This document shows, in pieces, positions 1 through 64,000 of a DNA stretch of 64,000 bases (positions are counted from its first letter, which is position 1; each line of letters starts with the position of its first letter). The notes below the pieces were generated by a model that saw nothing but the letters and a program-made list of their open reading frames with translations, was not told where the DNA came from and did not search any database. A program made the position numbers and the translations under genes. This DNA comes from Bryum argenteum (lineage: Eukaryota; Streptophyta; Bryopsida; Bryales; Bryaceae). The DNA lies in the NCBI GenBank assembly GCA_037043015.1, contig CM073325.1:5086501-5150500 (forward strand), in the 5' to 3' direction.

Positions 1-3000
1 TTCGTGTGGGAGGAGCATCGAGATGGGTCGTGCTGGATATCACGCGAGTGTTGTAGGGTGTTTTGCAGTGATTTACATCAGGAGTCCTAGTCCTAGTGGG
101 TCGAAGGAACATTGTCCTGGGTGGGCACGTCTTGTTGGACGTGACGTCGTGTGCGTATTCAATTTCTGTGGTCGTGGTCCCCCAGGAGAGTGTAGTAAGA
201 AACCGTGGTGGGAACGTTGTGTGTCGACAGGCCAACCATTTTCTGCATCCAAGGCACCTCGACCGTCTTCCCAGCAAGCTGATTCGTCTTCGATGCCGCA
301 GAACTTGCATGGTCATGGAGTGCCAAAAGAGCAGGCATGGGGTGACAGCTTGTTGCGGAATTTGTCACTAGATGCGCAATATCCTCATGTAGGGCTGCCT
401 TCATCCGGAAATGGTATAGACCCGACTCACCTGGCACAGCAGCTGGAGCAACTGGAGCTTCAGCATCAGCATTTGCAGAGAATGGGTTCAACAGGTTCAG
501 GATTGCAGAGGCAGCTGTCTGGGGTGCCCCCATCACCTCAGTCGTCACGCATGAACATGGAACAACTGATGCGGCCCGGGGGTTTGAGTTCGCGCGATCA
601 GGTGTTGAATCCGTCACTACCTCAGATGCCTCCCCAGGCGCATCAAGCAGGAGTGGCGATCCCACCGTCGGGTCCCGTGTTGGAGCAGCTGTTGCGAATG
701 CAGCAACAGCAGCAACAACAGCAGCATGTCCCGACACAGGTAAGGACTTGGTAGTGGAGGTGGTAAGAATAGAAAGTAGTGGTGGTTTGTGTCAGTTTTG
801 GTGGATGGATGGCGTGTACGGTAGGATTGTGTTCGATACGCAACTTCAAAGGCATGAGCTACATGATTTCTGTCTGTCACGTGGGTATGGTATCCAGCTA
901 TATTAGCGCGGTCGTAATTTGTCATGGACAGCTTTCACTCCGTCTGGGATGATTAAGATCTGTTTGAGACGAAGTGAAGTGGAGAGGGCAGTGTTGGTGA
1001 GTGCAGGGGCGGAATGTAAGTTGTGGTGTTGGTGTTTCTACAGGTGTTGATCGAACAGCTTTTGCGGAACCAACCCATTCCTCCACCCGCACACTTCGAT
1101 CATCTACACCGACAGGGGTCTGGACTCGCAGACCAGCTTCTGCTAGGTCGGCAGGGTCCGGATCCACGGCTGCTTGATGCACCCGGTCAACACCTTTCAG
1201 GCAGGGACTTCGACCAGCTGCTCTTGGGCCGACAGAACCATACGAGCCCTTCCCCGTTCGAGCAACTGGTGCGCCAGAGACAGCAAGAGGAACTGCAATC
1301 ACCGGTACTGATGCTTCCCTAAGGTTTACGTTTCATGTGTCTGCTTCTACTTCTCGTTATTCTACAAACTCCGGCAGGTGCGCGTTGGCGTCATCCAGCT
1401 TGGAGCGACAGCAGCATTTTGTGGTAGTTCAAGATGCAGACGCTAGATGGTTGTTTGAGTGGCGCGACTCTGTTGATGTTTGTAACGAGTGTGGTGGGCA
1501 AGCAGATGTTGCCGTTTGGATTGCCGGTGCCTCAGCCGCACCAGTCGCTGGAGGACATGCGGGTTTCTGGTGTGTGGGAAGTGGACGAGTACGGGCAGTT
1601 TGTGAAGCGCCAACAGTCGCCTGCTCCATTGCGGACGTTCGAGGCGTTCCAGCAACAACAGCTTCAGCAACAACAGCTTCAGCAGCAACAGCAGCAGCAG
1701 AGGTTGCAGAGCCAGCTGAACTTTCCGGCACATTTGCAGCACGAGGCGCAAGACACGTTTGGGTTCGAGTCGGCGTCGCTCATGGACGCAGGGTTGATGG
1801 GGCATCGAGTGCCCATGAACATGTTTGATGGAAGCTTGTTACGGCGCGAGCGCAGCGGGTTGTCTGGCATTGGTCAAATGGAAAGTGATCTGGTAGCTCA
1901 AATTCAGGAGCAGCAACAGCGGTCGCGAGGCGAGCGTCAGAGTAATGTGCCAGCGTACATGGAGTCTCCGGGAGTGTTTTCGGACCTCGATCGGTTCCAC
2001 CGGGATGTTTTCGACCTGAGGCAGGTCCAGGAGAGGCAGCAGCAGGTGGAGGCAGCGGCTGCAGCCCGAGTGCTGGGGCTGGGGACAAACACGGGGCAGG
2101 ATGCAATGGAGAGTCGGCCGAAGAGCGGCGAGAGGAGAATGGGTCAGGTGGAGGGTGCGGGGAACAGCTCGCTGCTATCCGGGCTGCGGTGGCCTCTGAT
2201 GAACAACGAGGCGCCGGAGAGGCAAGAGATGGTGCAGGAGAGGAACATGTTCCCGCCGTCCCTGGGGTTGTGGGGTCAGGAAAGCCACGAGTATGGCGTA
2301 CCCGAACATCTGATGCAAGGTGGTGGTCGCAACGGAGCAGCGATGTCGGATCATGTTCCTATCGCGGCGAAGGCGAGCGCGGGCGAAACTCCGCGGTCAT
2401 CTTCGGTGGCGAGCACCCCACCCGAGGTTCCTCACATGCTAGGGAACTGGAGTCTGTCGAACCTGCATTCTAACGATGCAGCAGGCGAGACGCAGTCGAG
2501 TGAGGGGCAATTTGGAGGAGGATCTGTGGGTACGTTGATCCAGCCCGGGTGGAAAGCCCCGGCGGTGCCGAAACCCAAGTCTCTGGCGGAGATTCAAGAG
2601 GAGGAGGCGGCGAGCAGGAAAGGCGGAGTGAAATCAAATGCAGAATCAGGTGGGCATTCGACGGGTGGTGTAGGCGCAGTGTCTGCAGGGTTTGCCCCTT
2701 GGGCCGCAGCTTCGTTGCTTCAACCGAAGTCCCTTCGCGAGATTCAGGAGGAGGAAGCTAAGAAGGCAGCGGCACAGAAGGGCGCTGCGCAGGAGTCTGG
2801 GCAGTTACAATCGAGTGCGGGCACAGAGGGTCAGAAGAGCCCGTCGAGTCGGGGTGGAGATCCACCAGCTTGGGGTGGTGTGTCTTTGAACGAGAAACGG
2901 AACTCGTTGTTGGATGCTGGAGAGGAGCAAGTGGTAGCTCAAGTGAGCAGAAAGAGCACGGAGCAGGAAGCGACTGGTTTGAGCCAGTCGTCGGTGGGGC

Positions 3001-4969
3001 AATCGACGCAGACAGCATCCCAGAGCGGTTCAGTGTTCGACGACAGCGACTTCATCGAACCAAAGGAATCGAAGAAGAGCAAGAAGCGCGCTGCAAAGGC
3101 AAAGAGCACAACTCCATCTGGGAAGTCGGCGGTTGGTGGCACGGCGGCGGAGGCGTCTCCGTTGATCACATCGAAGAGTACGGCGGGGCGGTCCGTCCAG
3201 GTGGAGGCGGCAGAAGAGTCATTGGCAGCACCACCTCCGGGTCCGTCGCTGGCTGACTTTTTGCATTTGGGAAGCGAGCCGGCGGCGAGCGCGCAGCCTC
3301 TTCCAGCGTGGTCGACCACTCCTTCCCGGCAGGCGAAAGCGGCGAAGTCCCTGAAGGAAATCCAGGAGGCGGAGAAAAGGGCTCGCGAAGAGCAAGAACG
3401 GCAGAATCAGATACTTCAAGCGTCGTTGGCTGCGAAGAACGCACCCCCTCCGTCGGCGAAGCCGATCACATTGATGACTCGAAGCGGGAGTGGAGGGGCT
3501 GCGTGGCAGCGGCCGGGAACGGCGACCCCAACGGTGCAGGCCGCGGTTGGTGGGCAGCAGGGAAAAGTACTGACGAGCACAGGGTCAAGTGCGGGTATGG
3601 GCAGTTCGCGGTCGAAGGTGGGCGTGTTCGAAGACGAAGACGACCTGTTCTGGGACTATAGTCAGGATGCAAAGATGACGATCGGAGCCGTGAAGCAGGC
3701 GCCAAAGACGGAACCGTAAGTAGGCGTGTCCTGGGTATTTGTTTGGTTCTTGGTTCGATTGGGTTGTGGAATGGCGTTTGGCGGCAAAATGGCGTCAGGG
3801 TGTTGTGGTGTCGGGTAGAGCAAAGTCATCGGGACTGGATAGGTGGTTCGTGCAGGTTTGCTGGAATGTTAGTACTAAAGTTGCTAATGGGCATGTGCAG
3901 GTTGGATTTTCCATCGCTTGCTCCTGGACATGGGGGTGGCAAGCCGAGTGTTGCTGTGAGAAGTGGAGGTGTGTCGTCGCTTCCTGTGTTCCGGAATGCT
4001 ACCGTTCCAGCGGCTGCTGTGAGAGCTAGTCCTACAGACTTTCCTTCGTTGGGTGCCACTTTGGTAGGCACGAAAGCCAGTGGAACAAAGACGAAGAATC
4101 AAGGCAGTAATAAAGGTAAGGAGACGGTGCAAGGATGTGGTTCAAGTATTGCAGGAAGAAAGATGTTGTAGTTGAAGTCAATAGTTTTGATGCATCGGGT
4201 CGACGGTGGGCATTGACGAAGGGTGCTTGTTAGAATGTTGAGGTCAGGTTTGGGCGTCGGATTGGCCTGTCCATGTCCGATGAGCTGTGTGGGTTGGACA
4301 CTGTAAACAGTAGGTGATCATTAACGGTGCTCTTGGTGTGGGACGTTGAGTTGGGGCAGGTGCGCAAGTGAGTGCGGAGGTGAAGGCGTTGAGGCAATGG
4401 TGCGAGAGCCAGCTGAAGAAGATGAACTACAACGAAGGTGAGGTTTTTGGTGGGGTGTAATGCGATTATTCTGATGGAGTGTGTATGTGGGATGTAAGCA
4501 TGTGGTAACACGTGATTTGGAGTTACTGCTTGCAGATCCGGACGTGGACTTCTCCATCGTGGATTTCTGTATAACTCTGCCATCCGTGAGCGAAGCGGGC
4601 GACTACCTATCGCAGTACATAAGCACTCTGGCGTTTGTAAGCCCGATGCAGGTACAGGCGTTTAAGAAAGAGTTCGTGCGGCGGAAGGAGCAGTTGCCGG
4701 TTGATAGCAATGTTTCGTTGGAAGACACGGATAGTCTTTTTGGAGGTTCAAACGGCAAGGTGGTGGCTAGGAGCAAGTCTGGGGCGATGGACATGGCTCG
4801 TTTACTGAAGGAGGATAATAACTCAGGTGACTATGAAAACACATCAAGTCCGGGGAGTGGAAAGAAGAAGGGTAAGAAAGGGAAGAAGGTGGTAGATCCA
4901 TCGTTGCTGGGATTTAGTGTGACAAGCAACCGCATAATGATGGGGGAGATTCATCACATCGATGACTAG
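1..4969 (+). pseudogene. GYF-domain / EXA1-like (GIGYF) gene, copy 1, 3' part, C-terminus disrupted
   Basis: This is the 3' half of a GIGYF/EXA1-type gene; its GYF domain lies left of the window. Family members repress translation by binding proline-rich partners and eIF4E-type cap proteins. Exons read by frame and splice sites: 231-739, 1044-1304, 1506-3715, 3901-4115, 4361-4437 and 4536-4969. Recognisable parts are polyglutamine tracts, the WEVDEYGQFVKRQ block, repeated KSLREIQEEEA segments and the C-terminal SVSEAGDYLSQYISTLAF domain. Every exon matches the minus-strand copy at 17.7-27.7 kb. Exon 4361-4437 is 77 nt against 78 nt in that copy: GGAG-CAGAAGG has become GGAG-TGAAGG, which puts an in-frame TGA at 4380-4382 and removes about 165 C-terminal residues. 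Skipping this exon would restore frame, because both flanking introns are phase 1. I infer a damaged or truncated paralogue, though it may still be expressed. Confidence 0.8.
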
Positions 4970-6248
4970 GTTGAGGTATTGAGCAGGTGTAGGTAGAGTC
5001 GGAGGATTTCCATTCCCGCGCAGGCTGAGTGGATGGGAAGGCTGCATTGATGTTTTTGAGAGGTAATAGTTGGTAGGTGTACCGTGATCGTCCCCAGGCT
5101 GGAAGCTCTGGAGCATGCAGTGTGGTATCGATGAGAAGAGTCCAGATCTTCTCTGATTACATTCTTCGCAGAGGTGAGGAAAGGAGTCGTTTTCAGTGAT
5201 AGTGGTGGTTTTTCTTTTTCCGAGGTGGTGAAGCAGGTGACCTAGAAAAGGGGCGATGGTACTCTGTATTTATATGTTACATGTTAGCATTTTGGGAATT
5301 CCGGCACTGTATACTGTTGATGAGTGTGAAAGTAGTCCACGGGGATGAGGAGCAGAGGATGTAAATCACGAGATATCAAAGGTTTCCCTGGGGCGGCAGG
5401 GTTGTATTGAATTTGTCTAAGCTTTTTAAGCTAAATTTACATCTCCTAATTTAGGAGCGCCCATTCAGGTGTGTTTTTGCTGGGTGCGGTATATGTTGCT
5501 TGAGCGGTTTCTAGTCATGCATGTTGCGTTCATTTTGAGCTTAATGTGGTGTGCTGTATGCAGAAATATTGAGCTTTGTGCAGGGTGAAGCAATGGCTTT
5601 TAGAAACCACTGGTAGTATTTGTGATTGTTATTCGTGAGGATTTGGTTGTGCCATTCGGCAGAGTAGCACTAGAGCCGCATGTCTCGTCGTCTCAAGGGC
5701 GCTGAGGTCTGGAAAGCGCGTATAAGAAAGATGGATTGTAATGAAGAACTTTGGTCATAGTTCGGCATATGACTGTGGCACTTGGTGCGGGGAGCGTCGA
5801 TCTTGTAATTGATGCACGAAGCAAAGAGTAACAAACAAGATATGCCTCGAGATGTATTCGTGAAGGACACTGATTTTTGAGGGAATGAAATCAGTCTCAT
5901 ATTATCCAAACGGAGGAGTAGCTATCTTTGTCAGCTGGGATGTTCTCAAGATTGTTACAGACGATTGCTTGCAAAAAATATACTTAAGTAGAATGCAACC
6001 GATACAAGAATATGAGATAATAGCAGAGGACCACACGAGCAAAACCTCAATTCAAGTAAAAAACCGAAGTGATGGAGACTTTGCAGTGAAAAAACCTCAA
6101 TTCGAGTATAAAACTGAAGTGATGAGATAGTGATGGAGACCGTGCAGTGAAAATGAATTTCATAACCAGCCAGTTCAGTACAATAGAAACTACTGAGGTT
6201 ACAATTAGATTGCTGTTTCAAAACCTAAATTAGACACCAGTTGAATGC
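4970..6248. other. Intergenic: 3' UTR of GYF copy 1, then convergent spacer to PSMG2
   Basis: The first 150 bases after the stop still align with the 3' flank of GYF copy 2 (near 17,560-17,710) but are clearly more diverged than the coding parts. An imperfect direct repeat of about 50 bases lies at roughly 6,042-6,160 (AAAACCTCAATTC...GTGATGGAGAC...GCAGTGA twice). No other gene seen. Confidence 0.5.
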
Positions 6249-7717
6249 TCAGCTGAACATGGTATCATCAGGTGGGGGCCCGTAGACTGTAGTCCAGGAC
6301 AGTGGAATTTTCCATGTAACTCCAGTACCTGCCACAGGAGAAATATAAGTCAGTAGAACTCTCTCAAGCATAAATTGAAAAAGGAAGAAAACTAAGGACA
6401 CATGAAATCATCAAGAAGAGCAGCATTAGAATGTCAGGTTCGATAAACCCTACCCTGTGATTCTTTCTTTCCATGATTCAAGAAGCGGTGCACGCCATCA
6501 GCGATAAGAAACGCATCTGGGACATTATCGCCCTCAGCACAAAAGCAGAGGACACAAACCACCTTCAAACCTTGTGCCTGCAATCATCCGAAAGCTTCAG
6601 TGATTCATGAATGGGCACAGAAACAGCCCGTGGAGATGATCGAGTATTACCTTGCAACATGCTAGAAGTGAAGCAAAAGGCTGTCGAGGAAAGTACATAT
6701 CATCAGTTAATGCAATTTCTTCACTAGTTGAATCTTCCGTAGATGATGCAGCTTGATGATCAAGCAGCTTCCAAGCTTCACTGGAAGGTGAAAAATGCTG
6801 CAGCCGTTTCCATCCCAATTGCTCGCACCGCTCATCAGAGCCGTCTTCCTTTGCTGTCGAGATGTATTGAATCTGTGGACTGTACCCAGACTCTCGAATA
6901 AGCATACCATATCCTCACCAATACCAACTCAAAGACAACATTGCAGATGAGAGGCAAAGGGACATACACAAGGGTCTCACTCCGCTGAACCTTTCCAGAA
7001 TCCAATCCAGACAATATAACAACCTCTTTCACGCCCTCACGAGCTGCCCAGGTGGCAAAATTCTTCGCAAATTTCATCATAGTACCCTGGAAATAAAATG
7101 CAAAGCATCAGAGGATGCTTCGATAATAGATTTTTACATTCGGATATTCAACTGTTCACAGAAGTATGAAGGACCTCACTTTCATAACTGGAGCTCGCTG
7201 CTGAACAGTGCTCACATTATGCTCTGAATCCTCGTAAACTACACCCAATATACATTCTCAGTATCAAAAATTGCTCAGCATCAAGAATTAAGTCGAGCAC
7301 AAAACGATCAATCGAATGAAAACTGTACCTTCAAGTGCTATACACTCCAAGCTCCACTCTCAGTATCAAGAATTAGGTCAAATTACCACAAAATGATCAT
7401 TCGAATGGAAACTGTTGTACCTTCAAGTGCCACGGCTAAATCTCCATCTGCAGAGGGTCCGAATGGATCATTTCCCACGCAAGGTAGTACATGAGGCTCG
7501 TCGAGGTATCCTGCTTTATGAGCTCCGTGGGAGATTAGCAGATCAACAGCGAGCTGACCTGCATTGCCCATGGATAGAGCGGGCTGCATTGCATCAAGTC
7601 AGCAATCGGACGAGTCTCATATTAAGCAATTCGGTGGATGATTAGATCACTTACCACGATCAACGTGGCCGTGTTGCGTAAATGGTGCACCTCTGGTACT
7701 ACCCCTATGAACTCCAT
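6249..7717 (-). CDS. PSMG2: Proteasome assembly chaperone 2 (PSMG2/PAC2)
   Basis: PAC2 pairs with PAC1 to scaffold the alpha ring of the 20S proteasome. Seven exons join in frame: 7655-7717, 7421-7583, 7180-7238, 6981-7086, 6651-6892, 6454-6577 and 6249-6328, totalling 837 nt and 278 aa. The protein starts MEFIGVVPEVHHLRNTATLI, followed by PALSMGNAGQLAVDLL and GYLDEPHVLPCVGNDPFGPS, both close to what I recall of the Arabidopsis orthologue. LGWKRLQ, KVVCVLCFCAEGDN and the C-terminal VYGPPPDDTMF are also typical of the family, and the length is normal. All introns are GT-AG and all phases agree. The start is the only ATG that gives the conserved N-terminus. A TTAGGG-type motif sits about 20 bp upstream. 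The gene appears intact and lies in the spacer between the two inverted GYF copies. Confidence 0.93.
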
Positions 7718-7736
7718 CAGTGCCTAACCGATCGGG

Positions 7737-7749
7737 ATTAGGGTTAGGG
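7737..7749. promoter_or_regulatory. Telomere-like motif upstream of PSMG2
   Basis: ATTAGGGTTAGGG lies 20-32 bases upstream of the PSMG2 start codon. Telo-box-like motifs are common in promoters or 5' UTRs of plant housekeeping genes. Function here is inferred. Confidence 0.4.
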
Positions 7750-8399
7750 CTTTGATTGTGTCACTCCGAAATTTCGCGAGCAATCGCTGACTGTCACTCC
7801 GAAGTTGAGAATCAGGATTGATGGGTCCTCTGTGTGAGCTCCGAGAACTTGAGATCACCGACAATGAGCTTCGAGCTTGCGACCCAAGGCGATCACTGTA
7901 AGGGCAATGCAATGTGAGAGAACTGTCTCTGTGTACTTTCGTTTGTCGACTTTGGGAGACGTTCGTTCAAATATCAACGGACGAACGAAGTCCCGTCGAT
8001 TGGCACTTTCGTTTTGTGAACGAATAATGCGAGAATGGAGCTGGGACATTTCAGTTTTTAGCAGAAAAGCACATGGACAATGGGTTTGGCTCCTCGGAAA
8101 GAAATGAACCTTTTTCTGATTCTGGTTCCATTTCAAAGATTTTTTTTGGAATTTTTTTGTCATCCACGTAACCAATCATCATCCATTTCTTCAATTATTG
8201 GACTTTTTAATCATCCACTAAATCACTAATGCGTATGTTTTACGCTAGGGCTCCTCAAATGATACGAAAATAAATCTCCCTCCTCGTTGGTCTCCACCTT
8301 CCTCGTCGGTCTCCACCTTCCTCGTAAGGGATTTAATCTCATCTCACCCTTGTCTTAGGGGATTTCCCCATACTTTACCTTTATTAACCCCTAAACGCC

Positions 8400-9720
8400 C
8401 AAGCCTATTTTTAGCAGAAAAGCACATTTCCATAGAAATTGTCACAGATGAAAATCAAGAGAAGCTATTAAGATCTCAACCGTACAAACTTGTTATAGAC
8501 TTATCGGGAGATCATAACATATTAATATCAAAAACAAACTGCAAAATTTCATCATTTTCACTTTGAGGTGGAAATGCTACCAATATACCTATTGCAATGA
8601 AAAAGTCACCAACTAGAAAGATGTTCACCTTCATCTTAATAAGTTCTTTACCCAACAAAAATTCATCAAAAAAATTTCCTGGCTCAAATAAAAGCCATGC
8701 AATGGTAAAAACTACCAAACATTTTACAAAGGAAAAATAGTCCAAAACTAGACCCTTTGCATTCAATTTCATGCCTTATCTTCAAAACATCTTCGATCTT
8801 GTTAAGGTTTCTACCACTTAGACTAGACTCTAATTGGAGGCCATCCCAAAAGATAAAGTTGAAATCCAACGGTGGATGAGGAAGATATAGCTCCTCAAAT
8901 ATCATTCATTTTCTCACTTTTTATGTTGACAAAACATCATTGCAAATCCAATAGCAAAATCATTTGGATCAAAAAACTTCTCACCACAAAGTTGTTAAGA
9001 ATCACCTTAAGATCATGACCATGAAAAAAAAATCATGAAAAACTATTTTTAATTTCACATAATTGGCTTGCAATGGTAATACATGCCCCATGCTTGGAAA
9101 CCCAAAAACAAGAGTTGTCTTCACTAAAGTGCATTTCATTAATTCATACTTTACTGTATGGGCTCGAAAATTCTACAACACAAACTAGACTTGATTTGGA
9201 ACCTAATCCAAGTGATTTCATCCAAAACGGACCTCGGATGAAGAAGATATGGCTCTTCAAAGTTTCTGATGTACATCCAAAATGACGATTTTCGACATCG
9301 TGGGCGTTTAAGGGTTAAGGTGTATAGCAATGGTGCAAAAGGGTTCTAAAGTGAAAAAGTGAAAAATTCAATTTAAAATCTTTGAAATTTCTCCCATTAA
9401 CACTTAAAGTTCCTTGTGTTTTTGGGAGCTTGGAACCTTAAACCTTTTACCTCTATGCACACTCTAGAATGTGAACCAACTTCTGTTACTTTCTTTGAAC
9501 TTTCAATTGCAAGATGTTGTACCTAAGCCTATTTATAGTCTTTCTTCCAAAATTTGAACGTATGATGCTAATAATTTGCAATATCATAACATCCAAGTTT
9601 GTGCAAAAGTTTTGTTGTGGCCATTGCTTGGAAGGCATTGTCCCCATGGTGCAAAGGGGTTATAGATTGTTACCCCAAATTTGTTGGTTATATATTTTTT
9701 CAAGTAGATAAGTGAGTACA
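8400..9720 (-). repeat. Dispersed AT-rich repeat, copy 1 (probably retroelement-derived)
   Basis: There is no coding capacity beyond short chance frames. A block around 9,390-9,480 matches, in opposite orientation, a block around 44,350-44,440: in the shared strand both read roughly GTTCACA.TC, GTGCATAGAGGTA.AA, CAAGCTCC and CACAAGGAA. Phrases such as ATCCAACGGTGGATGA and AAGAAGATATGGCTC also recur. The wording resembles plant LTR-type sequence. Family and age are not determined; it is treated as a fossil element. Confidence 0.45.
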
Positions 9721-10151
9721 CTCATGCAAAAATTCAGAGACTCTTTCCTCTTTAATATTCGACATTATGATTAGGAATACGAATTAAATCCTTTTTTATA
9801 TAAAATTAAGAAGAACTCATTTACTATTACTAGTAATATTGATCGTAATATATTAAAAATAAATAAATTGAACGGATTCTATTCAAAATTAGCAACCAAA
9901 GGAAAGAAAATTGAAACAATTTCACAATTTTAATTTATTGAAAAAATAACAACCGGGGGAATTTAGTCGATGACATTTTTCCATAGGTAGCTTCAATGTA
10001 AATTGCAATCCGAGACCTGCTTCAGAATCCAGAGGGTTTTGATTAGCTTCCGAGACTCGTAAGAGCTGCCCCAGCCAGGGGATCTTGTTCAATTGTAAGA
10101 GCATGCTGCTACCGAGACGGAGTACCACTTCCGAGGCTCCCATTCCATTCC

Positions 10152-10158
10152 TATAAAA
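10152..10158 (+). promoter_or_regulatory. TATA box of the SIM-motif gene
   Basis: TATAAAA lies 123 bases before the ATG at 10,281 in an otherwise mixed-composition region. The spacing allows a start site near 10,185 and a 5' leader of about 95 nt. No experimental support. Confidence 0.45.
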
Positions 10159-10280
10159 TGCAAGAGTCCATGCTCTCCAGAACACTAATCTTTTTGGGCT
10201 TTTCCAGTTGCTGAAGGAGTAGATACAACGGCTAATTAATATCTGTTTCGCAAACGGCTTGACCGAAACTTTCTTTTCCA

Positions 10281-10910
10281 ATGATTCCGATTGACAACGG
10301 AGCCTTCGAACCGGATGTTCGCATTCAAGAGGAGTCAAGAGTGAGGGAGGGATATATGCACGCCTTGCAGGTACATAGCCTTGCAAAGCGCGAATGTAGT
10401 CGAGCCTACGAGGTGTATGAGCATGCCAACCGGCAATTGGAACGCGCCAACCTGCAAGTCGAAGCATCGTGGGCTGCTTTACAAGCGGTTAGAACGTATG
10501 AGGTAAGGCTGCAGGCTATTCAACGTGAACTGGAGGTGCGTAATCGCAACGTAAGAAGGCATCGACGAGTTCACACAAACCGGGAGCATGGACGTACCAC
10601 CCATGGAGAGTTTATTCGCTGGGACCAATTTGATGACCTGCACCAGTTCCAGCAGCCCACGAGATGGCTTCCAAGACGCGAGGTGGAGGAACATGATCTG
10701 GTTCACGATAGAGCGCGTAACATCAGCGAGTCAGACGATGATATCGAAATAATTGATATTCCAGTAGTCCCGCCAGAAGTTATCGAACTGAGCGATTCAG
10801 ACGACGATAACGAGACTGTGAATGTACCAGAAGTTCCGCCAGAACAGAGCGATTCGGAGGATATGGAGAGGCCGCAACATGACAATTCAGAGAGAGCGAG
10901 CCAACGATGA
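10281..10910 (+). CDS. Small coiled-coil protein with tandem SUMO-interaction-like motifs
   Basis: This is a single-exon 209-aa frame; I do not recognise the family. Residues about 15-95 are rich in A, E, R, Q and L with heptad-like spacing (HALQVHSLAKRECSRAYEVY, QLERANLQVEASWAALQAV), suggesting a coiled coil. The C-terminal third is acidic and carries two textbook SIM-like stretches, DDDIEIIDI and PEVIELSDSDDD, each a hydrophobic core next to acidic or serine residues, plus a related ETVNVPEVPPE. By analogy with known SIMs it could bind SUMO in the nucleus; this is inference. A TATA box sits upstream. After the stop at about 10,908 the next frame stays acidic for a further 37 codons (DDDMIKEFSEDEVADQD), so the tail may be frameshifted. 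A decayed relative lies near 11,535-11,605. Confidence 0.55.
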   Translation: MIPIDNGAFEPDVRIQEESRVREGYMHALQVHSLAKRECSRAYEVYEHANRQLERANLQVEASWAALQAVRTYEVRLQAIQRELEVRNRNVRRHRRVHTNREHGRTTHGEFIRWDQFDDLHQFQQPTRWLPRREVEEHDLVHDRARNISESDDDIEIIDIPVVPPEVIELSDSDDDNETVNVPEVPPEQSDSEDMERPQHDNSERASQR

Positions 10911-11216
10911 TGATATGATCAAGGAATTTTCAGAAGACGAGGTTGCTGATCAGGATTTGACTCTAGATGATAGGATGGAGGAGATGCCGGGAGAAGTGGT
11001 CACCTGTGCAAACTTGTAACTGCCATTCTTGCCGCTTCCGTTAGTTATTGGGACCGCCTCCGCGACGGAGTCTTTTTTTGTTGCAAAAGCAAATAATGTT
11101 CCTCATTCCAAACTTAAGCAGTGGAGATGATAATTATTCTCGATTGTGACACGCAGGATAGTACCATAAAATGTTTGAATGGTACGAGAACAACAGTGTA
11201 TTACCCATCATCCTGG

Positions 11217-11324
11217 CATCCTCATCTATTCACAAGGAAAATAGTATAAGGTATGAGCATGAAGTTAGATCATCCTCATCTATTCACAAGGAAAATAGTA
11301 TAAGGTATGAGCATGAAGTTAGAT
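11217..11324. repeat. Perfect 54-bp tandem duplication
   Basis: Two identical adjacent 54-bp units (11,217-11,270 and 11,271-11,324), beginning CATCCTCATCTATTCACAAG. No difference between units, so the duplication is recent. It lies between the SIM-motif gene and its decayed relative. Confidence 0.95.
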
Positions 11325-11499
11325 ATGAGGAGGCTCGGTGCTGTAGCTAGATAGGCAGATACAAGACCTACAAAAAACCTTGCGCCAGTCGTTTGAAATT
11401 CTACCTTCTTCCTTAGGTCACTTATATTGATCATGTTGCATATGGAAATAAGAAGCTCTGATATGAGAAAACCTCAATCTTGCTACATAATTACCGGTT

Positions 11500-11610
11500 G
11501 GATCTCCCGCACTTATCTCACTATAATCTTCGAAACCTGCAACAGTTCCAGCAGCAAAACACGAGCAGGCTACCGAGACGCCATAGCACTTCTCTAGAGG
11601 TAGAGGATAC
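11500..11610 (+). pseudogene. Decayed relative of the SIM-motif gene
   Basis: The stretch around 11,535-11,605 reads NLQQFQQQNTSRLPRRHSTS in one frame. The intact gene reads DLHQFQQPTRWLPRREVEEH at about 10,635-10,695. Nucleotides match well (CCTGCA.CAGTTCCAGCAG), but no open frame is maintained. I infer an old local duplicate. Confidence 0.5.
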
Positions 11611-11619
11611 TATTTCTAG

Positions 11620-12400
11620 TTTTGAATAATGAATCATCAAAAGTAAAGATTGTGGATGCAAACGATGATGAGCTAGATTGGGATATCAATTGTAGAATAA
11701 TGAATTTTGATCTAAGATCACATAAAGAGGAATACATAGTGGATTACATAGTTTCATGCACACGTGGCAACTAAGTACAAGATAAAAATGTCTTAGCTCT
11801 TGGGCACAATTAATTGTGTCTTACCTCTTGGACACATTATATTTTTACATTTTATTTTTGATAAGAAGTACATTTGTAAACTATGCTAACAAAGGAAAAC
11901 CTCCATGTTCAAAAGATTTATTCACCTTTGTGTAAAGAATTACCATGTGAGTATATTCCAAAATAATAATAACAAGTCTATTATTTCTCTCTTGTGTGTG
12001 CAATGACGCCTCGCGCAAGGAAGGTTGCAAGCTTTGGACGCGTCTATGTACCTTCCCGTCCTTTTTTCCAATGTGCAATTCTTGTCTACAAATTCTTCAA
12101 TCATAGATGACAATTTTCTCATCATTTATATGATACACACTAATGTTTTTTCTCACATGGTTTGGAATACACACAAGCGGCGACTTTTTTAGGCTCCTAC
12201 AATGATATTTGGCAAAGAAGAAATGGTTTCCTTTGTGAGTGCAATAAGGCATCTCATTTCATTGCTCACCAATATAGAAATCGTGAATGCCTCGGCATGT
12301 AGGGATTGATGATTTATGGAAAATATGCTCTCAAGATGGAAACATGGAAAGGATTCATCCACCACAAATACTTCAACTTTTCAAGTCGACTCGAAGCATA
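11620..12400. other. Intergenic, no gene seen
   Basis: AT-rich sequence with short scattered frames and no recognisable protein, RNA gene or clear repeat. From about 12,420 to 12,840 short protein-like stretches appear in shifting frames (for example VVQWACDVSGAHKVLQSLEE), possibly a decayed coding fragment. Confidence 0.3.
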
Positions 12401-12801
12401 TAGAGCTACTATCGAGAACGACGAGATGGAGTTGCACTAAATACGAATGACGTTTATTCCTGCCCCGATATGCGTAGTAGTTCAATGGGCATGCGATGTG
12501 TCCGGTGCTCACAAGGTGCTACAATCGTTGGAAGAGAAAATGACCACGCCTGGTCTGAAAATGATTCGCGTGCAGGCTGCCCATTCCCTCAGGTTGTGCT
12601 GAGCTGCCATTGCTAGTAGAAGTGATCCGACAATAATTGATTAAACCTGATCACAAGTCGGAGTCTGAGGAAGTGAGCATTTTGCAAGAGGTAAAGGATG
12701 TGCAGGGACAGGCCTCGGCCTTGCAAGAAGAGATCGACCTGAAGAGCTTGCTAAATAAATGCGTGTGGAGTCAGAGCTGGAACAAAAGTTGGAACATTGT
12801 G

Positions 12802-15297
12802 GCATTAGGTGCAAAACGGGGTCTGGAAAAGGCCGTGTAAGCGGCACGTGAGAGAAAAAAACGAGCGCTGCCCGCGTGCTTTTTGACATGGCACCGCACA
12901 TGCCACCGTGGTGCCAGCAATCGCCACGGGGGCTCGAACCAATGACATCCCCACGAGGCGTGTGGAGGGCGCATCTACAGTGCCGGGCTGACAGCGGACT
13001 GGCGGAGCAAGGACCGGATCCCGAGCCGGCCTGCTCATGTCAGTAAAGTTTCTGCCAGCACTTTGAACGAGGAAATTATGAGTCCGACCACCTACCTACT
13101 CCACCGACGATGAGTGAGTGCCGAAGTTTTTGAAATTCGTAGGGAGAGCGAGTGCAGCCAGCAGATGTTCGGCGCTACGGGAGAAGCGACGCACTTGGGA
13201 AATTGGTTGCAGCCAGCGGGAGTTGGGGCTGAGAGGATTCCAGCTGATTTGGGAGAGTGGGTGCGGGTTAGTGTGAAGGGAGAAACACGTGATTGTGGAA
13301 ATTCGGTGCCGGCAACAAGAGTTGGCACTTGCTGGGAGTTGACCAGGTGATTTGGGGTTGTGGGTGTTGTTCATGTAGCGAATTGTGCTCGAGTAGTTAC
13401 TTGCTGAATCAAGGTGGAAGTGCGGCTTTCTTCGCTGTCAACTCAATGTGCCGTTTGCTGCCAGCGAGCTACAAAACTAGGTAACTTTTTTTTCATATCG
13501 ATCAATTCCCTGTCTTGACATGATCCAAGCTTTTCTGCCTCCTGGAGGCAACGTTGTGACTAGGCATGAATTCCTCAAACTTCATCTCTAAATACGAACT
13601 CAGGATTTTGCTCTCCTCAAGTGCTCAAACTATGCAAATTTGATTTTCGCTGTGCTGGCAGCATGTTCCCTCGCCTTGGTTGGTACGAAAGGGAGATGTT
13701 ATAGTTCATTTCTGTGTCTCCCAATACCTTGGGGTTTATGGAAGCATGGCTAGACGGCCAAAATCGATAGTTCAGAGCGTAATTTTGCACAACCATCAAG
13801 ATGTCCATGGCAATTGGATCCCAATGAGACTGGACCGGGATTCGTGGGTTCTGCTGCAACCAAAGTCGGAAGGGCCTTGGGGTAGAGAGGCAAGGCGGCA
13901 TGGTGGAGATAATTTTCGAGGGGCTTGAAGGCTCGGATCGTGGATTTCTCATGGACACCTGGTGCGTGGAGCAAGCAACCTAGATAAGGTGCTTGTGCGG
14001 CATGCGTATCAGCCTCGCCAATTAAGCTTGGATCCCGCTGTGGCAGTAAGTAGGCAATGCACGGCAATGTATCCTCAATGTCCCTATTATGGTCGAGCCT
14101 TTCTCTCTTGCCAAAGAAGGTCGTCTCTCACCTTGCCGAGTTCTTCTTCTAAATGTCGGCCTTTGCATTTCCATCTCACGCCGTGTAGGTCCTCCTCCAT
14201 CAACGAGACCCAATCTGCGTGCATATCCATACTGAGACCTTGCTCTCCATGACATATGAATTCCGGCAATGTCGAAGAGTTTTGAATGGAGGTGGCCTCC
14301 CCTGTTCCTGGATCAACCGGGTAAATGCGCCATCGATCCACAAATCAATGTTTGTATCCCCACGCCCTCCGTCCCGGAAATGTTGATGGGCAGGGTTGCT
14401 CGGATCTCATTGAACCTCTTCTAACAAGTGGTGCGTAGCGTGCATCAAGCAAAACTGAGGAACGGTAGCTTGAAGACTCTGCCACTCGTGCTGCCATCGT
14501 GAGTCCAGAATTCCGAAGTAGTGCTTCAAGCTCTCAATGCCCCGGGTCGGCCTGGAAGTATGTAGATAAACGTTTTTAAAATTGCCAAATACCCAAAACT
14601 GCAGAGTTCACAACAACCAAACTCTATACCATAGCCACTCAAGGAAATTGCAGGATCAAATGAATAGCATGCAATGTACAAATGCACGACCCAAACTTGT
14701 CATAGAGAAATCGACACTTACACAACCTCTTCAGTCCACGGCAGTAGGTGTTGCAAGAACACCCTTCGAATGCTTGCTGCTCAAATTTGTGACTGCTGCC
14801 AGCGCGTATCTGTACAATCATGCTCACTGGTTTAGTTGTCACAATTTCCCTTGACTCTCTCGAATTCCACCTGCAAATTGGGTCGTTGGTCCTGCAACAC
14901 CCAAATTCTACGCACCCAACTTCTATTCTCCCCATTCCCAGGTGGGGAGACCAACCTAGTGTCGACCGAGCTCCATGGCTTCTTCCCGTTGTGGCAAAAA
15001 ACTTCGAATCTTGAAACGGTTGACACCAATCTCCCGTCATCTCTCCTTCGAATCGTGCTTCATGGGCAGTCAATGCGAGAAGGCGTGGTTCACCAAACAA
15101 GGCAGCCACCTCGGCGCCACTAGGCACACCGACCCCATCCCGCAACCCCATCTCGAGACCATTAAGCCGCCCTATTAACTCTGCGGGCAGCGATCCTGGC
15201 ACCCGCTGCCAGCGACAGTGCCGCATTTGGGCAGGATGTTCACCTAGAAAGGGCAGGCTTACACGGCCTTTTCCAGACCCCGTTTTGCACCTAATGC
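12802..15297. mobile_element. 2.5-kb interval bounded by perfect 41-bp inverted repeats (putative DNA transposon)
   Basis: Bases 12,802-12,842 and 15,257-15,297 are exact reverse complements over 41 bp (starting GCATTAGGTGCAAAACGGGG). The interior is GC-richer than its surroundings. It has several protein-like but broken stretches on the minus strand, for example around 14,090-14,340 (RWRIYPVDPGTGEATS) and 14,640-15,226 (ELIGRLNGLEMGLRDGVGV), none of which I recognise as a transposase. I find no matching target-site duplication outside the repeats. It could be a non-autonomous TIR element or an inverted duplication of an older fragment, since the left repeat overlaps a reading frame. Confidence 0.5.
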
Positions 15298-16243
15298 TAG
15301 TCTCGCAAGAGAGGTAGAGTATGTCGGGGATGCCAGCTCTTTAGAAAGCTAGAATAGGCGAAGTTTGTGAGTACCCACATAAGAGCATAGATTCTTCAGT
15401 GGGTAACTATATAGTTGTTTTTACTTATTGGTAGTCATGAGTTAACAATTTAGAGTATCTCACCTATGTAGAGGGGAAGTAGAATGTAGATCATATATCT
15501 GTAACCTCTTCAATTGAGATTATACTCATAATGATAACTTGTTAGTGTAGGGTAAAGTCATCACAAACCACAATTCCACATATAATCAACAAATCAAAGA
15601 AACACTAGGAGAAAATGGTGTCCAAATTTGTTCGAAATTACATATTTGGAATCACATAGATTGAACCACTCTTCATAATGTCAACTATAGAGGTGGAACC
15701 AGAAGATAAATAGGATTGACTTATTTAGGATGGCCACCTTTGTGTGATATTTAGTAGAATTGATATATCAAACTCTCCTATGAAATGTCAAATAAACATG
15801 TGAGTTTTCCACAATAACCACAACTAAGAAAGAAAAGATAAAAGAGTTCCAATTGGCTTTTAACACCTATACGTCCCAAATGTTGTTTAAACGCATTCTT
15901 TGAAAAGCCATATTAACTTATACATTGAGATTCTATTTTTTATGAAATCCCTTGATTAGCTTTCTTCAATATTGCAAGTCTACTATCTGAGCCAATAAAC
16001 TAATTTGATGAATTTTTTAGGGCAAGGGTGTTTTTGAGATGAAGGTGAACAACATTCTAGTTGATAAATTTTTGAAGCTTCCTCTTGTTCAAGAAGTCTC
16101 TCTAGTGTTTGTTTGCACATCGTAACTTTAGAAAGTCGCAATATTGCTACATAATTTCATAACTCTTTGTCATATACGAAATAAAATGTACTTTATTTTA
16201 ATTTCTCACACACTCAACTTCTTTGATATCAATCAGAGACATA

Positions 16244-16318
<75 letters not shown>

Positions 16319-17500
16319 ATGTATCATATGAGCACTTGTGATGAGATTTGAACTATGTGAACTATATGACATATACTTTGAAACAACTTACAATGCTTCA
16401 TTGAAGGGTTACACCATGTAACATAAACTTTGAACAACTTATAATCCTTCATTGTGAAGATGGTTCAATTGAATATACAAACGAGACAACTACTCACAAA
16501 CACAAAGTTAAGAATCAATCTTTATCTCTTGAGATGCACCAAAACACAACAACAAAACTACTATGAGCATCCGGCAAGTAGAAGAAATAGGGGCCCAAAC
16601 TCCATCCAAGAAGCCGGAAGGACGACAATGATTACGTTCATATGTGTTTGATAGAGTTCATCATTCATCTATTTAAAAATTCATCCATTGTGAAGCATTT
16701 ATGTTCTACATACAAGCACAAGCACTTACATTATACATCTACGTTCTACATACAAAGAGACTTCGTACTTCAATAATTTTCATAAGTGTATTGAATATGT
16801 TTTATTTGAAGATATAGTGTTGAATTGACGTGCTAGCATTGAGTACCTAGATATGCTCTTAAGACAATTACGGTTGCACATTTCGATGTACATTGATTCC
16901 ATTGAGCTGCATATGCTACATTAATTTCCTTCCTTCAATCATTTATTCTCCAAGATCCATTATGAACAAAATGGGGAGTGTAAAGTCGCACTGTGGTGCC
17001 CGTGCGAACATCTTTCAGCTTGCATTTTACTCGTCCTCATCACTCTGTATGGATAAAAAAAGTACCAACCTCACTTTCTCGGCTCCACTGAGCTTGCCAA
17101 GGCTCCTCAAAGGCGAATTGTTTTACTCGAAGGAAGCACTTATACGATAACATTTAACGAAGTACAATTGTTCGCTTCTGATATTATTTACGTTTCGACT
17201 CATTGCCAGGGACTGGACTAAGATTCCGATATCCGAGTACTTAAAAATCTCACGTGCGAAAACCGTCCCAGAGTGCGCTGATCTACACTTCAGACTTCAT
17301 TACACAGTTACTACCATTGAACTCAAAAAGTATAAACCGAGCCACACACTGAAGGGCTTGAACAGAATCATCGTCACATTATCTCAAAACATCCGCACCC
17401 TCAGAAAGGGGACAAATCACCATCTCTTCATTTACAACCTGCACTCCTCATGATACAAAGCGATTTTCCCCAACACGCAGCCACAATCATCGGCCTATCC
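15298..17500. other. Intergenic AT-rich spacer
   Basis: No coding region recognised. It contains the AC microsatellite at 16,245-16,315, and downstream (about 17,400 on) grades into the 3' flank of GYF copy 2. Confidence 0.4.
16245..16315. repeat. (AC)n microsatellite
   Basis: About 35 uninterrupted AC units over 71 bp. Such long perfect runs usually vary in length between individuals. Confidence 0.97.
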
Positions 17501-17714
17501 CGTATCTTTGTCACGTTGAACGACATCTACTGCCTTGTCTAGACCCTTCCCATCTCTGTATACTCTATGTTGGGGCAATCACGGTATACCCACCAACTAT
17601 CACCTCTTTAAAACATCAGTCCCAATCGCTACAACCGCGCAAAATGGGGACTTTTTCAATCACACGTTGTGTTCTCATCTACCTACACCGCTGGGGCCTA
17701 AATCAATGCTCAAC

Positions 17715-20700
17715 CTAGTCATCAATGTGATGAATCTCTCCCATCATAATGCGGTTGCTCGTCACACTGAACCCCAGCAACGATGGATCTACCACCTTCT
17801 TCCCTTTCTTACCCTTCTTCTTTCCACTCCCCGGGGTTGTGCCTTCGTAATCACCAGAGTTGTTGTCCTCCTTCAGCAACCGGGCCATGTCCATCGCACC
17901 CGATTTGCTCCTACCAACCACCTTCCCGTTTGCACCTCCATAAAGGCCATCCATGTCTTCGCGGTCGCTCGACGACACGTTGCCATCACCCGGCAATTGT
18001 TCCTTCCGCCGCACAAACTCTTTCTTGAACGCCTGTACCTGCGTCGGGGTTATAAACGCCAGAGTGCTTATGTACTGCGATAGGTAGTCGCCCGCTTCGC
18101 TCACGGATGGCAGAGTTATACAGAAATCCACGATGGAGAAGTCCACGTCCGGATCTGCAAGCACCAACTCCGAATCACGTGTTACCACATGCTTACATCC
18201 CACATACACACTCCATCATAATAATCGCATTACACCCCACCAAAAACCTCACCTTCGTTGTAGTTCATCTTCTTCAGCTGGCTCTCGCACCATTGCCTCA
18301 ACGCCTTCTGCTCCGCACTCACTTGCGCACCTGCCCCAATTAAGAACGCGCCGTTGGTTAACCTCTGCTCTTACAAATGTCCTAACAGTAATTACACCTC
18401 TTCGAACAATCCACCACGATCCAGGACCCGAAGCCAACAAAACCTATCGGACATGGACCAGTCTCTCCAACGCCCACTCATGACCTCAACATTCTAGATA
18501 GCACCTCTTCGTCAATGCCCACGGGTCGCCCGATGCATCAGAACTACCGACTTATACTACGACAATTTTCTTCCTGCAACCCATCCTGGCCCACATCCTC
18601 GCACCCTCTCCTTACCTTTATTGCTGCCTTGCTTCTTCGTCTTTGTTGCACTGGCTTTCGTGCCTACCAATGTGGCACCTAGCGAAGGAAAGTCCGCGGG
18701 ACTAGCTCGCACAACAGCCGCTGGGGCTGTTGCATTCCGGAACACAGGAAGCGACGACACACCTCCAGTTCTCACAGCAACACTAGGCTTGCCACCTCCA
18801 TGTCCAGGCGCAAGCGTCGGAAAGTCCAGCCTGCACAGACCCATCAACGTCTTTAATACCCACATTCCAGCAAACCGCCACCGACGAATCGTGATGACTT
18901 CGTGCTTCCCCTACACAACACCCTACGGCCATTGTGCTGCGACATGCCAACCAACAACGCACTCAAAACAACCACCAAATATACACAGGACACGCCTACT
19001 TACGGTTCCGTCTTTGGCGCCTGCTTCACGGCTCCGATCGTCATCTTTGCATCCTGACCGTAGTCCCAGAACAGGTCGTCGTCGTCTTCGAACACGCCCA
19101 CCTTCGACCGCGAACTGCCCATACCCGCACTTGACCCTGTGTTCGTCAGTACTTTTCCCTGCTGCCCACCAACCGCGGTCTGCACCGTTGGGGCCGCTGC
19201 TCCTGGCCGCTGCCACGCAGCCCCTCCACTCCCGCTTCGAGTCATCAATGTGATCGGCTTCGCCGACGGAGGGGGTGCGTTCTTCGCAGCCAACGACGCT
19301 TGAAGTATCTGATTCTGCCGTTCTTGCTCTTCGCGAGCCCTCTTCTCCGCCTCCTGGATTTCCTTCAAGGACTTCGCCGCTTTCGCCTGCCGGGAAGGAG
19401 TGGTCGACCACGCTGGAAGAGGCTGCGCGCTCGCCGCCGGCTCGCTTCCCAAATGCAAAAAGTCAGCCAGCAACGGACCCGGAGGTGGTGCTGCCAATGA
19501 CTCTTCTACCGCCTCCACTTGGACGGACCGCCCCGCAGTACTCTTCGATGTGGTTAACGGAGACGCCTCCGCCGCCGTGCCACCAACCGCCGACTTCCCA
19601 GATGGAGTTGTGCTCTTTGCCTTTGCAGCGCGCTTCTTGCTCTTCTTCGATTCCTTTGGTTCGATGAAGTCGCTGTCATCGAACACGGGACCACTCTGGG
19701 ATGCTGTCTGCGTCGACTGCCCCACCGCCGCCTGGTTCAAACCACTCGACTCCTGCTCCGTGCTCTTTCTACTCGGAGCTACCAATTGCTCCTCTCCAGC
19801 ATCCAATAACGAGATCCCTTTCTCGTTCAAAGACACACTTCCCCAAGCTGGTGGATCTCCGCCCCGACTCGACGGGCTCTTCTGACCCACTGTGCCCACG
19901 CTCGATTGCAACTGCCCGGCCTCCTGCGCAGCGCCTCTCTGTGCCGCCGCCTTCTTAGCTTCCTCCTCCTGAATCTCGCGCAGAGACTTCGGTTGAAGCA
20001 CGGATGCTGCGGCCCATGCTCCAAATCCTGCAGATCCTGCACCACCCGGCGACTGGCCACCTGCTTCTACATTCACCTTCTCTACGACCTTCCTGCTCGC
20101 CGCCTCCTCCTCTTGAATTTCCGCCAGAGACTTGGGTTTTGGCACCGCCGGGGCTTCCCACCCGGGCTGGATCAGAGTACCCACAGACCCTCCTCCAAAT
20201 TGCCCCTCACTCGACTGCGTCTCGCCTGCTGCATCGTTAGAATGCAGGTTCGACAGACTCCAGTTCCCTAGCATGTGAGGAACCTCGGGTGGGGTGCTCG
20301 CCACCGAAGATGACCGCGGAGTTTCGCCCGCGCTCGCCTTCGCCGCGATAGGAACATGATCCGACATCGCTGCTCCGTTGCGACCACCACCTTGCATCAG
20401 ATGTTCGGGTACGCCATACTCGTGGCTTTCCTGACCCCACAACCCCAGGGACGGCGGGAACATGTTCCTCTCCTGCACCATCTCTTGCCTCTCCGGCGCC
20501 TCGTTGTTCATCAGAGGCCACCGCAGCCCGGATAGCAGCGAGCTGTTCCCCGCACCCTCCACCTGACCCATTCTCCTCTCGCCGCTCTTCGGCCGACCCT
20601 CCATTGCATCCTGCCCCGTGTTTGTCCCCAGCCCCAGCACTCGGGCTGCAGCCGCTGCCTCCACCTGCTGCTGCCTCTCCTGGACCTGCCTCAGGTCGAA

Positions 20701-23700
20701 AACATCCCGGTGGAACCGATCGAGGTCCGAAAACACTCCCGGAGACTCCATGTACGCTGGCACATTACTCTGACGCTCGCCTCGCGACCGCTGTTGCTGC
20801 TCCTGAATTTGAGCTACCAGATCACTTTCCATTTGACTAATGCCAGACAACCCGCTGCGCTCGCGCCGTAACAAGCTCCCATCGAACATGTTCATGGGCA
20901 CTCGATGCTCCATCAACCCTGCGTCCATCCGCGACGCCGACTCGAACCCAAACGTGTCTTGCGCCTCGTGCTGCAAATGTGCCGGAAAGTTCAGCTGGCT
21001 CTGCAGCCTCTGCTGCTGCTGTTGCTGCTGAAGCTGTTGTTGCTGAAGCTGTTGTTGCTGGAACGCCTCGAACGTCCGTAATGGAGCAGGCGACTGTTGG
21101 CGCTTCACAAACTGCCCGTACTCGTCCACTTCCCACACACCAGAAACCCGCATGTCCTCCAGCGACTGGTGCGGCTGAGGCACCGGCAATCCAAACGGCA
21201 ACATCTGCTTGCCCACCACACTCGTTACAAACATCAACAGAGTCGCGCCACTCAAACAACCATCTAGCATCTGCATCTTGAACTGCCACAAAATGCTGCC
21301 GACACTCCAAGGTGGATGACGCCAACGCGCACCTGCCGGAATCTGCAGACTAACGAGAGGTAGAAGCAGACAAATGAAACGTGAAGCTTAGGGGAGCATC
21401 AGTACCGGTGATTGCAGTTCCTCTTGCTGTCTCTGGCGCACCAGTTGCTCGAACGGGGAAGGGCTCGTATGGTTCTGTCGGCCCAACAGCAGCTGGTCGA
21501 ACTCCCTGCCTGGAAGGTTTTGACCGGGTACATCCAGCAGTCGTGGATCCGGACCCTGCCGTCCCAACAGAAGCTGGTCTGCAAGCCCAGACCCCTGTCG
21601 CTGTAGGTGATCGAAGTGTGCGTGTGGAGGCATGGGTTGGCTTCGCAAAAGCTGCTCAATTAACACCTGTACATGATCTTAGCGTTAGCTCTTAGCGTTG
21701 CCTATCGAACACAATCCTACCCTACATGCCATCAGCCTCAACACACATCACTACTTCTCACTCTCCACCTCCACTCCCACTCTTTACCTGGGTCTGCGTC
21801 GAAACATGCTGTTGCTGCTGTTGTTGTTGTTGCTGCTGTTGCTGCATCCGCAACAGCTGCTCCAGCACGGGACCCGATGGTGGAATCGCCACTCCTGGCT
21901 GATGCGCCTGCGGAGGCATCTGAGGAAGTAACACCTGATCCCGCGAACCTAGACCCCCGGGCCGCATCAGCTGTTCCATGTTCATGCGTGACGACTGAGG
22001 TGAAGGGGGCACCCCAGACAGCTGCCTCTGCAATCCTGAACCTGTTGAACCCATTCTCTGCAGATTCTGAAGCTCCAGATGCTCCAGCTGCTGTGCCAGG
22101 TGAGTCGGGTCTATCCCATTTCCCGAAGGAGGCAGCCCTACATGAGAAAATTGCGCATCTAGTGACAAGTTCCGCAACAAGCTGTCACCCCATGCCTGCT
22201 CTTTTGGCACTCCATGACCATGCAAGTTCTGCGGCATCGAAGACGAATCAGCTTGCTGGGAGGATGGTCGAGGTGCCTTGGATGCAGAAAATGGTTGGCC
22301 TGTACACACAGCACATTTTCAGCACAGTTTCTTGCCATTCTCTCCTGGGAGACCACGACCACAGATACTAAAAACACAAACGAAGACACGTCCACCAAGA
22401 CGAGCCCATCCCGACTCACTTCAGCCAGAACAATGTTCCTTCGCCCCCACAAAGACTAAGAATCTAGAATTTAATCACTGCAGAACACCCACGACGCTCC
22501 CGTGCTATCCAGCACGAGCTCTCTCGATGCTTATCCACACGAAGATACTCCAACCAGGAGCACGAGTCCCAGTTGTGAACAACCTACACCAGAGAAGAGT
22601 GATTTAGTGAGGATGCCCGAACACACCTGGCAAGGACCCGAGGCTTTGATTTTGAGCGAAGTGGTTAATCGCCTCCAGATTGAGCACGTCAGGTACATCT
22701 GTGTCCACCCGAGGAAACGCGGCCATCCGTCCCCGGAACACCTGCTCCCCACTCTCCTCACCTTTCCCTCGAACATCTTTCACCGCATTTGAATGATGCT
22801 TGTCAACAGCCACTTCTGGATAACCAACTTCACAAAGAAGCACATAATAAACACCAGAAACCACCGTAGCAACCGAACATATCCACTGGCACTATTTCTA
22901 GCATTAAAATCTCAAAAAACCTACAAAATCATGCTGCTACAACTTTGTCAGCACCAGCGCCCCACGACTGTCATGAACACTCTGCAGGTTCTCCCGACAC
23001 AAAACAATCACAGAATGCTAACCGCACGACCGGCAATGCACATGCTAGCTTCTCACCTTTGATGGTCGACGTTCTCCCATTCAAGCCCAGCTGAAAATCA
23101 CCGCCGAACAACGTCTTCGACGTATCCGACAAACCGAGGAGATCTATGTCCAATGATGGCTCGAGCCCGCCTCTTCCGCGCTTCAGTTCCACATCATTCG
23201 CAGAAGAGTCACCAACACGGAACCCCACATTTGATGAATGGACATCTCCTCTCATGTGGGACAACTCTCCAGCTTCCTCTGCCTGTTTCAGCGAGTTGAA
23301 CCCCGGTGGTACCTTCACTGCCGGCTTTAGGTGCGGCATCACATCCTCTAACGGAATGAACGGCGTACCCTCTGGAGCATCGACCAGGCGTACGGGCAAA
23401 TCCAGTTCAAAATACCCCGCGTCAAACCAACCAATGATATCAACCCCCAGGAACGGACCTTGGATTTCTCCCTGCGGATCCGTGTAGTATAGGCAAAGAT
23501 CTTCAGGAGCTACTTGGTCCAATCCAGTCTCCTGCCGCGACGCCCCTTCTTTGGAGCTCGGTGCCTGACTTTCCTTGCCTACTTCCACTCCCGAATAAAC
23601 CTCATTGCGCGATGCTTGCTCCTCACTGTTTCCAGCAAGAGCCACACCATCCCTTACTTGCAGGTTACCCTCAAGATCGCTCCTTCTAGATTCTTGCATG

Positions 23701-26700
23701 CCCATGCCTTTCTCTGCAGACACGCCATGCTCGGCTTCAGACTCATCCTGCCAAAACAAACCAATGTGTTGTTAGACCAAGCACGTCCAGCTAGCGACCA
23801 AAAGGAGATCCTGTCGATACTCCGTCCCGTGCGTATGAGAAACTTGCCATAGCCTCAAGATTTCCACTAGAACCTCGCGATTCATCAGGGTCGCTGTTGG
23901 TAGGACACTCTAAGAGCCACAGCTCAGACGCGGAGTGCGAGACTCAGGGGCATGCCAAACTCACCTGCTCGGGTCGTCGCCAGCTACTGCGATCGTCTCG
24001 CTCGCCCATCCGATCTTGCCTCTCCGTCCTCTCCTCCTTGTTACCCACCGCCGTGCCCTCGTCACCTTCTCTGGACTTCCGCCACGAACCATCGCTGCGA
24101 GCGACACTATCAGGCCTCCACCTTCCATCATCCCGTCCGGGCCTCCATGAACTCTCGTCTTTCGCACCTGTGCACCGCCAAACCACGGACTTTAAATGTA
24201 AGCACTCCACACAACACCACATCACACATGCACAGCAACATCAACCGCTCCATGAAACTGCTGTCCGCACAGCACAACTTCCGTTCTCAAGCCTTGTTTT
24301 CAAGACTGCACAATTCTCAACCCTACACCTATTCGACCATGCAACATCACATGCCCAACATCCTCCGATGATATCGGAGCGCTTACCATCGTTATCGGTG
24401 CTACTCTCCAGGCGCCCACGACCACGAGACTCCCAAGACTCCTCCGCATCCGCAAAACGTGCCTCTGCAAGCTTGTCAAACGCACTGCCATCCCCACCCT
24501 GGGCACTCCCAAAGCCGGGTTTGTCGAAGAAGTCATCCTCTCTGTGACCATCGAAACCGGCATCTTCTTTGCCCACTGTTCCAACAAACAACACATCAAA
24601 CACCGTTGATAAAGATGCGACAACCACACTCACCCTCCGCTGCGGATGTACTTTAACGCATCCAAGACCACACCAACCACTGCTTAGGACCTTCCCGGGC
24701 CGTATGATACATTCTTTGGAACCGTTCGCCATGTGCAAAGCATTTACAATATGACTACATACCTAATCCTCTGCCTCGCCCACGACCCCGACCTAGTGAA
24801 TCTTGCCGCGGCAGTCCCCTTCCATCTTTCGATACCGAATTATGCACCGCCCCACTACTCACAATGTCTCCCTTCCGAATCCCGTCCAAGATAGCCTGAA
24901 ACACCACACATATAGTTGATCAACTTCTTACGACGCAACACCAAGACAAGTCGGCTACCCCGCTCACAAGGCACAACATCTCCCCCGTCAAACCGACCAC
25001 GCATAGACCGTTTCATGCCCGCACTCGCAGCGCCTGGCCAAATGCTCCTCACGAACCATTCATACGAGGATCCGCCACGATTCAATCCTCCCGACCTATT
25101 TCAACTACTAACACTCCACTCACCCCCTCCACCACAAACCTACCCAATCACAAAAGATAGGACAAAGTACAAACCTCTTCTTCCACGTCGGGTTGGAAGA
25201 AAGCCATCGGCTCCACGGGATCGCTCTGGGTCAGTTGTGACACCTCGGTGAACCCGTCGGGATACTTCTGGAACGACAGAATGCCACACTTGCGATGTAT
25301 GTCCAACAGCTTCACCCGTGGGTACCGGAACGCATTCTCTCTACCCACGTCCCATTTGTCAGCCACGTACGGAGACCCAATGGGACTCAACGGAGGTCCA
25401 TGCAGAAGTCCCGACTGCAAATTGCCACGCCCACGCCCCACCGTGAACCCCACGCCGTATGGCTCGCCTCTGCCTCTGCCCGTCATGAATCCGGGAGCCA
25501 TTTTCGGAGGTGTACTGCCCAGGTGAGGAGTTTCACCTCTTCCTCGGGATGCAAACGAAGGACGCCACGCTCGGTCGTTCCGGGATGCGTCGGGCTCCCT
25601 CTCCCTCTCGCGCTCCCTCTCTCTGTCCCTCTCCCTTTCCTTCTCTCTTTCCCTCTCCCTCTCTCGCTCTCGATCTCCATCTCTCACCACGTTGTGAGCA
25701 TTCGCCACGTGACGCGGATGGTATCCACCGGCCTCCATCCCATCTTTGCCACCCTCCATCCCATACTTGCCTCCTTCCTTCTCCACCCCATCGCCAACCC
25801 ATTTCCCACGGAACTCTCTCTCCTTCTCGTCGGGACCCCACCGATTGCTCCACTTACTGTCGCGACGACTATCAAAATTAGATTCGCGGTTCGCCGTATC
25901 CGCCCACCGCTCCGAGGGAACCCGCCTCAGCGGTTCTCCGGACTCTCTCCCACCGGCCTGATTCATTTCCGGCCACCTCTCATTAGCGCCTCGCCGATTC
26001 TGCGGTTGCGGGCCTTGATCCCCGACCGCGTCCCTCTCTCCTTCTTTCCATCGATCTCGACGTGGGGCCAGATTATTGCTACTTTCTCTTTCCTCTTCCC
26101 TCCAGCGCTCCCGCCGGCTGTTGTCCGCGTCGCGCTCTAAGGATATCGTGCGCCACCAATCTCTACCCCTCTTTGGATCCTGAGGAGCCCCTTCCACGTT
26201 GCGCCACCGGTCTTTTCCTGGTGCATCGTTCATTCCATGACCCGGACTTGGAGCACCGGGAGTACGCGGAGGATCCTGAGGAGTACACCGCACAAGTTTT
26301 AGCAACCCAACAGTCACTACTGAAGCTACAACCTCAAACAAGGACGTAGTAGCAGCCCACAATCCCTCACAAACTACAAGAAGTGGAACGAAAATCTATG
26401 CTTCTGCTGAGATACATAAAATCCGACCGTGGCTGCCGAAAACTAGATAGAAATACACTACGCATGCCAGTAGGAAGGGATGACACCAAAAGATAGGTCC
26501 AAAGCCGAGTAACAAAGGGTTGCAAAGTACGCGTACCCCGGACAAAGCTGGTGGCTTACTGTCTCCAGGCTTCGACAGGAGCCACTGCGGTGTCAGAAAT
26601 TTGCTCTCCGGATTCCCAGAATCTGCAATATCGTAAACAATCTCATCAGCCACATTCATCGTCACCTTTCCCAACTCTCACTTTCCTCGAAACAATCACG

Positions 26701-27652
26701 AACACTTCCGAACACAGGGCAAAGAACTGCATAGTACCTTTTGATTCCGATTCAAGAGGTCCAGAGACTAACTTAGACGCACCCAATGCTCCGCTTCCTT
26801 CATCTGCAAGAGCATGTGTGCAACCACCGGGTCACAGGTGCACTGAGTAATAAAGACCTACACATAGACCACGATCTTCGGCGATAGAAGATTTCGTGTC
26901 TAAACCTCAAGGACCTTCAGCACGAACACTCAAGCTTCCAAAACCGGACACAATTACAACCTCTCGCTAGCCACAATTACGAAATGTAAAACCCTAATCA
27001 GCGGTGGATACATCCCGATGAATGACAACTCTTCAATCCGCAAATGACAATACGGAACATAAGAACCCCAAGCAACAGCATGAAGGAGATTCCTGAAAGC
27101 CTTAGAGCCAGCGGTCTACACAGCGGGCAACTTCAAAAAACTCGGGCCGAGACCTAACCCTACGACAAGAAGATTCAAGAACATAAACCTTGAGAGATGA
27201 TTCGTGACAGCGGAAGGAGAACCCTACTCACCGAAAAACTATGATACCGGCGGATTTAAAATTCATATGAAAGGCAGAACAGAACAACAAAAGCACGACG
27301 TCGAAGTGTAATGTAGTTGTCGCTGTGCACCTAACCACAGGATCTGAGCTGCACCTAGCATCTCTGAAGAAGAAATTTCTTACAAACATTTCGACACACG
27401 GCGAATTCGCTGTCACACTGGAGGTCTAAAACTGAAACGGGGGCTAAGAACCCAGCAACAAAATAGGGTTTAGTGCGAGGATGAGAATGAAAAGACCGAA
27501 CTCGGCGCGTCGAACGAGGTCAAGAAATGCACTAGCACGAACCCAAAAGCGAGGGAGATTTGGGAAAGGAAAGGGAGTGAACCTCGCAATTTCCGCAGCT
27601 CGGGGCGCGACAAGCTGCCGCCATCCTTGGTGTCACTCGTGGTGTCCGCCAT
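17715..27652 (-). CDS. GYF-domain / EXA1-like (GIGYF) translation repressor, copy 2, complete
   Basis: Sixteen exons join in frame into 6,495 nt (2,164 aa): 27583-27652, 26738-26803, 26537-26622, 25175-26275, 24763-24895, 24387-24575, 23965-24167, 23848-23907, 23057-23747, 22627-22815, 21788-22299, 21406-21666, 19004-21204, 18616-18830, 18253-18330 and 17715-18154. The N-terminus is MADTTSDTKDGGSLSRPELR. An R/E-rich low-complexity tract precedes YPRVKLLDIHRK, which fits the eIF4E-binding consensus YxxxxL-hydrophobic, as in Arabidopsis EXA1. The GYF domain (LYYTDPQGEIQGPFLGVDII, then GWFDAGYFELDLPVR) is in exon 23,057-23,747. Polyglutamine stretches, KSLREIQEEEA repeats and the SVSEAGDYLSQYISTLAF C-terminus follow. 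Homologues are cytoplasmic and help repress mRNAs. Intron 8 begins with GC (ATG|GCAAGT). The gene is longer than Arabidopsis EXA1 as I recall it, mostly in low-complexity parts. Confidence 0.92.
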
Positions 27653-29150
27653 AGCCGCGGCGTGCGGCAAAGAGAGCAAAAGTGGAAGAGCGAGTGCGAG
27701 AGGGTGAAATCCTGTACAGAGAGCGGCTGCGCAACAATGACGACGGAAGGTAAAGCAACTGAAGCGATGATGGCTGGGATATGGGGATTGAGAGAATGAG
27801 ACAAGGCGGGTGGAGGAGAGCGGCGACGACGAACAAACATTGAGCGTCGGAAGTAATTTATCTCCCAAAGAGAAATGAAATTGAAGCTTTCGCGCTGCCT
27901 ACAGCGATGATCTTCAGCTCTCACCCGCCTGACCTCCTTCCCTCGTAGGGCTTCGGGTCCCAACCCCGCCTCCCACCTGTCCCCAGGGCCTTATACCCGG
28001 ACCTGGATCCGGTTCTCAGCCCACCATGCATCTCAGATCCCTCGTAACGGAACCTCTGACCGGGCAGCCCGGCGCCTACTCTGTGTACCGATAAGATACC
28101 GAATGTGGGCCTATAACCGCCTGTAGAAGGTAGGCATATCCAACTTCACTCACTAACCAAATTGTGAATGTGAAGCACACTTTGGAATTTATTTTGAAAT
28201 CTAGTATTCAAGGCACGTAGTTTATTTTGTTTTTTTTCTGTTTCAAGACATGATGATCTAAGGGACCGCCGGTTGGGTTGGGCCGCATGAGGTGTTGTTG
28301 GAAGCCGCTATTTTTGTAGAGTTGGGGAAAACAATCCGATCGCAAAACGGGTTGAGGGGTCTATATTGAAGTATTTATGACCCCAAAAAGACTGGAAATT
28401 ATTTCTATGAGCATGGCAACGCCACATGGGGGTACTAGATTAATTTAAGGTAAAAGCAACTACAATTATGATTTCAAATACTGGTTTACTTTTTGCGGTT
28501 GGAAGTATCAATTATTTTATATTACTTTAGGAGAGTATAAATGGATTGCAATCCAACAAATATTAGTCAATTGGATATTAAATGCAAAGTTATTAGCTTT
28601 TGAAGGTCTCATGTGTTTTCCACCTTAAGATGTAAACCTTGAAAATTATACCCAAAAAATTCCGATTGAAGTTTCATTTCTTATTTATGCTAGCCTAAGA
28701 CTATGAATGCTTCAAAATTTCACTTACGTAGGCCTAAAAAGTGACTAATAATGCCATCATTTTTAGGTGTTTTTAGGTGTACTTTGGGGTCAAGAAAATA
28801 ATAATTTTGTTCTTGGAGCCTTTAAAGCTTAAATTTTCAATAAAATTGGATGAGTATAAGGTAATAAATGAAGTGGAACAACAAATTATGAGGTGCACTT
28901 CATTGCACTTGATGAATCTTTACTAAGGAAAGGAAACCCTTGAAATGATATATTTAACTCTTCATAGTTGTCAAATATGCATGGAGACTTGGGATTCAAT
29001 GCTACCTCCAAATTATTTCGTATAAACTCAAAAGGATATGTGGCAAGAAAGTAAGTCATTACTGGCATTTTTCTAAAAATTAGGTAAAAAGCTACTCCTC
29101 TCTAAAAACTAAATAATGGAGAGACAAATAGAAACTAAAACCACAATACC
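27653..29150. other. 5' flank of GYF copy 2, then AT-rich intergenic DNA
   Basis: A TATAAG-like motif on the minus strand near 27,990 could be the core promoter. Beyond about 28,100 the sequence is AT-rich with no gene recognised. Confidence 0.3.
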
Positions 29151-29306
29151 CAACTATAAAGAAAATTATCAAGTTTCACGCAACCTTCTATTTCTTAAAT
29201 ATAATGATATGTGACCAACAAAATTCCCCAATGATCACGCAACACTTGGCACAAACTGCCGCTCCCGTGAATCAATCAAAGATTGACAAGTGTGCGGAAT
29301 AGTGAC

Positions 29307-29456
29307 CGCTTGGTATGTGGAATGAAGTGCCCGCTTGGTATGTGGGATGAAGTGCCCGCTTGGTATGTGGGATGAAGTGCCCGCTTGGTATGTGGGATGA
29401 AGTGCCCACTTGGTATGTGGGATGAAGTAACCGCTTGGTATGTGGGATGAAGTCTC
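29307..29456. repeat. 25-bp minisatellite, six units
   Basis: Six head-to-tail units of 25 bp, consensus beginning CGCTTGGTATGTGGGATGAA, differing by one to three bases, the last two in the AAGTGCC tail. A diverged single unit sits near 29,608. The flanks share the phrase AAGTGATAATGATATG at about 29,485 and 29,660, so the array may lie in a larger repeat. Confidence 0.9.
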
Positions 29457-30859
29457 TAGAAAGCAATAGTGGCTTTTATTTCGAAGTGATAATGATATGG
29501 GACCAAATAAACTACTTTCTCCAATGTTGCGGCAACACTTGGCAATCACTACTCCAACCACTCCTTCATATCAGTTTCAAGATTAAAAATCTGCACGAAA
29601 CAATAAGCACTTGGCATGTGGCATGAGGTGCCTATAAAAACCAATATTGTTTCTATTTACCAAGTGATAATGATATGTGATTAAAAACATGACTTTTATT
29701 GAGTGATTAGTAGGCACTTGGCACAAATCCCAAATCATTCTCCAATTGACATTAACCACCAAAGCTTGCTCAACAATTGACACCTAGCAAGATGATTAGA
29801 TAAATATAAATAAATAAATATATGTATGTTTAATGTTCTAAAATAAAAATATTCTCTTTTGAACATGTCTATTTGAACTTACTTAGAATAATATCATGGC
29901 AACTGGTATTAATTCTAAGGTAAAAGTATGCATATGTTTATCCTCTCACTCACCATTTCATAATTTTATCAAGTACAACAACGATTTGTTGTTTGTTGAT
30001 GAGATACATATTAGTTGTATCTTCTATATTTTAATAATTACTAGCCAATTATTGAATAATTTACAAATTAAGAATGTCTCAAAAACTACAATATCTTGTG
30101 GATTTTTGGGCACTAAAAATTCGGTGTTCAAAAGGCACGGAAATTCAAATTTTTACGATTGCGTACGATAGTATACTCTAGACATATATTGTATACTTTC
30201 TTGGTGGATGAGAATGTTTGAAGGAGGGGGCAACGGTTAGAATTGTACATTGTTCATGAAATAAACTCATGGGTTATGCACTAATCTTTTTTTTTGATAT
30301 TTTGCAATTTCAACCATAAGATCTTGTATCTAGGCAGTACAAGGGGTATTGTGCAAGACCTTAAGTGACTCCTTTACTTCATTTGCAAGTCCGTAACATT
30401 CATAGCAAAAATAAACCTACTTTCAGCAATACCCATCTAACAAAGTAGACATTGTTCTCGGTGAAATTTTTTATTTATTTATTTATTTGAAAATTTTGCA
30501 TGTAATCTCAAAAATTTCACTCAATTTTTTAAAATAAAAAGTTGGTGGTTGAGAGGAAAATTATCGTTTCGGGAACCTTTATCAGATCTATTAATTTTCA
30601 ACTAGGTAGAAATTGGCTTCAAATTTCTAGATTGTTTTAAGAAATGAAGTTGAATTCTATCTCAGAAAGTAAACGATAAGTTGAAGCATTCTTGTAATCT
30701 CCACCAAAAGAAATAATAAGTTTGGAAAAGTTTCAAATTCTAATGATATTTTGCCCTCTTATGCAGCCATAAAAAAAGGGGGATTTTTCATATATGCGAA
30801 CACTTTTGTAAAATAGTTGTAAAATATATATGAGGTTGATGGCATTCTGAATTTCAAAC

Positions 30860-31500
30860 TATTGCGGAGTGTCTACATCTAGACTCTTTGGTCTTAGAGG
30901 TGGGCCGCAATTTGTCTCAGAGGTGGGGGGCAACACTAACCATTTGTTTGAAGTCGAATTGGATGTGGATAAAGAAGGTTTGATATTTCTTCTTGTAAAT
31001 CAAACCAGAGAGTTCGTGAGGTTGATGACATTCTGAATTTCAAACTACTCTCAGTGTCTACATCTAGATACTTTGGTCTTAGAGGTGGGGCGCAATCTGT
31101 CTCACAGGTGGTGAGCAACACCAACCATTTGTTTGAAGTCAAATTGAATGTGGATAAAGAGGGTTTGATATTCCTTCTTGTAAATCAAAGCCGAGGTTGA
31201 TGGCATTCTAAATTACAAACCAGTGCCAGTGTATACATGAAGAAACTTTGGTCTCGGAGGTGGGCCGCAAACTGAAACATTTTGTTTGAAGTCCAATGGG
31301 AGAAACTTTGGTCAGTGTATACATGAAGAAACTTTGGTCAGTGTATACATGAAGAAACTTTGGTCTCAGAGGTGGGCCGCAAATTGAGACATTTTGTTTG
31401 AAGTCCAATGGGAGGTAGATAAAAAGGGATTAAGATTCCTTCTTGTAAATCAAACCAGGGGCCCTGAGGTGGAGAGCATTCTCAATTCCAAACCACTACG
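30860..31500. repeat. Imperfect tandem repeat, three to four units of about 180-250 bp
   Basis: Units share CTTTGGTCTTAGAGGTGGGC, CATTTGTTTGAAGTC, GTGGATAAAGA and TCCTTCTTGTAAATCAAA. Near 31,300-31,350 a 27-bp internal block (GAAACTTTGGTCAGTGTATA) is itself repeated. No open frame spans the units. Surrounding DNA at 30,280-30,350 carries phrases also seen near 9,510. Confidence 0.8.
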
Positions 31501-31621
31501 CGTGTGTATTTTGAGATTATTCTCCTATTTGGAAATGTTTCACAAAAGTATTCCCCTATATGAATTCCCCTCTACAAAAGAAACCTCCTTGCACTGATCT
31601 CCACAGAACTCCGTGTCGGAA

Positions 31622-31676
31622 CATGCGACCGGCTGGAGACCGGTTGGAGACCGGTTGGAGACCGGCTGAAGACCGA
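31622..31676. repeat. 12-bp tandem repeat (GACCGGTTGGAG)
   Basis: Four to five near-perfect copies of GACCGG(T/C)TGGAG. It lies just downstream of the last recognisable exon of the minus-strand gene and would be read as GLQPVSNRSPTGLQPV in that frame. Confidence 0.85.
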
Positions 31677-31704
31677 TGACGTGAGCGGTATTAGGGACGG
31701 TTAC

Positions 31705-32137
31705 CTTCCCAAGCATGAGCACCCTCACGAGCAGTGGAAGAAGTGTGAGCTTCCTGTACCTTATCATTCCCCTTCGAGACTTTGCGCTATCCAATTCCGC
31801 CAACTCTTGACCTAGTGCAGGAATTCGTAGCCGCGTAAAGAGAATCACTCTCGCTGAGGGGAGTATGCCTGGTGCAGTGACGCGGCCTGTGGAGTCGATT
31901 TTTTCAAGTCTGGAGCACGAAGTCTTAGCTAGTCGCTCTTTACGTGCTCCTCCTGTTTAAGAAATTTGATAAGAGCTCAGCTGGTTCTTGGGGTTTTGCA
32001 CACTTTGGGGATGGTGATAAGTTCTCGAAGTCAAGCCTCTGCATTCTGAGGGCATCCCCATGAGTATGGCCTCCACTAAGAGCTACACCAGCATTTCGCT
32101 CACAGCCAATTCTCTGCCGGATGTAGGTTTTCGACAT
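31705..32137 (-). CDS. Unrecognised protein, partial two-exon model
   Basis: Two exons fit in frame: 31944-32137 (start MSKTYIRQRIGCERNAGVAL, phase 2 at AC|GTAAAG) and 31705-31909 (acceptor CTCCAG), ending at AAG|GTAACC. The second exon reads LEKIDSTGRVTAPGILPSAR and then ALGQELAELDSAKSRRG, with a leucine-rich LLPLLVRVLMLGK. This gives 133 aa without a stop, so more exons must follow below 31,700 if the model holds. An open frame at 32,283-32,492 on the same strand (MWGNALPTFDLSVILKSRAT..., basic and Ser-rich, transit-peptide-like) may be an upstream exon, but I found no phase-compatible junction. Function unknown. The RAP gene is divergent to it. Confidence 0.4.
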
Positions 32138-32200
32138 TTCCGAGCGTTCGTTCCAAATTGGCATTCTGCACATTCAATGAGAATTTTGATTAGTAACTGC

Positions 32201-32215
32201 AGGGTTTAGGGTTTA
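32201..32215. promoter_or_regulatory. Telo-box pair between divergent genes
   Basis: AGGGTTTAGGGTTTA contains overlapping TTTAGGG units, upstream of the minus-strand gene model and of the RAP gene. Telo-boxes are linked to expression in dividing cells in plants. The role here is inferred. Confidence 0.45.
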
Positions 32216-32612
32216 GAGTGTAGGGTTTTTGGCAGTGTTGCATTTGTATGGCATCAAATGAACTGTGGTGTTCATTATTGCATTAAAGTCCATCGTCACA
32301 GTTCACTCTATGCCATTCCATTTTTTTTGGGGCATGTGGTTGTTGGAGAAAATTATGCAGTGATGGTTTTGAGGAGCCTCTCACTTCACTACCTCGTTGG
32401 CTGCAGCTAAATCGGACTGGTTTGGACCTTCGAGTTGCCCTTGATTTTAGGATAACGCTCAAGTCGAATGTAGGTAACGCATTTCCCCACATTCTGTTCT
32501 TTGACTTTGGAGAGCAATTTTTTTAACGAGTAGTGATTGTAGAGAGCACTGCACTTGTGAATTTGTCGATTTTGTTGTTTGCTCGGATCTGATAGTCACC
32601 TTTGAAAAAGCA

Positions 32613-34112
32613 GGGTTGAGCTGGAGGCACTGCAATTCCATCCAGCAATGGTCTAGTTCTCGAATCTGTTGTCGTCCAGTGACAGTGGCGGATCTCCTCA
32701 GTCACATAGAGACGAGTGTGCAAGAAGAAGGCAGCAGGGGCACAACAAGGTTTCCGAGGGTCGCCAATGCAGCAGGGGCTGAGACATCGACATCGAAGCA
32801 AATAGTATGGACGAATCCGAGACAACAGCGGGAAGAACGAAGCTTGAATCGACGCATCATCGAGGCTCCCGATGCAGAGTATGTACTGGCAGTAGTCATG
32901 GAAGCTATCAACAAACCTCACTGGGGACAGCCTCGAAAAATCCCCTTGAGTCCTTTGAATTGCGCGACGGCCCTGCACAGGATCGCGAAACGGCTGGACG
33001 AGGCTTCCATGCGAAAATCTGAAAAGCTGATATTCGCCAGACGGCCTGAAATGAAAGCATTGTTAGCCGCTGCCGTGAGAGCATTTCCGGAGTGCTCAGC
33101 GCAAGGGCTGGCCAACATAGCGTGGGCGCTTTCAAAAATCGGAGGAAGCTCACTTTTTACTGAAGAAATGGACCTGTTAGCTGACGCTGCCCTTGACAAA
33201 CTACCGGAATTCAATGCTCAGAACCTCGCCAACACTTCTGGCGCATTTGCTTCCATGACCCATTCGGCACCGCTGCTGTTCGAAGCCGTGGCGGAACGTG
33301 CTGGAAGCTTGGCAGAAAAGTTTCGACCTCAAGAGCTGGTGCAAATCTTATGGGCTTTTGCATGTATGCATCATCCCATCGATTTTCTCTTCGACGCCCT
33401 TGATGTCTTAGCGGTCGCGAAACCGAGTTGCAGCAGCTTCAGTCAACAACAACTGGCGAGTATGGCATGGTCGAGTGCTGTTTTAGGACAAATCCAACGC
33501 CCATGGTTCATCTCCTTATGGAACTCGATCAATGTACGGTCATTAACATGGAGCTTAGAGAAACCGAAAGGTGCTCAGCATATGTGTCAGTTGTACCAAG
33601 CCAACTTAGCCATAACATTAGAATGCGAAACTCTGAGCACTGAGAGAGAGCTGGAGACGATGATCAACGAGGCATGGGAGTTAGAGAAGGCAGCGAGCAC
33701 GAAGCTGAGCTCTGGTGACCACAGAGAAGTGGATCGGCTGCTTGTTGGCGCTACAGGTCGATCGTGGGTGTCGGAGTACGAGGGGGCGCCGTATTCTCTG
33801 GATCTGGCATTGGTCGAGTCGAAAGTCGCCCTGGAAATCGACGGTCCCACTCATTTCTCCCGGAACTCGAACACTTTGTTAGGACACACCGTTTTGAAGC
33901 ATCGGCTCTTGCGTGCAGCTGGATGGACCGTCATCCCCATCCCATTCTACGAGGTACAACAATTCTTCACCTCCTTTTATCAGCAATTTGTTCTGCAGCT
34001 TTTGATTTTTAGTTCTGATTTTTCTCGTGCATGATATTTTCAGTGGGAGGAGCTTCGCGGGGAGCAGGAGCGGAAACTCTACTTACGCCACCTCTTAGAT
34101 GGCTCACTTTAA
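32613..34112 (+). CDS. RAP-domain / OPR-repeat organelle RNA-binding protein (N-terminus unresolved)
   Basis: Two exons are supported: 32613-33953 and 34044-34112 (intron CGAG|GTACAA...TTTCAG|TGGGAG). Several 35-40-residue repeats follow the OPR pattern: SAQGLANIAWALSKIG, NAQNLANTSGAFASM, RPQELVQILWAFACMH and SQQQLASMAWSSAVLG. The C-terminus is a RAP domain (ALVESKVALEIDGPTHF, LKHRLLRAAGWTVIPIPFYE, then WEELRGEQERKLYLRHLL). Such proteins bind organelle RNA; Arabidopsis RAP acts in chloroplast 16S rRNA processing. The first in-frame ATG is only at 32,898, inside conserved-looking sequence. An upstream exon ending at 32,471 (GTAG|GTAACG) is open, in phase with the AG at 32,611-32,612, and reads EEPLTSLPRWLQLNRTG, so a transit-peptide exon probably lies upstream. 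Its start codon is not found. Confidence 0.82.
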
Positions 34113-35099
34113 CCTCATTAGCTTAGCTTCAGGAGCAGCCTCATCCATTCTCCGTTCATTTACATCTTATGAGAATCTCCGGATTGTGAGTCATGAAAAC
34201 GTTACTGGTATTCAACGATCATATTATTGCATCGATGCTCTGGTCTTAAGTGAGTTCCTGTGACCAGTTACAGAAGCCTCGACTTTTGTGACCATTAGTA
34301 GAATGATCAATCACCACCAATGTAGTGGTTATACGCATTCACAGCCATACGCAACTCAAGTGAAATTGCTCCAACTGATGCTGTCTTGTAATGCGATCAC
34401 AATTGCATGAATAGTAAGATCGCAAGTGATTTTCAAGAACCACATATTTCAAGTTTCACTTACATGCGGCAGGATGAAAACAATAATAGTGTTACAATGG
34501 CTCGCATCTTTCGGTTGAAGAGTATCGCACAAACGGAGACCTTCGGATAAAATAAAGCATTACAACTCGGGCTGGTGGCCTGAACTTGTTGCAAGCATGA
34601 CACGAGCAACGTCGTTGTAGTTCCTAGCAAGGTCGCGTAACTCTTGTAATTGACACTCTCATGGAGACAATCCCATCGCATCGTCTGTAGTGGAGGGAAG
34701 GTGGAGTAGGACGCTTACTGGATAAGCAAGCGAGCCATATATAGTGTTTTTGCTGCAGCCCCTTCATTCTACAGTGTTTTGCTACGGATCAGAGTCTCGT
34801 AACGTAACAGCTTGTGTCTTTCTTTAGAGGAGCCAGAAATTTCTTTAGAAGTGCGCAGAAATTTTCCACCAGTGTATCATTTTATGCACGCGATCACATT
34901 CAAGGTTTAGAGTATTCATTTTGTTGGGACATCCCGTGACCACATTCAGAGTTTAGGTACTTATATTGTTGGGATATCCCGTGGTGGTCGAGCATGATTG
35001 ACTGAACTAGGTCACGGTTTATTTCTTAGCTACCTTCGACTGAAGGTGGACGAGGCAATTGAAGGCGCACACAACGATGTCAGTACTTGAGTTTGCGAC
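34113..35099. other. Intergenic spacer with a 46-bp imperfect tandem repeat
   Basis: No gene seen. Two adjacent imperfect units occur at about 34,892-34,937 and 34,938-34,982, sharing ACATTCA, GTTTAG and TTGTTGGGA.ATCCCGT. Confidence 0.5.
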
Positions 35100-35115
35100 T
35101 AGGGTTTAGGGTTTA
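35100..35115 (+). promoter_or_regulatory. Telo-box just upstream of the plastid membrane protein gene
   Basis: TAGGGTTTAGGGTTTA ends 12 bases before the ATG at 35,128, so it probably lies in the 5' UTR or core promoter. Confidence 0.5.
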
Positions 35116-35127
35116 AGGTCATACATA

Positions 35128-36409
35128 ATGGCCTCTGCTATAGTGACGCATGCGGGTGTAGTGCATCGGAGACGTGAGTTGGGAGCAGTAAGCAGCAGTG
35201 GTCCAACGTCAACGTACATTTATCGTCATCTCTGGAGAATTAGCCACATCCCCAGAAAGCAGTTCGTGCGCCCTATCCGTGCATCCTCCGGTAGGGGTTT
35301 CAATGGAGAAGAAGCAGCTCGTGCTTTCAGCAAGAAAGCTGACCAACTGTTCAATGAGATCAAGCGCAAGTCCGTTGAGTTTCAACGAGAGAACGACTTG
35401 CAGGGAAAGGTATGAATCATATTTGTGTTTCCCGCGTTTCGCCAAAAAATCTGCAGACTTCAGCACTTTACTTTCGTCTTGCTCGCAAGTCCTTTTGCAT
35501 ATCATTCGTTAGTGGGTTAGCATCATTCTGGAGTCTGCATCGCAAGGCTCGGAGTGCTGAAACTGACTAAGCTTTTCTGCATAGGCTCAACGAGCAGTGA
35601 GAAAGACAAGCATAAAAGTTGAAGAGCTATCTTATGACTTGAGAAAGCAGCTGGGAAAGTGGGACCGGCAGTATCGAATCAGTGAGAAGGTGCAGGAAGC
35701 AAGGGAGTATGCAACGGAGCAGGCTCTCAATGTGGACAGGGAGTATGGGTTACGGCAGAAGGCTCGCAATGCAACACAGGATTTTCGTCTCAAGCTTCCC
35801 ACGGTACTTACGTGCTTCTAAATACATCCTTTGCTCTTGAATTGAAGTATGAATTCATCATTCTTGACCCCTATAAATGTGCATGCAAGTATGAATGATT
35901 TCTTATTGACACTTCTAAATTTGCATGCAGTATCGAAAGCAAGTCACTGCCTTTCTGGAGACACCGCTCGGCAAGACTGTTACAGTAAGTCGGTTTTCCA
36001 GTTCCGATCATGTTTCTGTTTGAATTTAGAGTGTGATTCTAACTGTTCTCTTTTGCAGATAATTGTCCTGGTATGGTTCTTTTTATCTGGGTGGGCTTTT
36101 CGGATCTTCTTCTTCTCGCTCTGGTTTCTGCCATTTGCAGGCCCGTGGCTTTTACAATCGATTGCAAAGGCTGCAGTTGTCCAGGTATTGCGATTCCAAA
36201 TGAAATATTTGTACTCTCTCTTCTGGTGTATATATTTGGTATTAATTGCAAGGGTATATATGCAGGGAGCTTGTCCGAATTGTGGGACTCAATACGTCGG
36301 CGGTCGAAGTCAAGTGGTAGTCTGTCAACGGTGTAGGGGTGTGGTTTGGCAACCACGGCAAGAGAAGAGTGATCCTACGATTATTGATATCAATATTGAC
36401 GATAATTAG
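35128..36409 (+). CDS. Predicted chloroplast membrane protein with C-terminal zinc ribbon
   Basis: Five exons (35128-35409, 35585-35803, 35931-35984, 36059-36184, 36266-36409) join in frame to 274 aa; all introns are GT-AG. The first about 55 residues are Ser/Arg-rich without acidic runs, like a transit peptide. A charged, probably helical region follows (ARAFSKKADQLFNEIKRKS; SYDLRKQLGKWDRQYR). Exon 4 encodes two hydrophobic segments separated by a short turn (IIVLVWFFLSGWAFRIFFF and SLWFLPFAGPWLLQSI). The last exon has two CxxC pairs (CPNC and CQRC, 17 residues between them), a zinc-ribbon or rubredoxin-like knuckle, then VVWQP and an acidic tail. I do not recall a gene name; the role is unknown. 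The start is the first ATG after the telo-box. It looks intact. Confidence 0.85.
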
Positions 36410-37338
36410 GCAAGCAGGTCTTGCAGAATCATTGAATGTCTACTAGACGTATACTTCGTTGCGATATTTTACGACATTTCATTTTTTCAAGGTCGGTGTC
36501 CTGCAAACTAGACCTTTTCATATGCAACTTATTTTCAGTGTGATCTCAAATTACAATCAAATTGATTTGCAAATGTTGCTGTTATTAATTGACCCCCGCG
36601 CCTGCAATTTGGTTGTTCAACTTTGTACACTACCCCTCTCTACCTCATAGTACCCGATACTTTCGGATTGAGACCCAAATTGAGCTTTAATTGCCCTACT
36701 TCTGACTGTATCAGCATGTAGTGGTGTTTTTCTCATTACTCTAAGAAATTTGGAAGAAGAACAGATCAAATTGCAAATTGTGGAAAAAACAAGAAGGCAG
36801 GGTTCGTTGCTAAACATTCTACTCTGCCTTACTTGTATTCATCTGTTGCAGAGATCCGAATAGACAATCAAATTCCTGATGCGAAGTAGACATTCCGTTA
36901 ATGGGTACCCCGAGCGGTCCAAAACATTGCAGAGATGTTAACCCCTAAAGTTTTCCCGCTTACGTTCTTTGGAGATGAAAGATCCAAAAGCCACTGCTGT
37001 TACAAGTATTACAAGTACTGCAATTACTGTGCCGTATGTCAATGCACGTACTCAAACGAAGCTTGTGTACAACATGTCATCCGGCAAATTTGAAAATAAA
37101 AACATAGTTTTCGATCTGGTTTAAATAAACTCAAAGTTGCAGGTTGCTTGTACACTCCACAATGGCTGAGATCGTGATCATGAGCTTACGATCTATCCAT
37201 GCCTCAAGAAGATTATAATATTTGCTACGGAAATATCAACTCATCTATCCTACGAACTAATTCCGAACTCATGAATTTCAGTATCCAATAAGAGTTGAAG
37301 TAGTACAGATTGCTTGTTCATAAGTGAACACTGGAGAG
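36410..37338. other. Convergent intergenic region
   Basis: Holds the 3' flanks of the membrane protein gene (+) and TSR1 (-). No further gene or repeat recognised. Confidence 0.4.
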
Positions 37339-40300
37339 TCAATCTGTTATAATCTGCTGTGGCCACTTCGGGTACACTCGTTTGTAAAGATTAATGCACA
37401 CTGCATCTCTTTGCTGCACCACTCCATCGAACACACATTTCATTGAACCTGTACATCCAAAGGCCACAGTTAATGTCCGTAACAACTGGTCCATGATCAA
37501 GTTGTGGTATACAGATAACAGCACCACCTACGATCTTAATAAATGACTTTCAAACCTTGAAGTTCCTACATAACGCTTTCACGAGTATCGGTACATTTTG
37601 ATCCATGCTCGTAAGAAAGGTGTAAAACAAAAGCTACTGAATACATTCGTAACTATTTAGATGATCCAGTACACCATTCGGCATCATCATCCATAATTTC
37701 CCAACATTCTATAGGTCTACCCAACCGACATAAACACGTACCGTGAGTGCCCACAGGCTCTTTGATTCGACCTCTCCTTCCATACTTAGTCCAGAGTTCC
37801 AACGGCTGTAGTACATTGAAATGACGATGAGACGTTAGATACAAAGAATGTGAAAAGATGCTCGGTATAGACAATCGGGAAAAGCACAATATAGACACGC
37901 GCAGTTACGAAAGAAGTGCTTATGTAGAAAAAGAATGAGATCAAAGAGCAACATACGAAGAGCACAATACAAGCTAAAACGTAAGGACGTAGAATTCATC
38001 CCACGAGTATGCATAGGTAAGCAGAGGTACCCTGAACCAGCGCACGTCCTCCGGATTGTGGAACATAAAGCGAACAACAGCTTTTCTTTTCTGTACTCTT
38101 AGTGGATATCTGTTCAGAAGGTGAAACGATTGGTTAAAGAGATACTCATCGAAATAACACGAGAAATACATAGGACAGCTTTTTACGTTACCCATTTGCA
38201 TGATTGATTGCTGAAAAGGTAGACACTACTGAGGTTCAAGCAGATGAACATGTAAGAAAAGGAGCATACCCAGATAAAACTATTTTTTTCAATATGATTC
38301 TGTCGGGGTCCACACTTCGTAAAGAGCCCGTAGCAACCACGCTAGCTCCTTCTGGTTGATCCGTTTCTTTGAAGACTATTAAAGGAAGGGTTGGAAAACT
38401 GATCGGCGCAAAAATTGACGCGATTGAAAAGCGACCTGGATGGAGAAACCTCTCAAACTTATGTTTATCCATATTCAAATCATCGGTTGAGAAAATAGGC
38501 CTGCAGAAACTCCACAATATTAGTCAAGAAGACCCACATTGTTCGATTCATCGTAAACCAGCCAGTTCCGTCATTGGGCTGTCGAATCTGGCACACGAGG
38601 TGTAACAAGAACGAATATTTCTGGAGAGTATTTTCTGTACCTTGTATGATGTCGCCTGAAGCCAGCGTGGAATACCAGCAACTCCTTTGACTTAATTGGA
38701 TCAATATAGCTTTCACTCTTCTTGACACTGTTGCCAAAGACAACACAAAAATCAAAATGATATTTCATATACGAATGCAGAACATGGAATGTTCTATGCT
38801 CCTTCTAGAAAGAAGACATACCAAGTATTGAATGAAGTATATACACGATGCAAACCGGAACACGCACAACGTACAATAGTCAGATGATAAAAAACCAAAA
38901 GAGGAGAATAGAGAGGGCCTAAAGCAATACCTGAAATGTAAAACTGACATCTTGGACTCATGCTGTAAGAGGCCACACACCACCACTGGGTTTGTCTTAT
39001 ACGACTTCAATAAAGGTTCGACTTTGGATGCTGGGACTTGAAGGAGATGCAGCCTCACGAAGCTTCCAGCGGCAAAAGAGCCCTCTTCGGTACCCGACTC
39101 AATTTCCTTTGCTTTTGCGAAGACTGTCTTCTGTGTTCTCGCAAAACTATCAAAAGCAAAGATCTTGGCATACTCCAATGGCAACGATTCCTGCACACCA
39201 GCAAACCCAATTATCAGACCTATTATTCTGCAAATGCAAGAGATAATAATTGGCTGCTCCCTGCCATGAAGTGTTCGACCAGTACTTGTCAAGCACCACA
39301 TGAGGAGTGAGTGCAGTATATGTTTCTATAAAGACCGACACTCGTAAGATATGACAGCAAAAATACCACCAGCACAAGCAGGGTGATGAAGCTTGTTCAC
39401 CTTTGGATCCCACGGTGACGTACGAAGTGATTTCAAGCCCCTGTATTTCGCAAACCGTTGACGAGCAGGTATGTCACTAGGTGTATCCACTTCGTCGGGA
39501 AATTCTGTACACACAAACGGTACATACGTAAACATTTAAACCCTGCAGCATACATGGAAACACAAACTGAGTCGGTAAGAAAAAGGATTAAGAAGTACCT
39601 TCATCTGCAGCATGAGCAGCCTTTAGACGCTCGATTTCTGCTTTCCTTTGATCAGGTGTCAAATCCTCTTCATCCTGAACAAATGAAGCCGAATTTTTCA
39701 AGTAAGATTCCAACATGACAGGGCGAACAAAGCAGTCGACGAGAAAGTTTCTCATTTACACGATGATGACTACAATACACATTCATGCAACTATAAAAGG
39801 CTTAAAAATGGTTCATGTACAGACAAGAAATTATGTCAAAAGTAACATGAATCCAAAGTAACCAACACTAGAAGAATCTATAAACATTAACATCAGATTT
39901 TACTGCATACCATCATCTCGCTTTTTGCGTCATCACCATCCCAAACAGAGGTTGCTCGGTCATCTTCACTAATAACACTGCCTTCTCTATCGTCATCCAT
40001 ATCTTGAGCATCAGCGCCGGCAACTTCCATAGCATCGTCACCATCTTCATCATCATCATCATCGTCATTGTTCTCCTCCTGATCGGAGTCTTCGACAATC
40101 CATGCAGCCTGAATACGAACATAAAGTTCATTTAACAACAGCTCCACAAAATTTGCATTGGAAATGCAATGATACAGAGACATTACGACAAGTATGTGAC
40201 ACAACGGAGAATTGGTTCTTGATCGAAATTGACCTGGTATTCAGAAGTGCCACGAGGTAACACCCGTTTCTTCTTGGCGCTGCGTTTTTCTTTCTTGGCT

Positions 40301-43007
40301 TGTGCAAGCTCCTCTTCGGTTGGCCAAGTCTACGACCCACGAAATGAGCAACAGTAAATGACCGCTAGATTTCGTAAGGTAGTTTACATTACCTGAATGT
40401 GATAATCTAAGAAACAGCATTGAAACCACAGTCGAGCTTCCATTGAAACCACTGCTTCTATTCTGGTGTGCTTCTTAACACAAATACAGTGGTTTAAACT
40501 GCAGTTAAGGTACAGAATACATACCTGCTCTCCAGCAAGATCGTCAGGGATGTTCTCCACAATGAGAGCCTCCTGTAACGCAGGGTTGGCAGCCACAGAA
40601 GTTCCAGTCTGAAAACCAAGCCACATAGAACGCTTAGAAAGTCTATCAATAATTGCCCAGAGACATAGACCTAATTACTTGCTGTCATTAGAAACACGCA
40701 CATAAATCTTAGACAATAATCTTTGAAGGACCCACATCCGTGTAGCAATGGAGGTACACTAGTGGAACATGACCAATATTGAAGCATGGTACAAAAGGTA
40801 TTACTCCTCAATTAGAAAGAGCACGAGGAAAAACACCAAAAGAATGACCAGCCGAATACATTCTAAAGAAGAAGACGGCCATGACTAACCTTTTGGCCTG
40901 AAGATTCATCTTCCACTTGCATGCTCTCCCCACTGGCATGTTGTCTCTTCTGCTGCCTCAAAGGACAGGGGTCTTCAACCAGGTCAATCTGCTTAAGCTG
41001 AAAGTCGCCTACACCAGCTAAGTGGACCTGCACACAGCAAACCAATACTAAGACAGATGAAAAAGGTAGGGAACCTTCCAATCAAGGTGAACAGAGGACA
41101 GGAAGCGCTACGTGACAAATTATAATACATTTTAATCCGCATACCAGCTGATTGACACATATGCCTCGAGAGCGGACATAACCAGACACCCGCAAGACAC
41201 CCGTTCCTGAATTATTATTATCTGCCTCAAACTCGAGCTGCAAAACATATCAGAGAAATTACATCAGTAACCTAAATCCGAAGTAACTAATCAATTTGCA
41301 GGAAGATACACCCTGGACTAATGTAACCTTCAGGCCCAGGAACTAATCAAGTAAACTCAGATACTATTGTAGGTGTGCAAAAGCGTTTTAGGTCAAACAT
41401 ACCTGGTGAGCAACCACATATGGACGTTGGGCACGCCATGCTGGGTTTGATAAGCGCTGCTCTGAAAGATGGCGCAAGACCTGCATCAAATCAAGATTAC
41501 TTACTAAGGAACCTTTCGGAGCAGCCTGGAAATCTAGGGCGGTTTACTCCGAAGCAGGCCAAGTATATCAGCAGACGACACAATGGAAAAGTAAGAAATC
41601 ATAAGTCTATCTTACCTGTTGACACTCCTCGACAGAATCAGCAACATGCATCTTTGTGTCTTCTAGGAACTCAGTCTCCAATGCTGCAAGTGCACCTTTC
41701 TTGACGTCCGATTTTCTTTGCCGCGACATCCGCTAAACCCTGCATATATTCCAAGAGTTACAGCAACACAGAAGATACGTATACTTCAGAAATGTTACAC
41801 AAGAACTCCGGGAAGGTAAAGATCAGCTTACCACCAAAAGCCCAGTAGTCACTGGTAGACCTAACGATCTTAACATTGACAAACATTTCCTCCCCCTTTG
41901 ATCAATGTAACGGCATTCATCTGGCACTACGTGACCAACAAAGGCCACGATATCTGCCACCTGCATTCGGTTCAATTAGAAAATGAGTCAATAAGAAAGC
42001 AAGCACTGCAAACATACAAAGCACTGCAAACATACAAAAACAGTACACACTTATAGAGAAAATACGCGTAGAGGCATGATATCACCTAACCCATGCGGAA
42101 ACCATGCACTCAGTCACATTCTTCTAAGCCATTCGATTCAAAAGACGTACCTTTGCAACTTCAAGACATGCTTGTAGATCGTCCCGTGGAGCAACAATAA
42201 TCTATTAATCACAATACCAGATCGTCAACTTAGCAATTATAATTGCACTCAACACGTCTCTTTTCCAAGTTGCACAATTTCGTCTCAAACTTTTCGAGGC
42301 AGATGTGCACTGTTAGGTGTACAAAATCTGAAACAGTAAATTTCTTGAGAGGTACTCACGGTTAGGCGAAGCTTGAAGCGGGAAACAGAAACCGTAATCG
42401 CCCCGGGTTCCATGTTACTTTCATCGCACGCTGCCAAAATTCGATCCTTCAGAGCTTCAACATTTGCTTTTGCTGAAAGGCCTACAAGTACCTGGCAGAA
42501 CAATATCTCGATTCAGCAAGATTTCTCGGGAGCTATCAGGAGACCTATTTCCAGGATGCGGCTACCGACTGAGGTCGCAAGGAGAGGACTAACCAGGATC
42601 CGAGGGGCACTCGAAGGGCTGCTAGTTGCACGCTTTTCTGCTAACACACCGGCCCTCTTTTGATCACGAATCTGTTCAAATCATGACGAATGAGAAGATA
42701 AACCTCAAAATTCGTCAAATGCCAGGAAATTTTACATACATTCTTGTTGCGTTGGTGTCGAATCTCCCGAGCCGCTTGGCCGGATGGAATCACACGTGCT
42801 TTGACAGCAACCTTGTCACCTGAATTACGAATTGCGAATGAGACGCCTGTTCTAGCGAAAGTCCAGTTTTGCTTTCCCCAATTGACTGATCGGTCAACAA
42901 AAGTTTATGAAATTACACGTACCGGACAATTTGTGTGCGTTGCGGGATGATTTGGACGCGAATCGCGTCTTGTGAGCCTTGTTTTTCTGAGTCCTGCCGC
43001 CCGCCAT
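37339..43007 (-). CDS. TSR1: TSR1, pre-rRNA processing / 40S ribosome maturation factor
   Basis: TSR1 is a GTPase-like but non-hydrolysing factor that holds pre-40S subunits in an immature state. About 21 exons are recognisable. The start [20 protein letters not shown] is at 43,007. [54 protein letters not shown] and [20 protein letters not shown] follow. An acidic loop near 39.9-40.1 kb ([20 protein letters not shown]) comes next. The C-terminal domain includes [75 protein letters not shown] and [16 protein letters not shown]. The order and content match the Arabidopsis protein as I recall it, and the gene looks intact. In exon 7 the acceptor must be the TTTAG just before CGGATGTCGCGG, as a stop precedes it in frame. 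A telo-box about 110 bp upstream fits ribosome-biogenesis promoters. Confidence 0.9.
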
Positions 43008-43113
43008 GATGGCGACCAACAAGGGCGGGAGTGCCAACGTCAATCTGCCTCAACCCTATCTCAATCTGCTTCAATCTACTACGGTAGCTCTCTGAAACTG
43101 AAAACTGAAAACT

Positions 43114-43130
43114 GGGGTTTAGGGTTTAAC
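43114..43130 (-). promoter_or_regulatory. Telo-box upstream of TSR1
   Basis: GGGGTTTAGGGTTTAAC lies 107-123 bases upstream of the TSR1 ATG. In plants this element (AAACCCTAA) is enriched in ribosomal-protein and ribosome-biogenesis promoters, often near TGGGCY sites. A TGGGTC occurs near 43,158. Confidence 0.6.
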
Positions 43131-43226
43131 CCCTAAAGTCGAAAAGAGCCCGAATTGGGTCGTTTGGGGTCTGGTCAGCCCTGCCTCGTCACTATCGAAA
43201 AGAGTCCGAAGGGGATACAATGGACG

Positions 43227-43243
43227 TTGTTATGGGACCTCTA
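43227..43243 (+). repeat. 17-bp word also present inverted at 52,123-52,139
   Basis: TTGTTATGGGACCTCTA here; its exact reverse complement at 52,123-52,139. Each lies upstream of a start codon in the same relative orientation (TSR1, about 220 bp; copy A gene, 21 bp). No target-site duplication flanks the pair. Could be chance or a shared promoter word. Confidence 0.5.
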
Positions 43244-43299
43244 AATAGCATGAGTATGTCACGGCGTAAAGAGCTGGTGGAATTGTGTTACAACTCTGC

Positions 43300-45300
43300 T
43301 AGAAGAGCCGAAGCCTTAACCCTTAAATAAGGTCGCTGAATGCTTCAATAAATTAAATACAGCAAGAAAAATAAAGAAAAAATAAAAGAAGAAGTAAAAG
43401 AAGTTGATTCAAATTTGATTATACTTGTATGATTAATCAGATCCACCTGTAATAGAGAAAATTTGTTGAGTTCATCTGAATTCAAAGCCGAATCTTCTTA
43501 CAATATCAAAGATTTAGCATGGATATTAAAGTTCTACCAACTAATTTGAACATAGAGTCAAATCTACATCCAATATGCAAACCGTAAGTGCGCAATTTGT
43601 TGAAGGACAACATTTTGGATGATAAGCAGCAGCTTTGAAGAGCCATGACTATTTAAGTTTGAGTTTGTTTTGGACAAAATCACCTGGATTTGCTTCCGTA
43701 TCAAGTCTAGTTTGTGTGGTAAAAATTGCAGTCCCATCCAAGAAAGTACAAATCTATGGCATGCATTGTATTAAGGCAGCTTTGGTAGTTAGATTTTCAA
43801 ACCTAGGGTGACCAACTACGGAGATGTTTACCTTAAATAACTCAATAAAACCCTCAAACAAAAAAAGGGCTTGAGAATTTATTCTTTGCGCAAGTAGTGA
43901 CGTTGCAGATGGTGAAAATTGCCTTTAAAATGTCCAAAATTAGGCCCCTTAAACAAGTACTAATGCCATAGTTTTCTCACATCTTGGAAGGAAAATAGGT
44001 TTATTTCACAAAAGTAGATTCAAATTGGTATCTAACCCAACAATTCAAATCAAAATCCAAAGGTGGATGAATGAGAAACTTCTCGTCAAAACCAAGTATT
44101 TATTTCAACGTCTTCAAGATTGTTTATGGGTTTTCAAACATGGGGCAATACAAGCCAAATATGTGAAATCCATTATAGTTTTCCATGGACTTTTTATTAC
44201 ATAAGTATGATCTTGAGACGAAATGTAGTAACTTTGTAGTTGGATCATTTCTGATTTGGCTATCTGATCTGAAACAAATTTTGGATTAGTGATTGAAAAT
44301 AGAGTTATTTATGAGATCTTATTGTTGAAAGTCTTAAATGAGTTAGAAAATTTAGTTCACACTCCCTAAAGTGCATAGAGGTAGAAAATTGTTGTTTTGG
44401 GGTTTCAAGCTCCAAATCACACAAGGAAATTTAGGGGTCAATACAGTAATCTTTTTTTGACGAGCAATTTAGGGGTTAATCTCAGAACTTATTTAGTAAT
44501 TATCAAGCTCAATTTTGTGCAGAGAGCTATTGTTAAGTATGAGATTTTATTTGGTTTAGAGTATGAGACTTCAAAGAAGTTTGAACTTGAGAGTATTTAC
44601 AAACGTGAGAGTACTTGCTTGGAAAGTATGTTGATTGTAGAAATATCCTAGAGATAGAGTTGTGACAAGAAAATCGTCAAAGATATTGCATTTAAAAAAA
44701 TTCTTCAATCAAATTTTGTGAGATTTCAAATATTGTGTATGTTGGAACTTATATGTCAAATGGTGTACAAACATTATTCAATGACCTCCAAATTCTACCT
44801 CAATTCTGTAGAGAACGTGTAGCAGCAATTCAATACGAAGAAATAGATCATAAATTTAATACTTATTGCGGACATTAGCCAATTTGGCATAGGAGGTTGT
44901 ATCTCAAGGAATTATTCATTTGAGAACTTGAATTCTACAACACCGAATCAAATGGAACCATAATAGCAGCTCAAGGTGATAGAACTTGGTGGTAGTAGGT
45001 GCTTTACTTTAATATTGAATACAAATAGTTGTAAATCAATGAGTAAGACAAATGGTAATTTCATATCATATTGGACTTCTACATTGCTCTAGCTTCATAG
45101 TAATACCTCATTTGACTATGTTTGATCACATGTGAATTTAATAGATGAGTTTGATTTCCTTAACCTAGAATTGAATGAGGAAATTGTAAAAATACATTAT
45201 TTACAGCTACATAGAGGAGATATTAATACAAAAGTGCAACTTTGTAATACTCAGGATTTGAACAAATATATGGAATTCAGGATCAGTGAAGGACATCAAA
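43300..45300 (+). repeat. Dispersed AT-rich repeat, copy 2 (probably retroelement-derived)
   Basis: About 43,600-44,700 contains the same phrases as 8,400-9,720 in opposite orientation: GTGCATAGAGGTAGAAAA, TCAAGCTCC, CACAAGGAAATTTAGGGGTC and ATCCAAAGGTGGATGA. No long open frame. Considered a fossil element of undetermined family. Confidence 0.45.
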
Positions 45301-45705
45301 CTCCAGGGACAATCTGACAAACCAGTCACCTGCTTTCAACCCGGTCAACGCCTCAACAATTCAGCTGAAAAGATTTCAGTTGCGGCCAATTAAAGGGTAA
45401 TCGAGACAGCCTGGCTAATTTCATGTATAAAAAGTTAGTAAGGGACTGGAAACATCAATCCTTGCCTTCTCTCCACATTCCTTCTCTAAGTTCCCTGCGT
45501 TTGTCCCTCGGCTGGCTGTCTCGTTCCTTGGCAAGATTTGTTCTCCACAGTCATAGTGACTAGCTTTTATACCTACATTGCTCGATTACCTGCAGTTTGA
45601 CCCCTCACGCACCCATGTACTTCCAGCTTACCCTGAGTCGGGTGAGTGATCAAGTCTACGTACTACACAGGCTTGCAATGACTATGGAGATTTACATGTC
45701 CCCCT

Positions 45706-46500
45706 TACATGTCGCGGTTTGACTTCATATGGGTGACGGAGGAAGTTCGCAGTTTTTTTGCCTTTGCTGCTGCAAGTCTGCTGAATCTCATTGAATGCAT
45801 GACTGCGTCTCCCTCAGCCATCTATATGCAGGCCTTCCACGACGCTCTACAAATGCATGATTTGAACATACTCACTCAATGTGACTATCAGGTGTGGATT
45901 CGGATCAATGACCCTTTTGGATTACAATGGATGGTTTTAGTGGGTCAGATCTACTTATTATACTGTTTGGCTTGAAATGAATGCATTAAATACTGCCGAC
46001 ATTTTGTGTCAGTGATGTTGCAATCGGGTGTTTATTTTTCTGATTTAGACTGCTCTTTGAATTTGGTATTTTGTGTCAATGTATCGACAGAGGCTGTTGT
46101 GCTGATATGCTTGGTGGAGATGCAGTAAGAAGCAGAAGATGCAAGGAACAGAAGCTGACCAAAGTATCGACGCTCTGAATGATGTAACGGCTGTGAGTTG
46201 AGTCAATCTGAGGGTACGTTGGAATATTAGCACAATGATCTCCTCCAGTGTGGACATGCAAGTATTAAGGGACACTGATATGCTGGAAAGTTTGTTAATT
46301 GACGATAATGTTTGACTTCATATGGATGCCTGGGATGTTTCGCAGTTTTCTTGCCTTCGCTGCTGCAAGTCTGCTGGATTCTCATTGAAAGCATGACTGG
46401 CCACTGAGAGAGATTGCGTCTCTCTCAGCCATCCATATGCTTTCATAGGCTTTCCACGACGCTTTAAAAATTCATGACTTGAACATACTCGCTGATGCCT
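45706..46500. repeat. Diverged direct duplication of about 170 bp
   Basis: 45,715-45,880 and 46,313-46,495 share TGACTTCATATGG, GCAGTTTT.TTGCCTT, GCTGCTGCAAGTCTGCTG, CTCAGCCATC.ATATGC and CTTCCACGACGCT. The later copy has small insertions. No gene recognised in either. Confidence 0.7.
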
Positions 46501-46983
46501 GACTCAGTCTCGAGACACTACCGACACCACTATCGTCAATGCAGAACTCTATCTCACCCGGGGTGTCTTTCTGTGGTTCTCATTAGCTTCACGTTTGGAT
46601 GTAAATCTTGCAGTGCTAGAGAGGGTGGTCAGAGACTTGACATACATTGGCTGCAGATTTGCATGCGGGACCGACTCCTGAATGTGTACCGACGTGTCAT
46701 AGATCATGAGATCATAAGTTTGACAATATTTGCACAAAGTCGTATGCTTTTTCACATTCTTCCAGTGTTTCTTGCTCGGAACTTTCTTCCTATACAGATA
46801 CCTAGAGAGAACCACAGTTACATCGAGCAGTGTGCTCACAACAACCGAGCTGATTCCTGAAACCAGCGATCCTGGGACTGTCCAGAACAGACCCTGCAGA
46901 CCCTGTCATGTTGAACAGACCCTGTCATGAACAGATCAGTACGTAAGTAACGTAACGTCATGTACTAGGTAACGCAAAAGAAG

Positions 46984-47010
46984 CCACTGGTTATGAAAAA
47001 TAACCAGTGG
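46984..47010 (-). other. Hairpin of Helitron-like 3' terminus
   Basis: CCACTGGTTAT-GAAAA-ATAACCAGTGG forms an 11-bp perfect stem with a 5-nt loop, 15 nt before CTAG on the minus strand. Confidence 0.8.
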
Positions 47011-47109
47011 GGCATCCTTCCGAGCCGTCGGATCTGTACATTTTCAGTCAATCATAAGTTGTGGACACAAGCTGCACATATAGACCATAACTAAGCATGA
47101 TCGTGGGTC

Positions 47110-48010
47110 CTTAAAAAGAGCACACTACGAAGACACTTACGTCCCAATGGTACTCTCGCACCCACGTGTAAGCAATTTCGTCTTCGTCGTCTTTCCAACT
47201 GGGTAGCAAAGAAACGAAAATCGGTGAGCCGATCATGTACAACAATGGAGTGCCATGAGCTGTTCACAGGTGATGATAAGCTTCGAAGGCAAGACCAAGA
47301 AATATCTTACCTCTTCTGGTTTCGGCACCATGTACCCGATAAATTTCTCGGGTTTCGAACCATCTGCATTAAACGTTGAGAAGGACTTCACAATTGCCTA
47401 CAGTGAGGGAAAACGAACACGAATAAGTGTCCGACAATGCTTAGGCAAATCAACTTAAGTATTATAACTGTGCGTGTCCCTTACAATAACAGCTCTCAGC
47501 TTTGCAAAGTATCAACGCAACAAAATGTAGCAAGTTGAAAGTGAATACCCGTGATTCAATCTCAAGGCGTGCTTCCATATCTAATTCGGTTAAACCAGGG
47601 GCGTCCGTCAGTGGATCTGCGTCGAACACCATGTGCACAAACTGGTCGCCCATCCTGTTGCCCATATTTAACGAATTAGTTTCATAACGTGCACATGCAG
47701 TGCTCTGAAGAATCTAAAGTACAGTTGAGTAGTCGCACTGGTCAGAGATTGCATAAATAAAGGTCACGAAGGAAGATACTAAGAGAATTAAGAAGATGAC
47801 TCTCATCTTATCTTCCGGCACACGGAAACACGAAAGAGTGGAGGGACGTAATGTACCTGTCGAAATCAGGAAGTAACGGCCAAACTTCGACTGGATGAAG
47901 TTCGGGCTTGGTGAGATGTACAGGCCGCACTTTTGCTGCCCTAAAGGACTCCTCAATCGCTTCAATCTGTTGATCCCTGCGACATAGCAAAAGCAAGAAC
48001 ATCCTCAGCA
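47110..48010 (-). pseudogene. PAF1 (ELF7/VIP2) gene segment, internal exons only
   Basis: PAF1 is a core subunit of the RNA polymerase II PAF1 complex. Four internal exons remain: QQIEAIEESFRAAKVRPVHL...VWPLLPDFDR (about 47,868-47,982), MGDQFVHMVFDADPL...LEIESR (about 47,550-47,667), AIVKSFSTFNADGSKPEKFI...VPKPEE (about 47,312-47,400) and WKDDEDEIAYTWVREYHWD (about 47,132-47,190). The order matches Arabidopsis ELF7. The N-terminal and C-terminal parts of the protein are absent on either side. The last two exons are out of phase at the obvious splice sites. The segment stops 145 bases before the Helitron-like hairpin. I call it a captured, non-functional fragment. Confidence 0.7.
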
Positions 48011-48176
48011 AACCCAATTAGAAGAGCGAAAAGCACCACCAGCATAGAAATTGAGGCAGGCCGCAAACCGAGGCTCGGCTGCATCATTTGAACTACTCAA
48101 GAATTGCATCCTTAGCCTATTCGCTCCAGTCTGAAATATACGAAAGATGCTCTACCAGGAAAATTAGAAAGCCATA

Positions 48177-48563
48177 CCTATCATTAGCTGTCTCATTAGC
48201 TGTGCCTCTGCCAACGGGTAGCTGATTGCAAAGCCCCCGCCGCCGTAAGCCATGCTGTGACTGAAGTGATCATTTTGTCTGTGACTCTCTGAGTTGCTCC
48301 CGATGTACCACATCTCCGACGGGTCGTACTTGCCCAACACCCGCACCAGATTCTCCGTGTTGAACAGAGTATCATCGTCTCCAATCACGAACCACCGCAC
48401 GTTCGGCAGCCCCAACCGAAACGTCTCGCACACGATCCGCGACAACCGAATTCCCGACGGATGCCCCAGCGGGTGAGTGTACGAAAATGTGCTCGTGTCC
48501 TCCGACACGTGCACGGGCGGCACATTCTCGCCGTCAAACATGTGGATAATGAAGACAGGAATG
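48177..48563 (-). pseudogene. GT31 / DUF604 (fringe-like) glycosyltransferase segment
   Basis: One open segment reads VPPVHVSEDTSTFSYTHPLG, IRLSRIVCETFRLGLPNV, RWFVIGDDDTLFNTENLVRV, MWYIGSNSESHRQNDHFSHS and MAYGGGGFAISYPLAEAQ. The GDDDT segment is the family's DxD metal- and nucleotide-sugar-binding motif, and YGGGGFAISYPLA is its usual companion. The transmembrane anchor and the C-terminal third normally present in these Golgi enzymes are missing. Upstream it joins directly to the last exon of the METTL21-like gene, which reads it in another frame; downstream it ends at a usable donor (GATAG|GTATGG). Best explained as a captured internal piece. Confidence 0.75.
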
Positions 48564-50421
48564 AAGCGCACCGCATGGTGTAAAGGTCGATGTTGCTGTG
48601 CTGGTACTTCGCATCCATCTGCAATGATTTGATGAAGTTAATAATATGTCGGAAGGCTCTCGCAGCCATTAAAATATCAAAGTTACAATTATGGCGGATT
48701 TATCACTCTGCGATGATTAGGATTGTCTACACGAAGCAAATGTCAAGCCGCGTAGCTCCATAAGTGAATCTGCACAGAAGGCTGAAGTCCTAAGCATTCA
48801 TATGATATACGGTCTGATTTCGAGTACTAATGTCTCACCTTTGAATGAGCTATCTTCTTGACGGTGAAATGGCGTGAAAACGACTCTAGAAGTATTTCCT
48901 CCACTCCCTTTGCCCGAAACTCATAACCCAACTGTCAATTCCACTTCAAAGTTACGTTGCGCAATGACAGAATTTTTTTTGGTTCAAAGACTGAAACGAG
49001 TGAAAGCCAGGTGCGCACCATTAGGGTCGTCTTTGGACCTGAAAGAGCTATAACTGACTCAAGGAGAGGTTGCACCAAATGCTCCTTATACACCTTCAAA
49101 ATCACACAAGACCGTCATTCTCAGCTTAAGTACTCCCACGCGTGGATTTGGAACAAATGAATGACACATGAAAGAAAACGTACCACATCCGTGCCAATAA
49201 TGTAGTCAAACGGAGGGTTTAAGGCCTCAGCTTGTTGCTGGTTACCCCAGTCGAGTTCAGCGACCTCCACTGATCCAATAGGTCCTGCACATACATCAAT
49301 AACAGCATACAAATGATGTCAAAAGCAACTCTCTCAAGAAACCAAAAAAGTTAGAGTCGCATAGAACATGCCAGATTTTCACGGAATGTGGAGTGGTTAG
49401 AGAAGGAAGGAATTACCTAAATGTGAGTATTCTGAGGCAGAGTATTTGACCCGAGTCATAATCCTTTCCATGTTTCTTCGCAGCAGTGACAAAACCTCAG
49501 CCTGATCGGTTACCACCACCTCACACCCCAATATCGCCATACCTACAACACATAATCCATCAGTATCTCTGATCCTTTAACCCCATCAATCAGAAGTACT
49601 TAAAGGAGAGGAAGAGAAACTGACCTAGTCCTGATAATCCGCAGCCTGCTCCAACCTCTACAACACGCTTATGATGTAGCTTGGCCCTGCTGAACTCGCC
49701 CTCCTTGCTGTTCTTCTCCTGCACTACCGCCCGACTTCAAATAAGTCAGGAAGAGCAGCAGTGACGATTCATATTCTGATATTGCACGGTGATGAAAATC
49801 TTACCAGATACTTGACGAACACAACCGCGGAGTCCCATACTGTGGTTCCATGATGCTGAGAGTTAGGATCCTGCACTAGCAACCACCACAATTAGCAAAA
49901 ACTGGTTAAGACCAAGACCATCTATCTTGGCTGTTGGATGATCTTGCTAATGTTTATCTTCAAAAGAACGACGCCCTGTAAACATTGATATCATTCACTT
50001 TACGATTTCAAAATTACTCCATAACTCAGGTTCCACAACCTAGAAACCGCAACTGAGCGTGAATGAATCTGAATATATTATGTTATCTTGGTTTCCTCAA
50101 TCAAAGTGATACAACGTTTCTGTCTCGATCTTTCTGGTGTACCGAATTGGCGGGCCAAGGGTAACGAACTTACAGTCTTAATGTGTCAGTAGTGATGTAC
50201 GCTGTGTGTTTCAGCAAGCAATTCAGGGTTTAGGGTTTAAGCAAGTAAAGCAGGAACTTGTAAACCCTAAACTACGTATTAGTATCCCCTGGTTATAACA
50301 AATGGTGTGGAATGGAAATGATGGAACAGACCTGGGCAAGAAGGAGCTTGTGGCCGAGGACATCCTCACGGCGCCATCCTCGTCGTCCTTGTCGAGCAGA
50401 TCCTCCACTCGCGTCGACCAT
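48385..50421 (-). CDS. METTL21-like lysine methyltransferase with a foreign C-terminal tail (chimeric ORF)
   Basis: Eight exons join in frame to 292 aa: 50332-50421, 49805-49870, 49625-49718, 49417-49542, 49184-49284, 49019-49093, 48839-48931 and 48385-48618. The enzyme family methylates lysines on chaperones and elongation factors using S-adenosylmethionine. Visible motifs are QDPNSQHHGTTVWDSAVVFV, the SAM-binding VVEVGAGCGLSGLG, VVVTDQ, and the catalytic DxxY in IIGTDVVYKEHLVQPLL. LGYEFRAKGVEE and KMDAKYQHSNIDLYTM match the usual end of the fold. From there the last about 62 residues are read out of frame through the GT31 segment (RCASFLSSLSTCL...), so the natural terminus has been replaced. 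An upstream ATG at 50,492 opens a different frame over the same first exon and does not match the phase of exon 2. Confidence 0.7.
50225..50240. promoter_or_regulatory. Telo-box in intron 1 of the METTL21-like gene
   Basis: AGGGTTTAGGGTTTAA lies between exon 1 (ends 50,332) and exon 2 (starts 49,870). It may belong to the captured source promoter or be an intronic element. Confidence 0.35.
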
Positions 50422-50612
50422 CCTTCCAAGCTCACCTCAGCTGCTGGCGTGTTGAGCGTCGGCTCCTTGGATGCTTGGTTCTCCTCCGCCATAGCTTACG
50501 ACTCTTACAAAACCCAATTCGGAATTTAAGCTTGCCTTCGGAATCTACTGCTTCTACTGCTTCTGCTTCTGGCCTCTGGTTTGATCCACAGGTTCAGTAA
50601 CCCTAAACCATG

Positions 50613-52048
50613 CTATTCAGAACGAGGGAGTGATATTTGTTCCTCAACCTTAACATCCTGAGCGTCAACAATCTGCACTGCCTTGGTCCACTGCCTGGAA
50701 GCTATGGCGGATTCTATGGCTCGGCTGATGCACCCAGCTTCAAGAAAGTGATTGATAGCTGTATCAACCTGAAGACAATCGGGAAACAGGTGTGGTGAGA
50801 ATCTCAATTATGCCACATTTGACTACTTTCTGGACTTCGATTTCATCAATATATATGCCTTTTAGTACAGAATGTAAATTGTTCGCAATTACAATCTCAT
50901 AATGTACAACTACTTGAAACCCTAATGTATCAATGTTCAAGAATGTGCACATCTATCAATGCTCGTTCAGATTTAGGTGTAGTGTTTGAGAGGGGGGGCA
51001 CAGGGACCTGATGTTGGGAGATCAACCAATCGCCCCACTCTTCTTCGAGAGCAGCCACCTCGCCGGGAAAAACTCGACGGGTGAGGTCGATGGCTCTCCG
51101 ATAAGCATGGCCCCTCTTATAAGCCTCCTTAGCGCGTTCATATTTCCCCGACCTCTCGAGAAAATCGCCTGCCTGGTACACGGTACACAGAATCGGTCAT
51201 CCAACATCAATCGATCGGGAGCAATCGGTGCGATGGGGCTTACTTTCTCAAACATGTTGAATCGTAAGAGAGCACTTGCAACGGTCTCCATGGTGTTGTC
51301 CTGCATGCACTGCATATATACTGGTCAGTGAGTTCTCTGGAATCAAGATCTTGCGTTTTAGCACTTAAGCTTACTGCGAATGGATGCGAGGGATGGATGT
51401 TGACGCAATCGGCAGCATATCCGGGGTATCCACCTTTCAGGAACAACTTGATAGCACCAGCGACATCACCTTCCGCTTCCAGAATTTTCCCAGCCTCCTC
51501 CTCCTGAAGTGAAACCCTAAACCTTATCACATGATCGATCCTATCGCAAGAGATTACAATGTAAGAATCCTTGCCTGACCAGTTTCCGCAAGCCATTCAA
51601 AGTGCCTTCGTTTCAAATTCTTCGCTTCTGGGTGGTTCTGCAATTCTGCAACATTGACAGCCTCCTTGTATCTGCAACACACAACACAATCCATGCCTTT
51701 TAGCATAAGATTCCACGGGAAATGCCACTTCTGTAACATATTACCGCCAATTTATATGTCAGTGTACCAATTTAGGTACCATTTTCACCAATTGGCACAC
51801 GCAATATCACCGATTTAATAAAAGTGGCTTCTGTACCTCACCTGTGGCATTCTGTGTACATTTGAATTGCCGCGTCCACTCGCCCGTGCTCCAATAGAAG
51901 CGTTTCTGCTATCTGTATGATCAATACTAACAATTCTTACTGGTCCGGAAAGAAAGGGAGGTTCGGTAAGGGGCGGTACATCAGGATGCGCACGACAGAG
52001 GTCTATCATCTTGTTGATGGTTTCACCCAGTCCGGGCTTGGCCGCCAT
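50613..52048 (-). CDS. Chimeric ORF: novel N-terminal exon fused to an IFT172 segment
   Basis: Seven exons give one uninterrupted 260-aa frame: 51941-52048, 51842-51912, 51575-51671, 51375-51503, 51244-51300, 51008-51172 and 50613-50768. Exon 1 (MAAKPGLGETINKMIDLCRA...PPLTEPPFLSGP) is not IFT172 and I do not recognise it. Exons 2-7 match the TPR-like region of intraflagellar transport protein 172: LLLEHGRVDAAIQMYTECHR, AVNVAELQNHPEAKN, AGDFLERSGKYERAKEAYK, LEEEWGDWLISQHQ and INHFLEAGCISRAIESAI. It ends in VDAQD followed by nine foreign residues. IFT172 is normally about 1,700 aa, so this is a small part. The intron after exon 3 uses a GC donor (CAG|GCAAGG). The start is 112 bp from the divergent ATG at 52,160. 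Confidence 0.68.
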
Positions 52049-52159
52049 GGCGCCCTTCCTTCGTCCCCACGTTCCCAGCGAGCCGCGCCTGTGTTCCCGA
52101 CATTGGGAGCGTAGTAGTGTTCTAGAGGTCCCATAACAAGAATTTGGAGAGCACAGGAG

Positions 52160-53601
52160 ATGAAAGCACAGGAGATGTTGACAAAACAGGAGATGAGCAA
52201 GTATGTCGACGAGCTATTGTTAGAAGCTACAAAGCTTTTTTCACAGCAAGCTCCTGCGAAGGTACCATTTTCTCCGCCACCTGAAGACAATGTATCTTAC
52301 TTGAAGAAGGATATTAGGATACTCTGTGAAAGATGCTCTGTGAATATAAACTAATACGATATTAAGTAAAATAACTTGATAATAAAAAATCGAATCTCCA
52401 CAGCCAATTTCAGTATGTGGCGTACATGGAATTTTTATGAGTCTCACTAATATTATCTTCTTAAATGAACAGATTGAAGCTGGATTGAAAACAACATCAC
52501 TTGGAATTCAAGCACCTGTTATTGAAGGTAAACTACTTACATTGTGCATGTTTTATCACCAAATATAGAAATCTATTGCAGAAAATCTAATTCGACGTAT
52601 GAAGCCTGATTAAGTTTACATTTGATAATGGTGGCCCGGGTTGTGCACTGTTCTTACAGATATTCATCCTTCAGATCTCATTTGTTGCTTCAACAAGGAA
52701 GCGAAACATTTTGAGTTTTATTTCAAGAATCCTAAAACCATGGCAAGCATAATTGGAGTGGGAGTGGAATATGCAAAGGTTATAATCTTAGAGCATGGAA
52801 TGAAAGTGAGAGCTATCGAAATCCCAAAGGAAGATTGGGAGTCTATGTGGAAGAATGATGAAGGCCTTACCCCACAGACACAGGAGAACGAACTTGAATC
52901 ACAAAAAATGCTTTCAGCTGATGGGAAAGCATGGAGACCATTACTTTGGTATATTACAAAGTATTACAAACCGAAACTGGAGACAATGATGTCTTCTTCG
53001 AAAGACACTCAAAATGACAATAAAAACTTTGAGAGTCAGACATTTGGATCCGATGGTTGTAGCTCCGAAGGCAAGGACAATTATGCTAGCAATGATAGTG
53101 AGGTTCGGGATGGAGCAGAGGCAGGGGGTGGTGGTGGCAGCAATGGTGGACAGGATAGGGGAGCAGGAGCTGGTGGCATTGGCAGCAACAATAGAGAGGA
53201 TGGAAAAGGCGGTGGTGATAGTGGTAGCAATGGTGGACCGGACAGAGGAGGAGAAGGTGGAAGTGGCAGCAATGGTGGACATGATAGAGGAGCAGGCGGT
53301 GGTGGTGGTGGCGGCGGCGGCGGTAGCAGCAGTAGTGAGGGTGGACGTACATAGGCCATAGTGGATCTTGTTTTGCTACCGGGAGGATTGTTATATGCTT
53401 CGGGGTCGGGAGATCCTGTTGATGCTACCGGATTCCCATTAGGTGAGAAGCTGTCCAGTACAGTCTGTCCAACCTTGAAGTTTACCTTTATAAAGGATGG
53501 ATCAAACAGAACACAGCGTACGGGAATCGAATTCATTGTTGAAACAAGGTTTGAATTTCCTAGTGAGAACAACAAGAATTACAAGGACATAGGACGCTTG
53601 G
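52160..53601 (+). CDS. Unrecognised tandem-array gene, founder copy, 5' exons (copy A)
   Basis: Exons 52160-52261, 52473-52527 and 52660-53601 join in frame. The protein begins MKAQEMLTKQEMSKYVDELL, then SLGIQAPVIEDIHPSDLICC, ASIIGVGVEYAKVIILEHGM and KVRAIEIPKEDWESMW. A low-complexity glycine-rich stretch follows (53,120-53,345; GGGGSNGGQDRG and variants) and then IVDLVLLPGGLLYASGSGDP. I do not recognise the family; it has no obvious signal peptide or catalytic motif. At 53,352-53,354 a TAG interrupts the frame where copy C has GAG, so as it stands translation would stop after the Gly-rich part (247 aa). Beyond TAG the frame stays open to a donor at 53,601, and the missing 3' half resumes at 59,729. 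It is the only copy with the first two exons. Confidence 0.5.
53120..53345 (+). repeat. Glycine-rich coding minisatellite
   Basis: Variable units based on GGTGGCAGCAATGGTGGACA, encoding GGSNGG(Q/P/H)DRG. Unit number and order differ among the three copies (also about 61,160-61,490 and 63,195-63,530). The reverse strand reads as a long proline-rich frame, which is a shadow. Confidence 0.85.
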
Positions 53602-55572
53602 GTTGTGAAGTAAGGGTTTTGCCCTAATCTAAACTACTTACAGTATAGTGTGGTTCAACGGTGGAAAAACAGAGTAGTCTGTCGTATTGTGACTAAGGTC
53701 ACATGTATTCGCGGTATAAGTATAACTATGTATAAACGTACCTGAGGGCTTGTCTCGCGGCGATTCACTCTTAACCCAGGGATCACTCAATTTGGTTGCC
53801 AGTCCGTTACCAATGCACTAGACACGATGCTGTCCCAGTCCTGTCTAGTATTCTAGGGGAAGTCAATAATTCTGGTCAATAGTTCAGGTTACGTCAATGG
53901 ACCTAAATGCAGACTATCACCTAAGCAAAATGCCAATATAATACTTTGAAATAATACAAATAAATATTTAGTTAATAGGTCCAGTCCCAGTATATTATAT
54001 ACGATACTATTTACACAATGCCTAGCGAACGGTTTGTCAATAGATCCAGATGCAGAGTATGATATAGAATATGCCTACCTCTGTGCAGCTCTCTAATTCT
54101 CTCAAGTCAATAGGTCTTGTACACATGCAGTATGTATGCAATTATGCCCTGCACAAACACACACTCAGCTCAATCTCTTGTCCAAACACTCAATAATAGT
54201 TTAAAACTCCAAGAATATCAAAATCAAAAATGTCAAACCTAAGCCCAAGACTTATACCAAATTTATGTCAATAGGTCTCACTCAAACAAACATTCAAAAA
54301 TCTTCTAATTACATCAATTTATACTCCAAAACTAATACCAAACTCATATACCAATTCAAATACTTAAGTTTGAATTTTAATCAAACTTATTAATTGGACT
54401 TTTCGGAAATTCATAATTAAATTTTAAAATAAGATTTTTGAATTTCCAACCGTAGGATCTGGTTTAGAGTATTCTAATTAATCTACCTGTCAAATCTCAT
54501 GATAATTGACCGTACGGATTTTAAATTATATTCAATCAAAGTTCTCAAATTTATTCAAATTGGATTTGGACAGCAGTTCTATTACCGCGCGAAAAAGACC
54601 CTGTAGCCGTGATGTTCACCCTATGACCGTGCAAATTTCGGCAGTGCTCTTTGCCCACAGACAGACTGTCGAACTTCAAATCCCTAAAACTCACAAACTT
54701 CCGATGATCAATCTCTTCCTAAATTTGACTCAATTTCGATTGGATTTCAACCAATGCTCACAACTATTCGAACTCTACCACAAGGATGCAGATGCAATGC
54801 AAATGGTAGCTTACAGCTTATTTATGCAGTTAAATTCTTACACAATGCTTCCCTACTTTCTACGGCGCTCCTGTCTGCACTTCACAGCAACGACTTCTCA
54901 GAATCGTCGACACTCTCAACGAAGCCGCACGTACTTGGAGATCAAATCCTCGCAACTGAGCACTCTCCTCACGTACAGCTTGATGTTGTTGGCCTTCTTC
55001 CTCGAATTGAAATTCACAACCTCTCGATCACTGTAACCGGCTTCTGCACTACGAGTCTCCTTCTACAGAGACACCTTCACTTGATCAGGATTGGCCGCTT
55101 TGTTTCAATCCCCTGCTCCTTGCCCCAACCACACCACTGCTTTGACACCTAGTCACGGGCAATTGAATGAGGCTCTCCATATTCTACGCCCCTCGACCTT
55201 CAATTTTCTCTGTCTTCTCAGCTAGAAACAAGGAAGGATTCAACGGTCACTATAAGAAACCTGCGTTTTTAATGATGTTGTAAATGATGTCTAAAAAGAC
55301 ATCGTAGACATTAATTCGGATGTCTTATAGACGATAAGACATCCTAGACATGACAGATGTCTAATCAGACGTTTAAAAAGACAGGAAAATGTCTTAAGAT
55401 CGAAAATGTCTTAAGGTAATTTTGGAAGGGTAAAAAGTGTGCCACGTAGGTGCCACGTAGATGATACATCAGCTTGAATTCAATGGGCAGTGCCACATGG
55501 GGATGAAATTCATCAAGATGTGGAATTTTACATGGTCCCATGAAAGATGACATGGCGGCGCCAGAATCCCAC

Positions 55573-55681
55573 GTGGACCCGAGAAAATCCGACGTGGCAC
55601 TCGGGAAAATCTGACGTGGCACCCGGGAAAATCCGACGTGGCACCCGGGAATATCCGACGTGGCACGCGGGAAAAGTTGAC
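55573..55681. repeat. 22-bp tandem repeat inside the CACTA element
   Basis: Five imperfect units, consensus GTGGCACCCGGGAAAATCCG plus AC; the first is 21 bp. Flanked by further GTGGCA/CCACGT-type words. Confidence 0.85.
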
Positions 55682-55739
55682 ATGGACTTGGAAAAATGAC
55701 ATGGCATGCCACGTCAGCATATTGCGAAGGTTTTATGCT

Positions 55740-55930
55740 CCTATCATGATAGTTTTAGACATCAGTTAAGACGACTTAAATGTCTTGCAAGACATCTTAG
55801 ATGTTGTACAAGATGTCTTGCAAGACATCTTAGATGTTGTACAAGATGTCTTGCAAGACGTATGCAATGTCTTACAAAATATCTTAGAAGACAATTTTTA
55901 TGTCTTATAAGATGTTTCCAGTGCGTAGAA
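55740..55930. repeat. Cluster of AGACATC/GATGTCT subterminal motifs
   Basis: GTCTTGCAAGACATCTTAGA and ATGTTGTACAAGATGTCTTG alternate, making imperfect palindromes, two near-identical units about 40 bp apart. Similar but sparser motifs occur at 57,260-57,370 and 58,700-58,880. Confidence 0.8.
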
Positions 55931-58515
55931 TGATGTTTACGTTGATATCCTTATTAAGTTTGTGATGTTTGCTCGGATGTTTGTAGCGACATCTCCTAGG
56001 ACATGATGTTTGCAACAGTGTTACTATTGATGTTTTTTGGGCATTTGAAAGGACATCTAGGATGACATTTTTAGATGTTTATATAGTCATCAGATCTGTA
56101 ATCCACAGTCGTCTCACATAACATCAACTGTAAACACAGTCACATCAAAAAGTATGAATCAAACATATATTACTTAGATCATTAAAACCTCAGATAACAC
56201 AAACTAGAATATTTACTAATACGCCTGTCAACAACTACGATATACTACGCACCCACAATTTGAACTCCGTAAGTCCCTCCACTTCCATCGCTTGTTGTCG
56301 ATACCCGTATGGTCATGTGCATGTCCCGCCGCTACAGATATTCAATAAGCCAATATCAATTGCATTTAAATAAGGGTTTGTAAAGGTAAAAAAATTCTGA
56401 TTTAATTCCATTTAATTGCACTACCTACGTTGAGATGGTTTACTTCCTAACCTCAAGATATCGACACAATTAAACATTTTTGCAAACATCTGCTTAGACA
56501 TTTCTTCGAACATCCTTCTAAACATCATCAAAAACAACATTATAGACATCTATACATATATATGTTCCACTCACCACAAGCACGCATGTCGCTTCGCGGC
56601 CTCAGATCGTGCTCGCTGCCCCGACCCTTTATGTCCTACCTTCCAAAATAGAATTCCATCAACACATTTAAACATCTTCATAGACATGCTCTAAGACATC
56701 TTGCAGACATCATCATAGACATCTTCTACAACAAATCAAATACTACAAGTACTAGGGTTTCTTTCACAACAAATCAAATTCTACAAGTCCTAGGGTTTCT
56801 TGTACAAGATGCTTTTGAAATCCAGTACCTCTTAAGTAGCAAATCTTAGCCACATGAAGAAGGAAACCTACTCTTGAGAGCTATTGGATTTCTACAAATA
56901 CTATTCTCTTATTGTAGTTAACAATCATTCTGAAACTGAATGGAAACAATTTCGAAATCCTCTATACTTTAAACACAAACTCTTTGGGAAAACTAAGGCA
57001 AAAATGAGCTTTGTAATTCCATTTGAAGATCTCATGACCTAAATATGGTGGCGACAACAAACCCTAGCCACATGAAGAAGCAAACCTTAGCCTCTACACT
57101 CCAAACACTAACTCTTTGAAAAAATGAAGGCAAAAATGAGCTTCGTGCGGCCTCTAATTCTACTTAAAGGTCTCATGACCTAACTATGGCGGCGGCAGCA
57201 AACCCTAGCCGCCTCTGTTCATCCATTGAAGTCAATGATCATCCCTGTAGATGGTTCTGGATGCTGTCATAGATGTCATCTTCGACATCTTCATAGACAT
57301 CATGTTAGACATTTTCATAAACGTCATTTTAGACATCCTTGCAGACATTATCATAAACATCTGATGACATCTTCAGGGTTTCAATCACAACATATTAACT
57401 ATAAAAGGTCTTTTGTTTTCCCTCACAACAAATCAAATACCAGATGCTTTAAAGTTCTTTCCACAACAAAGCACATATTGTAAGTCTTAGAGTTTCTTCC
57501 ACAACAAATCAAATAAACCTTATTGATAGAAAAAGTTTGGAATTACAATCATGAGACTATTTATAGTCTTCCATGGTGATAGGCTCTCTTTTAAACTCTC
57601 AACTACCTTCTATTTCTACCCTAACTAACTTTCCAACTAACTTTCTTAATACTAATTCTATTCTTGAATTGTCTCCTAAACTGTATTAAATAGCTACTTT
57701 CATAAATTCATATTTCTTGTAAATTTTCTTTAATTTGTATAATATTGGTTGTTAATGATAGAGTAATGTATAGTCTTGCCATTAGACTATAATAATCTAA
57801 TCTATAAGTAATCAATAATATTTAATTTCTTCTTGAAGTAAGCCAAAAAACACTGTTTATTGTTTTTATTTTCTTTTTATATTTTCTTTAAGTATTTGAG
57901 GATTACCCCAATCAGAGACCCGCGCCAATGGAGGACAAGCAGTAAGAGAAAAAGTTGATATTATTCTTTAAAAGACTCTTAAGTACTGCCGCTTTTTAGT
58001 AAATGACGTTTAGGAGGATGTCGTGCAAAACATCTTCATAGACATCCAAGTAGATGTATATGCGGACATTCATGCCTGACTGTAGTTATGGTAAGTTGGA
58101 CATTGTGTTAGACATCCGACTAGATGTTGAATGACTTGTCAACTGGTCTGACGTGGAGTTTTTGTTGCCATGTAGATAAAGCGCTGTAAATAACTTTATT
58201 AATCTATGTCCACGTGTTTTTTGAGGATTAAATATCCACGAAATTACTTTTACTTTTTTTTTGGCACCATTGTTATCTTATAGGTATTATATTTTATATA
58301 TAATATTTTTTAATATTTAAATATTTTTTAATCATAAAAAATTAGAGAATTATAATATTCTAATTTATTTGAATATAATAAAAATTTACAAAATATATTT
58401 TTTATTGAAATATAATTATATATTTTAATATTAAAAAAAGAAATAGACCAATGAAAAAATAGTGAGAATAGCCTGAAATTAGTATTTTCAGTATTGCCAC
58501 GTCACATAATGTTTT

Positions 58516-58518
<3 letters not shown>

Positions 58519-58561
<43 letters not shown>
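58519..58561. repeat. Poly-A run of about 43 bases
   Basis: Uninterrupted A homopolymer near the right end of the CACTA element. Its true length is uncertain because such runs are error-prone. Confidence 0.8.
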
Positions 58562-58563
<2 letters not shown>

Positions 58564-59728
58564 GTGATGTTTTTTTTTCTACTTTTGATAACCGCTGCCC
58601 ATTCACCTACTCTTTTAACATTAGAAATGCTTCTTACCCTGTCTACCAGTAAATTTTGGTTGTTTTTACCGTGCTGATCCAAAATCCCTTGCCAACGTGG
58701 CAGTTTGATGTCTATCAAGATGTCTTCAAAGACATCCATGTCTTCACCAACATCTTTTTGTTTGGTGATGTCTTCATGCCCCCCCAATCCAAAATGTGTC
58801 TGTTAGACGTACAGACATCCTCTTTTAAGACAGTAAGACATCACAAAATACATTAGACATTACACAAGACATCACAAAAAACAGGGTTTTCTTATAGTGG
58901 GTGTCCACACTGATCCAGCTTCTGACTCGCACAATCACATCAGCAATGCCATGTTCCGTTCCCAAGTCCTTGGCTGGAAGCAACCTTCCAAATAAAACTC
59001 ATACGAACCAGAAGTGATTCCAGAAAACTGACACAAGCAAACTTAGCTGCAATATTTGAAGGCAATTCGATGATCTCCAGCGGCTGGAACCATGTATTCT
59101 TCGATCGCTTTTCTTCAAGGTACTCAAACTGATTCTCTTTCTTTTCCTCCGATGTGTGCCTACGTTCCCAGCACTCACCGTCGCTCACTGCGGAATGCAG
59201 CTTCGTCGTCGATCTACCAGCCTCTACTCCTCCAATCTCACGTCAATCCGTTGCTGATTCTACGAACTCTCTCAGACAAGATGTATCACCCCCACGGCGA
59301 ATTCTGCCCGGCACATCAGATTCTACTACAAATTCACAATTACACAAGAGAAAGCACAATGACACACAATTGCAGAAGATTACATATATGAAGATTAGAA
59401 AGCGAGAACAAACGACGCGCATTTGAAAACAAGACTGCCGTAATTTTTATAAAATTCGGAACAGTTTTATACAGACTCGCGCGCCCGTTTAGGAGCGACG
59501 CGACTTCTTCATCCAACCTAAATCTCTCATCCATCGGCTTCTTTTTCATCCATCAATTATAATTACTTTTACTAATTTCTATCAGCTTACCTATATTGAA
59601 AGCTTTCTATTTTTTATAGCTTTTTCAGTAACTTTTTAATACTTTTTCGCATCTATAATAATATATCTGTTTAAAAAGTAAAACATTTTTAAAGTAATCC
59701 TAAAATGTATAAAAAATGAATACTACAG

Positions 59729-60792
59729 GTTGGTACCACACTGGTATGGAGGTGTCTTTTGGTGTTGAGGACAACAAAGCAAGACTTATCACTAGCGCGT
59801 GCAAACCTCTTGATTATAAGGTGCATCATGTATCATTGAAGAAAGCTACCACGTCTACAGATTCAGAGAATGTTAAGACTTTGTGGTATGGAGGGCTTAG
59901 CGGAGGTGCATCAGTTGTAAACGCAAAGGCTGGATATGGAAGAGAGAAAGCAAAAAATAAGTCTCATGCTGATACTGATGAGCTCCAGTATGATGATACG
60001 GTAAAGGCTACCGAAGGAGGATTTAAAATCAATGACCATCATAATACGAAGGAGGGTTTGATCAAAACCAGATGTATACCTTTAGAGAGAGTCGCCATGT
60101 ATGGACCATGACTCCCTATCCGAAAAGAAAAATTTGGACAAGGCTCATACATATTGAGATTCAATAGAGGAGAGAGAGAGAATACAACACACTCAAAGCT
60201 TTCAAGTAGTAGAGCAAAGAATGCTTGAATGAGATACTCACTCATTCCAAGCACTTACTTATATCAAAGTGAAGGCACTAGGTGCTACAACAAAAATAAG
60301 GTTTGAATGATCAAGATCACTCTACAAAAGGATAGACCACTAGAGGACCTTCTCTCTCTACATACGATAAGGCTCTAGTGGTTCATCCTTCTCTACACAC
60401 GATAAGGCTCTTGTGGACAAGCCCTCTCTAGATACGATAAGACTCTATTCATCCAACACTCTCCATACACGATAAGACTCTATTCATCCAACCCTCTCCA
60501 CATACTTTAATCAACTCTAGTTACCCTTAGTAACTACGAGCAATCTAATCTTCAACAATACACATGTCATTTCTACTCCTCAAGTGATTAAATTTGTAGG
60601 CACTTGGCAACCTATTTACTGATTGTGCGATGATGATGATTATGGGAAGTACAATCTTGTGGCCGTTAGAGACTTGAAATGACAACTTCAAAGCATGAAG
60701 AGGGGAGAAAGCCTTCTACTGGTTTTTATCATCGGACGAAGAAAGGAGCACGTGAAGGAAATGTGAAGGAACCTTTTCATCTCTGTCAAAAG
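59729..60792 (+). pseudogene. 3' half of tandem-array gene copy A
   Basis: 59,729-60,073 continues the protein after the 6.1-kb gap: WYHTGMEVSFGVEDNKARLI, SACKPLDYKVHHVSLKK, TLWYGGLSGGASVVNAKAGY and ADTDELQYDDTVKATEGGFK. The expected donor AGAT|GTATAC is present at 60,073. The matching last exon near 60,635-60,770 (DDYGKYNLVAVRDL in copy B) has lost the acceptor AG (TGTGCGATG against TGTGCAGATG) and has single-base length differences. If not sequencing errors, this copy lacks a proper C-terminus. Confidence 0.6.
60346..60510. repeat. Imperfect 36-38-bp repeats in the last intron
   Basis: Four units share CTCTCTACATACGATAAGGCTC or variants, within the intron that separates the last two exons. 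The same array recurs at about 62,380-62,540 in the next unit. Confidence 0.75.
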
Positions 60793-60793
60793 T

Positions 60794-62792
60794 ATGAAAG
60801 AAGCAAGCATAATTGGAGTGGGAGTGGAATATGCAAAGGTTGTAATCTTAGAGCATGGAATGAAAGTGAGAGCTATCGAAATCCCAAAGGAAGATTGGGA
60901 GTCTATGTGGAAGAATGATGAAGGCCTTACCCCACGTACACATGAGAACGAACTTGAATCACAAAAATGCTTTGGTGATGGGAAAGCATGGAGACCATGA
61001 CTTTGGTATATTACAAAGTATTACAAACCGAAATTGGAGACAATGATGTCTTCTTCGAAAGACACTCAAAATGACAATGAAAACCTTTGAGAGTCAGACA
61101 TTTGGATCCGATAGTTGTAGCTCCGAAGGCAAGGACAATTATGCTAGCAAAGATAGTAGTGAGGTTCGGGATGGAGCGGGGCGGGGTGGTGGTGGCGGCA
61201 ATGGTGGACGAGATAGGGAGGGAGCAGTGGTGGCATTGGCATTGGCAAAGAAACAATGGAGAGATGGAGAAGGCGGTGGTGGCGAAGAATGGTGGATGCG
61301 AGATGGGGAGCGGAGAGTGGTGGCATTGGCGGAACAATGGTGGCAGCAATGGTGGACATGATGGAGAAGGCGGTGGTGATAGTGGTAGCAATGGTGGACC
61401 GGACAGAGGAGGGGAAGGTGGAAGTGGCAGCAATGGTGGACATGATAGAGGAGCAGGCGGTGGTGGTGGCGGCGGCGGCGGCAAAGAAGCAAACAAGGGT
61501 GGACGTCTGAGGAGCCATAGTGGATCTTGTTTTGCTACCGGGAGGATTGTTATATGTTTCGGGGTCGGGAGATCCTGTTGATGCTACCGGATTCCCATTA
61601 GGTGAGAAGTCATCCCGTCTGTCATCCAACCTCAAGTTCACCTTTATAAAAGATGGATCAAACAGAACACAGCGTACGGGAATTGAATCCATTGTTGAAA
61701 CAAGGTTTGAATTTCCTAGTGAAAACAACAACAATTACAAAGACATAGGACGCTTGGGTTGGTACCACACTGGTATGGAGGTGTCTTTCGGTGTTGAGGA
61801 CAACAAAGCAAGACTTATCACTAGCGCGTGCAAACCTCTTGATTATAAGGTGCATCATGTATCATTGAAGAAAGCTACCACGTCTACAGATTCAGAGAAT
61901 GTTAAGACTTTGTGGTATGGAGGGCTTAGCGGAGGTGCATCAGTTGTAAACGCAAAGGCTGGATATGGAAGAGAGAAAGCAAAAAATAAGTCTCATGCTG
62001 ATACTGATGAGCTCCAGTATGATGATACGGTAAAGGCTACCGAAGGAGGATTTAAAATCAATGACCATCATAATACGAAGGAGGGTTTGATCAAAACCAG
62101 ATGTATACCTTTAGAGGAGCTGCCATGTATGGACCATGACTCCCTATCCGAAAAGAAAAATTTGGACAAGGCTCATACATATTGAGATTCAATAGAGGGA
62201 GAGAGAGAATACAACACACTCAAAGCTTTCAAGTAGTAGAGCAAAGAATGCTTGAATGAGATACTCACTCATTCCAAGCACTTACTTATATATCAAAGTG
62301 AAGGCACTAGGTGCTACAACAAAAATAAGGTTTGAATGATCAAGATCACTCTACAAAAGGATAGACCACTAGAGGACCTTCTCTCTCTACATACGATAAG
62401 GCTCTAGTGGTTCATCCTTCTCTACACACGATAAGGCTCTTGTGGACAAGCCCTCTCTAGATACGATAAGACTCTATTCATCCAACACTCTCCATATACG
62501 ATAAGACTCTATTCATCCAACCCTCTCCACATACTTTAATCAACTCTAGTTACCCTTAGTAACTACGAGCAATCTAATCTTCAACAATACACATGTCATT
62601 TCTACTCCTCAAGTGATTAAATTTGTAGGCACTTGGCAACCTATTTACAGTTGTGCAGATGATGATTATGGGAAGTACAATCTTGTGGCCGTTAGAGACT
62701 TGGAAATGACAACTTCAAAGCATGAAGAGGGGAGAAAGCCTTCTACTGGTTTTATCATCGGACGAAGAAAGGAGCACGTGAAGGAAATGTGA
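60794..62792 (+). pseudogene. Tandem-array gene copy B (lacks 5' exons)
   Basis: Homology to copy A starts at GCAAGCATAATTGG (60,803) inside its third exon. Upstream is the 3' flank of the preceding unit, which supplies a new ATG at 60,794. The frame runs MKEASIIGVGVEYAKVVILE to a stop at about 61,000, so the N-terminal part is cut short (W-R-P-stop where copy A has W-R-P-L-L-W). Further on the Gly-rich part and 61,520-62,102 (DLVLLPGGLLYVSGSGDPVD, WYHTGMEVSFGVEDNKARLI) are open, and the last exon 62,659-62,792 (YDDYGKYNLVAVRDLEM...RRKEHVKEM-stop) joins in phase through AGAT|GTATAC...TGCAG. I infer a partial duplicate, most likely non-functional as full length. Confidence 0.6.
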
Positions 62793-64000
62793 AGGAACCT
62801 TTTCATCTCTCACAAAAGTATGAAAGAAGCAAGCATAATTGGAGTGGGAGTGGAATATGCAAAGGTTGTAATCTTAGAGCATGGAATGAAAGTGAGAGCT
62901 ATCGAAATCCCAAAGGAAGATTGGGAGTCTATGTGGAAGAATGATGAAGGCCTTACCCCCACAGACACATGAGAACGAACTTGAATCACAAAAAATGCTT
63001 TCAGCTGATGGGAAAGCATGGAGACCATGACTTTGGTATATTACAAAGTATTACAAACCGAAACTGGAGACAATGATGTCTTCTTCGAAAGACACTCAAA
63101 ATGACAATGAAAACCTTTGAGAGTCAGACATTTGGATCCGATAGTTGTAGCTCCGAAGGCAAGGACAATTATGCTAGCAGTGATAGTGAGGTTCGGGATG
63201 GAGCAGAGGCGGGGTGGGTGTGGTGGCAAAATGAATGGTGATGATAGATAGGGAGCAGAGTCAGGTGGCATTGGCAGCAACAATGGAGAGGATGGAGAAG
63301 GCGGTGGTGGCAGCAATGGTGGACAGGATGGGGGAGCAGGAGCTGGTGGCATTGGCAGCAACAATGGTGGCAGCAATGGTGGACATGATGGAGAAGGCGG
63401 TGGTGATAGTGGTAGCAATGGTGGACCGGACAGAGGAGGGGAAGGTGGAAGTGGCAGCAATGGTGGACATGATAGAGGAGCAGGCGGTGGTGGTGGCGGC
63501 GGCGGCGGTAGCAGCAGCAACAAGGGTGGACGTACAGAGGCCATAGTGGATCTTGTTTTGCTACCGGGAGGATTGTTATATGTTTCGGGGTCGGGAGATC
63601 CTGTTGATGCTACCGGATTCCCATTAGGTGAGAAGTCATCCAAAGATCTGATCATTCAACCTCAAGTTCACCTTTATAAAAGATGGATCAAACAGAACAC
63701 AGCGTACGGGAATTGAATCCATTGTTGAAACAAGGTTTGAATTTCCTAGTGAAAACAACAACAATTACAAAGACATAGGACGCTTGGGTTGGTACCACAC
63801 TGGTATGGAGGTGTCTTTCGGTGTTGAGGACAACAAAGCAAGACTTATCACTAGCGCGTGCAAACCTCTTGATTATAAGGTGCATCATGTATCATTGAAG
63901 AAAGCTACCACGTCTACAGATTCAGAGAATGTTAAGACTTTGTGGTATGGAGGGCTTAGCGGAGGTGCATCAGTTGTAAACGCAAAGGCTGGATATGGAA
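60803..64000. repeat. Tandem array, period about 2.03 kb
   Basis: GCAAGCATAATTGG recurs at 60,803 and 62,829; GGTTGGTACCACACTGG at about 59,728, 61,757 and 63,787. Units are highly similar, including the intron, so the amplification is recent. A first unit split by the 6.1-kb segment precedes it. Confidence 0.9.
62820..64000 (+). pseudogene. Tandem-array gene copy C (runs off the window)
   Basis: Same structure as copy B, shifted by 2,026 bp; homology to copy A starts at 62,829. The ATG at 62,820 gives MKEASIIGVGVEYAKVVILE. An extra C in CCTTACCCCC against CCTTACCCC in copy A shifts the frame early. The Gly-rich linker is arranged differently from copies A and B, and the codon that is TAG in copy A is GAG here (GGRTEAIVDL). 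The WYHTGMEVSFGVEDNKARLI exon continues to the window edge, so at least three units exist. Confidence 0.6.

Follow-up and report, generated by a model that had tools for sequence, protein, structure and literature searches.

A patchwork of gene pieces and other transposons between the ends of two rolling-circle families in the moss Bryum argenteum

How do pieces of several unrelated genes come to lie side by side, introns included, between the ends of transposons? A 64-kb stretch of the 258.8-Mb Bryum argenteum genome, referred to here as the window (C5:5086501-5150500; C and L numbers denote chromosomes and loci), raises this question: on its minus strand, from position 52136 down to 46965, intron-bearing pieces of IFT172, a METTL21-like gene, a GT31/DUF604 gene and PAF1 follow one another in one shared direction. 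The first-pass annotation had read the locus as one Helitron-like element beginning with TC and lying in an A|T insertion site, an arrangement held to fit rolling-circle transduplication. Canonical Helitron1 elements of maize carry intron-bearing fragments of several genes between a TC 5′ end and a 3′ hairpin with CTAG|T; the window element resembles them in its intron-bearing pieces of several genes and its 3′ hairpin with CTAG|T, but has no TC 5′ end and received two of its genes by way of another element.

Composition of the patchwork and its donors

Comparison of this stretch with the rest of the genome at the DNA level divides it into six patches (P1 to P6, all on the minus strand), each with sharp borders and with a donor locus elsewhere. 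The first, P1 (52064-52136), is the 5′ end of a Helitron2-like family that we call family A (TTATGGGACCTCTAGAACAC...), of the subtype found at L030, L031 and L032 (89.6% identity to L031 over 77 bp). It is followed by P2 (51949-52062), a 114-bp fragment that occurs twice on C2 (96% to both C2:27393009 and C2:27443286) and from which the one peptide tried had no match in a Pfam search, and by P3 (50590-51950), internal exons and introns of IFT172 with their source at C3:5751472-5752984. P4 (48202-50592) is a 2.39-kb patch from the interior of an L009-type family-A element and consists of a first exon beginning MAEENQASKEP (50366-50592), a METTL21-like lysine methyltransferase gene with introns (48537-50364; source C5:13160489-13162348) and a GT31/DUF604 glycosyltransferase exon piece (48202-48535; source on C10, in two copies ~9 kb apart). 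Internal exons and introns of PAF1 make up P5 (47027-48195; source C4:19617467-19618644), and P6 (46965-47027) is the final 63 bp of a second family, B, comprising an 11-bp hairpin, 15 nt and CTAG, with T as the next base. The stretch is a patchwork between two rolling-circle ends, made of pieces of unrelated genes and of other transposons.

The identities of the four gene pieces come from exon peptides that we delimited and joined by eye from translations for the Pfam queries, which matched PAF1 (3.9e-20), Fringe and DUF604 for the GT31 piece (1.9e-12 and 6.3e-8) and Methyltransf_16 (9e-29; presumably a METTL21-like gene, as we name it), and from PDB chain 8bd7_S for IFT172 (2.6e-64). These matches, all on the minus strand, bear out the earlier description of four gene segments lying head to tail with introns kept; the string also holds the multi-copy exon at 50366-50592 and the C2 fragment at 51949-52062, which that description had left out.

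For each of the four genes there is a copy elsewhere that reaches beyond the captured part in one direction or both, on C3 for IFT172, C5 for the METTL21-like gene, C10 for GT31 and C4 for PAF1, and the outcome in which the segments are the only copies in the genome was not seen. The donors lie on different chromosomes. GT31, with its two C10 copies, is not single as had been supposed. In the IFT172 donor (L012; 94% DNA identity over 50590-51706 and 88% over 51698-51950) and the PAF1 donor (L011; 96%), coding continues past both captured edges in translations read by eye. The methyltransferase donor (L010; 95% and 85%) has the same exons and extends past the captured 3′ edge, and the GT31 donor (L017; 98%) reads by eye as containing an earlier part of the GT31 exon and later exons too. 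Further partial copies of PAF1 are present at L013 on C1 and L014 on C8, and 379-bp methyltransferase pieces at L015 on C6 and L016 on C3. Separately, the strand opposite that of the IFT172 source gene carries, ~13 kb away, a family-A element (C3:5765799-5780286).

Inspection of the captured PAF1 piece revealed an 11-bp deletion within an apparent exon, absent from both L011 and L013, that puts this exon out of frame. With exons as we delimited them, divergence from the sources is lower in exons than in introns for PAF1 (0.56% vs 3.11%), IFT172 (2.09% vs 3.83%) and METTL21 (2.55% vs 3.82%). Constraint acting on the source genes would by itself be enough to explain this difference, and we set aside selection on the captured exons; the PAF1 exon divergence looks lower than source constraint predicts, but rests on 2 changes.

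Two ends from two families

The 5′ end of the window element is TTATGGGACC, the end of family A, in place of the TC that had been expected. A genome search with the family-A 5′ end, in which every one of 35 candidates was scored, yields 35 matches, and the pattern of this end recurs in 25 copies at up to 3 mismatches over 31 bp, against 0 for the reversed-pattern control. Family-A siblings have TTATGGGACCTCTAGAACACTACTACGCTCC in common at this end, and agreement between most independent sibling pairs begins at -6 to +3 of TTATGGGACCTCTAGAACACTACTACGCTCC, a few pairs agreeing out to -9 or -12 via T-rich flanks. The terminus TTATGGG is usually preceded by TTN, with T at -3 in 25 of 26 loci and at -2 in 24 of 26. 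This count draws on 30 loci, no locus being available for 5 of the 35 places, less the duplicates L034, L035 and L049 and the degenerate L056; it includes both L047 and L058 despite their shared upstream flank. The Ts may belong to the target or to the element. At C4:11418634-11419638 (L040, L049), two family-A copies lie head to tail with zero bases between them, the 3′ end of one meeting the TTATGGG of the next at C4:11419607/11419608. Sibling agreement, this head-to-tail copy and the T positions together place the start of the window element at 52136, at most 52139, rather than at 52100 as first drawn.

The 3′ end of family A, GAGGTCCCACACGACTTG, was recognised at the point at which L028 diverges from related copies; it recurs in L040 just upstream of another copy's 5′ end and has 41 matches at up to 2 mismatches, against 3 for the control. 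Family A carries asymmetric terminal inverted repeats, 5′ TTATGGGACCTC and 3′ GAGGTCCCACACGACTTG, whose inverted parts are TGGGACCTC, set 3 nt in from the 5′ end, and GAGGTCCCA, set 9 nt in from the 3′ end. Among all 35 family-A 5′ ends, nested and tandem ones included, 22 have one of the 41 3′ ends on the same strand within 30 kb (22 pairs formed with 21 3′ ends, since two 5′ ends share one), whereas after randomisation of the 3′ ends an average of 0.09, and never more than 3 in 2000 trials, were paired. Within the copy at C1:30544336-30559815, a Rep match (PF14214, 8.4e-22) at 30553510 and a PIF1 match (PF05970, 7.5e-9, one internal stop) at 30555261 both lie on the plus strand; the copies at C4:4530477-4558517 and C4:19584655-19587626 have a Rep match inside, weak and broken in the latter, and no PIF1 match among those listed. 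Family A behaves like a rolling-circle family. Its asymmetric inverted ends, its T-rich 5′ flank and the presence of Rep and PIF1 in one copy resemble the Helitron2/Helentron type as outlined in PMC5148889 and PMC4067079. Folding predicts a clear 5′ hairpin in the sibling L033 (z -4.46) and none in the window copy (z 0.33). Judged on its ends and on that one copy, we class the family as Helitron2-like; the window copy departs from the type in having the A 5′ end only, its 3′ end coming from family B.

Thirteen of the family-A 5′ ends, the window's included, have no paired A 3′ end, and A's own 3′ end has 0 matches at up to 3 mismatches within the 64-kb window. An element ending further left at an A 3′ end was therefore set aside, and either a deletion or a hybrid has to be accepted. 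A second TTATGGGACCTC does occur at 43230-43241 (+), in the opposite orientation, ~220 bp before the start of a minus-strand gene that we take to be TSR1-like, with no family-A 3′ end after it within the window. A 12-bp inverted match links positions 43230 and 52136 (5 of 100 shuffles equalled the number of matches), and we rejected an element with terminal inverted repeats spanning this interval since family A has a different 3′ end and other repeats make up most of the left flank; likewise, the symmetric terminal inverted repeats that mark Pack-MULEs and other such elements contrast with the asymmetric ends of family A. On the other side of the element, at 55577-55911, tandem repeats of ~22 and ~33 bp sit inside a many-copy repeat.

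At the other edge, the hairpin, 15 nt and CTAG|T terminus reported at 46965 holds up: an 11-bp stem forms on folding, none of 200 shuffles folding equally well, and T is the next base. A genome search at the DNA level, with 40 out of 106 candidates scored, yields at least 57 matches to the terminus, and its pattern at up to 3 mismatches has 122 matches against 0 for the reversed-pattern control, both counts taking in the window and both palindrome halves; the named refuting outcome of a terminus with no other copies was not seen. The terminus belongs to family B. Five of its loci (L022-L026) agree over ~530-540 bp, from CATAACCGCAGTTC to CTAG, and in them the 5′ start recurs internally in inverted form, ahead of a 130-bp palindrome; T follows CTAG in each. 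The final 63 bp of the window element (P6, 95-97% identical to L022-L026) are family B cut at the centre of this palindrome. Of 89 family-B 5′ ends, 53 can be paired with a 3′ end on their own strand no more than 900 bp away, 34 of those at 511-558 bp (100 of the 122 B 3′ places used), and the L023 palindrome folds at -64.7 kcal/mol, as low as which none of 200 shuffles fell. At C11:3979075-3979139 and C8:15792016-15792080, B palindromes have 9 bp between two 28-bp terminal motifs that are elsewhere 72-75 bp apart, as if the centre had been lost. A Helitron2-like 5′ end and a 3′ end from another family leave a single ordinary Helitron at an A|T site unsupported; T follows the window element and G precedes it.

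Probable second-hand capture and assembly by repair

Window positions 50592-48202 align to L009 in a single match at 97.9% over 2392 columns. L009 sits in a family-A element (C1:17805809-17814665) that has its family 3′ end at C1:17814648, with 1 mismatch, and in which METTL21 (1.8 kb) and GT31 (1.6 kb) lie within an exon, flanked by direct repeats of ~90 bp (~93 bp on the left and ~73 bp on the right, where 20 bp are missing). The same exon is uninterrupted in L020, L047, L058 and L039, three of these four siblings being independent because L047 and L058 share an upstream flank. The exon itself, whose MAEENQASKEP peptide had no match in a Pfam search, follows a family-A 5′ end in L009, L020/L042, L039, L047 and L058, and in part in L048. 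L020 and, by DNA match, L009 and the elements of L058 (C1:33244254) and L047 (C1:36963184) hold a further gene, which we take to be GT14-type glycosyltransferase-like.

L009 and the window have both internal junctions of this segment in common. METTL21 and GT31 probably reached the window second-hand, through another element and not from the genes themselves. Passage from an L009-type element to the window, rather than the reverse, would be the simpler history, as the GT31 piece is longer in L009 and the second repeat survives there. Alignment of the filled L009 exon with its uninterrupted siblings points to the signature of filler-DNA break repair, a reading that qualifies the transduplication first proposed: both edges are indeed rolling-circle-type termini and the donors do lie elsewhere, but the L009 comparison favours break repair as the source of the interior. 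The L009 duplication could also stem from a tandem duplication followed by an insertion.

Stepwise capture by end bypass, in which rolling-circle transposition reads through its own terminator, would account for the sense orientation of all four captured genes, and the mechanism is stated as confirmed for another Helitron in PMC5148889. We consider it very unlikely here, given that the L009 genes are internal, set within an exon and flanked by direct repeats, in an element whose family 3′ end is in place at C1:17814648, and that the gene donors are spread over four chromosomes. Bypass onto a B end is further disfavoured since it would bring B's upstream sequence, and only the 63 bp up to the dyad are present.

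For the window element itself, the corresponding evidence lies in its junctions (the filled and uninterrupted exons being those of L009 and its siblings). Seven window junctions, aligned by eye with both donors and with no chance test, display ~0-4 bp of microhomology, and at the GT31/PAF1 join an 11-base stretch is present twice, as in templated end joining; polymerase theta templated insertions have reportedly been observed in Arabidopsis. The junctions and the relatives of the element suggest that break repair, rather than transposition itself, assembled the patchwork. From what is directly seen (the donor loci, the order of the patches, the segment shared with L009, its flanking duplication, the uninterrupted siblings and the junction sequences), we consider it likely that the locus is a non-autonomous mosaic element of rolling-circle type, with a family-A 5′ end, a family-B 3′ end and an interior derived from double-strand-break repair. 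On this model, a break in an L020-type element would have been filled with METTL21 and GT31, and the segment would then have spread among elements. A later assembly would have built the window copy from an L031-type 5′ end, the C2 piece, IFT172, the L009-type segment, PAF1 and half of a B palindrome, the repair machinery copying stretches from unlinked places (filler DNA or template switching) and joining them by polymerase-theta-like end joining or microhomology-mediated template switching. Breakage of B's palindrome at its tip would yield the 63-bp end; this step, like the role of break repair as joining agent, we infer from structure.

A genomic filler array unrelated to transposons, with the two transposon ends as just two further patches, would have parallels elsewhere in the genome, where L015 and L016 combine METTL21, an L020-like element and L019 pieces. 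Such an array is an improbable origin for the window element, both extremities of which fall at family termini in matching orientation; many siblings, moreover, have both A ends (22 of 35). L015 (C6) and L016 (C3) are themselves located near chromosome starts and share a 9.8-kb segment at 96%, within which a 379-bp methyltransferase piece is joined to L020 and L019 pieces; a Helitron Rep lies ~5 kb from this segment on each chromosome, and the 14-bp family-A 5′ end, looked for in L015, did not occur there.

Possible mobility of the hybrid ends and relation to known Helitrons

The last step of the history admits two accounts. It is quite possible that two resident elements fused, an A mosaic having lost its 3′ part and a neighbouring B copy its first ~475 bp through one deletion joined at 47027, in which case no hybrid would have moved; this account departs from the repair-built hybrid only at that step and leaves the interior a repair mosaic. 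The missing A 3′ end, the truncated B piece and the 1-2 bp of microhomology at the join all fit a fusion, as does the fact that, of 35 A 5′ ends, the window's alone has a B 3′ end less than 30 kb away (at 5,181 bp), among 100 of the 122 B places. Fusion nevertheless needs a B copy to have lain by chance beside A in the same orientation. Comparison of 46000-53500 with the loci gave no sign of a B body or other B remnant, and B's inner inverted repeat has 3 matches in the window, all with 3 mismatches (0.59 expected) and none beside the element.

Alternatively, Rep may have initiated at the 5′ end from A and terminated at the 3′ end from B, the 5.17 kb inserting whole before a T. Each edge is a family terminus and the two are oriented alike, the base after CTAG is T, just as at the five B loci read, and chimeric Helitrons of Fusarium are proposed (PMC5148889) to use another copy's 3′ end. 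We regard such mobility as rather doubtful: a second copy of the whole mosaic was not found, its pieces alone matching elsewhere (40 of 121 candidates scored in the genome search), the unlike 3′ ends of A and B require that a single Rep accept both, and the 5′ end is preceded by G instead of A. The flanks returned no other match that could represent an empty site, either for 46313-46964 (40 of 4663 candidates scored) or for 52141-53596 (40 of 562 candidates scored).

The kind of event that we favour, a mosaic built by break repair, is already known, in that Helitron gene capture and stepwise filler acquisition are in print (PMC6544945; for background on gene-capturing Helitrons, also PMC4683698). 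The insect element Sfru_Hel1A, as described in PMC6544945, acquired fillers of 35-108 bp stepwise, and the moss element is like it in its insertions nested in an element, its filler from two sources and the short homology at source edges; it is unlike it in its kilobase-sized gene pieces, its plant host, the ~90-bp direct repeats beside the insert and the mixing of two families. Chimeric FoHelis, attributed in PMC5148889 to self-insertion of one Helitron into another, share the notion of one element's 5′ end being used with another's 3′ end, but here a 63-bp half palindrome of another family is joined to a gene piece. Among titles and abstract openings of the Helitron, filler-DNA and moss literature, no such arrangement is described for a moss. 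What is particular here is the mixed ends, the second-hand segment and the pair of filled and uninterrupted exons.

How Helitrons pick up genes, whether by end bypass or through filler DNA, is still argued, and one moss family offers a filled copy with uninterrupted siblings at the same exon, a second-hand carrier and a donor for every patch. We further speculate, as an unlikely extension, that break repair can join the ends of different rolling-circle families. A 63-bp half palindrome would then act as a plug-in 3′ terminator, and repair mosaics with gene pieces inside would be mobile at once. If this were true, new Helitron families would arise by repair and not by drift or read-through; were hybrid ends mobile, break repair would be an additional source of transposon families.
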